From Microcoleus vaginatus PCC 9802 (GTDB lineage Bacteria > Cyanobacteriota > Cyanobacteriia > Cyanobacteriales > Microcoleaceae), in NCBI GenBank assembly GCA_022701275.1, contig CP031740.1, forward strand, positions 6,213,001-6,277,000: a stretch of 64,000 nucleotides of DNA, read 5' to 3'. The position numbers and the translations under genes are program-made. The notes beneath the pieces were generated by a model, which saw only the letters and a list, made by a program, of their open reading frames with translations, made no database searches and was not told the origin of the DNA. Of the stretch, positions 1 through 64,000 are shown piece by piece (the first letter of the stretch is position 1; each line of letters starts with the position of its first letter).

Positions 1-1546
1 TGAGTTTTTTGAGGGTGAGTTTTTCTTTAAAGAGTTTCAGGGTGGCTTGGGCTTTGGCGATGGAGGCGATGACGTGTTGGCTGTTTCTGATTGTGATGTA
101 TTCGCTGCTGTAGCTTTCTAGTTCTTTTTGGTTTTTGGCTAATTCTCTCTCTAATTCATCGACGCGGCGGTTGGCTGATTCACAGGCGGCGGCTGCTATA
201 GCGACTGCCTTTTGGGCTTTCCTGACCTCTTCTTCTAGTTTTTCGTAGGCTTCGGGGGAAGCTGCGGCTGCGAGTTGTCTGTCTGTAAAATCGATTTCTG
301 CTTCGATGCTTTTGATTTCTTCTATTTGGTCGCGGGCGAGAATTTGCTGGGCTTTGATTTGGTAGCTAAGAAGGTTTTCTAGTTGCTGGATGCTGTTGTT
401 GTCGGCGTTCATCCAGGGCGGAACGTCTGTTCCCGCTTGCTGTTCGAGTTCTTGGTTTTCTTGGCGGATGAAGTCTTGAATTTTATCTAGCTGTTGGGGA
501 TTTAACGAGATTTCCGCGATGTAGTTGAGAAGGCGATCGCTTCTTTGTTTGATAACATTTTGGGCAATCTTTGCTTGCTGCTGGCTGGCTTCTGTTTCTG
601 CTTGAATTTTGGCTTCGGTTAGCAAAGGCGAAATTAAGGCTAGTGGTAGCGTATTTGATGCCAATTCCATCATGGCTTGACGGGTTTTGTCTGCCTGATT
701 TCTGTAGTCGTTTAGCTTGCTGTCTAGCTGACTGCGATCGGCGGCAATTTTCCCGCCTTCATAAATAAACTTGTCTGATGCTTGTTGCTGATTTTTTTGA
801 GCTTTATCTAACTCGTTTTTAAAGCTGGCTTGTTCTTGCTTAGCTGCGTCTATTTCATCACTAATTTTCTTAAAAGTTTGTTCGATTTTCTCTAAAGCAG
901 CCAAGTCTTTTTTGCCAGCAATTTCTTTCCGCTTGCGGCCGGCTAAAATTTCTAAATCGACGGCGAGGCGTTCTGCTAATTCTAAACCTAAAAGAGATTT
1001 AATCGCCCCGACGACAAACTCCGGCGGTGTTTCGAGTTCGGCGAGTTCTTTTACTTGTTCGCCGTCAAACAAAAATAGGTTGGATATTCCGACAGGCAAA
1101 AGGGTTTCGATGTATTCGTCCCAGGTGTTAGTAATTGCTTTGTCAGACCACCAATCGCTGACAATCTCACTGTATATGAGAATACTTAAGTTATCTTTGA
1201 TATCGGGTTTTTTCCAGTATCTAACTATTTTGAATTGAGCTAATTTGTCATCTTGGACTTGTTCAAATGTTAGTTCGACGCGGGTATCTTCTAATGGGGG
1301 AGTATGGCGGTTTACGCATTGATTGAGAAAGTCGCTGTAGCTTAAATTGCCTCTGGTGGAACATTGGGCGCGACCACCGTAGAGGGCGAGGCGAATGGCG
1401 TCCATGAGGGTGGTTTTGCCGCCGCCATTCATGCCGCCAAATAGGATAACTGGGCAGGGATTTCCGTCTTTTTCGGGGCGGAGATTGATGGTTTGGGTGC
1501 CTGCATAGGGGCCAAAGTTTTTGAGAACGAGTTCGAGGAATTGCAT
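1..1546 (-). CDS. dndD: DNA phosphorothioation protein DndD, N-terminal part (runs off left edge)
   Basis: This is an SMC/Rad50-like ATPase of the DNA phosphorothioation (Dnd) system, acting with DndC and DndE in placing sulfur in the DNA backbone. Reading the minus strand from the ATG at 1546 gives about 515 residues open to the window edge. The start is MQFLELVLKNFGPYAG, followed by a Walker A motif (GGMNGGGKTTLMDA, about residues 38-51) and LFLFDGEQVKELAELE, typical of DndD. A long coiled coil with many Gln, Glu and Lys follows. The Walker B and signature motifs must lie beyond the left edge. dndC lies upstream on the same strand, separated by about 1.65 kb of repeats and a RAYT gene. It is the canonical DndD; a second, different SMC ATPase lies at 13330-15396. 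Confidence 0.9.
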   Translation of the reverse strand, partial: MQFLELVLKNFGPYAGTQTINLRPEKDGNPCPVILFGGMNGGGKTTLMDAIRLALYGGRAQCSTRGNLSYSDFLNQCVNRHTPPLEDTRVELTFEQVQDDKLAQFKIVRYWKKPDIKDNLSILIYSEIVSDWWSDKAITNTWDEYIETLLPVGISNLFLFDGEQVKELAELETPPEFVVGAIKSLLGLELAERLAVDLEILAGRKRKEIAGKKDLAALEKIEQTFKKISDEIDAAKQEQASFKNELDKAQKNQQQASDKFIYEGGKIAADRSQLDSKLNDYRNQADKTRQAMMELASNTLPLALISPLLTEAKIQAETEASQQQAKIAQNVIKQRSDRLLNYIAEISLNPQQLDKIQDFIRQENQELEQQAGTDVPPWMNADNNSIQQLENLLSYQIKAQQILARDQIEEIKSIEAEIDFTDRQLAAAASPEAYEKLEEEVRKAQKAVAIAAAACESANRRVDELERELAKNQKELESYSSEYITIRNSQHVIASIAKAQATLKLFKEKLTLKKL

Positions 1547-1633
1547 TGTAGATGTTGTTGAGATGGGATGAAAGTTGGTGGGTGCGATCGGCGTATCCGA
1601 CAGTCCGGGGTCGATGTGTGAGTCCGACAGTCC

Positions 1634-1763
1634 GACAGGGATTGAAATCCCTGTCTCATAGCTAAAGTCCTCTAAAGAGGACTGAAGTTTGTGACTGTTG
1701 AATCTGGGTTTTTAGTCGGTTAAAACCGACTTTCGCTATGAGACGGGGATTTCAATCCCCGGC
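1634..1763. repeat. Multi-hairpin REP-like repeat, copy 1
   Basis: First of six related copies flanking the RAYT gene. The block holds four palindromic pieces in order: gacagggattgaaatccctgtc-type hairpin split as GACAGGGATT/AATCCCTGTC, an agtcctct/agaggact hairpin, agtcggtt/aaccgact, and gacggggatt/aatccccggc. The first and last pieces, with the adjoining ctcatagc and gctatgag, are near reverse complements, so the whole block can fold as one closed multi-branched structure. It lies just downstream (minus sense) of the RAYT gene and upstream of dndD. Confidence 0.85.
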
Positions 1764-1829
1764 GGATGTTCGGGTAAGCCCGATCGACTCGATTGGTCGA
1801 TCGGGGTTGATCGGCGTGTCCCCCAGTAC

Positions 1830-1959
1830 GACAGGGATTGAAATCCCTGTCTCATAGCTAAAGTCCTCTGAAGAGGACTGAAGTCGGTGGGCGTTTGATT
1901 TGGCTGTTGAGTCGGTTAAAACCGACTTTCGCTATTAGACGGGGATTTCAATCCCCGGC
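1830..1959. repeat. Multi-hairpin REP-like repeat, copy 2
   Basis: Second full copy in the same orientation as copy 1, with the same four palindromes. One base of the closing arm differs (gctattagac instead of gctatgagac). It ends about 65 bp from the stop codon of the RAYT gene. Confidence 0.85.
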
Positions 1960-2024
1960 GGGTCTGGATGTAAACGCAATAGCTGGAGATCCCGCGAGTC
2001 GGAGAGTCGGCCAATATTTTTCAA

Positions 2025-2477
2025 TTAATTCTCTGGCGAATTCGGGTGCCACCGGGTGGGTGGATTGTCTTGATCCGTGATTTGTTCTAAATGCGAATTT
2101 GTGGTTTTTTGCAAGTGATGTTCCTTTTGATTTATCACATAAGCGACTGCTGAGTCTAGTTGTTTTTGTCCTAAAGAAAATACTCCGTATCCTTCTTGCC
2201 ACGAAAATTTATGGGGATTTTGCAAAGTTTGATTGAGATAACGGCTGCTGCTACCTTTAATATTTTTAACGAATTCAGCGATCGATTGTGTCGGAGGAAT
2301 GGAAACTATTAAGTGGATGTGATTTTCTGTGCCGCCGATGGCGTGGAGGATGCAATTGAGGGTGTCTGCTTTGCCGATGATATAAGAGTAAAGTTCGGTT
2401 TCTTTTGCGGGAGATATGAGAGGCTGTCGCTCTTTTGTTGCCCAAACTAAATGATAGTACAGCCGCCACATTGCCAT
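2025..2477 (-). CDS. REP-associated tyrosine transposase (RAYT, IS200-like Y1 transposase)
   Basis: A single-domain Y1 (HUH) transposase of 150 residues, the size of IS200/IS605 TnpA and of REP-associated RAYTs. Visible motifs are the N-terminal WRLYYHLVWATKERQPL, the metal-binding HUH motif in GGTENHIHLIVSIPP (about residues 48-62), and the probable catalytic tyrosine in AVAYVINQKEHH (about residue 113). The family cuts and joins single-stranded DNA at hairpins; RAYTs act on REP palindromes. It is flanked by two repeat copies downstream and four upstream, the arrangement expected for a RAYT with its cognate repeats. It lies collinear with the flanking dndC and dndD genes. There is no TnpB partner and no typical IS200 end. 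An alternative ATG two codons downstream is possible; neither has a strong ribosome site. Confidence 0.88.
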   Translation of the reverse strand: MAMWRLYYHLVWATKERQPLISPAKETELYSYIIGKADTLNCILHAIGGTENHIHLIVSIPPTQSIAEFVKNIKGSSSRYLNQTLQNPHKFSWQEGYGVFSLGQKQLDSAVAYVINQKEHHLQKTTNSHLEQITDQDNPPTRWHPNSPEN

Positions 2478-2575
2478 AAAGATTTTTCCGGATTTTTTAG
2501 GTGGATTTATGATTCTGTCAACGAATCTGAGAGTGCGATCGGGGTCGATCGGAGAGTCCCACGATCCGACAGTCC

Positions 2576-2706
2576 GACAGGGATTGAAATCCCTGTCTCA
2601 TAGCTGAAGTCCTCTTAAAGAGGACTGAAGTCGGCGATCCTTTAATTTAGCGCTTCAGTCGGTTTTAACCGACTTGCGCTATGAGACGGGGATTTCAATC
2701 CCCGGC
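2576..2706. repeat. Multi-hairpin REP-like repeat, copy 3
   Basis: Full 131-bp copy about 100 bp upstream of the RAYT start. It has all four palindromes and the outer ctcatagc/gctatgag pairing. The sequence before it (gatcggggtcgatcgg, agagtcccacgatccgac) is repeated before copy 4, so the repeating unit there is about 223 bp. Confidence 0.87.
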
Positions 2707-2798
2707 GGATCTTCGGGTAAGGGCGATCGACTTGCAGAGGACAATCGGGGCGAGAGTGCAATCGGGGTCGATCGGAGAGTCCCACGATCCGACAGTCC

Positions 2799-2929
2799 GA
2801 CAGGGATTGAAATCCCTGTCTCATAGCGGAAGTCCTCTTAAAGAGGACTGAAGTCCCCAATCCTTTGATTTAGCGCTTCAGTCGGTTTTAACCGACTTTT
2901 GCTATGAGACGGGGATTTCAATCCCCGGC
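2799..2929. repeat. Multi-hairpin REP-like repeat, copy 4
   Basis: Full 131-bp copy, nearly identical to copy 3 and exactly 223 bp downstream of it on the plus strand. This suggests a local tandem duplication of repeat plus spacer. Confidence 0.87.
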
Positions 2930-2952
2930 GGATCTTCGGGTAAGGGCGATAC

Positions 2953-3036
2953 TCCTGAAGTCGGCGATCCTTTGATTTGGCCCTTCAGTCGGTTTTAACC
3001 GACTTTCGCTATGAGACGGGGATTTCAATCCCCGGC
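2953..3036. repeat. Half copy of the REP-like repeat, copy 5
   Basis: Contains only the right half: ctgaagtcggcgatcc, the agtcggtt/aaccgact hairpin and the gacggggatt/aatccccggc hairpin. The first hairpin is absent. Followed by cggatcttcgggtaagggcgat, shared with copies 3, 4 and 6. Confidence 0.8.
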
Positions 3037-3060
3037 GGATCTTCGGGTAAGGGCGATACT

Positions 3061-3143
3061 CCTGAAGTCGGCGATCCTTTGATTTGGCCCTTGAGTCGGT
3101 TTTAACCGACTTTTGCTATGAGACGGGGATCTCAATCCCCGGC
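3061..3143. repeat. Half copy of the REP-like repeat, copy 6
   Basis: Tandem partner of copy 5, about 107 bp away, with the same right-half structure. One base breaks the last palindrome (gggatctcaatccc). It ends about 60 bp from the dndC stop codon. Confidence 0.8.
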
Positions 3144-3200
3144 GGATCTTCGGGTTAGCCCGATACCCCAAAGCCCGATCGCCCGATCGACATTATTGAC

Positions 3201-4886
3201 CTAATCTTTGCTATTTTCCCCTCCTGAATTTGGTGGTGAAAATTTAATATCCGCCCAAGATAGCTGCCTACTTTGATTGCTGTTGCTTTCGAGTTCTTCT
3301 TTAAGTTTGGCAATATCAACGGTATCGTTTTTGGCGGAACTGTTGGTTTGGGCGATCGCATCTTTGAATTGCTGAATATTTTCGGTCGGATTTGCTTTAA
3401 TATCTTCCACCGCTTTTTTTAAATTGCGTTGATAGTGGGCGTTGCCAATCGCTTCTTCCTTCGATCGCGAACTGGTTTCAAAGCATTTGTCCAAATCGCC
3501 GTAAATTCCTGTACGGCGGGGTTTCGTGTAGTATTGGCGTTCTGTATCAAGGAGTTTTGCCATCAATTCGAGGTGCATTTTGTCCTCGCTGCAAATGTCT
3601 TCGATCACAGTCCATTCATCGCTACCTAGGAGTTTTCTTTCAGCGGCGGGACGGGAATCTTCAAAAGGCTCGCCCGTAACTTCTTCATAAATCCGGGGCA
3701 AGCTGTCGTCAAATTCGTGCTTTTGTTCCAGCCAAATTCGGCGGATTTCGCTAAGTTCTTCCGGGGTAATTAAGGTGATGTCGCGCATTTCTTGGGGTGC
3801 GGTTTTGCGGATGTGGGTTTGTGCTTCCAGGACTCGTCTCAGCCAGTGTTCTCGCCAGAATTTGGTGTAGGGCCCTGGGATGGGTTCGACGGAGGTTGTG
3901 TCGTCGCCCATGTTGCGTTCAAACAGTTCTACTCTACCGTAGATGCGTCGGAAGTCTCTTTTATCGTGATCGTTTTTAATGTCTAATTCGTTGCGAATAT
4001 CAAGGAGAGGCTGCATCCATTCTTTTTCCTCATCGTTTTGAATCATTGCCTCCATAGATTTATCTTTGTCAACCATTGTACACACCCAGCACCCAAAGCG
4101 AGAATCGCCACAGCTAGGAGTAGAAGTATCTACAACTAAAGGACACTCATTGTCTGCTGTTGCACCTCGATACATGGCAAATAAATCTTTATTGTTATTT
4201 CCCCAAGGATTGTCCCACTGCATTAGATACAGCCAAACTTCATCATCACGCCAATCCTCGATAGGGGTATAAATTAAAGAGTTAGGTAAGCGACCATTAG
4301 GACTGAGGCGATCACGCAATCTACCTGCTTCATACTTTTTCATTGTTGCTGCACGTTTGCTGCTTTCAGCCTTGCGAGTACCCAAAACGACAATAGTTTC
4401 ACCATGTACTCGAACTAAATCTCGGATAAATTGATTTACAGGCTGAATTTTCATCCTATCTGTACACCACCGAAATCCATTGCGAGGCGCTGGATAGCCT
4501 TTACCAATTAAGCATACCCAGAATGTTTCTTTCACCTCTGGATGAAGCAGATGCGGGGAAACAGGCATTTTTTGCTCTTGAGCAAGTATCTTGAGCTTAG
4601 CTAAAGATTTACGTACCCAAGTCGAAATAATCGGATTTTCAGCGAAAGTATCCGTTGTAATTACATGGATAGTTTTTGTGCGTTTCTCGATCGGAAGTGC
4701 TGCGATTGCGTTCCAGATAAGCTGCAATACTGCGGTGCTATCTTTCCCGCCACTCCAACCGATTAACCAAGGTATAGCGTCTGAGCAGTATAATTCTTGA
4801 ATTTCTTTAGTTAGCTCTTTTATCTCATCGAGTAACTCCTTAACAGTTCGCGGCGCAAATAATGACATCTGCTGAATTTCTATCAC
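3201..4886 (-). CDS. dndC: DNA phosphorothioation protein DndC (PAPS-reductase-like sulfurtransferase)
   Basis: DndC is the ATP-pyrophosphatase/PAPS-reductase-like, iron-sulfur protein of the phosphorothioation machinery and activates the DNA for sulfur insertion. The 561-residue product has the PP-loop SGGKDSTAVLQ (about residues 45-55), RNGFRWCTDRMK, and a Cys cluster in CPLVVDTSTPSCGDSRFGCWVC (four Cys, about residues 250-271; key residues only) typical of the 4Fe-4S site. The C-terminal third is charged and Asn/Lys-rich. The start is taken as GTG at 4886 because aggggt lies 9 nt upstream; an ATG seven codons in (4868) has no such site. It faces away from the DGQHR gene at 5054, with a 167-bp divergent promoter region between them. 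Confidence 0.93.
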   Translation of the reverse strand: MIEIQQMSLFAPRTVKELLDEIKELTKEIQELYCSDAIPWLIGWSGGKDSTAVLQLIWNAIAALPIEKRTKTIHVITTDTFAENPIISTWVRKSLAKLKILAQEQKMPVSPHLLHPEVKETFWVCLIGKGYPAPRNGFRWCTDRMKIQPVNQFIRDLVRVHGETIVVLGTRKAESSKRAATMKKYEAGRLRDRLSPNGRLPNSLIYTPIEDWRDDEVWLYLMQWDNPWGNNNKDLFAMYRGATADNECPLVVDTSTPSCGDSRFGCWVCTMVDKDKSMEAMIQNDEEKEWMQPLLDIRNELDIKNDHDKRDFRRIYGRVELFERNMGDDTTSVEPIPGPYTKFWREHWLRRVLEAQTHIRKTAPQEMRDITLITPEELSEIRRIWLEQKHEFDDSLPRIYEEVTGEPFEDSRPAAERKLLGSDEWTVIEDICSEDKMHLELMAKLLDTERQYYTKPRRTGIYGDLDKCFETSSRSKEEAIGNAHYQRNLKKAVEDIKANPTENIQQFKDAIAQTNSSAKNDTVDIAKLKEELESNSNQSRQLSWADIKFSPPNSGGENSKD

Positions 4887-5022
4887 GTTTGAAAACCCCT
4901 ATCTTGCTACTTTTTAAGTTTTATGATACAATCTGCTTGTTTGCTAGCCTACTCATCCATGTGTCTTTGTTATTGGCCTTTTTGCACAATAGCATCCCTG
5001 GTTCACGTACCATCAACAAAGT

Positions 5023-5028
5023 TATAAT
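5023..5028 (+). promoter_or_regulatory. Possible -10 element upstream of the DGQHR gene
   Basis: A perfect TATAAT lies 25 bp before the ATG at 5054 in the 167-bp divergent region. The best -35 candidate (ttcacg at 5002) is weak and only 15 nt away, so this is tentative. Confidence 0.35.
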
Positions 5029-5053
5029 AATTAAATAAGCTTTTACCCGCATT

Positions 5054-6232
5054 ATGTCTGAAAACAACTACCCAGAGACTGATTCGAGCCAGAAACTTGA
5101 GGATGTTCTAGAGCCTTACTTTGCCAAGTACCACCGTCAGAAGTGCTATCCAGGGCTAATTTTCCAGCAGGGGAAGCGGAAGATGGTGCAAATAAATATC
5201 CCGGCTGATGACTTGCCTACCCTCCTCCAGGCCAAACCATCAACTGGCAACGATCCTGATTCTGGTAAAAACCGCCCAGAGATAAAGGGTCATGCTGAGG
5301 AAGTAAAACAATATATTCTTAAACGTGCTAGAAACGATCAACCCTGGATTTTGGGGACACTGACAGCAAATGTCGATCCAGAAAAGATTGACATTATAGA
5401 ACTAGGTCGAGGGATTTGTCTAGTAGTTATTCATCGTGGTGTTAAGTTAGATATTACTGATGGACAGCATCGCAAGCGCGCTATTCACGAGTTAATTGAA
5501 AGTGCTGACGGCGAATTAATAGGTGATAATGATTTCCCTATTACGTTGGTTTTAGAGGAAGACTTTAACCAGTGTCAGGCGGATTTTCGAGATATGGCGC
5601 AGACAAGACAACTTGATAAATCCTTACTTTTGTCATTCGGTGAGTTTGAAGGTAGGGTTGGTATTACCAAAAACTTACTTGAAAAAGTTTTAATGTTTCA
5701 TGGAAAAACAGATAAAATTAAAACTAATCCCGACAGTAAAAGGAAACTTATATACACAACTAATTTTATAGCCAAATTGGTGAGTTGTGCGTTTACTGAC
5801 GGCCCAATTGATGAACTCAAAGATTATGACGTTGCTGAATCCTCAAGTATTCTGGCTAGATGTCTTAACAATTTCTTTTCCGAATGTAGTCAGACTAGAC
5901 ATATTTGTGAAACCAGCGTTGAAAATTTGACAGTTGAAGATGTGAATCATTTTAAGGAATACTGTATCTTAGGTAGAAGTGTAGGGCTAGAAGTTTTAGG
6001 TCGGTTGCTATACTATACCTATGACACAGATAGCAGCCAAGATTTTGATCCTGAAAAAGTATCGGAAGTGGCACAACTGGATTGGTCTAGACAAAGCCGT
6101 ATTTGGGAGGGAAATGTTGTTTTATCTAACTCCAACCCTAATAATCCAAGAGCCTCCTATAAAATAACAGCAAGTGCTAGTGCTGTAAAAATGGCGGTCG
6201 AGGCAGCAAAAGCCGAGTTAGGATGGATTTAA
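5054..6232 (+). CDS. DGQHR-domain protein, DndB-like paralogue
   Basis: A 392-residue member of the DGQHR family, to which the phosphorothioation regulator DndB belongs. The signature is at about residues 136-142 (ITDGQHRKRAI). The preceding segment (ILGTLTANVDPEKIDIIELG) and the following acidic Gln/Asp-rich part (FRDMAQTRQLDKSLLLSF) match the usual layout, in which a conserved core holds D, Q, H and R. It is longer than and clearly different from the canonical dndB at 6984-8105. It is divergent from dndC and precedes the predicted nuclease-like gene at 6299 by 66 bp, so they may be cotranscribed. By analogy it may bind DNA or regulate the dnd genes, but no function can be assigned from sequence alone. 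Confidence 0.85.
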   Translation: MSENNYPETDSSQKLEDVLEPYFAKYHRQKCYPGLIFQQGKRKMVQINIPADDLPTLLQAKPSTGNDPDSGKNRPEIKGHAEEVKQYILKRARNDQPWILGTLTANVDPEKIDIIELGRGICLVVIHRGVKLDITDGQHRKRAIHELIESADGELIGDNDFPITLVLEEDFNQCQADFRDMAQTRQLDKSLLLSFGEFEGRVGITKNLLEKVLMFHGKTDKIKTNPDSKRKLIYTTNFIAKLVSCAFTDGPIDELKDYDVAESSSILARCLNNFFSECSQTRHICETSVENLTVEDVNHFKEYCILGRSVGLEVLGRLLYYTYDTDSSQDFDPEKVSEVAQLDWSRQSRIWEGNVVLSNSNPNNPRASYKITASASAVKMAVEAAKAELGWI

Positions 6233-6298
6233 CTAATATTATCGGCGTTCATCTGCGTGCATCTGCGGTTCTCAAATCCATCCCCCCCCAGATCAAAT

Positions 6299-6910
6299 AT
6301 GTCCTACAGCGACTTCAAAACGATCGACCAAGCCGTCTCAACCCTGGATCTAACCGTTGAAGACATTCCCCACTTATTCAGCCAAATTACCCCGATCGCA
6401 CCTTCAGAACGCCTCAAACAAACTCTAGACGAAACCTTAGACTTAGCATCCAGTATCAGCACGGAAAAAGCTCGCTCGGAATTAATCATTACTCCCATTC
6501 TACTCGAAATACGGCGCACTTTCAACAACAAAATTGGCTACTTTTCCGGCAACACATTTAACGTAGAAGAGAGCAAAGGATTAACCGGGGCTTGTGACTT
6601 TCTCCTCAGTGCATCCAGCAATCAATCATTAGTTACAGCCCCAGTCTTGACATTAGTGGAAGCAAAAGACAACGATATTAGAATAGGATTGGGACAGTGT
6701 GCGGCTCAGATGGCAGCAGCTCAAATATTTAATGCCCGCAAAGGGCAAGAACAATCCGCAATTTATGGAGCAGTTTCAACTGGTACAAACTGGAAATTCC
6801 TAATTCTAGAAAATCAGTTGTTAAAAATTGATTTGACTGAATATTTTATTACTCAGCTAGACCAAATATTGGGCATTCTTGCAGAACCATTCAGACGCTA
6901 TTTTAATTAG
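6299..6910 (+). CDS. Uncharacterised cyanobacterial protein with PD-(D/E)XK-like motif
   Basis: A 203-residue protein starting at the ATG at 6299 (MSYSDFKTIDQAVS); codons upstream of it derive from a repetitive 'catctgcgtgcatctgcgg' stretch and are unlikely to be coding. No named family is certain. The middle holds GACDFLLSA, then about 15 residues later LTLVEAKDN and GQCAAQM. The D...E-x-K arrangement plus downstream Gln resembles the PD-(D/E)XK nuclease fold, common in restriction enzymes and in cyanobacterial hypothetical proteins. A conserved SELIITPILLEIRR helix precedes it. It sits between two DGQHR genes in the phosphorothioation island. The nuclease idea is inference. Confidence 0.75.
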   Translation: MSYSDFKTIDQAVSTLDLTVEDIPHLFSQITPIAPSERLKQTLDETLDLASSISTEKARSELIITPILLEIRRTFNNKIGYFSGNTFNVEESKGLTGACDFLLSASSNQSLVTAPVLTLVEAKDNDIRIGLGQCAAQMAAAQIFNARKGQEQSAIYGAVSTGTNWKFLILENQLLKIDLTEYFITQLDQILGILAEPFRRYFN

Positions 6911-6956
6911 CCTAGTTTTTGGAGGAATTTTGGCGCTGCAATTACAAACGCAGGTG

Positions 6957-7004
6957 GCACGGGCGTCCCGCCTGTGCCTGCATCTACGGGCGGGACGCCT
7001 GTGC
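6957..7004. repeat. Interspersed hairpin repeat overlapping the dndB 3' end
   Basis: An inverted repeat with perfect 11-bp arms, ggcgtcccgcc at 6962-6972 and ggcgggacgcc at 6989-6999. Extra gcac/gtgc matches surround it. Such 'gggcgggacgcctgtgc' palindromes are interspersed in cyanobacterial genomes. It runs into the coding sequence of dndB and supplies its last residues and stop codon. It may also act as the terminator between the convergent genes at 6910 and 6984. Confidence 0.75.
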
Positions 7005-8105
7005 AGTATCTGCGGTTTCCAAACCCAACCGCTTTTTCAAATAATTAGTCATCCAACTAACACTCGCCCTCGACTTAGAAATCCCCCCTTTCAACAAAAT
7101 CCCACCCTCCCAATCAGGATTAGAAATCGACCAATCAACCTGCTGCAAAAGGCTCAAACGTTCCTCCCAACTCTCAGGAAAAACCGATCGCAAAGCCGCC
7201 CCAACTTCCCCCAAACTCTCAAGCACAACACTGTGACAGTGCACGCAATCCCGGCGCATTTCCCCCGCCGCAACTTGCTTGTGCAGAACTAATTGCCAAT
7301 CTGGAATAAAACTGCAAACCGCATTCCAATAACTAACCGCCAGTTGTATTTTTTGAGCGAGTTCTTCCTCTTTCTGTTCTTTTTTGGTGCGAGAACCAGA
7401 GGGTTTTGCCTGTTCGCTGCGGTGAATATTAGACAGCAAAGCCATGATAGCACGATCGATCGCACTCAGCGCAAACAATTTGTGCGATCGCCCGTTCAAA
7501 CTCCCCTTCTCCATCTCAGTCAAACACCGGAAAACCTCAACCTGCTTAACAACAGCCTTCACCACAAAAGCCCGATCGTCCCGGTGGTTGTAAAGTAGAC
7601 TTAGCGACGCCTCCAAAGGAACTTGAAAATTATTCAAATCAGCAAACATCTGCTGCGATTTTTCCAACCCAATATCGAGAAACAAAATCAGCGCCACCGT
7701 CTCATATCCCAACTGCGGATTTTCCCTCAAAGCCATCTCAAAAGCCGCCCGGCGATGCTGTCCGTCATTAATAGTAAACTTAGCATCCATCGGCACCCGC
7801 AAGCGACCAATTTTCCGTTCTTCTGCCTCATTTCCCACTGCTTCAAAAGTAATATCCGCATCAATCGAAGCAGCAATTGCCCCACAAGTATAATTTGTAG
7901 GATTCTTAACAAAATAATCAGCAATTTCGGGAATCCTAGCTTTGTTAAGCGCGCGTTTCGCCCGCATAGACGGTGGCAATTCTTCAGATTCAAAGGGAAA
8001 CAATTTCGGCAAAAAACGCACCGGACACATCGACACGTAATATTCGCGGCCCGCTTGAATTCCCCGGATGACCGGCAAAATGTATTCAAAGGAAGGAGTA
8101 GACAT
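6984..8105 (-). CDS. dndB: DNA phosphorothioation regulator DndB
   Basis: Canonical cyanobacterial-type DndB, 373 residues. DndB is known as the negative transcriptional regulator of dnd operons and as a determinant of modification density. The DGQHR signature is in KFTINDGQHRRAAFEMAL (about residues 111-128). Upstream is RIPEIADYFVKNPTNY; downstream is ALILFLDIGLEKSQQMFADLN, all hallmarks of the family. It is divergent from the DGQHR gene at 8321 and convergent with the gene at 6299. The C-terminal tail (ADTAQASRP) is encoded by the interspersed hairpin repeat at 6957-7004, so the natural end has probably been replaced. The region upstream of its start carries degenerate gggcatt heptamers (8110-8166). 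Confidence 0.93.
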   Translation of the reverse strand: MSTPSFEYILPVIRGIQAGREYYVSMCPVRFLPKLFPFESEELPPSMRAKRALNKARIPEIADYFVKNPTNYTCGAIAASIDADITFEAVGNEAEERKIGRLRVPMDAKFTINDGQHRRAAFEMALRENPQLGYETVALILFLDIGLEKSQQMFADLNNFQVPLEASLSLLYNHRDDRAFVVKAVVKQVEVFRCLTEMEKGSLNGRSHKLFALSAIDRAIMALLSNIHRSEQAKPSGSRTKKEQKEEELAQKIQLAVSYWNAVCSFIPDWQLVLHKQVAAGEMRRDCVHCHSVVLESLGEVGAALRSVFPESWEERLSLLQQVDWSISNPDWEGGILLKGGISKSRASVSWMTNYLKKRLGLETADTAQASRP

Positions 8106-8257
8106 ATTTTAGAATGGGGCATTGGGAATGGGGCATTGGGCATTAAGCATGGGAATTAAGCATTAATAGCTATTGACTTTGTGCATTGTTTATGGTATTA
8201 AGGTGGGCGAATAGGGCATAATTTAAGTATTTCACAATGGTTTTTTAAAAACAAGTG

Positions 8258-8286
8258 TTGACATAAACTTTAATATATGATATTTT
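8258..8286 (+). promoter_or_regulatory. Promoter for the 8321 DGQHR gene
   Basis: TTGACA at 8258-8263, a 17-bp spacer and TATTTT at 8281-8286 form a good sigma-70-type promoter pair. The start codon lies 35 bp downstream of the -10. The surrounding DNA is AT-rich. Confidence 0.6.
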
Positions 8287-8320
8287 GTGAAAAAATAGCC
8301 TAATTATATAAAAACAGCCG

Positions 8321-9913
8321 ATGACTACCCATCCAGCGGATGACCTCGCTAGCAAAATTTTAGAAAAAGAAAATAGCGACAGACAGGAAATCGCACTTTT
8401 ATTAGATAATTATTTAGGAAAGGACGATCGCATTTTCGTACAAAAAACCCAGATGGGAAACAGCGAAGCATACATCGGTTCAGTCACCCTAGAATGGTTA
8501 GACTCTCGCGTCCGTTTCGCCTCCCAGATGCCGCTTTTCCGCCAAAAATTCGACCTCCAAACCAACAACATCGTCCGCGACGACGAAACCATTGACGAAA
8601 TTATCCAGCGTCCCTTAGATTGGTCGCGCCAAGCAGCCCTCACTCAATATTTAGCAGCCCGAAAATCGCACAAATTCCCCGCAGTTTTAGTAGTCGTCAG
8701 TCCCCCGTGGGTAGACAATCCTCTAGCAGAAGAATGGGATAAAAATGGCGTAGCAACCAAATCCGCGACTGAATTTACATCCTTTGATAAAAACGAGAAC
8801 TTAGGGCTTTTGAATGTTTCTAAAGAACTCTCGATTTTTGCCTTAGACGGTCAACATCGGCTAATGGGAGTTCAAGGTTTAATGAGTTTAATTAAAACCG
8901 GAATCCTGCAAAGATACAACAAAAATAAAAAACCTGTCGGCGCTGCAATTACTCTGGAAGATTTAGCAGAAGAGTATCAAATCGACCCCGAAACAGTGTA
9001 TAAATTAGCTCACGAAAAAATCGGGATTGAGTTTATCCCGGCGGCGGTAGCGGGGGAAACGCGACAGCAAGCACAACGGCGCGTGCGATCGATCTTTGTG
9101 CATGTTAACCTAATGGCGGTAACGCTGAGTCAGGGCCAGCTAGCATTATTGAACGAGGACAACGGATTTGCGATCGCAGCCCGAAAAATTGCCGTCACCC
9201 ATCCCTTATTAAAAGAGCAAGATGACAGAAACCCCCGCGTCAATTGGGACAGCGCCACAGTCGCAGCAAAATCAACTGTGTTAACCACATTGCAAGCGCT
9301 GCAAGATATGTCCGAACGGTATTTAGAATACAAATTCCCTCATTGGAAGCCGGAACGAAAAGGTTTAATTCCCATGCGTCCCGAAGATGAAGAACTAAAA
9401 GAGGGAATTGAAGAGTTTAAAAAATTGTTCGATCATTTAGCAACTTTACCCAGCTATCAAAGAATTGAAAGCGGCGAAGAAACGGCAGAATTGCGCCGAT
9501 TTAGTTTTGAAAAGCCACCGGGCGAGGGAAATCTTTTGTTCCGTCCAGTCGGCCAAATTGCTTTAGCTAATGCTTTGGGAATTCTAGTATTTAGAAAGAA
9601 ACTTTCCCTGAAATCTATTTTCGACAAACTCCGCAGATTCGATGTCGATGAAGGATTTAGCCACATGGACAATCCTGAGTCTGCCTGGTACGGGATTTTG
9701 TACGATCCGAACAAAAAGCGAATGCTAGTTTCTGGAAAGGATTTAGCGACGAAGTTAATTGTATATTTGGTGGGGGGAATTCAGGACGATATGGAGCGAG
9801 CTCATTTGCGGCAAGCGGTGGCGGAAGCGAGGACTTTTGAGGGTAAAGCTGTTAGTTTTAACGGCCGATTTGTGCAGCCGCAAGAGGTAGGATTGCCGCC
9901 AGTGCTGAGCTAA
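8321..9913 (+). CDS. Large DGQHR-domain protein
   Basis: A 530-residue protein with the DGQHR signature in IFALDGQHRLMGVQGL (about residues 177-192). It is preceded by a long N-terminal part (LEWLDSRVRFASQMPLF) and followed by VRSIFVHVNLMAVTLSQGQ, in which the usual DndB 'N-x-x' segment can be recognised. It is some 150 residues longer than DndB and forms a third DGQHR type in this island. Large DGQHR proteins are frequent near DNA modification genes but have no fixed role. It has its own promoter-like sequence upstream. Its end is 97 bp from the antitoxin gene. Function unknown; regulation of or association with the phosphorothioation system is inferred from context. Confidence 0.85.
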   Translation: MTTHPADDLASKILEKENSDRQEIALLLDNYLGKDDRIFVQKTQMGNSEAYIGSVTLEWLDSRVRFASQMPLFRQKFDLQTNNIVRDDETIDEIIQRPLDWSRQAALTQYLAARKSHKFPAVLVVVSPPWVDNPLAEEWDKNGVATKSATEFTSFDKNENLGLLNVSKELSIFALDGQHRLMGVQGLMSLIKTGILQRYNKNKKPVGAAITLEDLAEEYQIDPETVYKLAHEKIGIEFIPAAVAGETRQQAQRRVRSIFVHVNLMAVTLSQGQLALLNEDNGFAIAARKIAVTHPLLKEQDDRNPRVNWDSATVAAKSTVLTTLQALQDMSERYLEYKFPHWKPERKGLIPMRPEDEELKEGIEEFKKLFDHLATLPSYQRIESGEETAELRRFSFEKPPGEGNLLFRPVGQIALANALGILVFRKKLSLKSIFDKLRRFDVDEGFSHMDNPESAWYGILYDPNKKRMLVSGKDLATKLIVYLVGGIQDDMERAHLRQAVAEARTFEGKAVSFNGRFVQPQEVGLPPVLS

Positions 9914-10010
9914 GTTTTTCTTGGGCAAAGTCCACAGCGACGAAGACTGATAAAGCAGGAAGCAATTTGGTTTTGTATAATTGAATCTGCACCTTGCCTA
10001 GAACCAGATT

Positions 10011-10262
10011 ATGACCATCGCTGAACAGATTTACGCAATCGTCAAAACCCTTCCCAAAGACCAAGCCAGCGAAATTCTCACTTTCGCTGAATTCGTTTGT
10101 GCCAAGCACCTTAGCGCCAACCAACCAACAGACACCGTAGACTCTCCGATTCCTTGGACTGAACTTGTTTTTTCCCTTGCTGGAACTTGGGCAAAAGATT
10201 TTCCATCCCTGGAAGATATTCGTGCTGAATCCGGACAAGACATCCTGCGGGAGAGTCTGTAA
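10011..10262 (+). CDS. DUF2281-type antitoxin
   Basis: An 83-residue protein with MTIAEQIYAIVKTLPKDQASEILTFAEFV at the N-terminus (quoted in part as IYAIVKTLPKDQASEIL), the DUF2281 pattern seen in cyanobacterial antitoxins. The C-terminal part is acidic and ends in DILRESL, the likely toxin-binding tail. The stop codon is directly followed by the ATG of the PIN-domain gene, so the two are translationally coupled. The pair is read as a VapBC-like type II module. Confidence 0.8.
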   Translation: MTIAEQIYAIVKTLPKDQASEILTFAEFVCAKHLSANQPTDTVDSPIPWTELVFSLAGTWAKDFPSLEDIRAESGQDILRESL

Positions 10263-10655
10263 ATGTACGTTTTGGATACCAACACTTTGATCTACTATTT
10301 CAAAGGTCAAGGACAAGTTGCTCAAAATCTTGCTAATGTTTCTCCCCAGGAAATAGTCGTTTCTACGATCGTCCTTTTTGAGTTGCAAGTCGGCATTGCT
10401 AAATCCAATTCGCCGGCAAAACGCACCCAACAACTTCAGCAATTTTTGAGCAGAGTTAACGTTATTCCTTTCGATCGCGATGCTGCTCTTGCGGCTGCTA
10501 CAATTCGCGCCCAGTTGGAGCAACAAGGTACTCCCATCGGCCCGATCGATGTTTTGATTGCAGGGACAGCCGTAGCCCTCCAAGCGACTCTCGTCACCCA
10601 CAATGTCAACGAATTTTCAAGAGTTTCGGAACTCGCAATCGCAGACTGGTATTGA
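10263..10655 (+). CDS. PIN-domain ribonuclease toxin, VapC family
   Basis: A 130-residue PIN domain. The conserved acidic residues are visible: D5 in YVLDTNTLIYY, the Glu in FELQVGI (about residue 41), and Asp residues in IGPIDVLIAGTA (about residue 98) with the THNVNEF segment. This matches VapC toxins that cleave tRNA or other RNA. It follows its antitoxin without a gap. Modules like this are common in defence islands and may stabilise the locus. Convergent with the gene at 10668. Confidence 0.88.
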   Translation: MYVLDTNTLIYYFKGQGQVAQNLANVSPQEIVVSTIVLFELQVGIAKSNSPAKRTQQLQQFLSRVNVIPFDRDAALAAATIRAQLEQQGTPIGPIDVLIAGTAVALQATLVTHNVNEFSRVSELAIADWY

Positions 10656-10667
10656 CTATAAAACTTC

Positions 10668-11726
10668 TCACAATCTGGCTTCCTTTAACAAAATAAGTTC
10701 GGCTCCTACAGGCAAATGATCGGACTCCGTGGCCTCCAAAACCGAACTCGATTTAGCACCCCAATGCTTTGAATACCAAATATAATCAATCCGGAAAACG
10801 GGATAATTTAATCTCCAATTCGACCTTTTTACCAAAAATTTAAGTTCCCAACCGTGAGGCCAGGTAAAACCAAACCCAAATCCAGATTTTCGGAAAGAAT
10901 CTTGCATGACTTTCTGCACCCTGTCATAGTCTTGAGTTTCGTCTGTCATATTAAAATCCCCCGCGACGATTACTGGGAGAGTTTCTCGCTCAAGTCGCTG
11001 CACTAAGTCTTGAATTTCAGGCGCTCGTTTGCCATATTGGTAAACGGGAATTTTGAGAAAACGCCCGATGTTATATCTCTTAAACCACGGGCCGGTAGCT
11101 TGCATATTATAAATGACTACTTCTTGTTCGTTAAATTTAATAATTGCCCGTTGCTGCGTTTCTGGATGGCCGGCTAAGTGCAGTATTTCGCTAGATACAA
11201 TCGGATATTTACTGAGAATTCCTACAGGGGGAGTGCCAATTTGATAGGGGTAGTCTGCTTTTAACCAGGTGAAAGCTCTTTCGGTATGTTTCCTAACGAT
11301 TTCTTGTAAAAAGATAATATCGGGTTTTTGCTGGTCAATCAGTTTAAATAAAGTCGGTGACTGAGTTTTATGCCAACTGAGGTTATGGGATAAAATTTTG
11401 ATGCTGGGGTGCGAATCTGTGATGTTGATGGGTGCGGGAGAAAAGTATTTGACGTGCAGCCAACTTATTAGAAGAATGCAGGCGATCGCAGAAATAACAG
11501 TGAACCATCTTTTTTTGATGATTAACAATCCGATGATGGGAAGCAGGAAAGTAGGGAAGAAAATTAAGGGGCTAAAAGTGCTAATTAAGGCAATAATTCC
11601 TATTCTATCCCAAAAGATTAGTTTGAGAATGAAATAGCAGATAATAAATGCTGAGTAACTGTAAGCAATAAATTTTGCAGATTTCTGTAAGCATCTCTTG
11701 ATTATATCTTTTGGGATGTGCTTCAT
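10668..11726 (-). CDS. Membrane-anchored endonuclease/exonuclease/phosphatase family protein
   Basis: A 352-residue protein. The first ~100 residues hold three hydrophobic segments (for example YSAFIICYFILKLIFW, FFPTFLLPIIGLLII and ISAIACILLISWLHV), so it is anchored in the membrane. The rest is an EEP domain: LSHNLSWHK, DIIFLQEIVRKH with the catalytic Glu, VIVAGDFNMTDET with the Asp/Asn pair, and SDHLPVGAEL with the terminal Asp-His. Family members hydrolyse phosphodiesters in DNA, phospholipids or inositol phosphates; the substrate cannot be told here. It ends 12 bp from the convergent PIN toxin gene and starts only 10 bp after the dnd-associated gene, so it may be the last gene of that minus-strand operon. 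Confidence 0.82.
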   Translation of the reverse strand: MKHIPKDIIKRCLQKSAKFIAYSYSAFIICYFILKLIFWDRIGIIALISTFSPLIFFPTFLLPIIGLLIIKKRWFTVISAIACILLISWLHVKYFSPAPINITDSHPSIKILSHNLSWHKTQSPTLFKLIDQQKPDIIFLQEIVRKHTERAFTWLKADYPYQIGTPPVGILSKYPIVSSEILHLAGHPETQQRAIIKFNEQEVVIYNMQATGPWFKRYNIGRFLKIPVYQYGKRAPEIQDLVQRLERETLPVIVAGDFNMTDETQDYDRVQKVMQDSFRKSGFGFGFTWPHGWELKFLVKRSNWRLNYPVFRIDYIWYSKHWGAKSSSVLEATESDHLPVGAELILLKEARL

Positions 11727-11736
11727 TGGGAACCTA

Positions 11737-12207
11737 TTAAAATAAAAACTTGCTTAAATCGAATTCTTCATTTGACCGATGTTGGTTGTCTCTTTCAGAA
11801 ATCAAAACCAACAAAAGGCGATCGGTATAATCCGCCGCGCCCCGCAACTCTTCGCGCAAAATTTCCAGTCCACCATTAGCATATTCTTCAAAAATTTGCA
11901 AGCGTTCTGCTTCCAATTTTTCGTCGAGATGGGAGAGAATTTGAGGATTTTTGGTTTCGGCGATCGCAATTAATTTAATCGCCATATCGTAGCCCCTCGA
12001 TACAAAAATATCAACATCTATCGCACCCGGTTCTCGTTTAGAAATTTCCCCCAAAGGCGATCGTTTTTTCCGCTGATTTCCCAAGGCGGCAGCAAACGCG
12101 ATGACATCGGCGTAAGTCTGGAAAGGGCCAGTGTTGTTATCCGATAAAGTTAAGGATTTGACTAAATCGGCTTTATCTTTAGCAATTCTAATTTTGTTAG
12201 CAACCAT
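11737..12207 (-). CDS. Phosphorothioation-associated protein (dnd-associated protein 4 type)
   Basis: A 156-residue soluble protein, MVANKIRIAKDKADLVKSL at the start, with YADVIAFAAALGNQRKKRSPL and IDVDIFVSRGYDMAIKLIAIAE in the middle. These features match the small family annotated as 'DNA phosphorothioation-associated protein 4' that co-occurs with dnd genes. The biochemical function is unknown. It lies downstream of the MazG-like gene (134 bp) and 10 bp upstream of the EEP gene on the same strand. Family assignment is from memory of the sequence pattern and should be checked by profile search. Confidence 0.72.
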   Translation of the reverse strand: MVANKIRIAKDKADLVKSLTLSDNNTGPFQTYADVIAFAAALGNQRKKRSPLGEISKREPGAIDVDIFVSRGYDMAIKLIAIAETKNPQILSHLDEKLEAERLQIFEEYANGGLEILREELRGAADYTDRLLLVLISERDNQHRSNEEFDLSKFLF

Positions 12208-12341
12208 TGCAAATTACTATCTAAATTTTGACAAAAATACAGTTGTAAATAATGTAATTATATGGGCAAAGTGGGCCGATATTATCTAAATTGCTGGCGG
12301 AATATCTTGTATGGCGCGTTAAATTCGCCCTACAGGTATTG

Positions 12342-12671
12342 TTATTTTAGACTTTTTGTCCGCAATAACATAATTTTTTGTGCAAAACCTCCTCTTGCTT
12401 CCCGCCGCTTCCTTTGTTCGTCCAAAAGTCGATCGCCCGAAATGCCAAAACTCACCATCACCGCATCTATCACCTCATACAAATCTGCCAATTCCGCCAC
12501 CAAATCTTCCTCATCAGCCTCCGCCGCTTCCCCCGCTTCTTCAATCAATTTCTGTCGCAAAGCTTGACGGTATTCTGCCTCAGACAAAATTACAACCTCG
12601 CATTCATTCCCACTTTGGCGAATAATTTCAGGAATGCGATCGCGCACCAACTTATGATACTCTTTTTCCAC
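12342..12671 (-). CDS. MazG-like NTP pyrophosphohydrolase
   Basis: A 109-residue all-alpha NTP pyrophosphatase. Typical features are YHKLVRDRIPEIIRQSG at the start and LIEEAGEAAEADEEDLVAEL (about residues 38-57) with the E-E-x-x-E...E-x-x-D metal-binding pattern, then ADLYEVIDAVM. Proteins of this type ('phosphoribosyl-ATP pyrophosphohydrolase-like') remove unusual nucleotides. It lies 12 bp after the Uma2 gene in the same direction, so it is probably cotranscribed with the restriction-like block; MazG-like enzymes recur in phage-defence loci. Confidence 0.82.
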   Translation of the reverse strand: MEKEYHKLVRDRIPEIIRQSGNECEVVILSEAEYRQALRQKLIEEAGEAAEADEEDLVAELADLYEVIDAVMVSFGISGDRLLDEQRKRREARGGFAQKIMLLRTKSLK

Positions 12672-12683
12672 GTCAAACTCCCT

Positions 12684-13340
12684 TCAACCTTGACTAAAAG
12701 TTTGAATTAACCAGCGATTAATTTCCCCGTCATCTTCTGTTTGACTCCGGTTCAAAGCTTCCTCCACTAACCGGATTTCCAGCCCCGGTAAAACCCGCGA
12801 CTGTTGAATTCTACCGCTACCTCCGGCATTAATCGCAAAGGCAAAAACCTCCCGCGTGTTCGCACGATCCACCCAATATTCAGCTATTCCTGCGTCTTCG
12901 TAAAGCAACCGCTTACTGCCTAAATCATCGTTAAAAGAAGATGCACCAATTTCTCTTACCAAATTAGGCGGATCGTATTCATCCAAATCAACAGGTGAAT
13001 TGCTGTCATTAGGAGGAACTCTCAAATCTGAACCGATGTAGTAAGCTAAATCAGGTTGAAACTCGCGAATACCTGCTTTCCTAAAACTGGCATTAGCAAA
13101 TTGAACTACTCGGATATTTCTCAATGTAGCAAACAGAATAACTACATACGGGATGATTGAATTATGACGCGCGTGCAATGGCCCTACTGGTGACATTTCT
13201 ACCCTCATCTGTTCTTGATAGTAATAAAACTTGCCCTTGTCCCATGCGGAATCCTCAGCAAAATTCAGAAACTCTTCCCACGTCGCCTTCACCCAAATAT
13301 CCGTTTCCAAAACCTGCGTAATTGCCGAATTAGAAGCCAT
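12684..13340 (-). CDS. Uma2 family endonuclease (DUF820)
   Basis: A 218-residue member of the Uma2/DUF820 family, with a PD-(D/E)XK-like fold and very abundant in cyanobacteria. Visible are SPVGPLHARHN, FQPDLAYYIGSDL with the conserved Pro-Asp, and PPNLVREIGASSFNDDLGSKRLLYEDAG, where E-I replaces the usual E-V-x-S. It then continues AEYWVDRANTREV. It overlaps the upstream SMC-like ATPase gene by 11 bp, so translation is coupled. Most family members have no proven target; here the overlap suggests membership of the restriction-like operon. Confidence 0.85.
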   Translation of the reverse strand: MASNSAITQVLETDIWVKATWEEFLNFAEDSAWDKGKFYYYQEQMRVEMSPVGPLHARHNSIIPYVVILFATLRNIRVVQFANASFRKAGIREFQPDLAYYIGSDLRVPPNDSNSPVDLDEYDPPNLVREIGASSFNDDLGSKRLLYEDAGIAEYWVDRANTREVFAFAINAGGSGRIQQSRVLPGLEIRLVEEALNRSQTEDDGEINRWLIQTFSQG

Positions 13341-15396
13341 AATCCACCTCTACAATTTCTGTATATTCAAATTCATTCGGACTGCGCTTAACTAAAGGAT
13401 AGCGCGTCCCGCCGAGTTCGATCGCATCTTCTTCACAATCAGCTTTCGGAGAATTGTACACCAGCACGTATTCCCTGGCGGTGCAACTTTCCATTTCTTG
13501 AGCAACTTCTCCGCGCCACTGAGTTTTTGTTACCAAAACTACCAATTGATTCGCCAACTTCGGCAGCTTATTGGCAATTTGCTTGCGATAAATCTCGTCC
13601 AAACTACCAAAGGGAGAATCCATCACAATTGGAAACGTACTGCTATCCGGCCCCATCAAAGTATTCTTTTGACTCCACTCACGCACCCCCTCAATAATTC
13701 CGCCGATAAACGACAAACTGAGAATTTGATTTTCTCCTGTAGAAGCCGCAACCAAAGATTCTTTACCCGACGTATTTTCTACTAGCGTCAGTTCGTATTT
13801 ATCGCTCAACTTGGGGATGTAAGGAGTAAAAGAAATTTGACTGAAAATATCTTGCACCCGCTTTTCCAACTGAGAACAAAACTGTTTTTCTAAGCGCGAT
13901 CGCACTTCAGTTAGGCGATCGATCGCATCCTGAGTCGCAGCAATCCGGCGCTGAGCTAATACTTGCCTTTGCTCATTCAGTTGCTGCTTGTCGATTTGCT
14001 TGTCCAAAGCCGACACTTGCACATTCAAACTCTCAATCTGCTGCTGGTTAGAGCCTGTTTCCCGGTGCAAATCGCCAATTTTTGCCTCAATTTCCTCCAA
14101 GCGCTTTTGCAAGCGGCTGACATCGCCGTCAGGAAAATTTCGCAGCTTGTTGTGAATATCGTCTAGCTGATTTTCCACCCGAGAAAGTTCGGTTCTGTCG
14201 CGGCTGATATTGCCTTGCTGTCGGTCAATTTCCTCCCAAAAATCAGTCACTTGCCTATCAATTTCATTTACGCGATCGCTAATCCGAATAGTTGTTTCTT
14301 CCACATCCCCAACACCCGCTTTATCCATCCAACCGCTAACCTGTTGGTGAGATTCAGAACCCTCCACTAATTCCGCACCGCAGATACACCGCTGCTGCGC
14401 TAATAACTCTTCCAAAAACGGCCGCTGAATCCCCGAAAGCAACTCGCCTTTTTCTCGTAAACCTTCAACAATTACTTTAAATTCAGCCGCCGCATCTGAC
14501 AGAAATACCCCATAACCCCGCATAGAGATTGAGCGCTTGAGAGCATCTGTAGCTTGTGAAATTTGTTGCTTAAATAAACTTTTCTGCATTTCCAATTCGT
14601 CTCGCAACTTTTGTAAATCCGCAGCAGCGCTAAGTTCCAACAAATTACCATTAACTGCTTTTTTTAACTCCCCTTGGTTTGCCAATTCCCGCTCGATTTC
14701 TACTTGTCTGCTCGAAAGTTGCTCAGCTTCTTGCTCAAATTTTTGCTTATCTTTTAAAAGTTTCTTCGTTTCAGCATTACCAATTATATTTAAATCTGTC
14801 TCTAGAGATTTTTTTGCTTCTAGTAAATGCCGGATCGATCGATTCAAGACTTCCACCCCCAGCAACTCCTTAGTAGCTTCCGCAATTTCTGCCTTCTTGT
14901 CATAGCGGACAATTTGCTCGATTCGCTCCCCGTCAAAAAAGAAATATTTATGTAAACTTTCCGGCAAAATCCGCCCGATAATATCATCGGGATGCTGATC
15001 AGGCTTCAGCCACAGACCGTTATCTTTTGCTACATTCAAAAACAATTCAGCCTTGCCATGTTCTACAGTATTTTCACTTTTATAAGCACGACAGATGCGT
15101 TTTGCTTGGTAGCGCGTGCTGTCATGTTCAAACACAATTTCCGCCCAACAACCTACGGCTTTGCCCATTTCAGCCTCAGCCAGAGCGCGCTTGTTTACTA
15201 ATTGTTCTTCCGCCGCAAAAGCCGCGCTAAATTGTCCGTAAAGTACCCACGTAAAGGCATTCATTAAAGCCGTTTTTCCAGCGCCATTATTTCCGTGAAT
15301 TACTGTAATATTTTGTACCCCAGAAGCGAGTTTTATTTCGGGAGTTTTGCCATAAAATTGACGAAAATTGCATAGAGTAATTGAGATTAACTTCAT
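13330..15396 (-). CDS. SMC/DndD-like coiled-coil ATPase
   Basis: A 688-residue Rad50/SMC-like ATPase. The N-terminal head has LCNFRQFYGKTPEIKLA and Walker A HGNNGAGKTALMNAF (about residues 34-48). A central coiled coil (residues ~190-530) is broken by CICGAEL, a CxC pair like a small zinc hook (about residue 335). The C-terminal head has the signature STGENQILSLSFIGG and Walker B FPIVMDSPFGSLDE. It is DndD-like in layout but differs from the dndD at the left edge. Its start overlaps the stop of the 91-residue gene (ATGA), and its end overlaps the Uma2 gene. It is probably the motor or sensor of a phosphorothioation-linked restriction complex; this role is inference. Confidence 0.85.
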   Translation of the reverse strand: MKLISITLCNFRQFYGKTPEIKLASGVQNITVIHGNNGAGKTALMNAFTWVLYGQFSAAFAAEEQLVNKRALAEAEMGKAVGCWAEIVFEHDSTRYQAKRICRAYKSENTVEHGKAELFLNVAKDNGLWLKPDQHPDDIIGRILPESLHKYFFFDGERIEQIVRYDKKAEIAEATKELLGVEVLNRSIRHLLEAKKSLETDLNIIGNAETKKLLKDKQKFEQEAEQLSSRQVEIERELANQGELKKAVNGNLLELSAAADLQKLRDELEMQKSLFKQQISQATDALKRSISMRGYGVFLSDAAAEFKVIVEGLREKGELLSGIQRPFLEELLAQQRCICGAELVEGSESHQQVSGWMDKAGVGDVEETTIRISDRVNEIDRQVTDFWEEIDRQQGNISRDRTELSRVENQLDDIHNKLRNFPDGDVSRLQKRLEEIEAKIGDLHRETGSNQQQIESLNVQVSALDKQIDKQQLNEQRQVLAQRRIAATQDAIDRLTEVRSRLEKQFCSQLEKRVQDIFSQISFTPYIPKLSDKYELTLVENTSGKESLVAASTGENQILSLSFIGGIIEGVREWSQKNTLMGPDSSTFPIVMDSPFGSLDEIYRKQIANKLPKLANQLVVLVTKTQWRGEVAQEMESCTAREYVLVYNSPKADCEEDAIELGGTRYPLVKRSPNEFEYTEIVEVDYGF

Positions 15397-15668
15397 ACAA
15401 TTGCTTCCTTGATAATTTTTAAAATGTCATCGTTAATGTGGCGGGGAGCTCTCATGTACAGTTTATCTTTTTCAATTTCCAATACCCGCTCAATAATTTG
15501 TCGAACTTCTGGCGGCGCGCTAGTAATAGGTTGCTGTACGTCGCTGAATTCCTGATGAGTTTGATAAGAAGAACGCTTTTCTGCTAAAATGCTTGTCGGT
15601 ACGGCTGCGATCGCACTATCTTCATATCTAAATGCCATAATCAGATTTTCATGCAGATTTTCAGTCAT
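15393..15668 (-). CDS. Small DNA-modification-system-associated protein
   Basis: A 91-residue protein, mostly helical. The C-terminal half (APPEVRQIIERVLEIEKDKLY, then INDDILKIIKEAIV) resembles small proteins that accompany dnd-type ATPases in cyanobacteria. Its stop overlaps the ATG of the SMC-like ATPase by four bases (ATGA), so the two are translationally coupled and likely interact. An internal ATG at 15638 (MAFRYEDS) is an equally good start; neither has a clear ribosome site. Function unknown. Confidence 0.75.
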   Translation of the reverse strand: MTENLHENLIMAFRYEDSAIAAVPTSILAEKRSSYQTHQEFSDVQQPITSAPPEVRQIIERVLEIEKDKLYMRAPRHINDDILKIIKEAIV

Positions 15669-15754
15669 TTTTTTTTCAAATATTAAAAACTAGCAACTCA
15701 AACTGCGATCCAATAATTCTCTATTCTCAAACATAAACCGAAGCTTAATAAATG

Positions 15755-17146
15755 TCAAATGTCTAATAGCCCGTAACGCTTCTGAAGTTGCAGCAATTTC
15801 ACTCTAGCTTCCCCAGCATTGTCGGCTAAATCGGCAAATTCCAAGAACCGCTTCAACTCTTTTCGCAGCAAATTGCGCTCGACTTCTAAGGTTTCACGAC
15901 CCAAATCGGGAGGCAAAACTATCATGTCAAATAAAGTTGCCCTTTCCTTCCCCGGATGCGGCCGCAAAATGCGTCCCCGGCGCTGAATAAACTGGCGCGG
16001 ATTGCTGCTGCTTGCTAAAATTACAGCATTGCGAATTGCAGGAATATCCACCCCTTCATCCAAACACCGAATCGCTACCAAACCTTGCAATTCTCCACTC
16101 TCAAATTGCTGGCGCAATCGTTCTCTTTCTGCTAAAGGAGTCGCCGCCGTATAAGTGTTAACTCGGTAGCCTAATTCGGAACCCAATAACTTCGCGGTTT
16201 CTGTTAGTTGGCGGTTGTTATTTCGGCGCGCACCTCCTTCGATCTCACCGTCGCCGCAGTAAAATAAAGTATGGCTTGTGTCGAGACGGTGAATCATTAA
16301 TTCTCGCAAAGCTGTTAATTTATTAGCCGCTGCCCCAATTAACCGAGCTCGCTGCATTAATAAAGTCGTTAAAGCATCGTTTTCTTCTACTTTTTCATCG
16401 CCCCAAAGCGCCCAGCCAATCTTTTGAGTTAAGCGGGAATACTTGCGGGTTTCGGCTTCTGTCAATTCTACTAAAATTGGATAGTATAAATAATGTACTA
16501 ATGCTTTTTGGCGGATGGCGTCGGCTAAGGTGAGTTCCGGCTGCAAAACAGGGCCGAAATAATCTAAAATAGCTTCGGTTCCTTGTTCGTCGAAATGCCT
16601 TTCTGGGGTGGCGGAAAGGGCGAGTCGCAGTCCAATATTGCGCGGCAAACTTTCTCCTAAACGGGGCGCGCCTAAGTTATGAACTTCGTCTCCAATAATC
16701 AGAGTTTTTTCTGGGAAATAGCGCAGTTGCGATCGCAAACTATCTCCCATTAAGGTAGCATTGGTAGTGATGATTGTGAGAAATGCTCGCTCGCCAGATC
16801 GCACTTCATACAAACCCCCAGCCAGCTTATTCTGCCAACTGCGGGCGCTATCAAAAGCCAAAATAGGTTTTAAACCAAATTTCTCGGATTCGCGCGCCCA
16901 CTGATTCACCAGATGGCAGTAAGGGCAAATTACGAGCAGGACTTGCAGGTTAATTTTATTGTATAGTTCAGTGGCGATCGCCAGCGCAGTAATCGTCTTG
17001 CCGCTACCCGTCGCCATCTTCAGCGTACCGCGTCCCTGATTCGCAAACCAATTAGCAACCGCCACCCGCTGATACTGCCGCAATTGCAGCGATGGCGGCA
17101 TTTTCGGAAACCCAAATTGCGAATTATTAGGCGTTGAGCGATTCAC
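15755..17146 (-). CDS. DEAD/DEAH helicase, phosphorothioation system restriction enzyme type
   Basis: A 463-residue superfamily 2 helicase. Motifs: QYQRVAVANWF, Walker A MATGSGKTITALA (about residues 45-57), DEVHN (motif II, as IIGDEVHNLG), SATPERH (motif III), CLDEGVDIP (motif V) and FIQRRGRILRPHPG (motif VI). This compact form matches the family annotated as 'DNA phosphorothioation system restriction enzyme', linked to dnd genes by co-occurrence. No nuclease domain is evident in it, so cleavage may rely on a partner such as the Uma2 protein. It is the first gene of the minus-strand block, 86 bp before the 91-residue gene. The start is a GTG; an ATG at 17101 is an alternative. Confidence 0.85.
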   Translation of the reverse strand: MNRSTPNNSQFGFPKMPPSLQLRQYQRVAVANWFANQGRGTLKMATGSGKTITALAIATELYNKINLQVLLVICPYCHLVNQWARESEKFGLKPILAFDSARSWQNKLAGGLYEVRSGERAFLTIITTNATLMGDSLRSQLRYFPEKTLIIGDEVHNLGAPRLGESLPRNIGLRLALSATPERHFDEQGTEAILDYFGPVLQPELTLADAIRQKALVHYLYYPILVELTEAETRKYSRLTQKIGWALWGDEKVEENDALTTLLMQRARLIGAAANKLTALRELMIHRLDTSHTLFYCGDGEIEGGARRNNNRQLTETAKLLGSELGYRVNTYTAATPLAERERLRQQFESGELQGLVAIRCLDEGVDIPAIRNAVILASSSNPRQFIQRRGRILRPHPGKERATLFDMIVLPPDLGRETLEVERNLLRKELKRFLEFADLADNAGEARVKLLQLQKRYGLLDI

Positions 17147-17191
17147 CTTTAAATGCCATTAGATGCAATATTCCCTATACTCAAGTGTAAC

Positions 17192-17767
17192 TCAAGGGCG
17201 ATCGAAACTTAACAGCCCAAACAAATCATCCGCCGACATTTGCAAATCCGACAGCACATCGAGCACAGGTAAAATATCCTGATTCTCCTTCGCCTCTGGT
17301 TGTTGCTGCGGTTTAAAAACTAGAACTAATTTTTCTTCCGGGTCAATCAACCAACCCAGTTTAGCATTGTGATTTAAGCAAAACAAAATATTATTAATGA
17401 CGCGAGTTGGATTTTGATCCGGCGATAAAATCTCAATTGTCCAATCCGGCACAATTTCAAACCTATTTTCTATTTCTCCATTAGCATTGAGAGGAATGCG
17501 CGACCACTCAAACACGGCAATATCTGGAACAAGAGAACGTCCCCCAAAAGTGCAGCGCAATTCTGGAAACGCATAAGCTAACTTCTGCGCTTTGCCAACT
17601 TGATTAATAGCGGATGAAAATTTGATTTGTAACGTGCTGTGTTTTCCTTGGGGCATAGCTTTTTGAGAAATTTGACCGTCAACATACTCGCTAGCCGGCT
17701 TAGTTTCGGGAAGCAGCAGAAACTCTTCCAGAGAAATCTTTGACGGAGACTGAATTGACGTTACCAT
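17192..17767 (-). CDS. Uma2 family endonuclease (DUF820)
   Basis: A 191-residue Uma2/DUF820 protein. Motifs are LEEFLLLPETKPASEYVDGQ, RSLVPDIAVFEWSRIP with the conserved Pro-Asp, and PDWTIEILSPDQNPTRV with the E-I-L-S core, followed by KLGWLIDPEEKLVLVF. This is the standard form of the family, with all usual acidic residues. It lies 45 bp upstream of the helicase gene on the same strand, so it may belong to that operon, though Uma2 genes occur everywhere in cyanobacterial genomes. Confidence 0.87.
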   Translation of the reverse strand: MVTSIQSPSKISLEEFLLLPETKPASEYVDGQISQKAMPQGKHSTLQIKFSSAINQVGKAQKLAYAFPELRCTFGGRSLVPDIAVFEWSRIPLNANGEIENRFEIVPDWTIEILSPDQNPTRVINNILFCLNHNAKLGWLIDPEEKLVLVFKPQQQPEAKENQDILPVLDVLSDLQMSADDLFGLLSFDRP

Positions 17768-17801
17768 AAGCCATTAACCCCTCAACAAATCAACTCCGCC
17801 A

Positions 17802-18245
17802 TTAAAAATCTGCATCGCCGTCTGTTTCCCAATCAGCACAACTCTCCGATTCCACACCAGTAGGGTGCATCGCACAAACCAACAAATTTCCCCCGTAAAC
17901 TTGACCGTGATAGTTGCGACAACCGCGACAAGCCGGCTGCTGCGTCGGCGAAGGGTCTACATAAGTCACCATCGACAAATCTATCTCATCAAATTGCGGG
18001 TCGAAGTCGCGGCAAATTTCAATTATCGGTTCGATAAATTCATTCAATAAACCGTCAAATTCATTGAAATAACCGTCAATGTCGTTAATCAGATTATTTT
18101 GTACTTGTTCTGTAAACTCTTCCGACATTTTTGCCAAAACGTCCAGCATTTCGACAAACTCTTCGCTGATGTCGCTGAAAAAATGCTCTACTTCAGAAAC
18201 AGCATTTTCCATTACTCCAAAAAAATCTTTAGACCAATCTTCCAT
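17802..18245 (-). CDS. Uncharacterised cyanobacterial protein with Cys-rich C-terminus
   Basis: A 147-residue acidic protein. The first 100 residues are helical and rich in Glu, Phe and Asp (for example VEHFFSDISEEFVEML). The end holds a conserved Cys pattern: ACRGCRNYHGQVYGG, LVCAMHPTGVES and SCADWE, five Cys and two His that could bind metal. This C-terminal pattern is widespread in cyanobacterial hypothetical proteins (possibly the DUF6464 family). No function is known. It is followed by the Uma2 gene 34 bp downstream. Confidence 0.78.
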   Translation of the reverse strand: MEDWSKDFFGVMENAVSEVEHFFSDISEEFVEMLDVLAKMSEEFTEQVQNNLINDIDGYFNEFDGLLNEFIEPIIEICRDFDPQFDEIDLSMVTYVDPSPTQQPACRGCRNYHGQVYGGNLLVCAMHPTGVESESCADWETDGDADF

Positions 18246-18374
18246 GAATTTGACAGCTTGCTATTACAAAATATTTTACAGACAAGTGCAGCCAGCCTCA
18301 TGTGAAGTGCTTGCACCTACTTTCAATTCTATTACCTATTGCCTGATATCCGTCCACATCTGACAGGGGAGATA

Positions 18375-18414
18375 TTCAAAAAGGGAACTCAAGAGTATTA
18401 TCCTGAGTTCCCTT
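18375..18414 (-). terminator. Rho-independent terminator after the 18444 gene
   Basis: Perfect 11-bp arms, aagggaactca (18381-18391) and tgagttccctt (18404-18414), with a 12-nt loop. On the minus strand the stem is followed by a T-run (tttttgaata). It lies about 30 bp after the stop of the gene at 18444-18827. Confidence 0.75.
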
Positions 18415-18443
18415 CATGCTTTGCTGAGCGAGCTTTTTTGAGT

Positions 18444-18827
18444 TTAATCCCGCTTCAGCCGCCGCAATTCCTCTTGTAAATTCTGCACCTGTTCGCGGAG
18501 CTTGTCTACGCCGCCTGTCTCCTTAGCATCTTTTGCCGAGACATCTTCTTCCTCAGAAATAATTTCAATCCGCCGAGGTTCAGCGGGTTTTTCGTTCCCA
18601 GCCGATGCTACGGGGGGCTGCTGCTGCTGAGCCTGTTGCACCATGTCATCAACAAAGCGGCGAGCTTCTTCCGTTGACATCTCGCCACGCTTGACTAATT
18701 CGTCTGCCAGCTTTTGGGCTTCAGTGCGTAATTCAGTTAACTTGCTGCCAGCTTTTTCACCAGCGTAGGAAGCTAGCCCGACACCAAGGTAAACTGCTTT
18801 TTGTAAAATATCTCCGAAACCAGGCAT
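18444..18827 (-). CDS. Phasin-like coiled-coil protein
   Basis: A 127-residue protein starting MPGFGDILQKAVYLGVGLASYAG. An N-terminal amphipathic or weakly hydrophobic segment is followed by LRTEAQKLADELVKRGEMSTEEARRFVDDM, a pattern shared with phasin-like and PhaM/PhaF-type proteins. Then comes a Gln/Pro linker and a C-terminal coiled coil (DKLREQVQNLQEELRRLKRD). Similar proteins are common in cyanobacteria without known role; binding to polymer granules is possible but unproven. A terminator follows. Confidence 0.78.
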   Translation of the reverse strand: MPGFGDILQKAVYLGVGLASYAGEKAGSKLTELRTEAQKLADELVKRGEMSTEEARRFVDDMVQQAQQQQPPVASAGNEKPAEPRRIEIISEEEDVSAKDAKETGGVDKLREQVQNLQEELRRLKRD

Positions 18828-18849
18828 AGGAGCTACACCTCATAAAACT

Positions 18850-18944
18850 GGGTGAACCGGAGACCACGCCTATTACAAGCATCCCGTGTTGCTGCTACCT
18901 TCCGGTCCTGACAAGATTTGGGCGTTGGAATCGCGTGGGTCCAG
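18850..18944 (-). ncRNA. ffs: Signal recognition particle RNA, small bacterial type (4.5S)
   Basis: The minus strand holds the diagnostic apical domain GTCAGGACCGGAAGGTAGCAGC, given here in parts: the GGACCGGAAGG tetraloop-containing strand and AGCAGC. It is enclosed by pairing arms such as CCACGC (near the 5' end) and GCGTGG (near the 3' end). The size of about 95 nt is that of the bacterial SRP RNA, which binds Ffh for membrane targeting. The ends are approximate. Confidence 0.92.
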
Positions 18945-18970
18945 TTCATATATGAGTATAACACAGTTAT

Positions 18971-19237
18971 TTATTCTTCAACCACACACCAGTGATAAAT
19001 TTCATAAATAACGCAACCATTCTTCACCAGCGGGTCTTCAGCGACGATCGCCTTCGCCTCATCCATCGAACCCGCCTCAAACAGCAACATACCGCCGCCC
19101 CGCCGCCCCCAGTAGCCAGTTTTCGCTCGGTGTCCTTTAGAAATCAACTCTCGGACATAAGCTCTGTGAGCTGGCACGTATTGGTCAAAGACAGGCTTTT
19201 CGACAATTCCTTGCTCAATTTTGACAAACCAAGGCAT
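18971..19237 (-). CDS. YciI family protein
   Basis: An 88-residue YciI-like protein (ferredoxin-like alpha/beta fold). Features are PWFVKIEQGIVEKPVF, YVPAHRAYVRELISKGH with the conserved His, YWGRRGGGMLLFEAGS, and EDPLVKNGCVIYEIYHW, where the DP-F/L motif is typical. Family members are small, often dimeric proteins, a few with dehydrogenase- or hydrolase-like activity; the role here is unknown. It precedes the SRP RNA on the same strand. Confidence 0.87.
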   Translation of the reverse strand: MPWFVKIEQGIVEKPVFDQYVPAHRAYVRELISKGHRAKTGYWGRRGGGMLLFEAGSMDEAKAIVAEDPLVKNGCVIYEIYHWCVVEE

Positions 19238-19357
19238 TTTTATTTGGGATTTTAGATTTTATATTTTAGATTGGGAATGGGTGATCAGCAATGGGATCTA
19301 GGGCAAATGCTCTATATTCCATTTTGCACAATCCTTTCTTAACTGCGATGTTATCCG

Positions 19358-19912
19358 ATGAACCAGTCAAAACAGCGATTTTTTATTGGCCTAGTGCCGC
19401 CTCCCGATATTGAACAGCACATTAGTGACATTCAACTGTATTTTGCGGAACACTACAACAGCCGCGGCGCTTTGAATTCGCCGCCGCACATCACGCTGCA
19501 ACCTCCTTTTCACTCGTTAGCGGAGGATGTTCCAACATTAGAGCAAAGTTTGAAGGAGTTTTCGGCAAATCGGCTGTCAATTCCGGTTACTCTATCCGGT
19601 TTTGCTGCTTTCGCGCCCCGCGTCATTTACGCTGATGTTGTCAAATCACCCGAATTGCTGGAGATTCACAAAGATTTGATGAGTTATATGGAGGCAACTT
19701 TGGGAATAGTCGATCGAGTTTCTCAGAGTCGCCCATTTGTACCGCACATGACAGTAGCGTTTCGCGATTTAACTAAGCAGAATTTTCACACGGCTTGGTT
19801 GGAATTCTCCGGGCGATCGCTCCACTTTGAGTTTACCGCTTCGGCATTAACCTTGCTGCTTCATAACGGCAGCCGATGGAACATCAGCAACCTGTTCCCG
19901 CTTTCGGCCTAA
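19358..19912 (+). CDS. 2'-5' RNA ligase family protein (2H phosphoesterase)
   Basis: A 184-residue 2H phosphoesterase. Both catalytic H-x-T motifs are present: PPHITLQPPF (about residues 45-54) and VPHMTVAFRDL (about residues 128-138). FIGLVPPPDIEQHI at the start and HNGSRW near the end also fit the LigT/CPDase superfamily, which opens or forms 2'-5' or cyclic phosphodiesters in RNA. The physiological substrate is unknown. Independent gene, with no clear operon. Confidence 0.88.
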   Translation: MNQSKQRFFIGLVPPPDIEQHISDIQLYFAEHYNSRGALNSPPHITLQPPFHSLAEDVPTLEQSLKEFSANRLSIPVTLSGFAAFAPRVIYADVVKSPELLEIHKDLMSYMEATLGIVDRVSQSRPFVPHMTVAFRDLTKQNFHTAWLEFSGRSLHFEFTASALTLLLHNGSRWNISNLFPLSA

Positions 19913-20047
19913 ACTCTCTCTCTTCTTTCTCTTTCTTCGCGTCCTTCGCGTCTTCGCGGTTCGTTTTCCCAAAAAAATCTTATTAGCCAATCCTGATTAA
20001 TATCATGTCCTCACTACAAACCTTTTTAAACTTAAAGACAAAATAGC

Positions 20048-20734
20048 CTACCGATCGCTCTTAGTAGGAGTTGCAAGTGCCACAGTTCCATAAACCGAAA
20101 TTCCTGACTGTTCCAATATTTTAATTGCCGACTTAACCGTAGTACCGCTAGTGTAAATATCATCAACTAACAGCACGCGATCGCGCGGAAGGCGACGACG
20201 AAAATCTTTCCCCAAACTTAAAGCATTTTTCATTTCCGCTTGGCGCTGCTGTGGCGTCAGAGCGAATAAAGCCTGAGTATTTTTCACCCGATCCAAACCG
20301 TGTCGCTGCAAAGGCAAACCAGTCAGCTCACAAAAACTTTCAGCCAAAAGTTCCGCCTGATTAAAACCGCGCTCCTTGACCTTTTCTTTGTGCATGGGAA
20401 TCGGTACAACTGTTAAATTGTCTATAGCTAATTCCGGAAAACTCAGCCAAGCTTCTGCCAGCCAGCCGCCGAGAGGTTTGGCTAATTGCGGATTGCCGTC
20501 ATATTTTAAAGCTGCGATCGCCCGTTTGAGAGCCCCGCCATACTCACCCCACACAAAAACACGCTGCTCTGAATGCCAAAATCGACCGGGATCGGTTAAC
20601 TGACATCGCTGAAGTTGCTTGTGACAGTACGGACAAAACTCTCCGGCGGCCGGCCGCTGACAAAGAGGACAGTTAGACTTAAGAAATAGATTGAGAAAAG
20701 ATTTGACTAATCCCGTCCATTGTCGCTTGTTCAT
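20048..20734 (-). CDS. comF: ComF family protein (phosphoribosyltransferase-like)
   Basis: A 228-residue ComF-type protein. The N-terminal zinc ribbon is CPLCQRPAAGEFCPYC (about residues 22-37). The PRPP-binding motif is VLLVDDIYTSGTTVKSA near the C-terminus. LTVVPIPMHKEKVKERGFNQAELLAE is also diagnostic. In naturally competent bacteria ComF helps DNA transport and recombination after uptake. It is divergent from the PEP-utilising enzyme gene, 72 bp away. Confidence 0.9.
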   Translation of the reverse strand: MNKRQWTGLVKSFLNLFLKSNCPLCQRPAAGEFCPYCHKQLQRCQLTDPGRFWHSEQRVFVWGEYGGALKRAIAALKYDGNPQLAKPLGGWLAEAWLSFPELAIDNLTVVPIPMHKEKVKERGFNQAELLAESFCELTGLPLQRHGLDRVKNTQALFALTPQQRQAEMKNALSLGKDFRRRLPRDRVLLVDDIYTSGTTVKSAIKILEQSGISVYGTVALATPTKSDR

Positions 20735-20806
20735 CCTAAAATTGTGGTAAGTGATTAATGGGAAAAACTCTCAACTTCAATCAGTTTCCACCGACAGGCT
20801 CGCAGC

Positions 20807-23293
20807 GTGAAAAACCTCTACTGGTTAGACAAAATTCAACCTTCAGACCGAGATGCAGTGGGAGAAAAAGCATTTTACTTGAGCTGTTTGCTCCAGAAAA
20901 ATCATCCTGTTGTACCGGGTTTTGTCGTGCCGGCTCAAACATTTTGGCAGTTTTTAGAGTCGATCGAGTGCCTAGAACCGCTGTTTGCTGACTGGCCACA
21001 CTCTTCCCTGCACTTGAATGTCGATGAACCCAGACAACTGCAATCGATCGCCCGCAGCATCCGCCACCAAATCCTCGCCGGCAAACTGCCAGATTCACTG
21101 CTCTCCACCCTAGAGTCTGCTGTTTCTCAACTCAACTCACAGTCAAACTTAAACTCCACAGCCTTAATTTTTCGCCCTTCCCTGACTTCCTGGAACCCGA
21201 AAACAGTCGGCATTCTGGAATCTCAGGCAGTACGGGCAGAACCCGAAGCCATTGGGGCCGGACTCAAACGAGCTTGGGCAGAAATGTTCAGAGCCCGAAG
21301 TCTATTTTACTGGCAGCGGTGCGGCCTGCGGGTACAGCAAATCAATCCCGCAGTTTTGGTGCAGCCACTTCAAGAAGCGATCGCCGCAGGCGAGGTGAAA
21401 ACAAAGGCGGGCGCACAGTGGGAAATCCAAGCCACCAGCGGTTTGGGATTGTCCCTCGCTAGGGGAGAAACCATCCCCGATTACTATCAAGTGCAGCCAG
21501 AAACAAGCGCCGTTAAATTCCAGCGGGTCGGTTACAAAACATTAGCCTACAATCTCAAAGTCGGCGATGGTAAACCGAAAAAAAAACTGCTGCTGGGCAA
21601 GTTTGCTGCTTTCCCAATCCCTGATTCTCCATTTATAATTCCTGATTTTGCTGATTGTTGCGTGCAAGTTTTAGGCCTGGGAGAGGAAGCACAAACAGAA
21701 TACGTTTTAGAGGAATCGCAACTGCAAGAAATCATTGAATTGAGTAAAAAAGCGCTGGCAGAATTTGACTCAGATTTAATTTTAGAGTGGACGCTAAACC
21801 AGACAGTAAACAGCGGCGAACCGCAGTTTTATTTCACTCAAGTTCGTCTTGTGAAAGGGGAAAAAGTCGCGCCGATAGAGGAAAATCCGATCGCCCTCCC
21901 GCAGCCAAACTCAATCGCCCCAGCCCGAACTCCTGCGATACTCAGAGGTGTGGCAGCAGCATCAGGAAAAGCCGAAGCAATTGCCCAAGTTATGACTAAT
22001 TCCCACCCAGAAAACGCGGAATTCTTAGCCGGAGGCATTTTGGTAGCCCGGACAATCGATCCGAATTGGCTGCCTTGGCTGAAGGTTGCTGCTGGGGTGA
22101 TTGCGGAACAAGGAGGCCTGACATGCCACGGCGCCATTTTAGCTAGAGAATTGGGGATTCCCGCCGTTGTGGGAGTGGCAGGGGCCACTCGGGCGATCGC
22201 CTCGGGCGATTCGGTTTTGGTAGACGGCGATAGCGGAGAAGTTTTTGCCCTCGCCCAACACGATGCGATCGAGACAGGAGACAGCGGCCGACTTCGGGAC
22301 ACAGCAAAAAAGGCAGATACATACAGTACAGCAGCAAAAATGTCAATAGCCAAGCACCAATCTTCTACCTCCGATCGATCGTCCAATTCCGCGCCTAAAT
22401 CTCGACAATCTGAGTCTACTCAATATGTTTGGGGTCCACCAACGGCGACTCAACTGCTAGTTAATGTCAGTCAAACAAGTTCGATTGACCGCCTCAAAAA
22501 TCTGCCAATAGACGGCATCGGATTGCTGCGATCGGAATTAATGGCATTAGAAGCTTTGGACTGTCAAAACCCCAAAGTTTGGCTACAAGACGGCCGCCAA
22601 TCGGAATTTGTCGATCGCATGGCGGATTGCCTCAGCTTATTTGCTGCTGCCGTTTCGCCGCGGCCAATATTTTATCGATCTCTCGATTTACGGGAGTCAG
22701 GCGCCCACGGCAGTTTCAGTTATACCTTTGAACCGGAATTATTTGATTGGGAACTCTGCGTACTTCAAAAAGTCTGCGAGTCAGGCCATACCAATGTTAA
22801 TTTAATTTTGCCTTTCGTGCGCTCGGTTGAGGAGTTTATATACTGCCGACAGCGCTTAGAAACAGTTTGGAAAAACCGCTCAACCGAGTTTCAAATGTGG
22901 ATTATGGCGGAAGTTCCTTCGGTGTTATTTTTATTGCCCGATTACGTAAAAGCCGGAGTTCAAGGAATTTCCATCGGCACTAACGATTTAACCCAATTGC
23001 TATTAGGAGTTCACCGCAACTCCGACCAGGTAGCAGGTGCTTTCAACGGGCGCGATCAAGCAGTGATGAGGGCGATCGAACAATTAATCAAACAGGCCCG
23101 GGCCGCCGGCATTCCTTGCTCAATCTGCGGCGACGCTCCCGCATTGTATCCCGAGACAGTGGAATCCTTCGTGCGGTGGGGAATTTCGTCTATTTCGGTC
23201 AATGTCGATGCTGCAGAACAAACTTCCAGGGCGATCGTCCGCGCCGAACAGCGCCTGCTGCTAGAAGCCGCTCGATCGATAATTAACAATTAA
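20807..23293 (+). CDS. PEP/pyruvate-binding enzyme (PEP synthase-like)
   Basis: An 828-residue protein of the PEP synthase/PPDK superfamily. The N-terminal ATP/pyruvate-binding domain is visible from KIQPSDRDAVGEKAFYLS and GIGAGLKRAWAEMF-type sequence (as EAIGAGLKRAWAEMF). The swivelling phosphohistidine domain has GGLTCHGAILARELGIP with the catalytic His (about residue 440). The C-terminal PEP-binding barrel has IDGIGLLRSEL and ISIGTNDLTQLLLGVHRNS. A Ser/Lys-rich linker (about residues 490-545) joins the last two domains. The start is a GTG. Lacking a closer signature it is called PEP synthase-like; it may interconvert pyruvate and PEP, but the first domain is divergent. Confidence 0.82.
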   Translation: MKNLYWLDKIQPSDRDAVGEKAFYLSCLLQKNHPVVPGFVVPAQTFWQFLESIECLEPLFADWPHSSLHLNVDEPRQLQSIARSIRHQILAGKLPDSLLSTLESAVSQLNSQSNLNSTALIFRPSLTSWNPKTVGILESQAVRAEPEAIGAGLKRAWAEMFRARSLFYWQRCGLRVQQINPAVLVQPLQEAIAAGEVKTKAGAQWEIQATSGLGLSLARGETIPDYYQVQPETSAVKFQRVGYKTLAYNLKVGDGKPKKKLLLGKFAAFPIPDSPFIIPDFADCCVQVLGLGEEAQTEYVLEESQLQEIIELSKKALAEFDSDLILEWTLNQTVNSGEPQFYFTQVRLVKGEKVAPIEENPIALPQPNSIAPARTPAILRGVAAASGKAEAIAQVMTNSHPENAEFLAGGILVARTIDPNWLPWLKVAAGVIAEQGGLTCHGAILARELGIPAVVGVAGATRAIASGDSVLVDGDSGEVFALAQHDAIETGDSGRLRDTAKKADTYSTAAKMSIAKHQSSTSDRSSNSAPKSRQSESTQYVWGPPTATQLLVNVSQTSSIDRLKNLPIDGIGLLRSELMALEALDCQNPKVWLQDGRQSEFVDRMADCLSLFAAAVSPRPIFYRSLDLRESGAHGSFSYTFEPELFDWELCVLQKVCESGHTNVNLILPFVRSVEEFIYCRQRLETVWKNRSTEFQMWIMAEVPSVLFLLPDYVKAGVQGISIGTNDLTQLLLGVHRNSDQVAGAFNGRDQAVMRAIEQLIKQARAAGIPCSICGDAPALYPETVESFVRWGISSISVNVDAAEQTSRAIVRAEQRLLLEAARSIINN

Positions 23294-23510
23294 CCACTTC
23301 CAGACTCACTTGACCCCAGAAATCCGGTTTCTACTCTAAATCATAGCTTTGGCAAGCAGCCACTTGCTCATAAATCGGATTTCTAGACAACCCGTGCGTC
23401 CAGGAATATTAACAACTACAGAAACCCGGTTTCTGAGTAGATATAGCAACCGCCCTGACGGTTAGGAAATTCTTAATTTCTCAAACCCTTGCTTTGATTC
23501 CTTTTATTGC

Positions 23511-23611
23511 TTCTTCCTTCTTCCCTCTTCCTTCTTCCTTCTTCCTTCTTCCTTCTTCCTTCTTCCTTCTTCCTTCTTCCTTCTTCCTTCTTCCTTCTTC
23601 CTTCTTCCTTC
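23511..23611. repeat. Heptanucleotide tandem repeat (TTCCTTC)
   Basis: About 14 copies of the 7-bp unit TTCCTTC in the 388-bp gap after the PEP-utilising gene. The same gap also holds three short palindromic fragments of the type gaaatccggtttct / gaaacccggtttct (for example near 23318, 23370 and 23420). Such heptamer arrays are the STRR type known from filamentous cyanobacteria. Confidence 0.9.
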
Positions 23612-23681
23612 CGCTATCAAAAGCTCCGATTTTCAAGCTAGGATAGAAATATCACCAACTCTTGACCCGGAGGTACAAACC

Positions 23682-24128
23682 GTGAAATCAAAAATTATTG
23701 CAACCGCAGCAATACTTGCCGCCCTCGCCTTTCTGCATCCTCACCCAGCATTATCTCAACCTGCAACTGACGGTGGCAAAAAACCCGGATTCTGGCAACC
23801 TCAAGCGCAGGTTGACAATACTCGCAACATAACCCTCAGACTGTTAAATGAAACTGGATTAAACCTAGAATACGGTCAATCAGGTGCCAACTTGTCATCC
23901 TTGCCCGTCGGAACCAGCAAAAACATCATTGTTCGTATCAGCAATCGCACCGGCGACATTGCCAATATTCCGATTAATGCCACAGGAGGAAGCACAACTT
24001 TGAAATACGACTATAACGTTGACTCGCAGACAAACATTGTGACGATTCGCATCACCAGATCAGACCCCCGCACTCGGCAAGACCGATCAGTTTATATTGA
24101 TGAAAAAGGGCGAGTTTACTCTTTCTAA
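23682..24128 (+). CDS. Secreted protein of unknown function
   Basis: A 148-residue protein with a clear Sec signal peptide (MKSKIIATAAILAALAFLHPH...ALSQP, cleavage probably after ALS-Q/A). The mature part is rich in Asn, Thr and Arg and reads as a beta-sandwich (RNITLRLLNETGLNLEYG, VGTSKNIIVRISNRT). No family is recognised. The GTG start is supported by cggaggta 8 bp upstream. It stands alone on the plus strand after the heptamer array. Confidence 0.8.
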   Translation: MKSKIIATAAILAALAFLHPHPALSQPATDGGKKPGFWQPQAQVDNTRNITLRLLNETGLNLEYGQSGANLSSLPVGTSKNIIVRISNRTGDIANIPINATGGSTTLKYDYNVDSQTNIVTIRITRSDPRTRQDRSVYIDEKGRVYSF

Positions 24129-24397
24129 GACTAACGCTCATCAACCCGGTTTCTCCTGATAAATTTTGCTTTTAGCAGCGAGGTATCGCCGAAGAAATCG
24201 GGTTTCTAGACTAGCGTGCATAAATTCTGTCTTTCTCAAAAAGTTATGAATCAAGTGCAGCCCACAAAGAATCGATGTTTTGGTGCAGCGGATTTGACAT
24301 TGCATCCCCAAAATCAACTGCTGCTAGCAATTCGGCGCTAGTGGCGCACTGGTGCATCAGGTGGGTTTCGAGAGGATGTCAACCGCCGCATCGCAGA

Positions 24398-24685
24398 CTA
24401 ATATCCGTCGTTTCTCTTGATACCTGCGCCTCGATTTCCCTCTTCTTTCGGTTTAGCTTTGTTCACTCGCAAGGGGCGTCCCATCCACTCTGCGCCGTCT
24501 AATTCGGCAATTGCAGCGTCTTCTTGGGCATCCTCCATCATCTCAACAAATGCAAAACCGCGCATCCGACCGGTTTCCCTGTCGGTAGGCAAGACAACTC
24601 GCTTGACTGTGCCGTATTCTGCAAATACTGCTGTCAGGTCTTCTTCGGTGGCGCGGTAAGACAGATTTCCAATGTAGATAGTCAT
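24398..24685 (-). CDS. RRM RNA-binding protein (cyanobacterial Rbp)
   Basis: A 95-residue protein with a single RNA recognition motif. RNP2 is IYIGNLSYRAT (residues 3-13) and RNP1 is RGFAFVEM (about residues 43-50). The short C-terminal tail (GNRGAGIKRNDGY) is slightly basic and Gly-containing. Cyanobacterial Rbp proteins are often cold-induced and bind mRNA. A longer-tailed paralogue lies at 33424-33735. Confidence 0.92.
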   Translation of the reverse strand: MTIYIGNLSYRATEEDLTAVFAEYGTVKRVVLPTDRETGRMRGFAFVEMMEDAQEDAAIAELDGAEWMGRPLRVNKAKPKEEGNRGAGIKRNDGY

Positions 24686-25322
24686 GTCGATCGAACTGAA
24701 CTTGTTGTGCTATACATAATAACCTTTTAATTTAACTGTCAAGTGCTATCTAGCATACAACTGGCCAATCGACTCTGACTAAAAGGGTTTGCCGCACTGA
24801 CCAACCCTTGGTACTGGCTGGAATAGTTAGCTTGATCAAAAGTCATGTCCTCACTCACCCGAAGAATGAGTGAGGACATGACTTTTGGGGTGGTGGGGAA
24901 TCGCACCCGTCAACAATATTTGATTTTAATCAGATCAGTGATGGGTGGGCGACGAATCACCAAGCATCTTCGGAAACAAAGCGACTAACAAGGTATAATA
25001 TATTAGGTTGCTCTGGACCACGAGCGTTGATATAGGGGTTCTCAACTTTCGTGAGGTACTTGGCAGTTAATTACCAATTCCCCACTTCTTCCATTCTTTA
25101 ATCTAAAATTTAAATCTGTACCTCATTCACTGGAGAATTGCTATACACATCTAGACAGCCCTTTGAGGAAACCTACTTCACATCTCCCCAGCCCTTTCCT
25201 CAACCGAAAGAGGTCACCTTCAATCCTTGGACCAAATTTGGAATTGCAAATTGGAAATGAGGAATGGGACAAATTTTCTCTCGCTCTCCTTAATCCCCAG
25301 TTTAGGATATTACTTTTCTCAA
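24686..25322. other. Gene-free stretch with one strong hairpin
   Basis: 637 bp without convincing coding sequence between the RRM gene and the chemotaxis gene. It holds the 49-bp perfect hairpin at 24838-24886 and otherwise AT-rich DNA with fragments such as 'aaatttggaattgcaaattgg'. A short segment near 24890-24990 looks faintly like a decayed tRNA on the minus strand but cannot be folded as one. Confidence 0.6.
24838..24886. repeat. Perfect 20-bp inverted repeat hairpin
   Basis: Left arm 24838-24857 and right arm 24867-24886 match perfectly over 20 bp around a 9-nt loop (cccgaagaa). The core is gtcatgtcctcactca / tgagtgaggacatgac. No T-run follows on either side beyond the arm ends, so it is more like a mobile palindrome than a normal terminator. 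Confidence 0.85.
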
Positions 25323-26900
25323 TTAAACTAAGGATGTGAGATTTAAAGCAGCTTTGTTAAGTGTTTGAGTGCCAATTCGACTTTGGGTAATACCGCTGGC
25401 TGTTTCCGTTGCTCCTTTATTCAGAACATTCATCGCATCTACCACTTGCTCAATAGCGATCGCCTGCTGTTTGGTATTGAGATAAATTTGCTGACTGCTG
25501 ACAACAACACTGTTAATAGCATTAGCAACATTGCTAAAATTATCCGCCGTACCTTCAGTCAATTTCAGGCTATTATCTAAAGTTTTTTTGCCCTCATCTG
25601 TTACCATCACTGTCTTATTAATGGCATTCTTAATATCGTTTACTAAATCATTAATCTGAGCCGACGATTGTTTGCTTTCATCTGCGAGTCGGCGAATTTC
25701 CCTCGCCACCACCCCAAACCCCTTTCCTTGTTCTCCGCTGCGTACTGCTTCCACTGTAGCGTTAATTGCCAGCATATTAGTTTGATTAGCCAAATCGCTG
25801 ACTAAATTGGTAATATTAGCAATCTGATTGGTTTGCTGGCTCAAATGTAAAACTTGCTCGGCGATAGCTCCGACTTTTTCCGTTAAACTCAACATTCCCT
25901 GCTGGGTTTTATGCACTACTTTACTGCCTTCTGCTGCCAGGTTTAAGACATTACTGGCATTCTCAAGGGCTGACTCGGCTTGCATAGCTGATTGCCTCGA
26001 TGATGCGCCCAATTCATCCATTGTGGTAGTTGTTTGATTAACAGAAGCAGCTTGTTGTACAGCAATACGTTCCTGTTGCTCAATTGTCGCAGCGATCTCG
26101 GTAGAAGAACTGACAATCATATTAATAATACCTTTCAGCGCTTTATCTAAAGGTTTGGCGATCGCTATGCTTAAAGCTGTTCCTAAACTAATCGCTGTTA
26201 GCGGTCCAACTGTCATAGCCAATAATACAGCTCCTTGAGTATTCCTAATATCATTTTCTGCGGTTTTATAAGCGTCGTCTGCTTGCTTTCTGTTGGATGC
26301 AGCTACGGATAAGATGGCTTTTTCTGCCTTTATAAATTCAATCCGAATTACCTTAGATTGCTGACTAAGTTTATTCAAAAGGTTACTAGCTGTTTTGGCT
26401 CTTGCCATTTCTGGCGAATTACTTTTACCTTGATTAATTAGGTTTAGCTGCAAGCCCAAAGGATTCAAAATTCCCACTTTCTCAAATTCTTGATTAATTC
26501 GCAGGAGTTCTTGATCTTCCTGCTTCCACTTCTCCCAATACTTAAACATTTGTTGATATAGTGCGTTTTCATCTGCGGTACGTGGAGTGGCTTCGTATGC
26601 TTTAAACCCATCTTGAATCTGCTGCCAAGCCTTGTCCATTCTGTTTAAGGCATCTTGCCTTTCTGCTTGACTGAGTGCCGGATTAATTAGCGCTCTCTCG
26701 GATGACTCAATTTGGGTTTGTCCCTCGTTAATTTTCCATAATGCTTCAATACTCGGTAAATTATTTTTACCTATAGTATCTATGTGTTGACTGAGATTAG
26801 ATGTTGAGTTCCCTCCTACCCAAGCAACTAAAAATACTAAAAGTCCCATAATCAGAAATGCGCCGATCAGTCTGGTTTGTAAATTCATTTTTCTCAACAT
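25323..26900 (-). CDS. Methyl-accepting chemotaxis protein
   Basis: A transmembrane chemoreceptor of about 525 residues. TM1 is IGAFLIMGLLVFLVAWVG. A four-helix-bundle sensor region of about 170 residues with KINEGQTQIESSERAL follows, then TM2 (VLLAMTVGPLTAISLGTAL). The signalling domain has the near-invariant tip LANQTNMLAINATVEAVRSGEQGKGF and REIRRLADESKQSSAQI (quoted in part). It likely controls phototaxis- or motility-related CheA signalling. The start at 26900 (MLRKMNLQ) is chosen because ggaag lies upstream; 26888 is an alternative. No che genes lie nearby. Confidence 0.87.
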   Translation of the reverse strand: MLRKMNLQTRLIGAFLIMGLLVFLVAWVGGNSTSNLSQHIDTIGKNNLPSIEALWKINEGQTQIESSERALINPALSQAERQDALNRMDKAWQQIQDGFKAYEATPRTADENALYQQMFKYWEKWKQEDQELLRINQEFEKVGILNPLGLQLNLINQGKSNSPEMARAKTASNLLNKLSQQSKVIRIEFIKAEKAILSVAASNRKQADDAYKTAENDIRNTQGAVLLAMTVGPLTAISLGTALSIAIAKPLDKALKGIINMIVSSSTEIAATIEQQERIAVQQAASVNQTTTTMDELGASSRQSAMQAESALENASNVLNLAAEGSKVVHKTQQGMLSLTEKVGAIAEQVLHLSQQTNQIANITNLVSDLANQTNMLAINATVEAVRSGEQGKGFGVVAREIRRLADESKQSSAQINDLVNDIKNAINKTVMVTDEGKKTLDNSLKLTEGTADNFSNVANAINSVVVSSQQIYLNTKQQAIAIEQVVDAMNVLNKGATETASGITQSRIGTQTLNKAALNLTSLV

Positions 26901-27430
26901 ACTATTTCTGCTTCCTTCTACTACAGTTATCCTCGCTGCCATCCTCCACATATCTTGTATATTATAGCTTTTCTCAGGTAGCTCAAGTACCTATTAGGAT
27001 TTTACCTTTGAGATTTTACCTTTTAAAATTAGTAATTAATTGATCAGTAACTCCTGATCCTGAAAGTCGCTAGCGATTTTGGGTGACTACGCAGTTACGG
27101 TAGCTTTTTGGTTGTCATCATGCTGAATTCATTTTTATAAACCCCTTTAGTCTACAGCTTAAAACCTGGCTTTACACAAACCAAGCCTGGCCACGCCCAT
27201 TAGAAAAAGTGGTAAGATTATAATTAAATTTGGAGTTCAGAGATATAGCCTTTGTGAGGCAGATGAAGTATCATATTGTTGACTTATTCATAACGGTAAA
27301 ATATAAAATATAAGATAAATGAACTATAATTCGCTCAAGAGTCACAGCATCACCATAAGTGGAGGAGACGCCCCCTCAACTCACAGCACGTTTGTTTGCC
27401 AAGCATCGAAAACATCATACATTACTAGCA
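26901..27430. other. Gene-free stretch before the IS630 remnant
   Basis: About 530 bp of AT-rich DNA with no supported gene. It includes a short inverted pair cctggctt/aagcctgg near 27166-27190. The last 60 bp before 27431 could be the left flank of the decayed IS630 element, but no terminal inverted repeat is clear. Confidence 0.5.
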
Positions 27431-27679
27431 ATGAAAGCTTATTATCTTGATTTTAGACAAGAAATTATCGATGTTTATCATTACGGAAGTAATCTCACAA
27501 AAATTCATACCTAACTGTTTTTTGGGAGTTCTCAGGTTTGTAAAAAAATTACTTAAACAGGCTCCTAAAACCACAAAAATTGTTAGGCGAGCTAATTTAT
27601 GCGAGCATTCAAAATTAATACCGAACAAGTGATAATTTTAGAGCAGATTGAAAATAAAAATGATTCAAAGCTTGAATAA
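27431..27679 (+). pseudogene. IS630-family transposase remnant
   Basis: A broken N-terminal piece of an IS630 transposase. The ATG at 27431 reads MKAYYLDFRQEIIDVYHYGS, matching the IS630 helix-turn-helix start (M-K-A-Y-S-x-D-F-R-x-K-I). The frame then stops, another frame gives FVKKLLKQAPKT, and a further one gives LNTEQVIILEQIENKND, the expected next conserved segment. At least two frameshifts are needed and the catalytic DDE domain is missing. A dead relic. Confidence 0.75.
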
Positions 27680-28059
27680 GTTCCTTTTTAACTATACAAT
27701 AAAAGGTTCAATGGCGATAAATAAAACGAACAAACGTGTAAAAATATTTTTTACAAGCACTATATATAAGGCTCAATAAACTTCTAATATAAGTTAATTT
27801 AAGAAGTAAAATGATACAATTACATTTGAGGCTATTATGCTCCCTCACTACCCAAACTAGGGAAAAATGCTTTGGTCGTGAGGGAGAATGGTCATAGAAA
27901 TAGGCAAAATAAGTAAAGAAAGTAATCACGAAAAAGGGCGAAAGTAATATACTTGTCGCCCCCTTCACCCGATTTATCACAAACCTAAGATTTTATGATC
28001 AAAACTTAAAAATGTTTTCCTTTTTATTAACCCAACCAATTATTAATAATTAGGAAAGG

Positions 28060-28312
28060 CGATAGAGTTTGCATTCCGTCAACTTTCTAAGCAAGATATT
28101 TGGAACTGGTTTACACACTGCTGTTATTGGACTTCATCTATCTGAGAAAGGCTATAGGGGAATCGAAAGTGTCTGTGCAGACTTTCTAGCGGGCACTGAG
28201 AAATTAAGTCTAGCCAAGTGTAGAAATCCCGTAAGGGAAAAACGCGAAAAGCCAAACTGTGAAGTTTGGAAGCCCACGCCATAACTGTAATCAGTTTGGC
28301 GTTGGGAGGATG
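28060..28312 (+). other. Possible IS200/IS605-type right end
   Basis: Contains two adjacent hairpins, ccaaact/agtttgg (28252-28269) and cccacgcca/tggcgttggg (28273-28307, one bulge), preceded by gtagaaatcccgtaaggg. This arrangement resembles the 3' end of tnpB-containing IS200/IS605 elements of cyanobacteria, where the transposon right end and guide-RNA region overlap. No TnpB coding sequence survives. The gap between it and the IS630 remnant (27680-28060) shows only a ctccctcac/gtgagggag inverted pair near 27840-27886. The identification rests on layout, not on a match. Confidence 0.35.
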
Positions 28313-28325
28313 TTACTGCTTTTCC

Positions 28326-28544
28326 TTAGTCGATCGAGATTGACTGAGGCCCGGTGCTTTTACCGTTGGTGGGTTCGGCTGGGGGAGTAGTGTAGGAAGT
28401 TGAACCAGCTTGCTCGTCGATCCAGCTTTTAACGGGATCTTCGTGAAGGTTGAGTCGAAGCAGGCCAGATAAAAATCCGCCCGCGAAGGCGATCGGCTGT
28501 TGGATCAATTCTTGGGCCATTGGGATGAGTTCGTCGAGGAACAT
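28326..28544 (-). CDS. Small conserved cyanobacterial protein
   Basis: A 72-residue protein beginning MFLDELIPMAQELIQQPIAF. The core AGGFLSGLLRLNLHEDPVKSWIDEQ (in two pieces here) recurs in short hypothetical proteins of many cyanobacteria, which supports it as a real gene. The tail is rich in Pro, Ser and Thr. No transmembrane segment is clear; the AGGFLSGLLRL part may be amphipathic. Function unknown. Confidence 0.75.
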   Translation of the reverse strand: MFLDELIPMAQELIQQPIAFAGGFLSGLLRLNLHEDPVKSWIDEQAGSTSYTTPPAEPTNGKSTGPQSISID

Positions 28545-28709
28545 TCAAGAGTCTCCTTTTGCTGCAGGGGTTCTACCTTAACTGTATCGTTTGTACTGCG
28601 ATGCTGGCAGCGGGCTACAAAAAACCTTGTTCCCAGCGCTGAAGATGCCCGCTCGGGCAATTTTTCGGCTAATGACTTACAATGCTAATCACATTGCTGC
28701 AAAAATTTT

Positions 28710-29498
28710 ATGTGCCGTTTGCTTGGCTACCTCGGGGAGCCGATTTTACTCGATGCTATTCTGTACAAGCCGGAACATTCCCTAATTGTGCAGAGTTACG
28801 AGCCCCGCGAAATGACTTCTGGCGTACTCAATGCTGACGGTTTTGGTCTTGGTTGGTATCACCCGCACCTAGATACTGACCCGTTCACCTATAAAAATGT
28901 ACAGCCAATTTGGAGCGACGTTAACCTTCCGAGTATCAGTCGATACGTTGAATCTGGATGCGCGATCGGATATGTTCGCAGTGCAACTTCAGGACAAGCT
29001 GTAGATTTGAGCAACTGTCAGCCGTTTCAGAACGATCGCCTGCTGTTCGTACACAACGGCTTCGTGAAGAATTTTCGGCAAACTCTTTACAGACCAATTC
29101 GCGATCGACTCAGCGATACCATTTATCAATCAATTAACGGCACTACAGATTCAGAGCATATCTTCGGTTTGTTTGTCAATGAATTGACAGCCGCTAATAT
29201 GACTCTAGAAGCTGCTTTGCAAAACACGCTGAAAACTGTGGCAGAGCTAGCCAACTTTCACCAAGTAGAATTTTCAGCTAATATCATTATCAGCGACGGA
29301 CACCAGCTCGTTGCCTCTCGCTTTGCTGCCCAAAAAACCCCTCCTTCCCTCTATTGGCTGCGGGACGATTTAAATTTCCCGAATTCTGTCATCATTGCTT
29401 CTGAACCTTTATTTGCAGGCAATTGGCACGAGTGCCCAGTCCAGAGCATTATCAGTACCGGAGTAGAGCGTGATATCGAAATCTATCCAATCTTGTAG
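28710..29498 (+). CDS. egtC: Class II glutamine amidotransferase, ergothioneine protein EgtC
   Basis: A 262-residue class II amidotransferase beginning MCRLLGYLGEP, with Cys2 as nucleophile. ADGFGLGWYHP, GYVRSATSG and CQPFQNDRLLFVHNGFVKNF are the substrate-binding signatures. In ergothioneine biosynthesis EgtC removes glutamate from the gamma-glutamyl-cysteine adduct of hercynine. Its end overlaps the GTG start of egtB by 29 bp, so the two genes are coupled. The assignment is supported by egtB and egtD next to it. Confidence 0.9.
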   Translation: MCRLLGYLGEPILLDAILYKPEHSLIVQSYEPREMTSGVLNADGFGLGWYHPHLDTDPFTYKNVQPIWSDVNLPSISRYVESGCAIGYVRSATSGQAVDLSNCQPFQNDRLLFVHNGFVKNFRQTLYRPIRDRLSDTIYQSINGTTDSEHIFGLFVNELTAANMTLEAALQNTLKTVAELANFHQVEFSANIIISDGHQLVASRFAAQKTPPSLYWLRDDLNFPNSVIIASEPLFAGNWHECPVQSIISTGVERDIEIYPIL

Positions 29499-30765
29499 AG
29501 AGGCAATATATCGCGATTTGCAGCAGTGTCGGCGCGGCACTTTCAAGCTATTTGCAGACATCGATTATGATACTTTTTGCCGCCAAGCTCATCCTGATTT
29601 TAGTCCGGTTGGCTGGCACTTAGGTCACATTGCTTATACTGAGGATTTGTGGCTGTTGCAACGATGTGCTGGCTTGGAACCTGTCTTGCCTCAATATCAC
29701 CAACTGTTTGCTGCTGATATTTTGCCGAAAAAACAACGGGTTTTTCTGCCGACGTTACCTGAAGTTGAATTATATCTGGACGCGGTGAGAAAAAAGGTGT
29801 TAGATTATTTGGAAGTAGCGCCGATAGAGGAGCAAGAACGTCTCTGGCGGTTTATTATTCAGCACGAAAGCCAGCACTGCGAAACAGTTGCTTTCGTGTT
29901 GCAAATGCAAAGGAAGAAGGAAGAAGGAAGAGGGAAGAAGGAAGAAGGAAGAAGGAAGAAGGAAGAAGGAAGATTAATTTCCAATTACCGATTACCAATT
30001 GCAGATTACCAATTACAAATTACGGATTCCCAGGCGATTGAAATTCCGGGCGGAGAATTTTACATGGGAAGCGATGCTGCTGAGGCTTTGGATAACGAGC
30101 GATCGCGCCACCTGTGTTATTTAGAAGCATACTCGATCGATCGCTATCCCGTCACTTGCCGTCAATACCGAGATTTCATGGAATCCGGCGGCTATCAAAA
30201 CCCTGATTGGTGGTCAGCAGACGGCTGGAAATGGCTGCAAGGCGAAGCCGTCTCTCAACCGCTTTACTGGTCAGAAAATCCAGCTTTCAACAACCATCCA
30301 GTTTGCGGTGTCAGTTGGTACGAAGCCGAAGCTTACTGCAACTTTATCGGCAAGCGTTTGCCATCGGAAGCAGAATGGGAAAAAGCTGCGAGGTGGGATG
30401 CCACAAATCAAACATATCGCATCTATCCTTGGGGAGAAGAACCGCCAAACGGCAGCCTGTGCAATCACGGCAATAATATTGCCAATACCTCGCCAGTTGA
30501 TGCCTTTCCCAAAGGAGCAAGTGCGATCGGCTGCTGCGATATGTTGGGCAATGTTTGGGAGTGGACTGCTTCAACCTTTGACGCCTATCCGGGATTTGAA
30601 AGTTATCCTTACAGGGGCTATTCTCAAGTTTATTTTGATGGAGAACACCGCGTTTTGAAAGGGGGGAGTTGGGCAACTTTTCCGCAGGCACTGCGATCGA
30701 CCTTTCGGAATTGGTACTATCCGGGCGTGCGGCAAATTATTGCTGGTTTTCGCTGCGCTAAGTAG
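29470..30765 (+). CDS. egtB: Ergothioneine biosynthesis protein EgtB
   Basis: A 431-residue nonheme-iron sulfoxide synthase. The N-terminal DinB-like domain holds the iron ligands, seen as PVGWHLGHIAY and QHESQHCETV (H-x-x-x-H-x-E). The C-terminal FGE-sulfatase domain runs from IEIPGGEFYMGSD through VCGVSWYEAEAYCNFIGKRLPSEAEWEKAARW to LGNVWEWTAS and FRNWYYPGVRQIIAGFRC (quoted in part). It joins hercynine with cysteine or gamma-glutamylcysteine using oxygen. Between the two domains, residues ~148-187 are encoded by heptamer repeats (29911-29973) and AT-rich interspersed repeat (29974-30030), an addition absent from normal EgtB. The start is a GTG inside egtC. Confidence 0.9.
   Translation: MISKSIQSCREAIYRDLQQCRRGTFKLFADIDYDTFCRQAHPDFSPVGWHLGHIAYTEDLWLLQRCAGLEPVLPQYHQLFAADILPKKQRVFLPTLPEVELYLDAVRKKVLDYLEVAPIEEQERLWRFIIQHESQHCETVAFVLQMQRKKEEGRGKKEEGRRKKEEGRLISNYRLPIADYQLQITDSQAIEIPGGEFYMGSDAAEALDNERSRHLCYLEAYSIDRYPVTCRQYRDFMESGGYQNPDWWSADGWKWLQGEAVSQPLYWSENPAFNNHPVCGVSWYEAEAYCNFIGKRLPSEAEWEKAARWDATNQTYRIYPWGEEPPNGSLCNHGNNIANTSPVDAFPKGASAIGCCDMLGNVWEWTASTFDAYPGFESYPYRGYSQVYFDGEHRVLKGGSWATFPQALRSTFRNWYYPGVRQIIAGFRCAK
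29911..29973. repeat. In-gene heptanucleotide repeat inside egtB
   Basis: Nine units of the heptamer AGGAAGA (reverse complement of the TTCCTTC type at 23511-23611), with one variant unit. The array of 63 bp is a multiple of both 7 and 3, so it adds a periodic KKEEGRR-type peptide and keeps the frame. Confidence 0.9.
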
Positions 30766-30910
30766 TTCGCCAGGTAATTATAACTACTAACAAATTTGTT
30801 CATATTAAGGAATTTAGTCATCCGATTTTCAGATTAACAAATTCCTTAATACTTGCATTACAAACCTTATTTGACGAACCTCAGATAACTGGCTGGAGAG
30901 GGAATTGGGG

Positions 30911-30942
30911 AAAAAAAATGTTGGCGAAATGCCCAACTTTTT
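30911..30942. terminator. Possible bidirectional terminator after egtB
   Basis: A run of eight A, gttgg, a short loop (cgaaatgc), ccaac and a run of T (acttttttcc). The A- and T-runs extend the stem, so it can work on both strands. It lies about 150 bp past the egtB stop. Confidence 0.5.
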
Positions 30943-31144
30943 TCCATGTAACAAGCTCAAAGAAAACAAGTTTGGTTAAGTATTCAATAATTTTTGTGGA
31001 TAAATTTTAAGTTTTAATTGTGGATGCGATCGCCATCCGGTGAGACAAGACAGAACCGAGATCGGCATGAAAAATCTGACTTGAGCGCGATATTTGGCAA
31101 CGCAACTGCGTGCTATACCCATATGTGCATCTAAAAATTACTTT

Positions 31145-32191
31145 ATGAAATCCCCAAGACTGTCCGACACAACCAACTCAGCCTTAACGAAGGAAAACCG
31201 GCTGCACTTAGAGCGACTGGTGAGCGCTGCGGCACTGACACCCGCAGAAATCAATGCTGGCAGCGATGCAGTTAGCGGGTTGACTCAAACCCCTAAATCC
31301 CTGCCTCCAAAGTATTTCTACGACGATCGCGGCTCAAAGCTGTTTGAGTTGATTTGTCAGTTGCCGGAATACTACTTGACACGCACTGAGACGGCTATTT
31401 TGCAAGGGTGCGCGGGGGCGATCGCAAATTTAACGGGCCCCTGCGAAATCGTCGAACTCGGCAGTGGTAGTTCCACCAAAACTCGGATTCTCCTCGATGC
31501 TTACAGTCAACTGGAATATCCCCTGCACTATTTGCCGATCGACATCAGTCCTACTATCCTAGAAAGCAGCGCTTGTCAACTGTTGGCAGATTATCCGTCG
31601 CTCCAGATTCACGGACTTGTCAGCACATACGAATTAGCCTTAGCTAAAATTGCACCGTCGCCGTTGCCAACCCGAATGATTTGCTTTCTAGGCAGTACCC
31701 TCGGCAATCTCAACGCTCAAGAATGCGATTTGTTCTTCTCGCAAATTGTCGGTGCATTGCAGCCGGGAGAGTATTTTTTGCTGGGAATTGACTTGGACAA
31801 ATCTAAGGATATTTTAGAGCCTGCATACGATGACAGTCAAGGAGTAACGGCGGCATTTAACTTGAATATGCTGCGGCATTTAAATCGAAAATTTGAGGGA
31901 AATTTTGATTTAGCACAGTTCGAGCATTGGGCTTTTTACAATCAAGAGGAATGTCAAATTGAAATGCACTTAAAAAGTAAAAAAACGCAAACAGTGCAGT
32001 TGCGTTCTCTCAATTTAACGGTTGAATTCGCAGCGGGAGAAACTATCCGCAGCGAAATATCGCGCAAGTTTAATCTCAATACTGTAAAAAAAGAACTTTC
32101 GCAGCGTGGTTTAATGCCTGTGCAGGTTTGGACAGATCCAAATCAGTGGTTTGGCTTGATGCTTTGCCAACTTTCTGATGTTAATAAATGA
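31145..32191 (+). CDS. egtD: L-histidine N(alpha)-methyltransferase EgtD
   Basis: A 348-residue SAM-dependent methyltransferase that makes hercynine, the first ergothioneine intermediate. Features are GLTQTPKSLPPKYFYDDRGSKLFELI (in part), LPEYYLTRTETAIL, VELGSGSSTKTRILLDA (SAM site), PIDISPTILESS and FLGSTLGNL, all typical of EgtD. The ATG at 31145 (MKSPRLSD) is preferred to a TTG at 31094. The 379-bp gap from egtB holds a terminator-like hairpin, so egtD may have its own promoter. Confidence 0.92.
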   Translation: MKSPRLSDTTNSALTKENRLHLERLVSAAALTPAEINAGSDAVSGLTQTPKSLPPKYFYDDRGSKLFELICQLPEYYLTRTETAILQGCAGAIANLTGPCEIVELGSGSSTKTRILLDAYSQLEYPLHYLPIDISPTILESSACQLLADYPSLQIHGLVSTYELALAKIAPSPLPTRMICFLGSTLGNLNAQECDLFFSQIVGALQPGEYFLLGIDLDKSKDILEPAYDDSQGVTAAFNLNMLRHLNRKFEGNFDLAQFEHWAFYNQEECQIEMHLKSKKTQTVQLRSLNLTVEFAAGETIRSEISRKFNLNTVKKELSQRGLMPVQVWTDPNQWFGLMLCQLSDVNK

Positions 32192-32215
32192 GTTCTTCAC
32201 ATATTACCCACAGTC

Positions 32216-32239
32216 AGGACACGGCAGTGTCGCGTCCCT
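32216..32239. repeat. Interspersed palindrome, copy a
   Basis: aggacacggcagtgtcgcgtccct, shown as arms aggacacgg/cgcgtccct, in the gap after egtD. A second copy begins exactly 100 bp away. Interspersed palindromes of this type are common in cyanobacterial intergenic DNA. Confidence 0.7.
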
Positions 32240-32315
32240 ACAAATTGGGCGATGGTTAAATCGGATTGGGGGAGGGCGTCGGGCCCTCGCCCGTGCTACT
32301 ACGACGTTTTGGGGT

Positions 32316-32339
32316 AGGGACACGGCAGTGCCGTGTCCT
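32316..32339. repeat. Interspersed palindrome, copy b
   Basis: Near-perfect palindrome with arms agggacacggca/tgccgtgtcct. Closely related to copy a. Confidence 0.7.
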
Positions 32340-32402
32340 CAATTTCTGTGTTGTTGAGGGTTCGGAATTCAGGGTATCCTCTTACCAATTACTAATTACC
32401 AA

Positions 32403-33014
32403 TTAACAAATCGGCCGCTGTCCGGGTTTGACGGCATGAATGTACTCGCTGCCCGAGGTCGGCCATCCCCGCTTATAATAAGCTTCCTCCGGCTTCCCCC
32501 AGCCCAACTGCAACAAAATTTCTAGAAAATCCAACTTTTCCCACTTCGAGAGACTGGCCCACTCTGTGCGCTGGGCTATAGCCTCTACATCAACCGGCTC
32601 GATTGATCGAAAATCCTTCCCGTTGTTAATGCTTAAATACAAATCCATCCCGGCAGTTACCTGCTGCCAGAATTCCAACATAGCAATCTTAGCTGCCTTC
32701 AACGTAATCAAATCAACCGGTAGAGCTATTAATTCGTCATCTACTGCCGGATAGCGTAGAGTATTGCCTTTAACCGCGATTTCCCGCCAGACAATCCCAG
32801 AAACTTGATGTTCTCGCTGGTATTCGTGCACGGCAGCCTTAAAATTTTGATAAGCAGTGAACTTCTGAACTCCCTCAGATTTGAGAAAGCGGTCAATCAC
32901 GGGGTTGCCTGTAGCAGGAGTTTCAGTCAAGTTGAGGCGCCGCCCATGCAAGCAGGCTTGGCGCTCTTCTTCGAGGATTTTAATGAGTTCCGCCGTGCTG
33001 TAGACCTTGGACAT
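32403..33014 (-). CDS. Uncharacterised conserved cyanobacterial protein
   Basis: A 203-residue protein read from the ATG at 33014 (MSKVYSTAELIKILEEERQ); a start 90 bp further upstream (33104) is possible but the extra residues look unlike a protein terminus. Visible parts are ACLHGRRLNLTET, TAYQNFKAAVHEYQREH and AQRTEWASLSKWEKLDFLEILL. The fold appears mainly helical. No domain is recognised; related hypothetical proteins seem to occur in filamentous cyanobacteria. Downstream gap sequences are repeats. Confidence 0.72.
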   Translation of the reverse strand: MSKVYSTAELIKILEEERQACLHGRRLNLTETPATGNPVIDRFLKSEGVQKFTAYQNFKAAVHEYQREHQVSGIVWREIAVKGNTLRYPAVDDELIALPVDLITLKAAKIAMLEFWQQVTAGMDLYLSINNGKDFRSIEPVDVEAIAQRTEWASLSKWEKLDFLEILLQLGWGKPEEAYYKRGWPTSGSEYIHAVKPGQRPIC

Positions 33015-33275
33015 CTTTATTGAGGCAAAATCAAGATATTGGCTGATATTCGGCTGGTTTTCTCGACTAATCTTCGGTAAAGATAGTTTTGCTGTTCTAG
33101 GCAATATTCAGTTTTGCCGTTATTCTAACTTTTCTTGCTGCTTAATTCTAATTTGATAGTTTACAGGAATCGAGCCGCGAAATCCCGACAGCCTCTTAAA
33201 AAAAGCAGTTAAGAGGGTATCGAATCACGAACTAGAGTGGGAACTGCACCCCAGACGTACCTCGCGGGATTTTTC

Positions 33276-33307
33276 GCCAAAAACAAAGCCCCCTCCAAGG
33301 AGGGGGC
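33276..33307 (-). terminator. Rho-independent terminator of the RRM gene
   Basis: Arms gccccctcc (33288-33296) and ggagggggc (33299-33307) with a 2-nt spacer. The minus strand reads on into ctttgttttt. It lies about 115 bp after the stop of the RRM gene at 33424. Confidence 0.7.
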
Positions 33308-33423
33308 AAAACTGATTTAGAGGTTTGGGAGTTTTATTTGAGGGGTCGATCGAACAACCCGAAAAAAAAGCAGCATTCGCACCTGCTGTCAACTACCAAA
33401 ACTCAAATTTTCAGTCTCAAAGC

Positions 33424-33735
33424 TTAGTAGCGTCGTGAAGAGCGATCTTTGTCGCCCCAGCCGCCGCCGCCACCCGAGGGGCGTTTGTTGTCTTCGCGAG
33501 GTTTGGCTTTGTTGACTTTCAAGTCACGACCCATCCACTCAGCACCGTCTAGAGCTGCGATGGCTGCTGCTTCTTCTGCCTCGCTTGCCATTTCCACAAA
33601 AGCAAAACCTCGCATCCTGCCTGTTTCCCGGTCCATTGGCACTTGGACGCGGCTTACAGTACCGTACTCGGCAAATACTTCGTTGAGGTCGTCTGATGTT
33701 ACCTCATATGAAAGATTACCCACGTAAATCGACAT
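33424..33735 (-). CDS. RRM RNA-binding protein with Gly-rich tail
   Basis: A 103-residue single-RRM protein. RNP2 is IYVGNLSYEVT, RNP1 RGFAFVEM, and the tail is PSGGGGGWGDKDRSSRRY, the glycine-rich end of cold-regulated Rbp proteins. The ATG at 33735 (MSIYVGN) matches the paralogue at 24398; the longer reading frame upstream is not needed. It is about 60% similar by eye to that paralogue, so the two derive from gene duplication. Confidence 0.92.
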   Translation of the reverse strand: MSIYVGNLSYEVTSDDLNEVFAEYGTVSRVQVPMDRETGRMRGFAFVEMASEAEEAAAIAALDGAEWMGRDLKVNKAKPREDNKRPSGGGGGWGDKDRSSRRY

Positions 33736-34677
33736 AAAATCTCCAGAATCATTAGGGTGCAGAGACTTAGATTCGGAGAGACGCTTGTAAATAAACACCA
33801 ACAAACTACGCCACCGAATTTAATTCTTGGAAAACCACTATAACATGAAGCCAGCATAATCAGCAATTGGCTGTCATAATTTTCAATTTTGGGTGCCCTG
33901 GGCCAATCGCCAACAGAAAGTATTCCTGATAACTGACATCTTACACTCTTGGCGTCATCCGCTTGGTTTCTTGCAGCGCGATCGACCTGATATCTGAGAT
34001 TTTTCGTCGCTGTTACCAGGTTGATTGGGTCTGATTGAGAACAGTGCCTGAGATTCCGTTATAACTGACATCTGGCACTGTTCTCCCTAGGCAAGCATCC
34101 TGCCCGTTCCACCAGAGATAAATGTTTTTAACCCAGGATTAATCTTCCGAGTCAATCTCCCCTCTTCCATCTCCCGTCTCTGGTCGCATCCGATTTAGCG
34201 CCCGAGAATGACGGTTCCCAAGTAATTATCAAAAGAGTTATTAGCCATATCTACGCGCATTTTATGCCTATATAGCAATCCTCGCATCATTTGTGAATTT
34301 CTTACTCCCGAGCGAGCGAGTTCGGGGAGGGTTGGGGTGGGGTAAAAATTTTACGACTCCTGCAATGATTGCTAGATAATCATAATTATTTCTATAATAT
34401 TTCCCTTTTATTCATTTTTTAAGGCTTTGTGTAGTTTCTCTATTTGCTCTTTCTATAAGATGATTCTATGCTGTCATTTTTACACTAATTACATGAAATT
34501 TGTTTTCGATTATACCGTATTTAAATGCCTAACAGCTTATGTCCTTGGAAAGATGCGATCGCACTCTTGCCTCCCTAGCATTGTAAAAGTTGAAAGCCCA
34601 CAGTCCACAAAGATTGTCTGGTACAGAGAGAAGCAAGCCTAGACAAACGAGCGTGAAGCAGTTACAGAGGATTTTAG
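33736..34677. other. Gene-free stretch with a long hairpin
   Basis: 942 bp without a supported gene. It has the 12-bp-arm hairpin at 34037-34085, the repeated word 'ctgacatct', and otherwise AT-rich DNA. The short frame at 34427-34642 has no sign of selection (Cys/Tyr/Phe-rich, no ribosome site) and is not called. Confidence 0.6.
34037..34085. repeat. Inverted repeat (12-bp arms)
   Basis: gagaacagtgcc (34037-34048) and ggcactgttctc (34074-34085) are perfect complements, with inner agat/atct pairing adding to the stem. Confidence 0.75.
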
Positions 34678-35487
34678 ATGGTTATAAACAGTTCGTTGAC
34701 CCGGCCCTTGGCTGTCGTGACGGGTGCCTCTAACGGTATCGGCTATGAACTCGCCAAACAGTTTGCTCAAAACGGATTCGATCTCCTAGTCACCGCCACC
34801 GGAGCGAGCATCAATGAAGCGGCTCAAGCCTTTGAGGGGCTCGGTGCCCAAGTCGAGACAGTGCAGGCAGACCTCGCTACCTACGACGGTGTTGAGACGC
34901 TCTACAACCACATAAAAGCGACTAATCGGCCAGTGGAGGCGATCGCAATTAATGCAGGTGTCGGCGTCGGTGGCGACTTTGCCCGCGAGACAGACTTGAA
35001 GGACGAACTAAATCTGATTAACCTCAACGTTGTCTCGTCTGTGCATTTGGCTAAACGGGTAGTTAAGGATATGGTCGATCGCGGCCAGGGACGGATTCTA
35101 TTCACTTCCTCCATTGCCGCCCTAATGCCGGGGCCATTCGAGGCAGTCTACGCAGCATCTAAAGCATTTATACACTCCTTCTCAGAAGGGCTGCGTAACG
35201 AGTTAAAGGACACAGGCGTCACTGTTACCGCCCTGATGCCAGGGCCGACGGATACTAACTTCTTCCATCGGGCGGGAATGGACGACACGAAGGTGGGCGC
35301 AGACAAGAAAGACGACGCGGCCGAAGTTGCCAAGCAGGGCTTCGAGGCGCTGATGGCCGGTAAGGACGACATTATCGCCGGTTCACTTAAGACAAAGATT
35401 CTGGCCAGCGTGAGCAAGGTTTTGCCTGATACCGTCAATGCCGAACTGCACAGTCAACTTACTAAACCGGAATCTGCTAACCAATAA
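34678..35487 (+). CDS. Short-chain dehydrogenase/reductase
   Basis: A 269-residue classical SDR. The cofactor site is VVTGASNGIGYELAK (about residues 13-27), the second Gly-rich site is INAGVGVGG, and the catalytic Tyr/Lys pair is in VYAASKAFIHSF (Y-x-x-x-K) after a Ser in FTSSIAAL. Substrate unknown; the long C-terminal part (KVGADKKDDAAEVAKQGFEALMAG) is typical of short-chain dehydrogenases acting on aliphatic substrates. The codon use is somewhat more GC-rich than in neighbours and the next three loci include broken genes, so this segment may have been acquired. Confidence 0.9.
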   Translation: MVINSSLTRPLAVVTGASNGIGYELAKQFAQNGFDLLVTATGASINEAAQAFEGLGAQVETVQADLATYDGVETLYNHIKATNRPVEAIAINAGVGVGGDFARETDLKDELNLINLNVVSSVHLAKRVVKDMVDRGQGRILFTSSIAALMPGPFEAVYAASKAFIHSFSEGLRNELKDTGVTVTALMPGPTDTNFFHRAGMDDTKVGADKKDDAAEVAKQGFEALMAGKDDIIAGSLKTKILASVSKVLPDTVNAELHSQLTKPESANQ

Positions 35488-35517
35488 TTTCCGCCCGTCT
35501 TACTATTCTTATGTGCA

Positions 35518-35652
35518 GATTTAAAGAAAGTCAACATCGCAGATAATGGCAAGATTGCAGCCGATAAAAGCGTGTTTACTTCTCCCAGTAGTGACGATTT
35601 AGCACAGTTTTCTCAGGCGTTCATGGATGGCATTATGCAGCATCGGCATTAA
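35518..35652 (+). pseudogene. Short open coding-like fragment
   Basis: A 44-codon open stretch with no start in front, ending in a stop: DLKKVNIADNGKIAADKSVF followed by TSPSSDDLAQFSQAFMDGIM and QHRH. It reads like a true protein C-terminus rather than random frame. It may be the end of a deleted gene. The family is not recognised. Confidence 0.35.
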
Positions 35653-35706
35653 ATGCGAACTGAGGAATAAATGGTTATAGCCCAAGTAATGTAATAGAGA
35701 ATATTT

Positions 35707-36543
35707 ATGCAAATTCATCATCTCAATTGTGGCTGTATGTGTCCCATTGGAGGGGCGCTTTTCGATGGCTTCAGTCGCGGTCTGACGGCTCACCTCGTCT
35801 GCCACTGTCTGCTCGTTGAAACGAATCAGGGACTGGTTCTGATTGATACCGGCTTCGGATTGCGGGATATCCAGTCCCCTTACTCTCGGCTTAGCCCGTT
35901 TTTCGTCCATTTTAATAACATCCAGTTCGATCGCAAGTACACGGCCATCCATCAAATTGAACAGCTCGGATTTTCACCAAGCGATGTGCGCCATATTGTA
36001 CTCACCCACCTCGATTTTGATCATGCCGGTGGTCTAGAGGATTTCCCTGAAGCCACGGTACACGTCATGCAGGCTGAAATCGATGCCGCAGAGGATCGGC
36101 ACGGTTTCATCACAAAAAGGCGCTATCGTCCGGGGCAGTGGGATGAAGTCAAACGCTGGAAATACTATTCGGCGGGTGGCGAACCTTGGTTCGGTTTTGA
36201 AGCAGTCCGCGACCTCGACGGGTTGCCGCCGGAAATTTTGCTAATCCCGTTGGTAGGGCACACGCGCGGTCATGCTGGCATTGCCATTAATACACCCGAT
36301 GGCTGGCTTCTGCACGCAGGCGATGCCTATTTCTACCGACACGAGATGGATGCCGCTAACCGGCGCTGCACGCCCGGTCTGCGCGCCTACCAATGGATGA
36401 TGGAGGTCGATCGCAAGGCTCGGTTGCTCAATCAAGGCCGGCTGCACGCATTATCGGTGCAGCATAGTAAAGATGTGCGCCTGTTTTGCAGTCACGATGC
36501 TATTGAGTTAAAAGCCTTAGCTGGCGGGTCTAGGAACTCTTAA
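35707..36543 (+). CDS. MBL-fold metallo-hydrolase
   Basis: A 278-residue metallo-beta-lactamase-fold hydrolase. The metal motif is LTHLDFDHAGG (H-x-D-x-D-H, about residues 99-109). Further ligands are in GHTRGHAGIAI and LLHAGDAYFY, and the final His in LFCSHDAIEL. The N-terminal HHLNCGCMCPIGGALFDG recalls lactonase-like subgroups (including acyl-homoserine lactonases), but the substrate is not decidable. It follows the fragment at 35518 and precedes the broken aldo/keto reductase. Confidence 0.88.
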   Translation: MQIHHLNCGCMCPIGGALFDGFSRGLTAHLVCHCLLVETNQGLVLIDTGFGLRDIQSPYSRLSPFFVHFNNIQFDRKYTAIHQIEQLGFSPSDVRHIVLTHLDFDHAGGLEDFPEATVHVMQAEIDAAEDRHGFITKRRYRPGQWDEVKRWKYYSAGGEPWFGFEAVRDLDGLPPEILLIPLVGHTRGHAGIAINTPDGWLLHAGDAYFYRHEMDAANRRCTPGLRAYQWMMEVDRKARLLNQGRLHALSVQHSKDVRLFCSHDAIELKALAGGSRNS

Positions 36544-36700
36544 AACTAGAAATTTCATCATTACTATTGATTAGGCAAAGTAGGCAGTCGGGGAAGTTGC
36601 AGCCCGACTGCGCTCTGGATTTTGAGACATCTTAAATTCAAAACTCTTTAGTGCAGCGAAGCGGTGAGGGAGTCCTAGTAGTTTCTTGAAGAAGGCATTT

Positions 36701-37289
36701 ATGAATATCAGCAGACGCAAGTTGTTAAAGGTAACTTCTGCTTCGGGTTTGGTTGCAGCAGGGCTGGCTGCTTCCGAAGGGTTTTTCAAACCCCTGTTAG
36801 CTCAAGATGAACCGACCCAAGTATACGGTGAAAGTGCAGTGGCCCAAGGTCAAACCCAAAGTGGCGAGATGAGTTACAGGACGCTGGGCCGCACAGGAGA
36901 GCGAGTGTCTGCAATTGGCTTGGATGGACGCTCATTTTAGAAGTTTTGAGCAACAAGTTCTGTCGGTGCTGGTGAAAAACCCAATAGGTGTATTGGGGAT
37001 GAAATCTATGGGCGACCCCTACGTGCTTAGAAGCAATACAGTAAGTCCGATCGAATGTCTCCACTATGCGATGAATCTGCCTACTTCAGTCGTGATTACT
37101 GGCATTGATAGTATGCAACTCCTCGATCAAGCGTTTGAGGCCGCTCGCACGTTTAAGCCGATGGATCAAGCACAAGTTGCAGCAATGGTGAATCGCACTC
37201 GCGAGGCGGCAGCAAAAGGGCAATACGAACTATATAAAACTACCAACCAATTTGATAGTACCGCCATGAACCCATCGTGGCTAGGATAA
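36701..37289 (+). pseudogene. Tat-type aldo/keto reductase with internal deletion
   Basis: The N-terminal piece (from ATG 36701) has a twin-arginine signal, MNISRRKLLKVTSASGLV, then YRTLGRTGERVSAIGL, the beginning of an aldo/keto reductase. At about 36920 the sequence jumps, in another frame, to DAHFRSFEQQVLSVLVKNP and then GVLGMKSMGDP, LPTSVVITGIDSM, the C-terminal third. The central barrel, with the catalytic Asp-Tyr-Lys-His, is missing. So a deletion plus frameshift has destroyed the gene. The C-terminal part is otherwise well preserved, so the event may be recent. Confidence 0.88.
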
Positions 37290-37521
37290 GCCGTTTTGTA
37301 TTATGCCTAAGCAAATTTACGATGAGGACGGACTTATTTATTTAGATAACCCACCAAGGCTAGAGGAGAGGTTGTCTCCGGTTCTCTTGGATTGTTTCTA
37401 GGGAGCAGAGAGAAGAGGGAAGTTTTTTTAGTTTTAAGTTAAATAGTTCAAGCTTTACCCCACCGAAGTATTACGAGGAACAAAGCAATTTCAAAAATCA
37501 AAACTATTTGTCAATTTCCCC
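37290..37521. other. Gap between the aldo/keto reductase remnant and the TPR gene
   Basis: Short AT-rich gap, with no gene or clear structure seen. Confidence 0.4.
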
Positions 37522-39204
37522 TTACCACTTTCCTGACATCGCGCCTTTAAGCCTCAATTCTTCTCGACTGACTAGAGCTTCGTAGTAATCGGGTTTGATT
37601 TCGAGGGCGACTCCGTAAGAGCTAATAGCATCTTGAGTTCGCTGCAATTTTTGCAAAACGTCGCCCCGCTGCGCCCAAGCTTCCCAGTTGTCTGGCTTGA
37701 GTTGAATCACTTGGTCAAAAGCGACGAGTGCTTGGGAATAATTCTGCATTTCCCCTAGGATCAGACCTCGCTGTACCCAGCCTTGATAGTTATCCGGCCA
37801 GACAGTAATTGCTCGATCGTATGATGCTAGAGCTTGTTCGTACTGCTGCAATTTTGACAAAGCGTTGCCACGTTTCAACCAAGCTTCAAAATTGTCGGGC
37901 ACGATTTTTAGTACGCGGTTGTAAGCTGCGACGGCTTCTTCGTAACGCTGCAATTTTTCCAGCGCTGCGCCTTGCTGCAACCCTACTTTTGATGTAATTT
38001 CTGCTTCCGAAGTCAGAGAGATTACTTTATCAAAACAGGCGATCGCTTCTTCGTACTGCTGTAATTTTTCCAGAGCTTCCCCTCGCAAGTTCCAAGCTTC
38101 TAGAAAATTACCTTCAATTTGTAGGGCATTACTGTAAGCGATAATTGCCTCTTTGTAGCGTTCCAATCCTGCCAGGGCGATGCCTCTACCCAGCCAAGCT
38201 TCGGGAAAATTCGGATTAATTTGAACTGCTTGGTCAAAAGCAGCGATCGCCCCTTCAAAATCTCTCGATTCTGACAGTGTTTGACCGCGCCCGATCCATG
38301 CTTCGGGATAAAAAGAATTAATTTTAATTGCCCGATCGAAACAAGCAATTGCCGCGTCTGCCCACTGGTGTTTGAGGGCCATTCCTTTATAAAACCAAGC
38401 TTCGCAGTCGTTCGGTTGCATTTGCAGTACGCGATCGTAAGCTGTCACGGCTTCTGCATATTTGTGCAATTTTGCGGAAGCAATGCCCCGATTGAACCAA
38501 GCCAGACTATTTTGTGGTTGCAGTTGAATGGCGCGATCGTAAGAAGTTACAGCTTCAGCGTAGCGTTCCGCTTTCATCAAAGCCAAACCTCGGTTCAGCC
38601 AAGCTTCCCAATTAGTCGGGACGAGTTTCAGCGCGCGCTCGAAAGCGGCCACGGCTTCAGGGTAGCGCTCCGCTTGAACCAACACGTTGCCTTGCCGATA
38701 CCACATGGCGGGCAAATTCGGATGAAGTTGGGTTGCTTTTTTGTAACAGCTTGCGGCTGCCTCCCACTGCTGCAATTCCTCTAAAACTCGGCCTCGCTGA
38801 TACCAAGCTTCGTGCTTTTCTGAATTGATTTGAATTGCGGTGTCGAAAGCCGCGATCGCTTCTGAGTGATTTTGCAAACTTAACAGCCCTGTGCCCCGCA
38901 GCATCCAAGCCCAGTATTCTTCGGGATTAATTGCTGTAGCTCGATCGGCGCAGGCTACGGTTTCTGCGTAGGAGTGCAGTTGCTTGTAAGCTTTGCCCAG
39001 ATTCAGCCACGCCCGGGCCCAGTCCGGCTTAATTTGAACAGCTTTTCCGTAGCAAATGACTGCCGCTTCGTACCTTCCTGCGGCGTACAATCTATTGCCC
39101 CGATCGTAATCTGGAAATGCTGCAAAAATTCTTAAAATCGGCGGCAGCAGAGCTGGTTGGGGGTTTGAGGAGTTTTCTGTAGCCGAAGTCGAGAGGTCTG
39201 GCAT
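37522..39204 (-). CDS. TPR-repeat protein
   Basis: A 560-residue protein built almost wholly of tetratricopeptide repeats, about 15, each around 34 residues with the pattern W-x-x-x-G-x-x-L...Y-x-x-A-x-x-x-[YF]-x-x-A. Examples are AWLNRGLALMKAERYAEAV and AWFNRGIASAKLHKYAEAV. TPR arrays are protein-binding scaffolds. The first 35 residues are Ser/Pro-rich without a signal peptide. No enzymatic domain accompanies them and no operon partner is visible. One repeat near residue 405 is irregular (EAEITSKVGLQQGAAL). Confidence 0.92.
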   Translation of the reverse strand: MPDLSTSATENSSNPQPALLPPILRIFAAFPDYDRGNRLYAAGRYEAAVICYGKAVQIKPDWARAWLNLGKAYKQLHSYAETVACADRATAINPEEYWAWMLRGTGLLSLQNHSEAIAAFDTAIQINSEKHEAWYQRGRVLEELQQWEAAASCYKKATQLHPNLPAMWYRQGNVLVQAERYPEAVAAFERALKLVPTNWEAWLNRGLALMKAERYAEAVTSYDRAIQLQPQNSLAWFNRGIASAKLHKYAEAVTAYDRVLQMQPNDCEAWFYKGMALKHQWADAAIACFDRAIKINSFYPEAWIGRGQTLSESRDFEGAIAAFDQAVQINPNFPEAWLGRGIALAGLERYKEAIIAYSNALQIEGNFLEAWNLRGEALEKLQQYEEAIACFDKVISLTSEAEITSKVGLQQGAALEKLQRYEEAVAAYNRVLKIVPDNFEAWLKRGNALSKLQQYEQALASYDRAITVWPDNYQGWVQRGLILGEMQNYSQALVAFDQVIQLKPDNWEAWAQRGDVLQKLQRTQDAISSYGVALEIKPDYYEALVSREELRLKGAMSGKW

Positions 39205-39537
39205 ACGCCTTTCACATAAAAAATTTAGTGGGATAACAAGCTTGCGGTCTTATATATTAACTTATGCTTTTCTTAATCTCGCTGCTGTTTGGAAACAAAT
39301 TTAGCATATCAGGCTTGGTGCGACAAATCCTTTTTACTTAATTCGAGTAGGTATAAAATTATGCCCCGTTTCCACTTTCGGTACACCGCTGTAAAATACG
39401 GTCAGTCGATTTTCGATTTTCGATTGACTCCACCGATGAATCTGGGAGCTTGAACCAGAGTCTAAAATTTTGATCTCTCCACGACGAGTGTCGGAAACTT
39501 GTATCCGTTTTGGGCGGGCCCAGGACACAAGCACATA

Positions 39538-41406
39538 ATGTCCTCATTCAGGTTTAAAACCAAATTTAAGATGCTAGAGTTGGACGCGCTTTTAGATTTC
39601 ACGGACTGCGATCGGGGGTCGATCGACTCGCACCCGAATTATTGGTACGAAGGCCGTTGTCCTCAAAGTGGCGAGCTGCTGAGACTGCCGCGTACTCGAA
39701 TGTCCGAGGATCTCGCTCGGGGTTTGATGCGGTACCTTGCTGCTGACGATTCCTACGATCGCGAAGGGAAGATGTACGGCATATTACTGGTGGAGATGCC
39801 TTCGGGGGAACAGGGGATACTCAAAGCATTTTCCGGGCTGCTGAACGGTTGCAGCATTGTTGAGGGCTGGGTGCCACCGATTCCGGGACGAGATCGAGTT
39901 GCTTTTGAAGAAGCCCGCACGTTAACTCAATTGGAGGCGATGAAACAGGAACTTATTGCACTGAATCAACTCCCGCAGCGACAAGAGTATGAAGCCTTAT
40001 TTCGGGAGTTTGAAGTGCAAATGCAAGTTTTGAGCGATCGGCATCGCAATTGCAAGCAGCAGCGAGATGAAAAACGCCAGTTACTGTGTCAAACTCTCGC
40101 AGCAGAAACACTAGAAATTGCCCTGGAACAACTGAATCAAGAAAGCCGTTTGGAGAAAATTGAACGCAGGCAATTAAAACGGCAGCGGGATGAAACATTG
40201 CAGCCGCTAAAACAATTAATTGAAGCTGCGGAGCGGCGGATGCGGGCGCTGAAACAGCAGCGAAAAGAACTTTCCCGCGAACTTCAGACGCAAATGCACG
40301 CGGCTTACACTCTGATGAATTTTTTGGGCAAATCGCGATCGCTCTCCTCATTGATGCCAACTAATTCTATTCCGACTGGCACCGGCGACTGTTGTGCGCC
40401 AAAATTGCTCCACTACGCAGCAGTAAACAATCTGAAACCGCTGGCAATGGCTGAGTTTTGGTGGGGGCCGCCATCGGGGGATAAGATACAGGGAGAATTT
40501 TATGGTGCTTGTGGCGATCGGTGTCAGCCGTTAATGGGTTTTTTGCTGTCAGGATTGGCTCAAAATTCGACTGTTTCTAATGATGAGGATTTTACGGGCG
40601 GGCTAGAAGCCCAACCCTTACTCCCCACAAGCAATAATTTTTCTTGTGGAACGGGCATCTTGCCCGTTACCAAAATACATATTGTGGACGCAGAACCTCT
40701 AGATGTAGGGGCTGTTGAAGCCCGCCCTAAAAACCATAATATTTCTTGTGGAACGGGCATCTTGCCCGTTACGCAAATGCTACCGATTATTTATGAAGAC
40801 AAATGGTTGATAGCGGTTAATAAACCCTCTGGCTTGCTGTCAGTTCCCGGTCGTTATTTGGAAAATCAAGATAGTGTTTTTAGTCGTTTGCGTAACTTGT
40901 TACCGGATAGTTTGGATTTGAATGCGGTGCATCGTTTAGATTGGGAAACATCGGGTATTTTGCTATTGGCGCGGGACAAAGAAACTAGCAGTCAACTCAG
41001 ACAGCAATTTGAAACAAAGCAGGTTCACAAAGTTTATGAAGCGGTGCTTTCGGGTACTGTAAAAATTGAGGCGGGGACGATCGATCTCCCACTTTGGGGC
41101 GATCCAGAAAATCGCCCTTACCAGCAAGTCAATTGGGAGTGCGGAAAACCCAGCGTTACTCGCTTTCAGGTAATGGCGAGGAAGGGAAATTGCGATCGCG
41201 TCGAGTTTTTGCCGCTGACGGGACGCACGCATCAATTGAGGGTTCATGCAGCGGATGTTCGAGGGTTGGGGATACCGATTTTGGGCGATCGGCTTTACGG
41301 ATGTCGGGCTGCTGCGAATCGGCTACACTTGCACGCGCGGGAACTTTCCTTTGAGCATCCGCAGTTGGGAGAAAGGCTATACCTAAAGGCAGAAACACCA
41401 TTTTGA
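39538..41406 (+). CDS. RluA-type pseudouridine synthase with N-terminal coiled-coil extension
   Basis: A 622-residue protein from the ATG at 39538. The C-terminal ~215 residues are an RluA-family pseudouridine synthase: YEDKWLIAVNKPSGLLSVPG, catalytic Asp in NAVHRLDWETSGILLL (about residue 468), and PLTGRTHQLRVHA. It modifies rRNA or tRNA uridines. The first ~350 residues (GILKAFSGLLNG, then a Glu/Arg/Gln-rich coiled coil about 130-270) belong to a long cyanobacterial form of this enzyme. In the linker, ~60 codons (about 40590-40775) are encoded by interspersed DNA repeats, giving SCGTGILPVT twice. It stays in frame. Confidence 0.88.
   Translation: MSSFRFKTKFKMLELDALLDFTDCDRGSIDSHPNYWYEGRCPQSGELLRLPRTRMSEDLARGLMRYLAADDSYDREGKMYGILLVEMPSGEQGILKAFSGLLNGCSIVEGWVPPIPGRDRVAFEEARTLTQLEAMKQELIALNQLPQRQEYEALFREFEVQMQVLSDRHRNCKQQRDEKRQLLCQTLAAETLEIALEQLNQESRLEKIERRQLKRQRDETLQPLKQLIEAAERRMRALKQQRKELSRELQTQMHAAYTLMNFLGKSRSLSSLMPTNSIPTGTGDCCAPKLLHYAAVNNLKPLAMAEFWWGPPSGDKIQGEFYGACGDRCQPLMGFLLSGLAQNSTVSNDEDFTGGLEAQPLLPTSNNFSCGTGILPVTKIHIVDAEPLDVGAVEARPKNHNISCGTGILPVTQMLPIIYEDKWLIAVNKPSGLLSVPGRYLENQDSVFSRLRNLLPDSLDLNAVHRLDWETSGILLLARDKETSSQLRQQFETKQVHKVYEAVLSGTVKIEAGTIDLPLWGDPENRPYQQVNWECGKPSVTRFQVMARKGNCDRVEFLPLTGRTHQLRVHAADVRGLGIPILGDRLYGCRAAANRLHLHARELSFEHPQLGERLYLKAETPF
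40641..40771. repeat. Interspersed repeat captured in the pseudouridine synthase gene
   Basis: Two copies of ttcttgtggaacgggcatct-type sequence, 40641-40669 and 40743-40771 (102 bp, 34 codons apart), each with acgggca/tgcccgt palindrome. Between and before them are gcgggctagaagccc- and ggggctgttgaagcccgc-type pieces. These are common intergenic repeats in this cyanobacterial group. Confidence 0.85.
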
Positions 41407-41580
41407 GCACAGGGCGGCAACGAGAGATAGTCTAGCAGTAAGAATTACATATAGAGGCAGCAAATATTTATTGTTGAGTAATCGGAGCAACCTGAATTCT
41501 GAGCAAATTTACAGGTTAGCAGCCAGCTTAAAAAAATCAGAATGCTTGAGACTTGCGTATTAGATGAAGCAAGAATATTT
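41407..41580. other. Gap to the left of the ISL3 element
   Basis: Intergenic DNA between the pseudouridine synthase and the insertion, ending in the 8-bp target duplicate gaatattt (41573-41580). No gene seen. Confidence 0.5.
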
Positions 41581-41745
41581 GGTTCTTCCGAACCTGTTAT
41601 GCAAAATTAAATCAGATTTACCACAAAACAGGCAGAAAGGCTTTAGTAACAACTACCTAAAATGCTTAGTGGTCTTGACATCGGGCTTTTTTATAGTGTA
41701 GATTCGATGGAATAATTTCACTTGAGTTACAAATCAGCTACGCTC

Positions 41746-42018
41746 ATGCCCTCTAATGCCGAACTTAAGCTAATGACTCAACTCCTTAATTTGCCAGGGA
41801 TGAAGGTGAAGAATTATGAGTTTATAAAGCAATTGGGAGTTAGTCTTTATATCGAGAAGGAAGCGAAAGCAGTTCCCTGTCCCCACTGTGGAAAAACCAC
41901 TAATAAACTTCACCAAAACCATCGATACGTGGTCAGAGATCTGCCCATAATGGAACAGCCAGTTTATTTACAGGTTAATCGCCGTCAAATGAGGTGTGCT
42001 GAGTGCAACCATAAGTGA
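41746..42018 (+). CDS. ISL3 transposase, N-terminal frame (zinc-binding domain)
   Basis: The first ~90 residues of an ISL3-family transposase, from the ATG at 41746 (MPSNAELKLMTQLLNLPG). A zinc ribbon is clear: CPHCGKTTNKLHQNHRYVVRDL followed by MRCAECNHK (CxxC...CxxC; given in parts). The frame stops (TGA) right after the second CxxC, where normal family members go on with the F-S-E segment. The continuation lies in the +1 frame at 41996. Either an inactivating indel or frameshifting joins the parts. Confidence 0.82.
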   Translation: MPSNAELKLMTQLLNLPGMKVKNYEFIKQLGVSLYIEKEAKAVPCPHCGKTTNKLHQNHRYVVRDLPIMEQPVYLQVNRRQMRCAECNHK

Positions 42019-42973
42019 GCGTGAGGACTTGAAGGCAATTCCCAAGAAACGAACTTATACCCAACGTTTTCGTCAAAAAATCCTGTCAGAAGTAGTGGAA
42101 GGAACCATTTCCAGAACGGCGAAAAGATACGGAGTTAGCGAGCAAGAAGTAGAAACGATGTTAAAAGATTTGGAGAACGAACTGCTCGAAAAAAAGCCTC
42201 AAGGGATTAAACGGCTGGGAATTGATGAAATTGCTGTAGTAAAGGGACAGAAAAATTATTATACTGTCTTTGTAGATCTGGACACAGGAAAGCTCATCGG
42301 ACTCCTTAACAAACGAACGCAATCCGACATTTGCCAATACCTAAAAAGTTGGGGCCATGAGGCTTTAAGCCAAATTGAAGAAGTCAGTATAGACCTGTGG
42401 AAACCCTACAAAAAAGTGGCGGAAGAGTTAATGCCACAAGCATCCATAGTAGCAGATAGGTTTCATGTGATGAAGCAGGTTAATCAAGAACTAGACAAAG
42501 GGAGAAAGAATTGCAAAAAGGAGGTATGTAAGGAGAAAAATACTGCCAATAAACGTCGAAAAGAATCAGCCATCAACAAGAGTAAGTATGCCTTACTAAA
42601 AAACTTTGAAGACCTAAATGCTGAGCAGATTGAAAAAATAAAAGAGATTGAAATAGTTCTTCCCGATTTAGCTAAAAAATATCAACTAAAAGAAGAATTT
42701 AGAAAAATTTTTGAAAGTTCAGAAAATTGGAGTGAGGGAATTTTAAAATTGGCGGATTGGTTGAAAAAAGCCCTGAATCATTTTTCGCAAAGCTGCCAAA
42801 CAATTCAAAGTTGGATTGGAGAAATTATTGCCTATTTTGACCGAAGAACAACCCAGGGAATGGTTGAAGGAGTAAACAATAAATTGAAGCTCATCAAACG
42901 GAAAGCTTATGGCTTCCGTAATTTCGATAATTTCAAGATTAGAAGCCAGCTCTCTATGATTATATTGGATTAA
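41996..42973 (+). CDS. ISL3 transposase, C-terminal frame (DDE catalytic domain)
   Basis: The remaining ~320 residues of the same transposase. The reading makes sense from about ISEREDLKAIPKKRTYTQRF, a helix-turn-helix region, then the catalytic domain: LGIDEIAVVKGQKNYYTVF (first Asp), SIDLWKPYKKVAEEL and SIVADRFHVMKQVNQEL (second Asp), and TQGMVEGVNNKLKLIKR (Glu). The three acidic residues of the DDE triad are thus intact. It lacks a start of its own that fits, so expression probably depends on frameshifting from the upstream frame. Confidence 0.82.
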   Translation: MLSATISEREDLKAIPKKRTYTQRFRQKILSEVVEGTISRTAKRYGVSEQEVETMLKDLENELLEKKPQGIKRLGIDEIAVVKGQKNYYTVFVDLDTGKLIGLLNKRTQSDICQYLKSWGHEALSQIEEVSIDLWKPYKKVAEELMPQASIVADRFHVMKQVNQELDKGRKNCKKEVCKEKNTANKRRKESAINKSKYALLKNFEDLNAEQIEKIKEIEIVLPDLAKKYQLKEEFRKIFESSENWSEGILKLADWLKKALNHFSQSCQTIQSWIGEIIAYFDRRTTQGMVEGVNNKLKLIKRKAYGFRNFDNFKIRSQLSMIILD

Positions 42974-43294
42974 TTTTACATAAAAGGTTCGGAAGAACCG
43001 AATATTTGCGGGAAATAGATGAAATTCCTATTACTCGAAGGCGCCTCAAAAGTGAGATAATCCCCTTGTGATTTTTGTACAACAATGTGTATTTATTTGT
43101 ACTAACCAGAGGGGTATGCTAATCTTCCCTGGATATTTCTAGCCATTTAGATTAAGCGAGTCGCACGTTACTAAAAGCAGTATATACCAAGGTCATGAGA
43201 GAAGCGAGAAATTCCTAAAATCGGGAAACTTCAGCTTAGGTTGTCACCCATGAGTTGAGCAGGAAAACGAGCTACTTATTACTTATTACTTCTT

Positions 43295-45757
43295 TTATAT
43301 GGCATTACTCGGAAATCTCTGCTTCAAAACAGGCATTACCGGACAAGGTTTTTGCTCCTGCAGATTCTCTGGTTTGTTCCAAGTAAAAGGCCCTTTCTTC
43401 TCCGCGGCCATCCACAGCAAGCTTTTTGCTCTGGTCATCGCCACATACAGCAGTCGAAACTCTTCTGCTGTTTTCAAATAACCTGCTTGTTCCCAGGCTT
43501 CGCCTAGATTTGGTAAAGGATATTTTTCGTGCAAACTTGCTCGAATTTGTGCTCTTGCTACCTCTGCTAAAGTGAAATCTCCTAAAAATCGGGTTTGTGG
43601 CAAAACTCGCAAATTTCCGGGGATGGTTTGTTCGTGCAGAAACGGCAAAAATACGCAATCCCAATCCAATCCTTTAGCTTTGTGCATGGTAATAATTGTT
43701 AGTTGACCTTTGCTGGTATAGCGTTCTTCTATTTTGTCGTCTGCATCCACAGGTTCAAATCTTTCGGAACTGACAATTTCGCTCAGTACATCCAAAATAT
43801 TCCGCATTGAATTGTTGCCGGCTGTTTGGATTGCTACCCGTTCGGCTAATTTGTCGGCGGTGGCTAATTCTGTTTGGTCGTATTGCAGCGCTAAGGCTAA
43901 GAATGAAATGATTTGATAGGGTGGCAATTCCAAGCTAGCTTGCAGCAAACCGCAGCAAAAATAGCGACATTTGCGAACGGGGTCTGACTGCTGCGGGTCT
44001 AGCGGGCCTGGGTAAAGAAATTGCTCGGGGCTAGTCGCAAAAGCATTGTAGTCTTGTTTGGGGATCAGTTGCCGATCGCTCAAAATCTTTAAGGCTGCTT
44101 TTAGGTAGTCTGGAGAGTGCGGGCGATCGAGGAATTGCAGCAGTGTTAAGATTTCCCAAGGTACTTGAGAATGTCTGTCCCGCTCTCCCACATCCTCAAT
44201 TTTAATCCCGTATTTCCGCAAATCAAAGCTTAATCCGTGTTTTTGAGGATTTTCCAGCACTTCTTTTATAAACTTACCTTGTTTGTTTTCCCGCACCAAA
44301 ATAGCCATCGATTTCAGATTTTCTAACGGCAATTTGGCGCTATTTTCCCCCTCGCTCGCTTCTTCCCCTGCATCGATATCCTTGCCATCCCTGCCAAATT
44401 CAAAATCGGCTGGTAAAAATTCCTCTACTAACTCAATTACCCGCTTGCCAATTAACTCAATTGTATGGTAAATATCGCGGGGAGTATGTAATTCTAAGCC
44501 TCGACCAATGGGGGCAGGATTTGCATTTTGCTGCGGGTCATCGCTGGGTACTGGCTTAATAGTTTGGTCGCGAAAAGGCTGTTCGGTTCCCGCTAATTTT
44601 GAGCTATTTACCCATTGCAACATAAAGTTAGCTGCATTGATAATTACCTGGGTGCTACGGCCTGCGCCGTCCATGGTCGCTAACTTATTTTCTACTTCGC
44701 ACCGATCGCAAAATTGGTTAAAATAAATCGGATCTGCGGGAGTGAAGGTAGAATTAATCGCTTGATTTGGATCGCCAACTCTGATAAAATTGGGAGGTGA
44801 GTTAGGATGTTCGGGATCGATCGCCAATGTTTCCAAAAGCCGAGTCTGCAAAGGTGTAGAATCCTGCGCTTCGTCCTCGAAAACAGCAAATACTTGCTTT
44901 TGCTCGATCGCCCTCGCCCTCGGATTGTCCAACACCCGCAAAGCGGCTAAAATCATTTCGTCGTAATCGATGTATTCCCGACTCCTCAACAAAGCCTGAT
45001 ATTTTTGATATAAACCCCCAGCTACTGCTAAAATTTCATAACCGTCCCCAGTATCAAGAGCGTTCATTTCTAACAACTGTTCGGGAAATAAACCAGAAGA
45101 TTTCGCCTCGTGAATCACAGTTTTAGCTACCTGCGGCAAAATTTCTGTCCGCAAAACCGATTGTCGCCGCAGCCTCTCCGTTTCCTCTCCGTCGAATTGC
45201 TGTCCTTCCAGCAAAACTTGATATCGGCGGGGATTTTCGGCAATCCAAAGTTCTACACAGGTGCGAATTAATCGGTGACTTTGAGTAGGAGTAACTAAGG
45301 TTGAATTTTCTAAATTTAAACCAGACAAATCGGGATGGCGCATCGCAATATTCAAAGCTAAACCGTGCAAAGTGTGCACCGCAAAACCGCCTTGAGATAA
45401 AGACAATTCTGTCAATCTTTCCCGAATTTTAGCTTTAATATTAGCAGCAGCCGATCGCGTAAATGTCACGACAATTAACTGGCGGCGACTGTGAAGCCCG
45501 TTGCGGGCGATCGCAATTGCCGACGCAGCAGCCATTCCCGTAGACTTCCCGGCCCCTGGAACCGCCGAAACAGCAAGGGGGCCGCCTTGCCAATCCGCCA
45601 TGTCCTGCTGCCCCGCACGCAAGCTTTCGCGAATTTTAAGGCAAGCTTGTTCTCGCAAAACGGCGGCAAACCCTGATTCTGAAAGCGTTGAGGCTACATC
45701 CGGGCGATCGATCTGGGTTGTCGATCGCATAAAATCAGTATCAAATTCATCTGTCAT
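43295..45757 (-). CDS. UvrD/Rep-like ATP-dependent DNA helicase
   Basis: An 820-residue superfamily 1 helicase. Motifs: Q-motif region LRAGQQDMADW, Walker A AVPGAGKSTGMA (about residues 63-74), VTFTRSAAANIK (Ia), VFEDEAQDSTPLQ (II), FIRVGDPNQAIN (III), and near the C-terminus LTIITMHKAKGLDWDCVF (V) and LLYVAMTRAKSLLW (VI). It unwinds DNA in repair or replication restart. It is longer than UvrD cores, with an insertion around residue 400-450 (acidic, DIDAGEEASEGEN). The region before its start carries ATTTTAG heptamers. It lies next to an ISL3 insertion but is intact. Confidence 0.9.
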   Translation of the reverse strand: MTDEFDTDFMRSTTQIDRPDVASTLSESGFAAVLREQACLKIRESLRAGQQDMADWQGGPLAVSAVPGAGKSTGMAAASAIAIARNGLHSRRQLIVVTFTRSAAANIKAKIRERLTELSLSQGGFAVHTLHGLALNIAMRHPDLSGLNLENSTLVTPTQSHRLIRTCVELWIAENPRRYQVLLEGQQFDGEETERLRRQSVLRTEILPQVAKTVIHEAKSSGLFPEQLLEMNALDTGDGYEILAVAGGLYQKYQALLRSREYIDYDEMILAALRVLDNPRARAIEQKQVFAVFEDEAQDSTPLQTRLLETLAIDPEHPNSPPNFIRVGDPNQAINSTFTPADPIYFNQFCDRCEVENKLATMDGAGRSTQVIINAANFMLQWVNSSKLAGTEQPFRDQTIKPVPSDDPQQNANPAPIGRGLELHTPRDIYHTIELIGKRVIELVEEFLPADFEFGRDGKDIDAGEEASEGENSAKLPLENLKSMAILVRENKQGKFIKEVLENPQKHGLSFDLRKYGIKIEDVGERDRHSQVPWEILTLLQFLDRPHSPDYLKAALKILSDRQLIPKQDYNAFATSPEQFLYPGPLDPQQSDPVRKCRYFCCGLLQASLELPPYQIISFLALALQYDQTELATADKLAERVAIQTAGNNSMRNILDVLSEIVSSERFEPVDADDKIEERYTSKGQLTIITMHKAKGLDWDCVFLPFLHEQTIPGNLRVLPQTRFLGDFTLAEVARAQIRASLHEKYPLPNLGEAWEQAGYLKTAEEFRLLYVAMTRAKSLLWMAAEKKGPFTWNKPENLQEQKPCPVMPVLKQRFPSNAI

Positions 45758-45760
45758 TCG

Positions 45761-45793
45761 ATTTTAGATTTTAGATTTTAGATTTTAGATTAG
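45761..45793. repeat. Heptanucleotide tandem repeat (ATTTTAG)
   Basis: Four full units ATTTTAG plus a part-unit, three bases upstream of the UvrD-like start codon on the minus strand. It replaces the position where a ribosome site would be expected. Confidence 0.8.
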
Positions 45794-46048
45794 AAAAATA
45801 TTTGTGGGGTTCAGCCTTTTCAAACGGTATCAGAAACCGAGTTGCTTTAGTTGCGATCGCGTATGTCCAGATCCCGAACCGTCATTGCACCGGCATTGAG
45901 CGACCTGCATCTGCAGCTAAAAATCCCAAAGTATTCAACCTCTACCGTTTCCATTTCCGTATCGGCTAAACTAACACTATCTATTGAAGCTTAAATTGAA
46001 ACCACCATAAAATTCAATACCAAAGCCTTTTTTAGAGGAGTCACCCAA

Positions 46049-47056
46049 ATGAAAACTCACCTCAAAATCAATCCTCCCCCGCCCAAGCCAAACCCAAACC
46101 CAGCCAACAACAGCACAATTCGTTTTGCTGTGGCGGTATTCTTAACTTTATCTTCAGCCATTGCTTTGCCTAGCTGCGGAGGATCTCAATCGACCGGCAG
46201 CGCTCCAGGCGGCGCAGGTTCATCCAGCATCCCTGAAAACCAAGTTGCGGCATCGGCTCCACAATCGGCACCAGCACCCGAGCCAGCAGCCCAAAGGTCA
46301 AAAACTCCTGGTGCATCAAAAAAAGCAGCAGAAACTCCAGCAACCCGTCCCCAACTGATTAAAAAAGCCCAACTCAGTGTAGTTGTCAAATCTATTGACG
46401 CCAGCACTAAATCTGTTACTAATATTGTCGAAAAACAGCAAGGCGATATCTTGGGTTTCCAAAATCAAAAGCCGCCGGATTCGAGTGTCCGCCAAACCGC
46501 GTCGGTGGAGATTCGCGTGCCTCAAGAACGTTTAGAAACGACTTTAGAGGCTTTGGCAAAACTCGGAACTGTAGAGAACCGTGCTCTGACGGCTGAGGAT
46601 GTGACCGATCAATTAGTAGACAACGAGGCTAGACTGCGGAACCTCCGCAAATCCGAGGAAATGGTGTTAAAAATTATGGAGCGATCGGGCTCTGTCGGCG
46701 ATGTTCTCAAAGTTTCTCAAGAGTTGAGCAATATTCGGGAGTCGATCGAACGCATTGACGCTCAGTTAAAAAGTTTGCGAACTCAAGTAGCCTATTCGAC
46801 TATTAGCTTAACTCTAGAAGCAGCAGTATCTGCTCAACAAACTCAGGAACCTTCTCTAGGTTTGCGGGTTCAGGAAACTTGGGGGAAAGCGACTCATTCT
46901 GTGGGCGAATTGACGCTCGGTTTGTTTGGTTTAGGTATTTGGCTGTTGGCTTACAGTCCTTATTTGCTGTTAATTGGGGCTGCGGTTTACGGCTTTAATC
47001 GATTTAAGAAACAGCATTCTGTTCCGCAAATTCAAGAACCGAAACCGCCTCAGTAG
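46049..47056 (+). CDS. DUF4349-domain lipoprotein
   Basis: A 335-residue exported protein. The N-terminal region has a hydrophobic stretch ending in a lipobox (FLTLSSAIALPSCGG, Cys about residue 48), then a Ser/Ala/Pro-rich linker. The DUF4349 domain runs from QLIKKAQLSVVVKSIDAS to SLTLEAAVS, with a coiled coil ERSGSVGDVLKVSQELSNIRE. A C-terminal hydrophobic segment (GLFGLGIWLLAYSPYLLLIG) anchors it. The N-terminal extension with Pro/Asn repeats is before the membrane signal. Function unknown. An agaggag site lies upstream. Confidence 0.87.
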   Translation: MKTHLKINPPPPKPNPNPANNSTIRFAVAVFLTLSSAIALPSCGGSQSTGSAPGGAGSSSIPENQVAASAPQSAPAPEPAAQRSKTPGASKKAAETPATRPQLIKKAQLSVVVKSIDASTKSVTNIVEKQQGDILGFQNQKPPDSSVRQTASVEIRVPQERLETTLEALAKLGTVENRALTAEDVTDQLVDNEARLRNLRKSEEMVLKIMERSGSVGDVLKVSQELSNIRESIERIDAQLKSLRTQVAYSTISLTLEAAVSAQQTQEPSLGLRVQETWGKATHSVGELTLGLFGLGIWLLAYSPYLLLIGAAVYGFNRFKKQHSVPQIQEPKPPQ

Positions 47057-47197
47057 TCATTGGTTTTAAGAACTGGCTTTCCGGCCTGTTCCACAAAGAG
47101 TGAATTTTCTTGTGTGGAGTAGGGGCCGTTGCTCTTCTAGCCTGCCCCTCAAAGGCCGATCGACAATCATGACTCACTAATGACGAATGAGTAATGA

Positions 47198-48292
47198 CTA
47201 ATCATCAATTTGCCATCCATCTTTGGTATAGTCTTCATCCACAATCTTTTTCGGACGCATCACCAGAACAACTCGCCCCAAAATAGGAATATCCGGGGAT
47301 TGTTCAAACCAGTACAATTCTAAATTGCCAGCGTTATCGGCGAGGAAATAACTGTCAGCATCCCACTGTCTTTGGGCTCGATCGGCAATAATCAAAACTT
47401 CTTCAACTTTGCCTTGCAGCGGTACCGGCAATCGATCGCTCATTCCCAAAACCGCTACCGGATCTTCAGCGTTCAAAATTACCTGCCATCCGGGAATCGC
47501 CACCCAAGCTCCCGCTCCCGAAAATTTTACCATTCGGAACGGCTCGATTTCCTCCGGTAAAGGCACTGCCAGCAAATCTCTCGTAGAGAGCGGCAATTTG
47601 CCCACAACCGGGACAACGCGGGGCAATTGTTCCTCGGTATCGAGTCGGTAGACGGGCAAGCGGGGCGCTTCCCGTCTCGCAACTACGGTAAAATCAACGA
47701 GCAACTGCTCGATTTGCGCCCTAGCGGTTTGGCTGCTAGCTAATTTTAAACCGCGAGCAATTAAGCGCGATCGCTCTTGCAAATCGCTTTTCTGTCTCGC
47801 CAATTGCCAGCATTGGTAAGCCATAGCATCGCCGGGAGTGTCTGTGAACCCTTGGGGGAGACTCCCGAAGTGCGAAAACTCTTTGATCGCTTTAGCAACT
47901 TGGCGAGCATCGTCAACATCCAAATTGTGGGTTAGCATCAAAGCGGCCGCCCCTGCCCGCTCTACTTGAGAGAGAATGCGAAACTCGTATAAGATATCAC
48001 TACCTTTGCCCATGAAGTGCGATCGAACTTCGTCTGAAGCCCCAGCATTTACCATGCTGGTGTAGACTTGGGCTGCGACGCTCACTTGATTTTGCTGAAT
48101 TGGCTCAAAACCAGTTTCTTCAAAAATCCTTTGAGAGTTGTAGCCAGCTTTTAGCAGTGCAGTGCAGGCCTGTCCCCACTCTACCCAAGTGCCTTCTTTT
48201 CGGCGGAGCGATCGAATTAACTTTTCGGCATCCACAGCAGTTGTGGAGGATGCAGATGCAGGAGGGGATGAATCTTGCGGTGTATCAGTCAT
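47198..48292 (-). CDS. raf1: RuBisCO accumulation factor 1 (Raf1)
   Basis: A 364-residue protein matching cyanobacterial Raf1, the chaperone that helps RbcL dimers form the Form I RuBisCO. Key parts are LIRSLRRKEGTWVEWGQACTALLKAGY (helical N-domain; in part), GFEPIQQNQVSVAAQVY, HFGSLPQGFTDTPGDAMAYQCW, and the C-terminal beta domain FSGAGAWVAIPGWQVILNAEDPVAV. Length and order fit the family. A Ser/Thr-rich N-terminal tail of ~20 residues is variable in the family. The gene stands alone. Confidence 0.9.
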   Translation of the reverse strand: MTDTPQDSSPPASASSTTAVDAEKLIRSLRRKEGTWVEWGQACTALLKAGYNSQRIFEETGFEPIQQNQVSVAAQVYTSMVNAGASDEVRSHFMGKGSDILYEFRILSQVERAGAAALMLTHNLDVDDARQVAKAIKEFSHFGSLPQGFTDTPGDAMAYQCWQLARQKSDLQERSRLIARGLKLASSQTARAQIEQLLVDFTVVARREAPRLPVYRLDTEEQLPRVVPVVGKLPLSTRDLLAVPLPEEIEPFRMVKFSGAGAWVAIPGWQVILNAEDPVAVLGMSDRLPVPLQGKVEEVLIIADRAQRQWDADSYFLADNAGNLELYWFEQSPDIPILGRVVLVMRPKKIVDEDYTKDGWQIDD

Positions 48293-48448
48293 AATTGAAT
48301 CAAAAACTAGCGCTAAGTTATGTGTGGTTGGATACTGGCAAGGCTCGTGTCGCGGCAGAGCGATAGATTAATAGTAAGTGAGTTATGAGACTATTGTTAC
48401 AGAATAGTTGCTCGCCTAAATTTACAAAGGGGAGTTTATCGTATTGTT

Positions 48449-49393
48449 ATGGATAATGCCATTTCAGAGCTAGATCAAATTAAACGCCAGCTCATGACCC
48501 TACACAGACCGAAAAAGCCCAAAATGCTGGTAGTAGACGACGAACCAGACAATCTGGATTTACTCTACCGCACTTTTCGACGAGATTTTAACGTACTCAA
48601 AGCTGAGAGCGGAATTCGCGCCTTGGAAGTCCTGGGCATCGAAGGCGAGGTCGCCGTCATCATTTCCGACCAGCGGATGCCCGAAATGAAGGGGACGGAG
48701 TTTTTGAGCAAAACCGTGCCCCAGTTTCCGAATACGGTCAGAATTATCTTGACTGGTTTTACGGACATTGAAGACTTGGTGGATGCGATTAACTCAGGAC
48801 AGGTTTACAAGTATATCACCAAGCCTTGGGACCCGAACGAACTGAAAATGGTGGTGCAAAAGGCGGCCGAGACTTATGAAATTCTCAAGCAGCGGACTGA
48901 GGAATTGGATCGCGCCCAAAATCAAATACAACTGTTAGCAACAATCATGCAAACGGCTGTGGATTATCCGAGTTTGGAAGCAAGTTTAGATCCAATTGCT
49001 ACTGCTATAAGTGATAATTTTTTGGCGGACTCTTGCATTTTGCAACTGGTGGAAGAAAATGCTTTAATACCAGTCCAAGGCACTCACACCACGGGTTCGG
49101 CTGTGGAAAATTGGCTGGCAGATGACCCTCTGGTTCGAGAAGCAATTACCTCTCAAACTATTCAGGGTGCTGTGAATATTGGGATCGACACCGCCTTAGC
49201 GAGCCTGCCGCACTATCAGAAATCCGGCATTCAAGCTCACCTGACCATCCCGGTGATTCACAAAGGTCGATCAATCGCCCTGATTTCCATGCAGTGGAAG
49301 CAACCTTGTTCCCTGCGCCCCGACGAACTCACAACAGTTCACCTCGCCGCTCAAGAAGTTGCTTTGGTATTGACGAGTTTTCAGGGTCATTAG
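48449..49393 (+). CDS. Response regulator with GAF-like output domain
   Basis: A 314-residue response regulator. The receiver has KMLVVDDEPDNLDLLY, phospho-acceptor Asp in AVIISDQRMPEMKGTEFL (about residue 71), Thr in RIILTGFTDIEDLV and Lys in YKYITKPWDP. A coiled-coil linker (LKQRTEELDRAQNQIQLL) leads to a GAF-like domain from ~165 to the end (SISD... LQLVEENALIPVQGTHTT, LTIPVIHKGRSIALISMQW). No DNA-binding domain. The last codon and the stop lie in the tcattag heptamer of the array at 49387-49435. Confidence 0.87.
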   Translation: MDNAISELDQIKRQLMTLHRPKKPKMLVVDDEPDNLDLLYRTFRRDFNVLKAESGIRALEVLGIEGEVAVIISDQRMPEMKGTEFLSKTVPQFPNTVRIILTGFTDIEDLVDAINSGQVYKYITKPWDPNELKMVVQKAAETYEILKQRTEELDRAQNQIQLLATIMQTAVDYPSLEASLDPIATAISDNFLADSCILQLVEENALIPVQGTHTTGSAVENWLADDPLVREAITSQTIQGAVNIGIDTALASLPHYQKSGIQAHLTIPVIHKGRSIALISMQWKQPCSLRPDELTTVHLAAQEVALVLTSFQGH

Positions 49394-49435
49394 TCATCAG
49401 TCATCAGTCATCAGTCATTAGTCTTTAGTCATCAG
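49387..49435. repeat. Heptanucleotide tandem repeat (TCATCAG)
   Basis: Seven heptamers, TCATTAG, TCATCAG x3, TCATTAG, TCTTTAG, TCATCAG. The first includes the stop codon of the response regulator gene. Further degenerate copies (accaatgacaaatgacc) run up to the ubiE start at 49611. Confidence 0.85.
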
Positions 49436-49610
49436 TCGGCTCTCTGGAGTCGAAAATGATAGCAAACCAATGATTATAGACAAAAAATCACCAACGGCTA
49501 ACAAAGAAAAAAGCATTAATGACTGGCGACAGCATGACATGAATGCACGGATTAATTATTTTTTCCGGCTGACAAATTACAAATTATCAATCACCAATGA
49601 CAAATGACCA

Positions 49611-50318
49611 ATGACTAATAACGCCGAAGAAATTAAAACTATATTTAATCGAATTGCACCAGTTTACAACCAATTGAACGACTGGTTGAGCTTTGGGCAA
49701 CACCGGATTTGGAAACAAATGGCGGTGAAATGGAGCAGTGCTGGCCCCGGAAATACTTGTTTAGACTTGTGCTGCGGTAGCGGAGATCTAGCTTTGCTGC
49801 TGGCCAAACAAGCAGGGCCGACCGGTTGCGTATTTGGAGTAGATTTTTCCCCCGAACAATTGGCCGTGGCCGCCAGGCGCGATCGACCTTTTCTCACCCC
49901 TATAAGCCCCATTTCCTGGGTAGAAGCTGACGCCCTAGACTTGCCTTTTCCTGACAATTACTTCGACTGCGCCACAATGGGTTACGGCCTACGTAACGTG
50001 ACTGACATCCCCCGCAGTCTTCAGGAATTGCACCGCGTGCTCAAACCCGGTGCCAAAGCAGCTATTCTCGACCTCCACCGCCCCAGCAATTCCCTAATGC
50101 GGAGCTTTCAGCAGTTTTATCTAGACAGTCTCGTAGTGCCCATTGCTCAGCAATTTGGCATGACTCAAGAATATGCTTACATTAATCCTAGTTTAGAAAA
50201 ATTCCCGATCGGCCAGGAGCAAGTCGCGATCGCCAATAAAGCCGGATTTGCCGCGGCCACCCACTACCCGATTGCCGGAGCTATGATGGGAGTATTGGTA
50301 CTGGGCAAAGCAATTTAA
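49611..50318 (+). CDS. ubiE: UbiE/MenG-type quinone methyltransferase
   Basis: A 235-residue class I SAM-dependent methyltransferase of the UbiE/MenG family. In cyanobacteria it methylates demethylphylloquinone, the electron carrier of photosystem I. Motifs are IFNRIAPVYNQLNDWLSFGQHRIWK, LDLCCGSGDLALLLAK, FSPEQLAVAARR and ATMGYGLRNVTDIPRSLQEL, ending KAGFAAATHYPIAGAMMGVL (in part). The start ATG lies within degenerate accaatg repeats and has no ribosome site. The gene is separate from the rest of the pathway. Confidence 0.92.
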   Translation: MTNNAEEIKTIFNRIAPVYNQLNDWLSFGQHRIWKQMAVKWSSAGPGNTCLDLCCGSGDLALLLAKQAGPTGCVFGVDFSPEQLAVAARRDRPFLTPISPISWVEADALDLPFPDNYFDCATMGYGLRNVTDIPRSLQELHRVLKPGAKAAILDLHRPSNSLMRSFQQFYLDSLVVPIAQQFGMTQEYAYINPSLEKFPIGQEQVAIANKAGFAAATHYPIAGAMMGVLVLGKAI

Positions 50319-50403
50319 AATTAAAAATGCTTGCAGTCTATATCAGCTATCTAACTATAAGGCGCACCGCTCCCTGTGCACCTTACCCTATTTTTAATCC
50401 TTT

Positions 50404-51636
50404 ATGAATGCGTCTGAAATTTGGCTGTTGTTGGCCCCACCTGTAGTGGGAGGTATTATTGGCTATTTCACTAACGATATAGCTATCCAAATGCTGTTCC
50501 GCCCCTATCGAGCTATTTACATCAAAGGGCGGAAGTTGCCTTTCACTCCAGGCTTGATCCCCCGCAACCAAGAGCGTTTAGCAAAGCGAATTTCCGACAC
50601 AATTATGGGTTCGCTGCTGACGCCACAGGAACTGCAAAACTTAGCTCGCCGCCTCCTGCAAACCGAGCGGATGCAGTCGGTCATTCTCTGGTTGTTGCAG
50701 TTGGCGCTGGATCAGGTAAAAGCAGACGCCGAACAAAAAACCGCTAAAATTCTCGCTAACATTTTGCGAGATTTGCTGGGGGAATCTGTGCCGCGAATTC
50801 TCAAAGTTTTGGCGCGCCGGGAAGATTTTTTAGAAGTTCAGCTTAATCAAATTTTTGATCAAGTTTTGCTGGAGATTCAGCTAACTGAAGCTCAGGCGGC
50901 TCAGCTTGCTGAGTGGTTGTTGCAGGTAGTAATACCCCCGGAAGTGCTGCGGCAGGCTTTAATTGACTTTTTGACGGATCGCAATATTTCGATCATCGAT
51001 GAAGGGTTTCGAGAAAAAACCAGCGGCACTTATTGGGTAGTAGCAAATTTGTTTGGTTTGCGGAACACTTTAACTCGGCTGCGGACTTTTTGTCTGGATG
51101 ACAGAGAAGCTACAAATCAGCGCTTAGCAGAGTTAACTATTTCTTTGGGGATTCGCGGGCGAATTCAGGAATGGCTGCAAAATTTGTCGATGCAAAATTT
51201 ACCGGTTTCGACTGTGAGACAGTTGCGAAAAACTATGCGCGACAGCGTTCGCAGCTACGTTCAAGAGCGGGGTACAGACGTACTTGAGGGGTTGAGTAAA
51301 TCTATAGACTGGGAAAATATTTCGCGGTTGCTTCTCAATCGATTGCAGACTTCAGCGGTGATGAGCGCTTCCCTGGAAATTGTTAGCAAAGAACTTGCTT
51401 TGGTTTTAGAACGCTATCTAGAGCGGGATTTAGAAAATATTGTAGCTCAGGCTATCCCGATTTTGAATATTGACCAGGTGATTGTCGATCGAGTCAAAGG
51501 TACTTCTCCTGAAGAGTTGGAGTTAGCAATTCAGGGAATTGTCAAAAGCGAGTTGCAGGGAATTGTAAATTTAGGAGGCATTTTGGGGGTTTTGGTCGGC
51601 TGTTTGCAGACAGTTGTGCTTTGGATTCAGCGGTGA
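50404..51636 (+). CDS. DUF445 family membrane protein
   Basis: A 410-residue protein of the DUF445 (YheB-like) family. It begins with a transmembrane segment ([19 protein letters not shown]) and the conserved [31 protein letters not shown] (in part). Long amphipathic helices follow. A second hydrophobic segment ([19 protein letters not shown]) ends it. The family is conserved in many bacteria without an agreed role. It lies 85 bp after ubiE on the same strand. Confidence 0.9.
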
Positions 51637-51803
51637 TTTATTTCGGCAGTTGTGAGATATTTGTTGTAGTCTAATATTCGCTTGACTTGCGCCCCACTAC
51701 CAAAAACCTGGTTTTTCGACCGTATTAGCCACCTCAGACAGAGGATTTTTGGTAGAAACCGGCTTTTTGTGGCCCAATCCTAATTTACTTATTTCCTAAA
51801 TCT

Positions 51804-52112
51804 ATGCCAGCCCCCAATTCAAACGATCGCACAAACATCCCAAAAAACCCGCGCAACCTCAGCCGCCAACAATACGAGCGTTTGACCGCAGAAATGGCCA
51901 CTCCCTACCGGCCTCTGCGACAGTTTGTTTACCTAGCTTGTGGCGCTTCGGGCTTTATCGGCGGCTTGATTTTCCTCGCTAAAATTGCCTCGGGCCGGGA
52001 AATTGGTTCTGCTTTGCCTAATTTTGCCCTCCAAGTCGGAGTTGTCGCCCTGATGGTGTTCCTGTTTCGCTGGGAGCAGCGCGCCGAGGGCCGAGCCCCG
52101 AAGTCGAAGTAA
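51804..52112 (+). CDS. Small cyanobacterial membrane protein (DUF3493 / LPA1-like)
   Basis: A 102-residue protein with the sequence YRPLRQFVYLACGASGFIGGLIFLAKIASGREIG, then FALQVGVVALMVFLFRWEQR. These pieces match the domain found in low-PSII-accumulation 1 (Rep27-like) proteins of plants and algae and in small cyanobacterial proteins. Two transmembrane segments are visible. A role in photosystem II assembly is possible by homology. The N-terminal 40 residues are polar. Confidence 0.82.
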   Translation: MPAPNSNDRTNIPKNPRNLSRQQYERLTAEMATPYRPLRQFVYLACGASGFIGGLIFLAKIASGREIGSALPNFALQVGVVALMVFLFRWEQRAEGRAPKSK

Positions 52113-52692
52113 CAAAAATTTACAAATCGAGACAAAAATCTATCTCAGGCAAGGAAAAGTTAGAAATATAAAGAAATTATTATGAAATCCTGGTTTGCCA
52201 GCGATCCCTGTAATTATAATAATGTGGCTTCAATTGGGGTCAGCAAATTTAAAGGCCCTAATAATAAACCGCTTGTAATTCGTTCAAATGGGGTCAGCTT
52301 TCATAAAGACCCTAAATATATAAAATAAATGTAAGCCCAGCGCCAGCCTTCACTGATAGAAGAGCTGGCGTTCGGCATTTTGTTAGGATCGGGAGATTGG
52401 GAGAGAGAATCAGTAGGGTGCACACCCCGCACAGAGAGGCCCGTACAAGCGCCCTGAACCGAGTTTTGTGCCTAGCATCCGATATAGGTAATACCAGTTC
52501 CCCAAAATCAAGCAACTGTAGGCGCATATTCCAAACCCTAATAATCCTCAGTCATTCGCAAATCTAAAATCTAAAATGGTATCAGTGTTGGGGCGATCGA
52601 ATAATTTGGTATTTCCCGAAGACCTTAGCCTGTGCAGTAACTAATCAGATGTGTCAAAGTCGAAGTAGAAAAAGATGTTGGGAGATTTTACT
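52113..52692. other. Gap with two imperfect direct repeats
   Basis: About 580 bp without a gene. Two related words of ~32 bp occur 53 bp apart: ttcaattggggtcagc...aaaggcccta (52229-52260) and ttcaaatggggtcagc...aaagaccct (52283-52314). A cgccagc/gctggcg hairpin lies at 52340-52369 and could be a terminator. Confidence 0.5.
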
Positions 52693-53268
52693 ATGGGTCG
52701 ATCATTTTTCAAAGGGCGGTGGACATTATTTTTGGCAGCAGGCGCGGGAATTGTATTTTACAGCAATGCTGCGGCGGCGGCCGAAAAGGTAGTGCTCAAA
52801 TACAGTGCGATCCGAATGACTTTACCTGTCAGCGAATTAGAAATTTTTGCAGAAACTGGGCAAATGTCGCCCGCGTTAGAAATGCTGCTGGGAAAGGCAA
52901 ACAAAGACCCGGAAGCGGTTCGCAGCAGTCTGACGAGACCGGTGAAAGTGAGTCAAAGCTTTTTGGATCGGACGCTTAACAGTAAGCTTGGGGAAATAAT
53001 TCTTGATGAAGTGGGTCAGGTAATTCGCACTCCTTCTGGGAAGGCAAATCGAGAAGCTTTGCGCGAGGCCTTGGTGCTGTCTGCAACTAATGATAACGAG
53101 ATTACGCTGCTGGAAGCGATGAAGAATTATCCGAATTCAGAAGTTTATGTTGAGGGCGATCGCTTAGTTGAAGCTTACGGTCAACTGGTAGCTTTGTCAG
53201 AACAATTGGGCGGCGTTTCAGAACGGCTGCAAGACATTTTGAACAAGATTCGCCTGCCTAGACTGTAG
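52693..53268 (+). CDS. Exported DUF1400-type protein
   Basis: A 191-residue exported protein. The start is placed at 52693 (MGRSFFKGRW), preceded by gggag at 8 nt; an ATG 18 bp upstream is less good. The signal peptide is WTLFLAAGAGIVFYSNAAAA. The rest matches the DUF1400 module found in front of alpha/beta hydrolases: EKVVLKYSAIRMTLPVSELEIFAETG, VRSSLTRPVKVSQSFLDRTLNSKLGEIILDEVGQVI (in parts). Here the hydrolase itself is absent, so this is the module alone, a form also found elsewhere in cyanobacteria. Confidence 0.85.
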   Translation: MGRSFFKGRWTLFLAAGAGIVFYSNAAAAAEKVVLKYSAIRMTLPVSELEIFAETGQMSPALEMLLGKANKDPEAVRSSLTRPVKVSQSFLDRTLNSKLGEIILDEVGQVIRTPSGKANREALREALVLSATNDNEITLLEAMKNYPNSEVYVEGDRLVEAYGQLVALSEQLGGVSERLQDILNKIRLPRL

Positions 53269-53638
53269 CGGATTTTGGCAAGGAGGGTTGATTGCTTGGA
53301 GCGATCGCAGAATGTTGCTGAATCTGCATCAATTACAGGGGAGTCACATTTATTTGTGCAAAATTTGTTGAATTTTAACACCAGTTTAAAAAAAGAATCT
53401 AACAGCAGGCCAGCTCCAAACCTGACGGGAATCAGTCATTCCCAATTTTAAAATCTAAAATCATATAACTTAGCTGTAAAATCTATCTCGGGATAGATGT
53501 TCGACAGTTTACAAAAACTTTATAGGGAGTAGCCTTTTTTTAGTCAGGAAAGTATTTGAAGCAAAAAATGCGGGCAAGAGCTTGCATTAATTAAAACTTG
53601 CACTCGCTCGACTCTATTTACTGGGTAACACTAGCAAC
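53269..53638. other. Gap before the DegT remnant
   Basis: About 370 bp, AT-rich, without a gene. Contains 'aattttaaaatctaaaatc'-type degenerate repeats. Confidence 0.45.
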
Positions 53639-54134
53639 ATGAACAACAATCCTATTCGTTCAAAAGACCGTTTCTTGGTTTTCGGCGCTCCGGCGATCGA
53701 AGATGCTGAAATTCAAGAAGTGGTGTCAACCATGAAAACAGTTTGCTTGGGTACAGGCCCGAAAGTCAGGAATTTTGAAAATGACTTCAAAGCTTACAAG
53801 GGTTCCCAGTAGGCGATTGCAGTCCATTCCTGTACCGCAACGCTGCGCTTGAGCCTCCTCCCTGCTTCGTTACAACCGGGGGATGAAGTCATTACTCTCC
53901 GATGACTTTTTGTGCCACAGTTAATGCGATTATTCACGCAGGCGCACTACCCATACTGGCGGATGTAGATGCGGTGGCCATGAATATTGACCAGGCTCAA
54001 GTCGAAGCTAAAATAACTTCCATAACTAAAGCATTTTGCCGATTCACTTCGCAGGTCGTCCCTGCGATATGGATGCGCTTTGCGAGATTGCTCGCCGTCA
54101 CAACTTATTGAAGAGTGTGCTCATGCGTTTGTAA
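53639..54134 (+). pseudogene. DegT/DnrJ/EryC1-family aminotransferase remnant
   Basis: N-terminal third of a PLP-dependent sugar aminotransferase. The frame from 53639 reads MNNNPIRSKDRFLVFGAP and VVSTMKTVCLGTGPKVRNFE, meets an in-frame TAG at 53810, continues AVHSCTATLRLSLLP and QPGDEVI, then shifts frame to TFCATVNAIIHAGALPILADV. It shifts again to HFAGRPCDMDALCEIARRH and IEECAHAF. The Lys-bearing part and the C-terminus are gone. At least one stop and two frameshifts; the gene is dead. Confidence 0.85.
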
Positions 54135-54499
54135 TCAGGTTGATGTGGACGGTTTCATGTACTGCCACTCTAGAACTGTTAATTTTATTTTGCTTCAGCC
54201 TTATGATCAAGAGTTTCGGCAACAGGCACGTCAATAGATAGCGGCCGCAGTCGCTTTCTCTAGGGGGTTTCAGGCTAATTTTCTCTTGAATTGTCTGAGA
54301 GTGTGTGGCCAGTAGGCTGCGGAAATTAATCCACACTCCGTAAGCACAAATACTGCCCCCTGCAATTTGATGCCCGAAGTTCCGATCAACACTCACTCTC
54401 GACACTAACTGTCGGCACTCACGCAGCATATTGGAGGGGATGCCAGCAGAATTGGGCTGTAAAATTCACAAACCGTGACAATATTTGGTTTTAGGCTAC
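54135..54499. other. Gap after the DegT remnant
   Basis: About 365 bp with an open frame on the minus strand (54121-54429) that shows no recognised family, no ribosome site and poor amino-acid composition. It is not called as a gene. It may be more decayed DNA. Confidence 0.4.
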
Positions 54500-54724
54500 T
54501 CAATAAGCCAAAGTTTCTAAAGTTTCCCGCAGATAGGAACGAACCTGCTGATCGATGGTGGCATTTTGCTGCTGACGCTCAAAATTGAGTTCTAGCTGCC
54601 AGCGTTGAAATCCTGAACTTGCGCCGATCGCGGATTTGAGACTGCCCCAGATTTCAGAATCTTTGCACAGCTCGATCCCCTCTGCGGCTTGAGGTTCTTC
54701 TGCGAGCGGTAGATAATTCGCCAT
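54500..54724 (-). CDS. Small conserved hypothetical protein
   Basis: A 74-residue protein from the ATG at 54724 (MANYLPLAEEPQAAEGIEL), with agaggt 8 nt upstream. Sequence: DSEIWGSLKSAIGASSGFQRWQL, then FERQQQNATIDQQVRSYLRETLETLAY. Helical, acidic, no membrane segment. The longer frame to 54778 contains less convincing residues. Function unknown. Confidence 0.68.
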   Translation of the reverse strand: MANYLPLAEEPQAAEGIELCKDSEIWGSLKSAIGASSGFQRWQLELNFERQQQNATIDQQVRSYLRETLETLAY

Positions 54725-54965
54725 ATTGTTATACCTCTGTTTTAATCCCTTGTAAGGATTGAAAGCTGACCTTGACACTCTCTATTATAGATTCTTCTCT
54801 CCAGATAGCCAATATAAAATATCCACACTCTGGGATTAAAAATTCAATATTAAGACTATTAATAATCTCTATCCGAAGAGGGGCCTTACCTATTTTTTTC
54901 AAAGCATACATCTGTACAACTTAAAGTAGCTTAAACTACAATTGTCCCCCTCTTAATTTTTAATT

Positions 54966-55706
54966 TCACTTTTTTTCGATCGACTGTTCAGGTAGAGATG
55001 TAACGCCGTTGGTATCAACAGGTTTTGGGTTGACAATACTATCGACTGACGAATTCCCTATGCCGGATGCTGGCCCAATTGACTCTACGGGTGCAGACAC
55101 AGCGGCAGTTGTCTCGGCTGCAAAAGCCGGCAAAAGTCGATCGACTTGCCAAGGCGCGATCGTAAAATCCTGCCGAATTTTTTCTAAAACATGAGGCTTT
55201 GTCGCTGCAAATTCTGATTCTGGCGTCAGCAAAACCGCCATGACACTAGCAGACACCTGCAAAAACAAATTGCTAGCTAAAAAAGCAGAAGCTGCCAACA
55301 ACAATCCAGCCCACCGCCAGGAAGGAGGAAAGGGAGCCACCGAAGCCGCGAGGGGAGCCAATCGGTAGAGTTGCCACAAAATTACTGCCAGCAAAACAGC
55401 GACAAAAAGAGCGATTCCTTGATTTAACTTTGTTTTAAACCGAGTCAGAATCTGCTGCTGCACAGAAGTTAAATTCTGCGGTTTTACCGCCACAACTAGA
55501 ATACTAAAAATGTAAAAAGGGCGGAACCACTGCATCCACAGCACAGGAACAATACCTGCTACAGCCACTAAAAATATTTCTAACCAGACAGGGAGCAGGG
55601 GAGAACCCACTGCGAGTCCCAGCAAGCACAGTCCCAGGAATATCGGCAGTGTAGCCGCCCCAGAAAGGTGAATCCACAAAAAAGGATCTGACCAAAAAGA
55701 ACGCAC
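54966..55706 (-). CDS. Low-complexity-tail membrane protein
   Basis: A 246-residue protein with four or five hydrophobic segments: ATLPIFLGLCLLGLAVG, WLEIFLVAVAGIVPVLW, IALFVAVLLAVILWQLY and AGLLLAASAFLASNLFLQ. It begins MRSFWSDPFLWIHLSG (GTG start). The C-terminal 60 residues are a Ser/Pro/Asn-rich tail. This organisation matches the cyanobacterial family annotated as 'low-complexity tail membrane protein'. Function unknown. Confidence 0.85.
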   Translation of the reverse strand: MRSFWSDPFLWIHLSGAATLPIFLGLCLLGLAVGSPLLPVWLEIFLVAVAGIVPVLWMQWFRPFYIFSILVVAVKPQNLTSVQQQILTRFKTKLNQGIALFVAVLLAVILWQLYRLAPLAASVAPFPPSWRWAGLLLAASAFLASNLFLQVSASVMAVLLTPESEFAATKPHVLEKIRQDFTIAPWQVDRLLPAFAAETTAAVSAPVESIGPASGIGNSSVDSIVNPKPVDTNGVTSLPEQSIEKK

Positions 55707-56113
55707 TTTAAATAATTATGAGTTATGAGTTATGAGTTTTGAAATTTGAGAGTCTGGGACGCACTTTTGACCCAGAAACCCGGTGCGAAGAGTACATTTC
55801 TAGCGGTCAAACCGAGCATTTTGGTAGGAAACTCGGTTGATTTGCGTAAGTCTTATTTTAGTTTTAAATTTTGAATTTTCAGCAACAGCCAAAACTATTA
55901 GGACGTTGTTAATTACTAACATCTTTGCTTTTATTGCTTCTTCCTTCTCTCGCGACGATAACTAAAACCTTCTTCCTTCGGCTATAAGTTAACAACCAAA
56001 GTTGCGAGTGATGAGTTTGGGAGTATTGAGTGAAGAGAAGAGTTGCGAGCGATCGGCAATTTGGTTGCCTTCACTCAAAACTTCTCTTCCAACTCAACAC
56101 TCACAACTCAAAA
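55707..56113. other. Gap with short heptamer and other repeats
   Basis: About 407 bp. It begins with three TTATGAG heptamers (55716-55736), then has a gaaacccggtgcg fragment, and 'tgcttcttccttc' sequence as near 23510, the unexpanded form of that array. No gene. Confidence 0.6.
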
Positions 56114-59100
56114 CTATTGAGAGAGAGTCCGGCGCTTAGTAACCATCCGGTAGGCTTCAATCATATCGCCATCCGCCCAGTCGCTAAAGCCGCTCAAGGA
56201 AATGCCGCATTCAAAGCCAGCATTGACTTCCTTGGCATCTTCCTTCATCCGTTTTAGGGAGTCGAGGACACCTTCGTAAACGACATTGTTGCCCCGGCGC
56301 ACCCGCACCTTACAGTTACGGATGACTTTGCCAGAGAGTACCATACATCCAGCTACAGCTCCGCGACCGATCGCGAAGACAGCGCGCACTTCGACTTGAC
56401 CCAAAGGTTCTTCCACCAGTTCGGGTTCCAGCAGACCTTCCATCGCCCCTTGAATGTCATCCAAGAGGTTGTAGATGATGCTGTATTCCCGCACGTCTAC
56501 GCCCGCTTGGTCGGCCGCGAGGCGAGCGTCGGTAGCGAGAGTAGTATTGAACCCGATAATTACAGCATTACTGGCTGCAGCGAGGTCAATATCCGTTTCT
56601 GTAATTTCCCCAGGAGCAGATAGCAGCAGTCGGAGTTGAACTTCTTTTTGAGGAAGTTGAGTCAGAGCGCCGACAATTGCTTCGAGGGAGCCTTGGACAT
56701 CTGCTTTCAAGATCAAGTTGAGTTCTTTGAGAACGCCTTCCTTAGCTTGTTGAGAGAAGCCGCTGAGGCTGATCCGGCCGCCTTGCAGCAGGCGGGAATC
56801 TCGTTGGGAGGTAGCTCTTCCAGTGGCGATCGCCGCAGCTTCTTTTTCGTTTGCGAAGACATCAAACTCGTCTCCGGCGCGAGGAACTTCCCGCAGCCCC
56901 AGCACTTCCACCGCGAAGGATGGAGTTGCTTGCTCTACGCGTTCGCCCCGGTCATCGATCATTGCGCGCACCTTGCCCAAAGCCGAGCCTGCGACCACAA
57001 TATCGCCCACTCGCAGAGTGCCGTTCTGCACCAGCAGAGTTGCCACAGGTCCCCTTGCCTTGTCGAGGTGAGCTTCAATCACAGTACCCTTAGCTGGTCG
57101 GTGCGGGTTGGCGTTGAGGTCTTCCATTTCCGCCACTGTCAGAATCATTTCCAACAGCGTATCCAGGTTTTCGCCTCGGATCGCGCTGACTGGAACCATC
57201 GTGATATCGCCGCCCCAGTCATCTGCGACCAAGCCGTACTCAGTAAGCTCTTGCTTCACCCGTTCCGGCTGAGCACCCTCCTTGTCAACTTTATTGATAG
57301 CCACAACAATTGGCACTTTCGCCGCTTTCGCGTGGCTGATCGCTTCAATTGTCTGGGGTCGCACGCCGTCGTCCGCCGCCACCACCAAGATGGCGATGTC
57401 CGTAACCCGTGTTCCCCGAGCCCGCATCGCTGTAAAGGCTTCGTGACCGGGCGTATCCAAAAATACGACCTGCTGGCTCTTGCCTTCGTGTACCACATCC
57501 ACGTGGTAAGCACCGATGTGCTGGGTAATGCCCCCAGCTTCTCCCTGAGCCACCTTGGTTTTGCGGATCGAGTCGAGCAAGGTAGTTTTACCGTGATCCA
57601 CGTGTCCCATAATCGTTACGACTGGGGGACGGCGTTCGAGGTATTCCAAATCCGCTGCATCCAGCATCTCGATCACTTTGATAGCTGGGGCTACTTTTTC
57701 TGGGGTTTCCACCTCTACGCCCATTTCTTCGGCTACCATCCGCACCGCTGGAATGTCCAGGGTTTCGGTAATATTTACCGCAATTCCTTTAGAGAAAAGC
57801 CGCTTAATAATTTCGGTTTCGGGAACAGCCAGAGTAATTGCTAGTTCTTGAACGGTCATCGGCCTGCTCAGCAGCAGCTTTTCTGGACGTTCTACCTTAG
57901 CTTCGGCTGTTTTGCCCCGGTTGCCCCGTCCCCCGCTGGAACCTGAAGAAGAACTTTTATCGTGAGAAGGGCCTGGTCTCTTATTTTTTCCGCTGCTTCC
58001 GGGTGCGCCCGGAGTTGGTGTTGACTTGGGTGCTGCTTGTCCTTTCGCTTTAGCTGGGCGGGCTAGGGACAGGCTGACCGTGACTGGTGCTGGCAGATCC
58101 AACCCGTTTTCTAAGTCATCGTCATCCTCGTCTATCGGTTTTAGGCGAGAACGTTTTGCCTTAACTGCCTTGGCAGCTTTGGCAGCATCTGAGTTTTCGT
58201 CATCATCTTCTTCCCAAATGACCGATGTCTTTTTGGCAGGACGAGGGAGGGAGGGCCTTTCGAGGAGAGTAATCCCCAGCAACGGCGTATTATCTTCTTC
58301 ATTGTCATCAGTGTCGTCCCCTGCGGCTCCGGTGTCACCGCCCCGGCTACGCAGCCCGGTAGCTGACGTTGCGGGGGCAAGGCTCCGGCGCGGGCCACCC
58401 GGCTGGGGTCGATCGGCAAGTGGAGTTTTGACTGGACCACCAGCGCCTTCCCGGCGCGGTCTTTGTGCGTCGCGAGATTCGGTAGCAGCTCCCGGTGCAG
58501 GTCTGCTGGGGCGGCTCGGTTTAGCCGGCGCTTCCAGAGTTTCTGACTGTTCTGATTGCTCTTGCTCGGTTTTTGCAAGTTTGAGTACCGGCTTGTTCCC
58601 CAGATTTTGTGGGGTACGGCTAGCCGACTCTGATGCCCCTCTGACTGGCGGCGACGTGAGTTTGGCCGACGGCGCAGGGGGGGCGATCGGCGGTTGCTTG
58701 GTGCGTTCGGGAGCCTTTTCCGACGGCGGTTGAGGTGCTGTAGGTGCCTGAGCCTGGGCGGTTGTTTCCGGGGCGATCGCACCTACAGTTTCGGAAACTG
58801 TTTCGGAAACTGTTTCTGACACTGTTTCTGACGGAGCAGCCGGGACAGCGACATTTGGCTTCGACAGTACAGGTCGATTGATATTCGGTTTAGCTGGAGG
58901 CTGGAGTTGTTGAGCTGCAGGCGACTTGGGAGGAGTTGCCACGGTTGCCGCAGGCTGGTCTTTGTTCTCCTCGTTGCCTGCAGGCTGGGAGTTTGCACCA
59001 GCCGGGCGTACTTTTGGACTGCGTATTTCTAAAATTTGCTGCTTTTTTTGTTGGTCGTTAGGGTGAGGGCCAGATTCTCTAGATGGCGCTGCTGCTCTTT

Positions 59101-59308
59101 CAGGTGGAGCTGGCTTGCCGGGGGAAGAGTGGCTACTGGCTACGTATTTTTCCGCCGTTTTGCGAATGCGCTCTGCTTCGGATTCTGTAATTGTGCTGCT
59201 GTGGCTCTTGACTGAAATATTGAGCCGCTCGCATACTGCCAAGATGTCTTTATTATCCAAATTTAGTTCCCGTGATAATTCGTAAATTCTTACTTTGCCG
59301 TTGTTCAT
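56114..59308 (-). CDS. infB: Translation initiation factor IF-2
   Basis: A 1064-residue IF-2 from the ATG at 59308 ([19 protein letters not shown]). The GTPase motifs are [18 protein letters not shown] (G1), [14 protein letters not shown] (G3), [13 protein letters not shown] (G4) and [12 protein letters not shown] (G5). The C-terminal part ([16 protein letters not shown] and [19 protein letters not shown]) binds fMet-tRNA. The first ~430 residues are a Pro/Ala/Ser/Lys low-complexity region including repeated [18 protein letters not shown]-2 is essential for translation start. It closes the nusA-ylxR-infB cluster. Confidence 0.97.
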
Positions 59309-59339
59309 CCACTCTGCCCTCTTTTGTGCCAACCAGTTT

Positions 59340-59684
59340 TTACATTGTGATTTTTTGTTCTAATGACGACATCATTCGCTGTGATTGATTCAGTGTCAGG
59401 AATCGGGGTTTTGGTACTCGCTCAGCAATTTTATCTAAAAGATGCAACTCGCTGAAGTCTGCGGTTGAAGAATTCTCAAGTCTGTTTGGGAACTTGGAAC
59501 TCCGAAGTCTGAGTTTTGGCAAAACCCACTCTCTCAAGCTTCCAAGTTGGCCTTTCCACCTTGAGGATACCTCTGCTAGTACCCTACCCTTATCTAATCT
59601 GACACAAATCTTTCCAGACTGGTGGGCAGATCGGATTGGGGTTTTATAGCTGGCGCTACCGGTAATTACTGGTAGGGCTGCCAA
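59340..59684 (-). CDS. Uncertain ORF between ylxR and infB
   Basis: A 114-codon frame between ylxR and infB, with only 6 bp to ylxR and 31 bp to infB. Tight spacing would suit a gene, but the start is TTG with no ribosome site, and the composition ([32 protein letters not shown]) is not clearly protein-like. It may be only operon spacer. Listed so that it can be tested. Confidence 0.25.
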
Positions 59685-59690
59685 GAGGGT

Positions 59691-60005
59691 TTATACAGTC
59701 GATACCGAACTATTGTCGGTTTTTCGTCCGGCCCGGCCAGAGTAAGATGTACAGTCAGATGTGGCTAAACGCTGCCAAAGTGTTTGGTACAGTTCGTCAG
59801 ACACAGGCGCTTTGAGCGATCGCCCAAGTCGATTTTTTTTCTGAGCTGCTTTGAGGCATTCTGCTTCCCGACAAAGGTAAGCAGAACGGCCCATGCCACG
59901 ATCTAATTGTACCTGATGAGAAGGATAGAGCCTGACTACTCGCCAAAAAGCTTCCTTAGGAGCTATTTTTCGACAACTTGCACAGCACCGGTAGTTCGGT
60001 TTCAT
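59691..60005 (-). CDS. ylxR: YlxR family RNA-binding protein
   Basis: A 104-residue YlxR (DUF448) protein starting at the ATG 60005 (MKPNYRCCASCRKIAPKEAFWR). GMGRSAYLCREAECLKAAQKK is the family core with two Cys. It is small, basic and binds RNA; in other bacteria it affects RNase P or transcription. The longer upstream reading (60119) adds Leu/Pro-rich residues from low-complexity DNA. It lies between nusA and infB, its normal place. The C-terminal 20 residues are Ser/Thr-rich. Confidence 0.9.
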   Translation of the reverse strand: MKPNYRCCASCRKIAPKEAFWRVVRLYPSHQVQLDRGMGRSAYLCREAECLKAAQKKNRLGRSLKAPVSDELYQTLWQRLATSDCTSYSGRAGRKTDNSSVSTV

Positions 60006-60285
60006 TTCTTGTGAGAGGGGGAGTAGGGGGAGAGGGGGGAGTAGGGGACAAGTCCTCCTGGTCTCCCGAAGAGAGAAAATCTTATGACAAGGAGTCAGAA
60101 GACAGAATTCAGAATTCAAAATACGCCATGTCCCAAGTCAGGGGTAAGGGTCACGGAAAAAATTTTTTGTGATCCACGATTAAAATCGCGGGCTTTCAAC
60201 CTCGATTCTTCATCCTGTCGCACAGAACCCATTCTGGATTCTGGGTTCTGAATTCTGAATTCTTCTTCGGTAAATGTCACAGTTT

Positions 60286-61575
60286 TTAGACTGCGGCTTC
60301 GGTTTCCTCCGTGGCGGCTGCCTCCTCTTCGTCAAATTCTGCGGTTTCCTCGTCGCCGTCGTAGTCGCCCGCTTCGTCTGCATCGTAGTCGCCTGCTAGT
60401 TCTTCGAGCCTAGTTGCTTCTGCTGCCAATTTGCTATCTTCGGCGGCGCGATCGTACTTAGCAATATCTTTGATATCGATTTTCCAACCGGTTAGGCGGG
60501 CTGCGAGACGGACGTTCTGACCTTCTTTGCCAATGGCAAGACTAAGTTGGTCTTCAGCGACCAAAATGTGAGCTCTCCTGCCTTCTGGAGCAACTAAACG
60601 CACTTCATCTACTCTAGCGGGACTCAGAGCGTTAGCAATATAAGTTGCTGGGTCTGGAGACCAGCGGATCACGTCGATTTTTTCGCCGCGCAATTCGTTG
60701 ACTACTACCTGAATCCGCGATCCCCGCGCTCCGATGCAGGCTCCTACAGGGTCTACGTCGCGATCGAGAGTATCAACTGCTATTTTAGTCCGGGGGCCGA
60801 CGTGCCGGGATGGCGGATTTGCCTCCCTGGCTACGGCGACAATTCTCACCACCCCGTCTTCTATTTCTGGTACTTCATTAGCAAACAGGTAAACCACCAA
60901 ACCTGCGTCGGCTCTAGAAACAAGTAACTGTGGCCCTCTAGTAGAGCCTTCGCCTACTTTTTTGAGATAAACCTTGAATGTAGCGTTGGCCCGATAATTG
61001 TCGTTGGGCAACTGTTCGCGCTTAGGGAGTTCGGCATCTACTTCTGGCTGACCGAAGCTGCTGGTGACTGCTAAAATCACCGACTGCCTCTCAAACCTGA
61101 GAACTCTTGCTTGAAGAACAGTTTCTTCTAAATCTTTAAACTCTTCTTGAATCATTTTGCGCTGTTGGTCGCGCAGTTTTTGAGCGAGAACTTGTTTGGT
61201 CTGGATCGCGGCCATGCGACCAAATTCTTTTTGATTTGGTGTTACGTCTACGAGCACGATGCTGCCAGGCTGAGCTTCCGTGGCTACTTCTTGCACTTCC
61301 GAAAGTGAGATTTCGTGATCGGGATTGATGACTTCTTCGACAATAGTTTTGTTGGCTAAAACGCGGAAACCTTCTTGTTCTGCGTCGAGTTCTACATCAA
61401 AGTTGTCGAAGTATTCTTCGCTGAAGTGATCGAGTTTTTGGGTACGGCGGTAGCGTTCGTATCCTTTGAGCAGGGCTTCTCGCAAGGCTGCTTGGACGGC
61501 GTGTTTGGGTAAATTGCGTTCTTTGCTAATACCTTCGACCATTTCTTTTAGTCCGGGCAGGGGAACCATTGACAT
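60286..61575 (-). CDS. nusA: Transcription termination/antitermination protein NusA
   Basis: A 429-residue NusA from the ATG at 61575 (MSMVPLPGLKEMVEGISKER), with aaggag 8-9 nt upstream. The N-terminal RNA-polymerase-binding domain is followed by S1 (about 135-205) and two KH domains: DPVGACIGARGSRIQVVVNEL and LSLAIGKEGQNVRLAARLTGW. The C-terminus is an Asp/Glu-rich tail (about 390-429). Acts in pausing, termination and antitermination. Central in the rimP-nusA-ylxR-infB cluster. Confidence 0.96.
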   Translation of the reverse strand: MSMVPLPGLKEMVEGISKERNLPKHAVQAALREALLKGYERYRRTQKLDHFSEEYFDNFDVELDAEQEGFRVLANKTIVEEVINPDHEISLSEVQEVATEAQPGSIVLVDVTPNQKEFGRMAAIQTKQVLAQKLRDQQRKMIQEEFKDLEETVLQARVLRFERQSVILAVTSSFGQPEVDAELPKREQLPNDNYRANATFKVYLKKVGEGSTRGPQLLVSRADAGLVVYLFANEVPEIEDGVVRIVAVAREANPPSRHVGPRTKIAVDTLDRDVDPVGACIGARGSRIQVVVNELRGEKIDVIRWSPDPATYIANALSPARVDEVRLVAPEGRRAHILVAEDQLSLAIGKEGQNVRLAARLTGWKIDIKDIAKYDRAAEDSKLAAEATRLEELAGDYDADEAGDYDGDEETAEFDEEEAAATEETEAAV

Positions 61576-61790
61576 ATAAAACACTCCTTTTTTGCTGTGG
61601 TAATAAGTAACTGGTAATCGGTAATTGGTACTGGAAAATTTTCAAGCAGGAGTGATGAGTTACTGGATAGGATTAGGGGAACTCGGTGCCGTAACAATTT
61701 ATTTGTTATTCCTATTCAACCCGCTGCTACAGATATGATTGTTAAAAATTAACTCGCAGCCAAGCGTTTTCAGCTTGCTGCGAGGCAATC

Positions 61791-61830
61791 TCAAAACTCA
61801 AAACTCAAAACTCAAAACTCAAAACTCAAA
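61791..61830. repeat. Heptanucleotide tandem repeat (TCAAAAC)
   Basis: Almost six copies of TCAAAAC between rimP and nusA, ending 9 bp before the rimP stop codon. Same 7-bp periodicity as the other arrays but another word. Confidence 0.85.
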
Positions 61831-61838
61831 ATTTCCCT

Positions 61839-62306
61839 TTACATCTTTTTTCCTTCGTCTAGTTCAACTTTGACAATCTGAGGGCGGGGAATTTTAACCT
61901 GTCGCCCTTTTTGATTGAGATAAACCGCTGTTTCATCCCGGCCCAGGAGTAGTCCTTTCCACTCTTTGATTCGCGAGTCCGGTTCGGTGGTTGTGGCTGT
62001 CACGGGGAAACCTTTAAAGGTAATGAATTCTCGATCGCTGCTGAGCAATCGGGATATTCCGGGACTGGAAATCTCTAGCACGTAGGCATCGGGTATGATG
62101 TCGGCTGCCTCTAACTCAGCATCGAGGGCTGTGCTCATGCGCTCGCAGTCGGCTAAACCAGTGTCTTGTTGGAGGTTGCGGATGTCTACCCGCAAGACGG
62201 GAGGATTTTGGTTGGTGTGAAACACTGCTCCCACTACTTCCAATCCCAGTGTTTCCGCAACGGGGGTAGCTAAGTCTATGATTTGTGGGATTAGGGGATG
62301 AGTCAT
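61839..62306 (-). CDS. rimP: Ribosome maturation factor RimP
   Basis: A 155-residue Rim[33 protein letters not shown] (partial quote: [20 protein letters not shown]), [18 protein letters not shown], and [20 protein letters not shown] are the family signature. The C-terminal SH3-like part ends [16 protein letters not shown]. It helps 30S subunit maturation. It is the first gene of the cluster with nusA, ylxR and infB. Confidence 0.95.
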
Positions 62307-62536
62307 ATCGAATACTTAAGTTAAAACTCCTAAACTCGGACACGGGCAAGGAAAAATTTGGTGTTGAGATTGCTTGGCTTTGAGGTGGTTTGATTAGGTG
62401 GCTGCGACTTTCGTCTTCAACTTTGGGACTTACCCAACATCCCAGCAGGGGATCTCAAGCGGGGGGTACCCCTACTAAATCAGTCCTCAACTTGCAAGTC
62501 AGACGCCCTGAGCTCTTTTCCTGCGACTAATGCAAC

Positions 62537-62560
62537 AAAAAAAGTGGGCTTGACCCACTC
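62537..62560 (-). terminator. Terminator after the moaD remnant
   Basis: Arms agtggg/cccact (62544-62549, 62555-62560) with a 5-nt loop. On the minus strand a run of seven T follows. It lies ~65 bp past the end of the moaD remnant. Confidence 0.65.
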
Positions 62561-62625
62561 CTAGGTAAAACAATTTCTTCCAAGAAGTTTGAGGACTTCT
62601 TCTGATCGAAGGGAGGCCTCAGTTC

Positions 62626-62945
62626 TCAGTTTAGCTCGATCGCCCGCCCGGTGACAAACCGAATCGGCATCGGCGGACTGTCCGAGGGCAGAAGGGGAGA
62701 GCTGACAGGGGAAATAAGGACGACTTCATCACCGTTTTGGAGTGGGGTGGGGCGAGGGCAAATTCCTGGTTGCTACCGAAGCCGATGGGTCGCCCCTAGA
62801 ACCGTTGGCGATTGGCACTCAGGCGTTCTAGGACTTGCGATACGGGAGTTTCTTTGGGAAATTCTAATTTCAGTTCGGACAAGCCCTCTGCTTCTTGATA
62901 GGGGGTGAAGAGCTTGACAGTGATGGTGATCGGTAGATTAGACAT
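62626..62945 (-). pseudogene. moaD: MoaD/ThiS-type sulfur carrier, damaged
   Basis: The frame from the ATG at 62945 reads MSNLPITITVKLFTPYQEAE, then LKLEFPKETPVSQVLERL, typical of the molybdopterin synthase small subunit. It hits an in-frame TAG at 62796-62798 (after NRQRF). The same frame goes on GRPIGFGSNQEFALAP, and one frameshift later NGDEVVLISPVSS. The normal C-terminal Gly-Gly that carries the sulfur is absent; the frame runs on to a TGA at 62626. So a stop, a frameshift and loss of the GG tail are combined. The organism would need another copy for molybdenum cofactor synthesis. Confidence 0.75.
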
Positions 62946-63016
62946 GGGCGATCGCAAGATTAACGGTATATTGACCAAACAGCCAAACTAAGATTCACCC
63001 TAAAAAATTCCCATTA

Positions 63017-64000
63017 CTAATGCTGAATGGGAAGCTCAATTACAAACTCTACCCCCCATTCTGGCGAGGAAATGCAGGTCAGCTTACCACCATGTTTTCG
63101 TTCTACGATCTCACGGCTAATAGACAAACCTAAACCTGTCCCTTTACCTACTGATTTAGTAGTAAACATCGGCGTGAATAAATGCTGCATTACTTCCTGA
63201 GTTATGCCAACCCCATTATCAGCAATCCGAATCACCACTCTGTCATCCTGAAGCATTTCAGTGCAAATCCGAATCTGTGGAGTGTCATTGCCCTGTTTCT
63301 TTTCCCCGCACAGCGGACAACTGATCGTAGACTCTTCTAAAGCATCAATTCCATTCGCCAATATATTCATAAATACCTGATTAAGTTGCCCCGGATAACA
63401 CTCTACTAGCGGCAATTACCCATACTCTTTAATCACTGCAATTCCTGGAAAACTTCCTTTAGGTTTCAGTCGATGCCCTAAAATTAATAAGGTACTATCT
63501 AGCCCCTCGTGAATATTCACTGGCGTTAGTGCCGATGTGTCCAAGCGAGAAAAATTACGCAGTGACATAGAAAGATTGTAAAGTCGCTCTGTTCCGACCG
63601 CCATTGAATCAAGAATTTTGGGCAAATCTTCAACAATAAAATCTAACTCAATCTCCTGGGACTTATCCTCAAATTCTGATGTCGAAGTAACCTTGTGCTG
63701 GTAAAGCCGAGTCATCCCGATCAAATCGGCAATATATTCCTTGGCAATAGGGATATTATTGGAGATAAAACTAACTGGATTGTTAATTTCGTGAGCCACC
63801 CCAGCTACAAGTTGACCAAGGCAAGCCATCTTTTCACTTTGAACGATTTGCACTTGAGCTTTTTTAAGATTATCCAAAGCTTGAGAAAGCTCAGCCGTTC
63901 GTTCTTCCACCCGTTTTTCTAACTCCTGCGCGAGCTGATGTAAGGCTGCTTCTGCTGCGAGCCTGTCTTCTATTTCCCGCTTCAGCATTAGGTTTTGCTC
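63017..64000 (-). pseudogene. Sensor histidine kinase with an in-frame stop (runs off right edge)
   Basis: Two pieces in the same frame, interrupted by a single TAA at 63416-63418. The first piece (edge to 63419) has the coiled coil [19 protein letters not shown] and the H-box [18 protein letters not shown]. The second piece (63415-63017) has the N-box LNQVFMNILANGIDAL, IRIADNGVGI, and GTGLGLSISREIVERKHGG. The usual joining text at this place is KEYGNLPLVECYPGQ; here the Gly-Asn codons became GGG-TAA, as if a G were gained and a T lost. Without suppression it would make kinase lacking the ATP domain. Confidence 0.82.

Follow-up and report, generated by a model that had tools for sequence, protein, structure and literature searches.

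Between dndC and dndD, two genes of the DNA sulfur modification (Dnd) system, the cyanobacterium Microcoleus vaginatus PCC 9802 carries a transposase gene flanked on both sides by palindromic repeats, an enzyme-repeat system of a known general kind that occupies a recurrent but permissive place. We document the anatomy of this unit, its recurrence in related genomes, the clean and scarred gaps of close relatives, and the purifying selection acting on the enzyme gene. In our judgment, the unit is probably akin to a REPtron, that is, a single-copy HUH/Y1 transposase of TnpA subclass 1.2 together with its cognate REPIN family, carried as a passenger in the permissive dndC-dndD gap.

Organization of the dndC-dndD region

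The window, the whole 64,000-nucleotide stretch analysed here, is part of a single contig of 6,698,371 bases. On the minus strand, the order is dndC, repeats, transposase, repeats, dndD and dndE, the last lying in the adjoining stretch, and the reading frames of dndC and dndD are both uninterrupted. The features are as follows.

3201..4886, minus strand: dndC, upstream neighbour (TIGR03183, 710.8 bits, cut-off 290.4)
3090..3153, minus strand: half copy, a single two-hairpin unit (model R1)
2983..3046, minus strand: half copy, a single two-hairpin unit (model R1)
2789..2939: full REPIN copy 4, upstream of the transposase gene; units 2789-2853 (plus) and 2876-2939 (minus) (model R1)
2566..2716: full REPIN copy 3, upstream of the transposase gene; units 2566-2630 (plus) and 2653-2716 (minus) (model R1; DNA fold z -9.9)
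2025..2477, minus strand: HUH/Y1 transposase, TnpA subclass 1.2 type, 150 aa (PF01797, 103 bits; NF033573, 89.3 bits)
1820..1967: full REPIN copy 2, downstream of the transposase gene; units 1820-1883 (plus) and 1906-1967 (minus) (model R1)
1624..1773: full REPIN copy 1, downstream of the transposase gene; units 1624-1687 (plus) and 1710-1773 (minus) (model R1)
1..1546, minus strand, start at 1546: dndD, downstream neighbour (TIGR03185, 389 bits over the portion within the window)

With the adjoining stretch included, dndD encodes a full-length protein of 665 aa, and profile searches of the window and that stretch place dndB, dndC, dndD and dndE together. Profiles and a covariance model thus bear out the original prediction that a Y1 transposase with repeats of its own is located between dndC and dndD. 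The six repeat copies that had been described as lying in one orientation do all point the same way, but only four are full, the two outermost upstream ones being half copies of one unit each. The length of 130-131 bp proposed for a full copy agrees with the inverted pair of two-hairpin units that is seen, which spans about 131 bp between the outer hairpins.

Three DndB/DGQHR-type proteins adjoin dndC (5054-6232, plus; 6984-8105, minus; 8321-9913, plus), of which only the second exceeds the DndB cut-off, and a PADLOC PD-(D/E)XK match of 164.7 bits lies between two of these genes (6257-6910, plus). A dnd_restrict_1 protein is encoded at 15767-17104 (minus; TIGR04095, 660.6 bits, cut-off 600), so that the dnd island may contain a restriction partner.

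Classification and conservation of the transposase

The enzyme contains the motifs NHIH, WQ and YVINQKEHH at residues 52, 93 and 113, respectively, and aligns with the TnpA of IS608 across the HUH, Y and Q positions. It passes the NCBIfam IS200/IS605 profile (NF033573, 89.3 bits against a cut-off of 55) and fails the REP-associated transposase profile (NF047646, 25.8 bits against a cut-off of 80). The Y---Q--HH signature of TnpA subclass 1.2 is present as YVINQKEHH at residue 113, with NQ where the Y--NP motif of class 2 has NP, and Y--NP has no match among the 83 relatives scanned. By sequence, the window enzyme is accordingly classed with TnpA subclass 1.2 and not with the classical RAYTs. 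The designation as RAYT type in the original prediction holds for its behaviour, a gene with REPs on both sides that also occur scattered over the genome, but not for its sequence.

The sections of Quentin et al. 2018 (PMC6006769) that describe subclass 1.2 agree with our enzyme in the Y---Q--HH and WQ motifs, short length (148 aa median), low copy number, and occurrence in Cyanobacteria and Bacteroidetes. Table 1 of that paper gives a mean of 4.8 copies at 99.4% identity for subclass 1.1 and of 1.7 copies at 36.2% for subclass 1.2, for which it enters 'no' under REP and which is described there as generally devoid of IS200-type terminal structures. Unlike this published, REP-less subclass, the enzymes studied here have repeats at 49 of 51 loci of one subgroup and 30 of 30 of another (see below); because the subclass is defined by sequence, the adjoining repeats extend the published description and do not expel the protein from it. 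Class 2 RAYTs differ, as far as the same source describes them, in having Y--NP and, in most of their REPs, a GT[AG]G foot, in contrast to the YxxxQxxHH of our enzyme and a repeat consensus that lacks GTAG. Kinship to the IS200/IS605 TnpA of IS608 is evident in the sequence and the aligned catalytic residues, but the multiple near-identical copies typical of subclass 1.1 are absent from this genome.

The genome contains a single close copy, the sole other match being 29% identical. The nearest named relatives of the enzyme come from Microcoleus and Tychonema, and all plasmid matches fall below 60% identity. The catalytic tyrosine is retained in 82 of 83 relatives (two Bacteroidota left out), and pairwise dN/dS ranges from 0.10 to 0.32 in the 28 pairs formed by eight close genes; the enzyme gene is under purifying selection in several lineages. 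An antisense copy between dndC and dndD of one genome (L020/L177, G147) has serine in place of the catalytic tyrosine.

Structure of the repeat unit

Covariance model R1 identifies ten 64-nt units between 1624 and 3153 and, at an E-value of 0.01, no further units elsewhere in the 64-kb window. Eight of the ten form four REPIN-like inverted pairs, and two are single. Each unit consists of two hairpins and a conserved linker with the consensus CTCATAGC. Folded as DNA, one full copy reaches -47.6 kcal/mol compared with -18.1 +/- 3.0 in shuffles (z -9.9), so the structure of the repeat is not due to chance; the transcribed strand folded as RNA reaches -82.1 kcal/mol (z -9.8).

Among 44 units of the PCC 9802 genome, 96.3% of pair cells hold standard pairs, both sides have changed in 98 cells compared with 31.8 +/- 4.0 in shuffles, and G-U pairs account for only 2 of 747 cells. 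Related units can exceed such shuffles even without structure, but pairing falls to 37-55% in a control where the partners are shifted by one, two or three columns. The double changes show that the hairpins of this repeat family are under constraint. A second measure, of further pair types, yields no excess over shuffles for this family or for the second one described below. Rfam returns two matches for the region, both far below the gathering scores, and GTAG is absent, as judged by eye, from the consensus of the 44 units.

Genome-wide distribution of the repeats

At least 115 units are present genome-wide at an E-value of 1e-5 (150 best candidates scored). Outside the window, 20 of 22 places drawn from the highest-ranking matches carry a pair of oppositely oriented units, so the inverted pair that defines a REPIN is the usual form here too, and 1 of 20 repeat places checked overlaps an ORF of at least 150 aa. 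The original prediction had named repeats spread at equal density without a RAYT as an observation that would count against it. The units are indeed dispersed, and another genome, G544, has 127 of them and no close transposase at an E-value of 1e-20, but their density is far from equal, the ten units in 1.5 kb being packed roughly 400 times more densely than elsewhere in the genome. From G544 it follows that the repeats can persist after the enzyme is gone or depend on a different one. Within the genus, the median number of units is at least 86 in genomes with the enzyme (n = 9) and 55.5 in those without (n = 20), a weak difference (p = 0.016, relatedness ignored).

In the parts of PMC3116915 and PMC6006769 that deal with RAYT/TnpA-REP enzymes and their REPINs, the REPtron is characterized by the same traits: a single-copy gene, clustered adjoining repeats, repeats dispersed as inverted pairs, and enzyme groups matched to repeat groups. 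The GTAG REP families of cyanobacteria, as presented in the corresponding sections of PMC3733652, are likewise palindromic and often dimeric but carry the GTAG tag and were monitored in Anabaena, Nostoc and Cyanothece.

Two enzyme subgroups and their repeats

Units recognized by R1 adjoin 49 of 51 related loci of the protein group of the window enzyme, the two without them being from Bacteroidota. A second subgroup, about 40% identical to subgroup 1, has repeats of its own at 30 of 30 loci. These follow the same two-hairpin plan with a different linker, CTACACA, and are 99.3% paired, with double changes in 48 cells compared with 14.0 in shuffles; five of the pairs show a double change, a count not above that of shuffles.

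A profile of the window units matches 44 of 52 subgroup-1 loci, 0 of 30 subgroup-2 loci and 5 of 119 enzyme-free dnd regions, whereas the second-family profile, built from four units whose seed loci are among the 30, matches 4 of 52, 30 of 30 and 7 of 119, respectively (the two Bacteroidota loci are excluded from these and the motif counts). At the level of sequence, then, enzymes and repeats are paired, one repeat family per subgroup. Weak R1 matches (20-27 bits) at some subgroup-2 loci outside dnd suggest that the two families may be distant kin.

The subclass described as REP-less would thereby gain two enzyme-repeat pairs of one plan with different linkers, which makes guidance of enzyme to repeat testable by swapping the pairs. 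In the open-licence literature, we found no published report of a repeat partner for subclass 1.2 or of a subclass 1.2 enzyme within dnd.

Occupancy of the dndC-dndD gap across cyanobacteria

Of 386 genomes in a sample of the phylum, 93 exceeded the dndC profile cut-off, and of the 61 genomes of the family, 56 did so; among the 56, G518, G532, G541 and G542 were left out, as was the second dndC of G528. In 107 of 135 regions, dndD lies downstream on the same strand. The enzyme is found in 16 of these 107 resolved gaps, with eight subgroup-2 and seven subgroup-1 copies co-directional and one subgroup-1 copy antisense. The antisense case, G147, was pre-selected because its enzyme was already known, and its removal gives 15 of 106, including the genome of the window; G061, where the enzyme adjoins dndD at a contig edge, is uncounted. 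By a crude ORF-based count, none of 297 other gaps of at least 20 bp in the same regions holds the enzyme (Fisher p = 2.4e-10 for 16/107 against 0/297, with G147 included and relatedness ignored), and no enzyme-profile match occurs elsewhere in the 135 dnd regions. The split of dndC from dndD, which had been regarded as unusual, is thus real but recurs among cyanobacteria.

In the enzyme tree, from which 16 duplicate loci were removed, the dnd label requires eight changes, at least four of them on well supported branches, compared with a shuffled mean of about 20. In the dndC tree, which omits six short dndC rows, one of them enzyme-bearing (L097), subgroup 1 requires seven changes and subgroup 2 five. 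Given two subgroups and a copy in antisense orientation, this protein group has probably entered the gap more than once, although the trees cannot separate gains from losses.

The other 91 gaps are free of the enzyme; 35 of them exceed 350 bp, and many of these hold unrelated genes. Among 27 scanned of the 36 listed non-Y1 ORFs, PD-(D/E)XK (7), Uma2 (4), RRXRR/HNH (1), PfkB, YkuD and other families are represented. The RRXRR/HNH protein is one that we take to be IscB-like. Many of the occupants, the Y1 enzymes of 16 gaps included, are of nuclease type.

Repeat units without the enzyme are present in 9 of the 91 enzyme-free gaps. One close relative (G075) has a clean gap of 78 bp, and in two others (G525 and G535) the gap contains a scar, one palindrome that joins the left half of the outermost hairpin on the left to the right half of the outermost hairpin on the right; G534 has the same scar with one mismatch. 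According to the passages of PMC6006769 that treat them, 'double foot' repeats could come from central deletion between inverted copies. Our scar could have been made by the enzyme or by plain slippage between palindromes, and the deletion may have taken out one pair or the entire block. Exact double-foot scars, a pattern that misses the one in G534, occur at 0 to 6 places per genome in eight genomes, the reversed-pattern control giving 0.

Two genomes, G536 (L274) and G537 (L275), have no dndD within 6.5 kb of dndC and carry the enzyme elsewhere, in line with the statement in PMC8546630, in the part concerning Microcoleus, that dndBC and dndDE are apart in some strains. We considered the repeats as the cause of this split and rejected the idea, since the dndC stretches of both genomes contain none.

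Loci outside dnd

For 62 of 85 de-duplicated relatives, the stretch examined shows neither dndC nor dndD. Copies of subgroup 1 lie between hsdR and hsdM (L028, L032, L034), between hsdM and hsdS (L016), between cas10d and csc2 of a type I-D CRISPR locus (L048) and next to drmA in a DISARM-like locus (L023), and all six are co-directional with their neighbours. The second neighbour in L023, with a weak MmeI match (E = 9.4e-5), may be the drmMI of DISARM.

Neighbouring ORFs were scanned as a set for 89 of the 108 listed (first 25 families) and singly for 30 proteins, so that others may be missed. In the 34 discovery loci, dnd or these defence families adjoin the enzyme in eight, a rate inflated by the choice of the families from the same loci. 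The same queries on 31 new loci give two cases, both drmA (L335 and L346), the latter belonging to the genus of L023. In L340, a weak hsdR fragment lies more than 1 kb away and is uncounted. In the controls, the count is 1 of 29 for repeat-only places, the one being the dnd scar itself, and 0 of 16 for subgroup-2 places outside the dnd clade. That enzyme relatives occur at loci of type I restriction, CRISPR I-D and DISARM-like systems is suggestive only. We regard it as unlikely, though worth keeping in mind, that multi-gene defence operons house subclass 1.2 enzymes and their two-hairpin REPINs because the enzymes serve, or shelter in, modification and restriction systems, as a domesticated single-strand nuclease accessory. 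Should the pattern hold in a full survey, it would add a new accessory to prokaryotic defence.

Origin and role of the inserted unit

Under the REPtron-like reading that we prefer, the enzyme would most likely recognize its repeats as folded single-stranded DNA and would move or multiply them in trans. Copy number, selection and patchiness suggest that the gene is inherited and often lost and does not jump in the manner of an insertion sequence. It would reside in the dndC-dndD gap, apparently a permissive site in cyanobacteria, as a co-directional passenger presumably expressed by read-through, with no dedicated role in DNA sulfur modification. Deletion between the outermost hairpins could remove the insert, or the gap could be replaced. 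Some observations do not fit this reading easily: the 127 units of G544 show that repeats are not tied to a resident copy, unit numbers within the genus depend only weakly on enzyme presence, the scar could equally stem from slippage, the only antisense dnd copy, that of G147, lacks the catalytic tyrosine, and co-direction in 15 of 16 gaps would equally suit a selected member of the operon.

Such a member could be a functional partner, an HUH nuclease serving dnd or defence operons generally, for instance a nicking effector or an enzyme whose substrate is modified or single-stranded DNA. Recurrence in one gap by two subgroups, mostly in co-direction, the copies at hsdR/hsdM, hsdM/hsdS, cas10d/csc2 and drmA, and the nuclease types among the other gap occupants (PD-(D/E)XK 7, Uma2 4, RRXRR/HNH 1 of 27) speak for a partner. 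Against it, the one antisense copy is catalytically broken, the enzyme is missing from 91 of 107 gaps, close relatives keep dndC and dndD without it, most relatives (62 of 85) have neither gene in the stretch examined, and out of sample the tested defence families adjoin it at only 2 of 31 loci, so that we consider a partnership improbable. For the more specific proposal that the transposase acts on phosphorothioated DNA, we found no support, as most relatives lie away from dnd and the gap takes unrelated genes.

Selection could instead act on the repeats, which would attenuate or process the mRNA and so adjust the level of DndC relative to that of DndD, with the enzyme incidental. The strong RNA fold of the transcribed strand and the position within the operon would suit such a role, but selection on RNA would be expected to permit more G-U pairs than are seen, the same repeats occur at many other intergenic places, and the gaps of close relatives do without them. 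Moreover, promoter-like and terminator-like sites in the region are not in excess over shuffles: all six terminator-like sites are on the plus strand, opposite to dnd (4.9 expected), and a promoter-like site at 2521-2492 (minus), 15 nt before the enzyme start, is within chance. We consider a regulatory role very improbable, and the original idea of attenuation or processing of the dnd transcript is thus far unsupported. Similarly improbable is an ordinary IS200/IS605 insertion sequence that jumps as a whole and has the adjoining units as its ends. This would accord with the NCBIfam label of the protein and with the minimal dnd-linked subgroup-2 loci (L214 and L215), which consist of a unit, the gene and an inverted unit; however, the genome has one close copy, what is multicopy is the repeat and not the gene, and purifying selection spans several lineages.

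One operon gap has probably been entered more than once by single-strand transposases, with clean and scarred gaps in close relatives, and represents a natural experiment on the keeping and losing of REP enzymes, a long-standing open question for RAYTs.

Two further loci deserve mention. A metagenome-assembled genome named Candidatus Chloroheliaceae, non-cyanobacterial by name, contains a subgroup-1 enzyme with repeats (L050), possibly on a misbinned contig. Between dndC and dndD of G154 (L136, 4105-5880), the 164-bp second-family repeat forms a tandem array in which most copies are 98-99% alike, indicating recent amplification.
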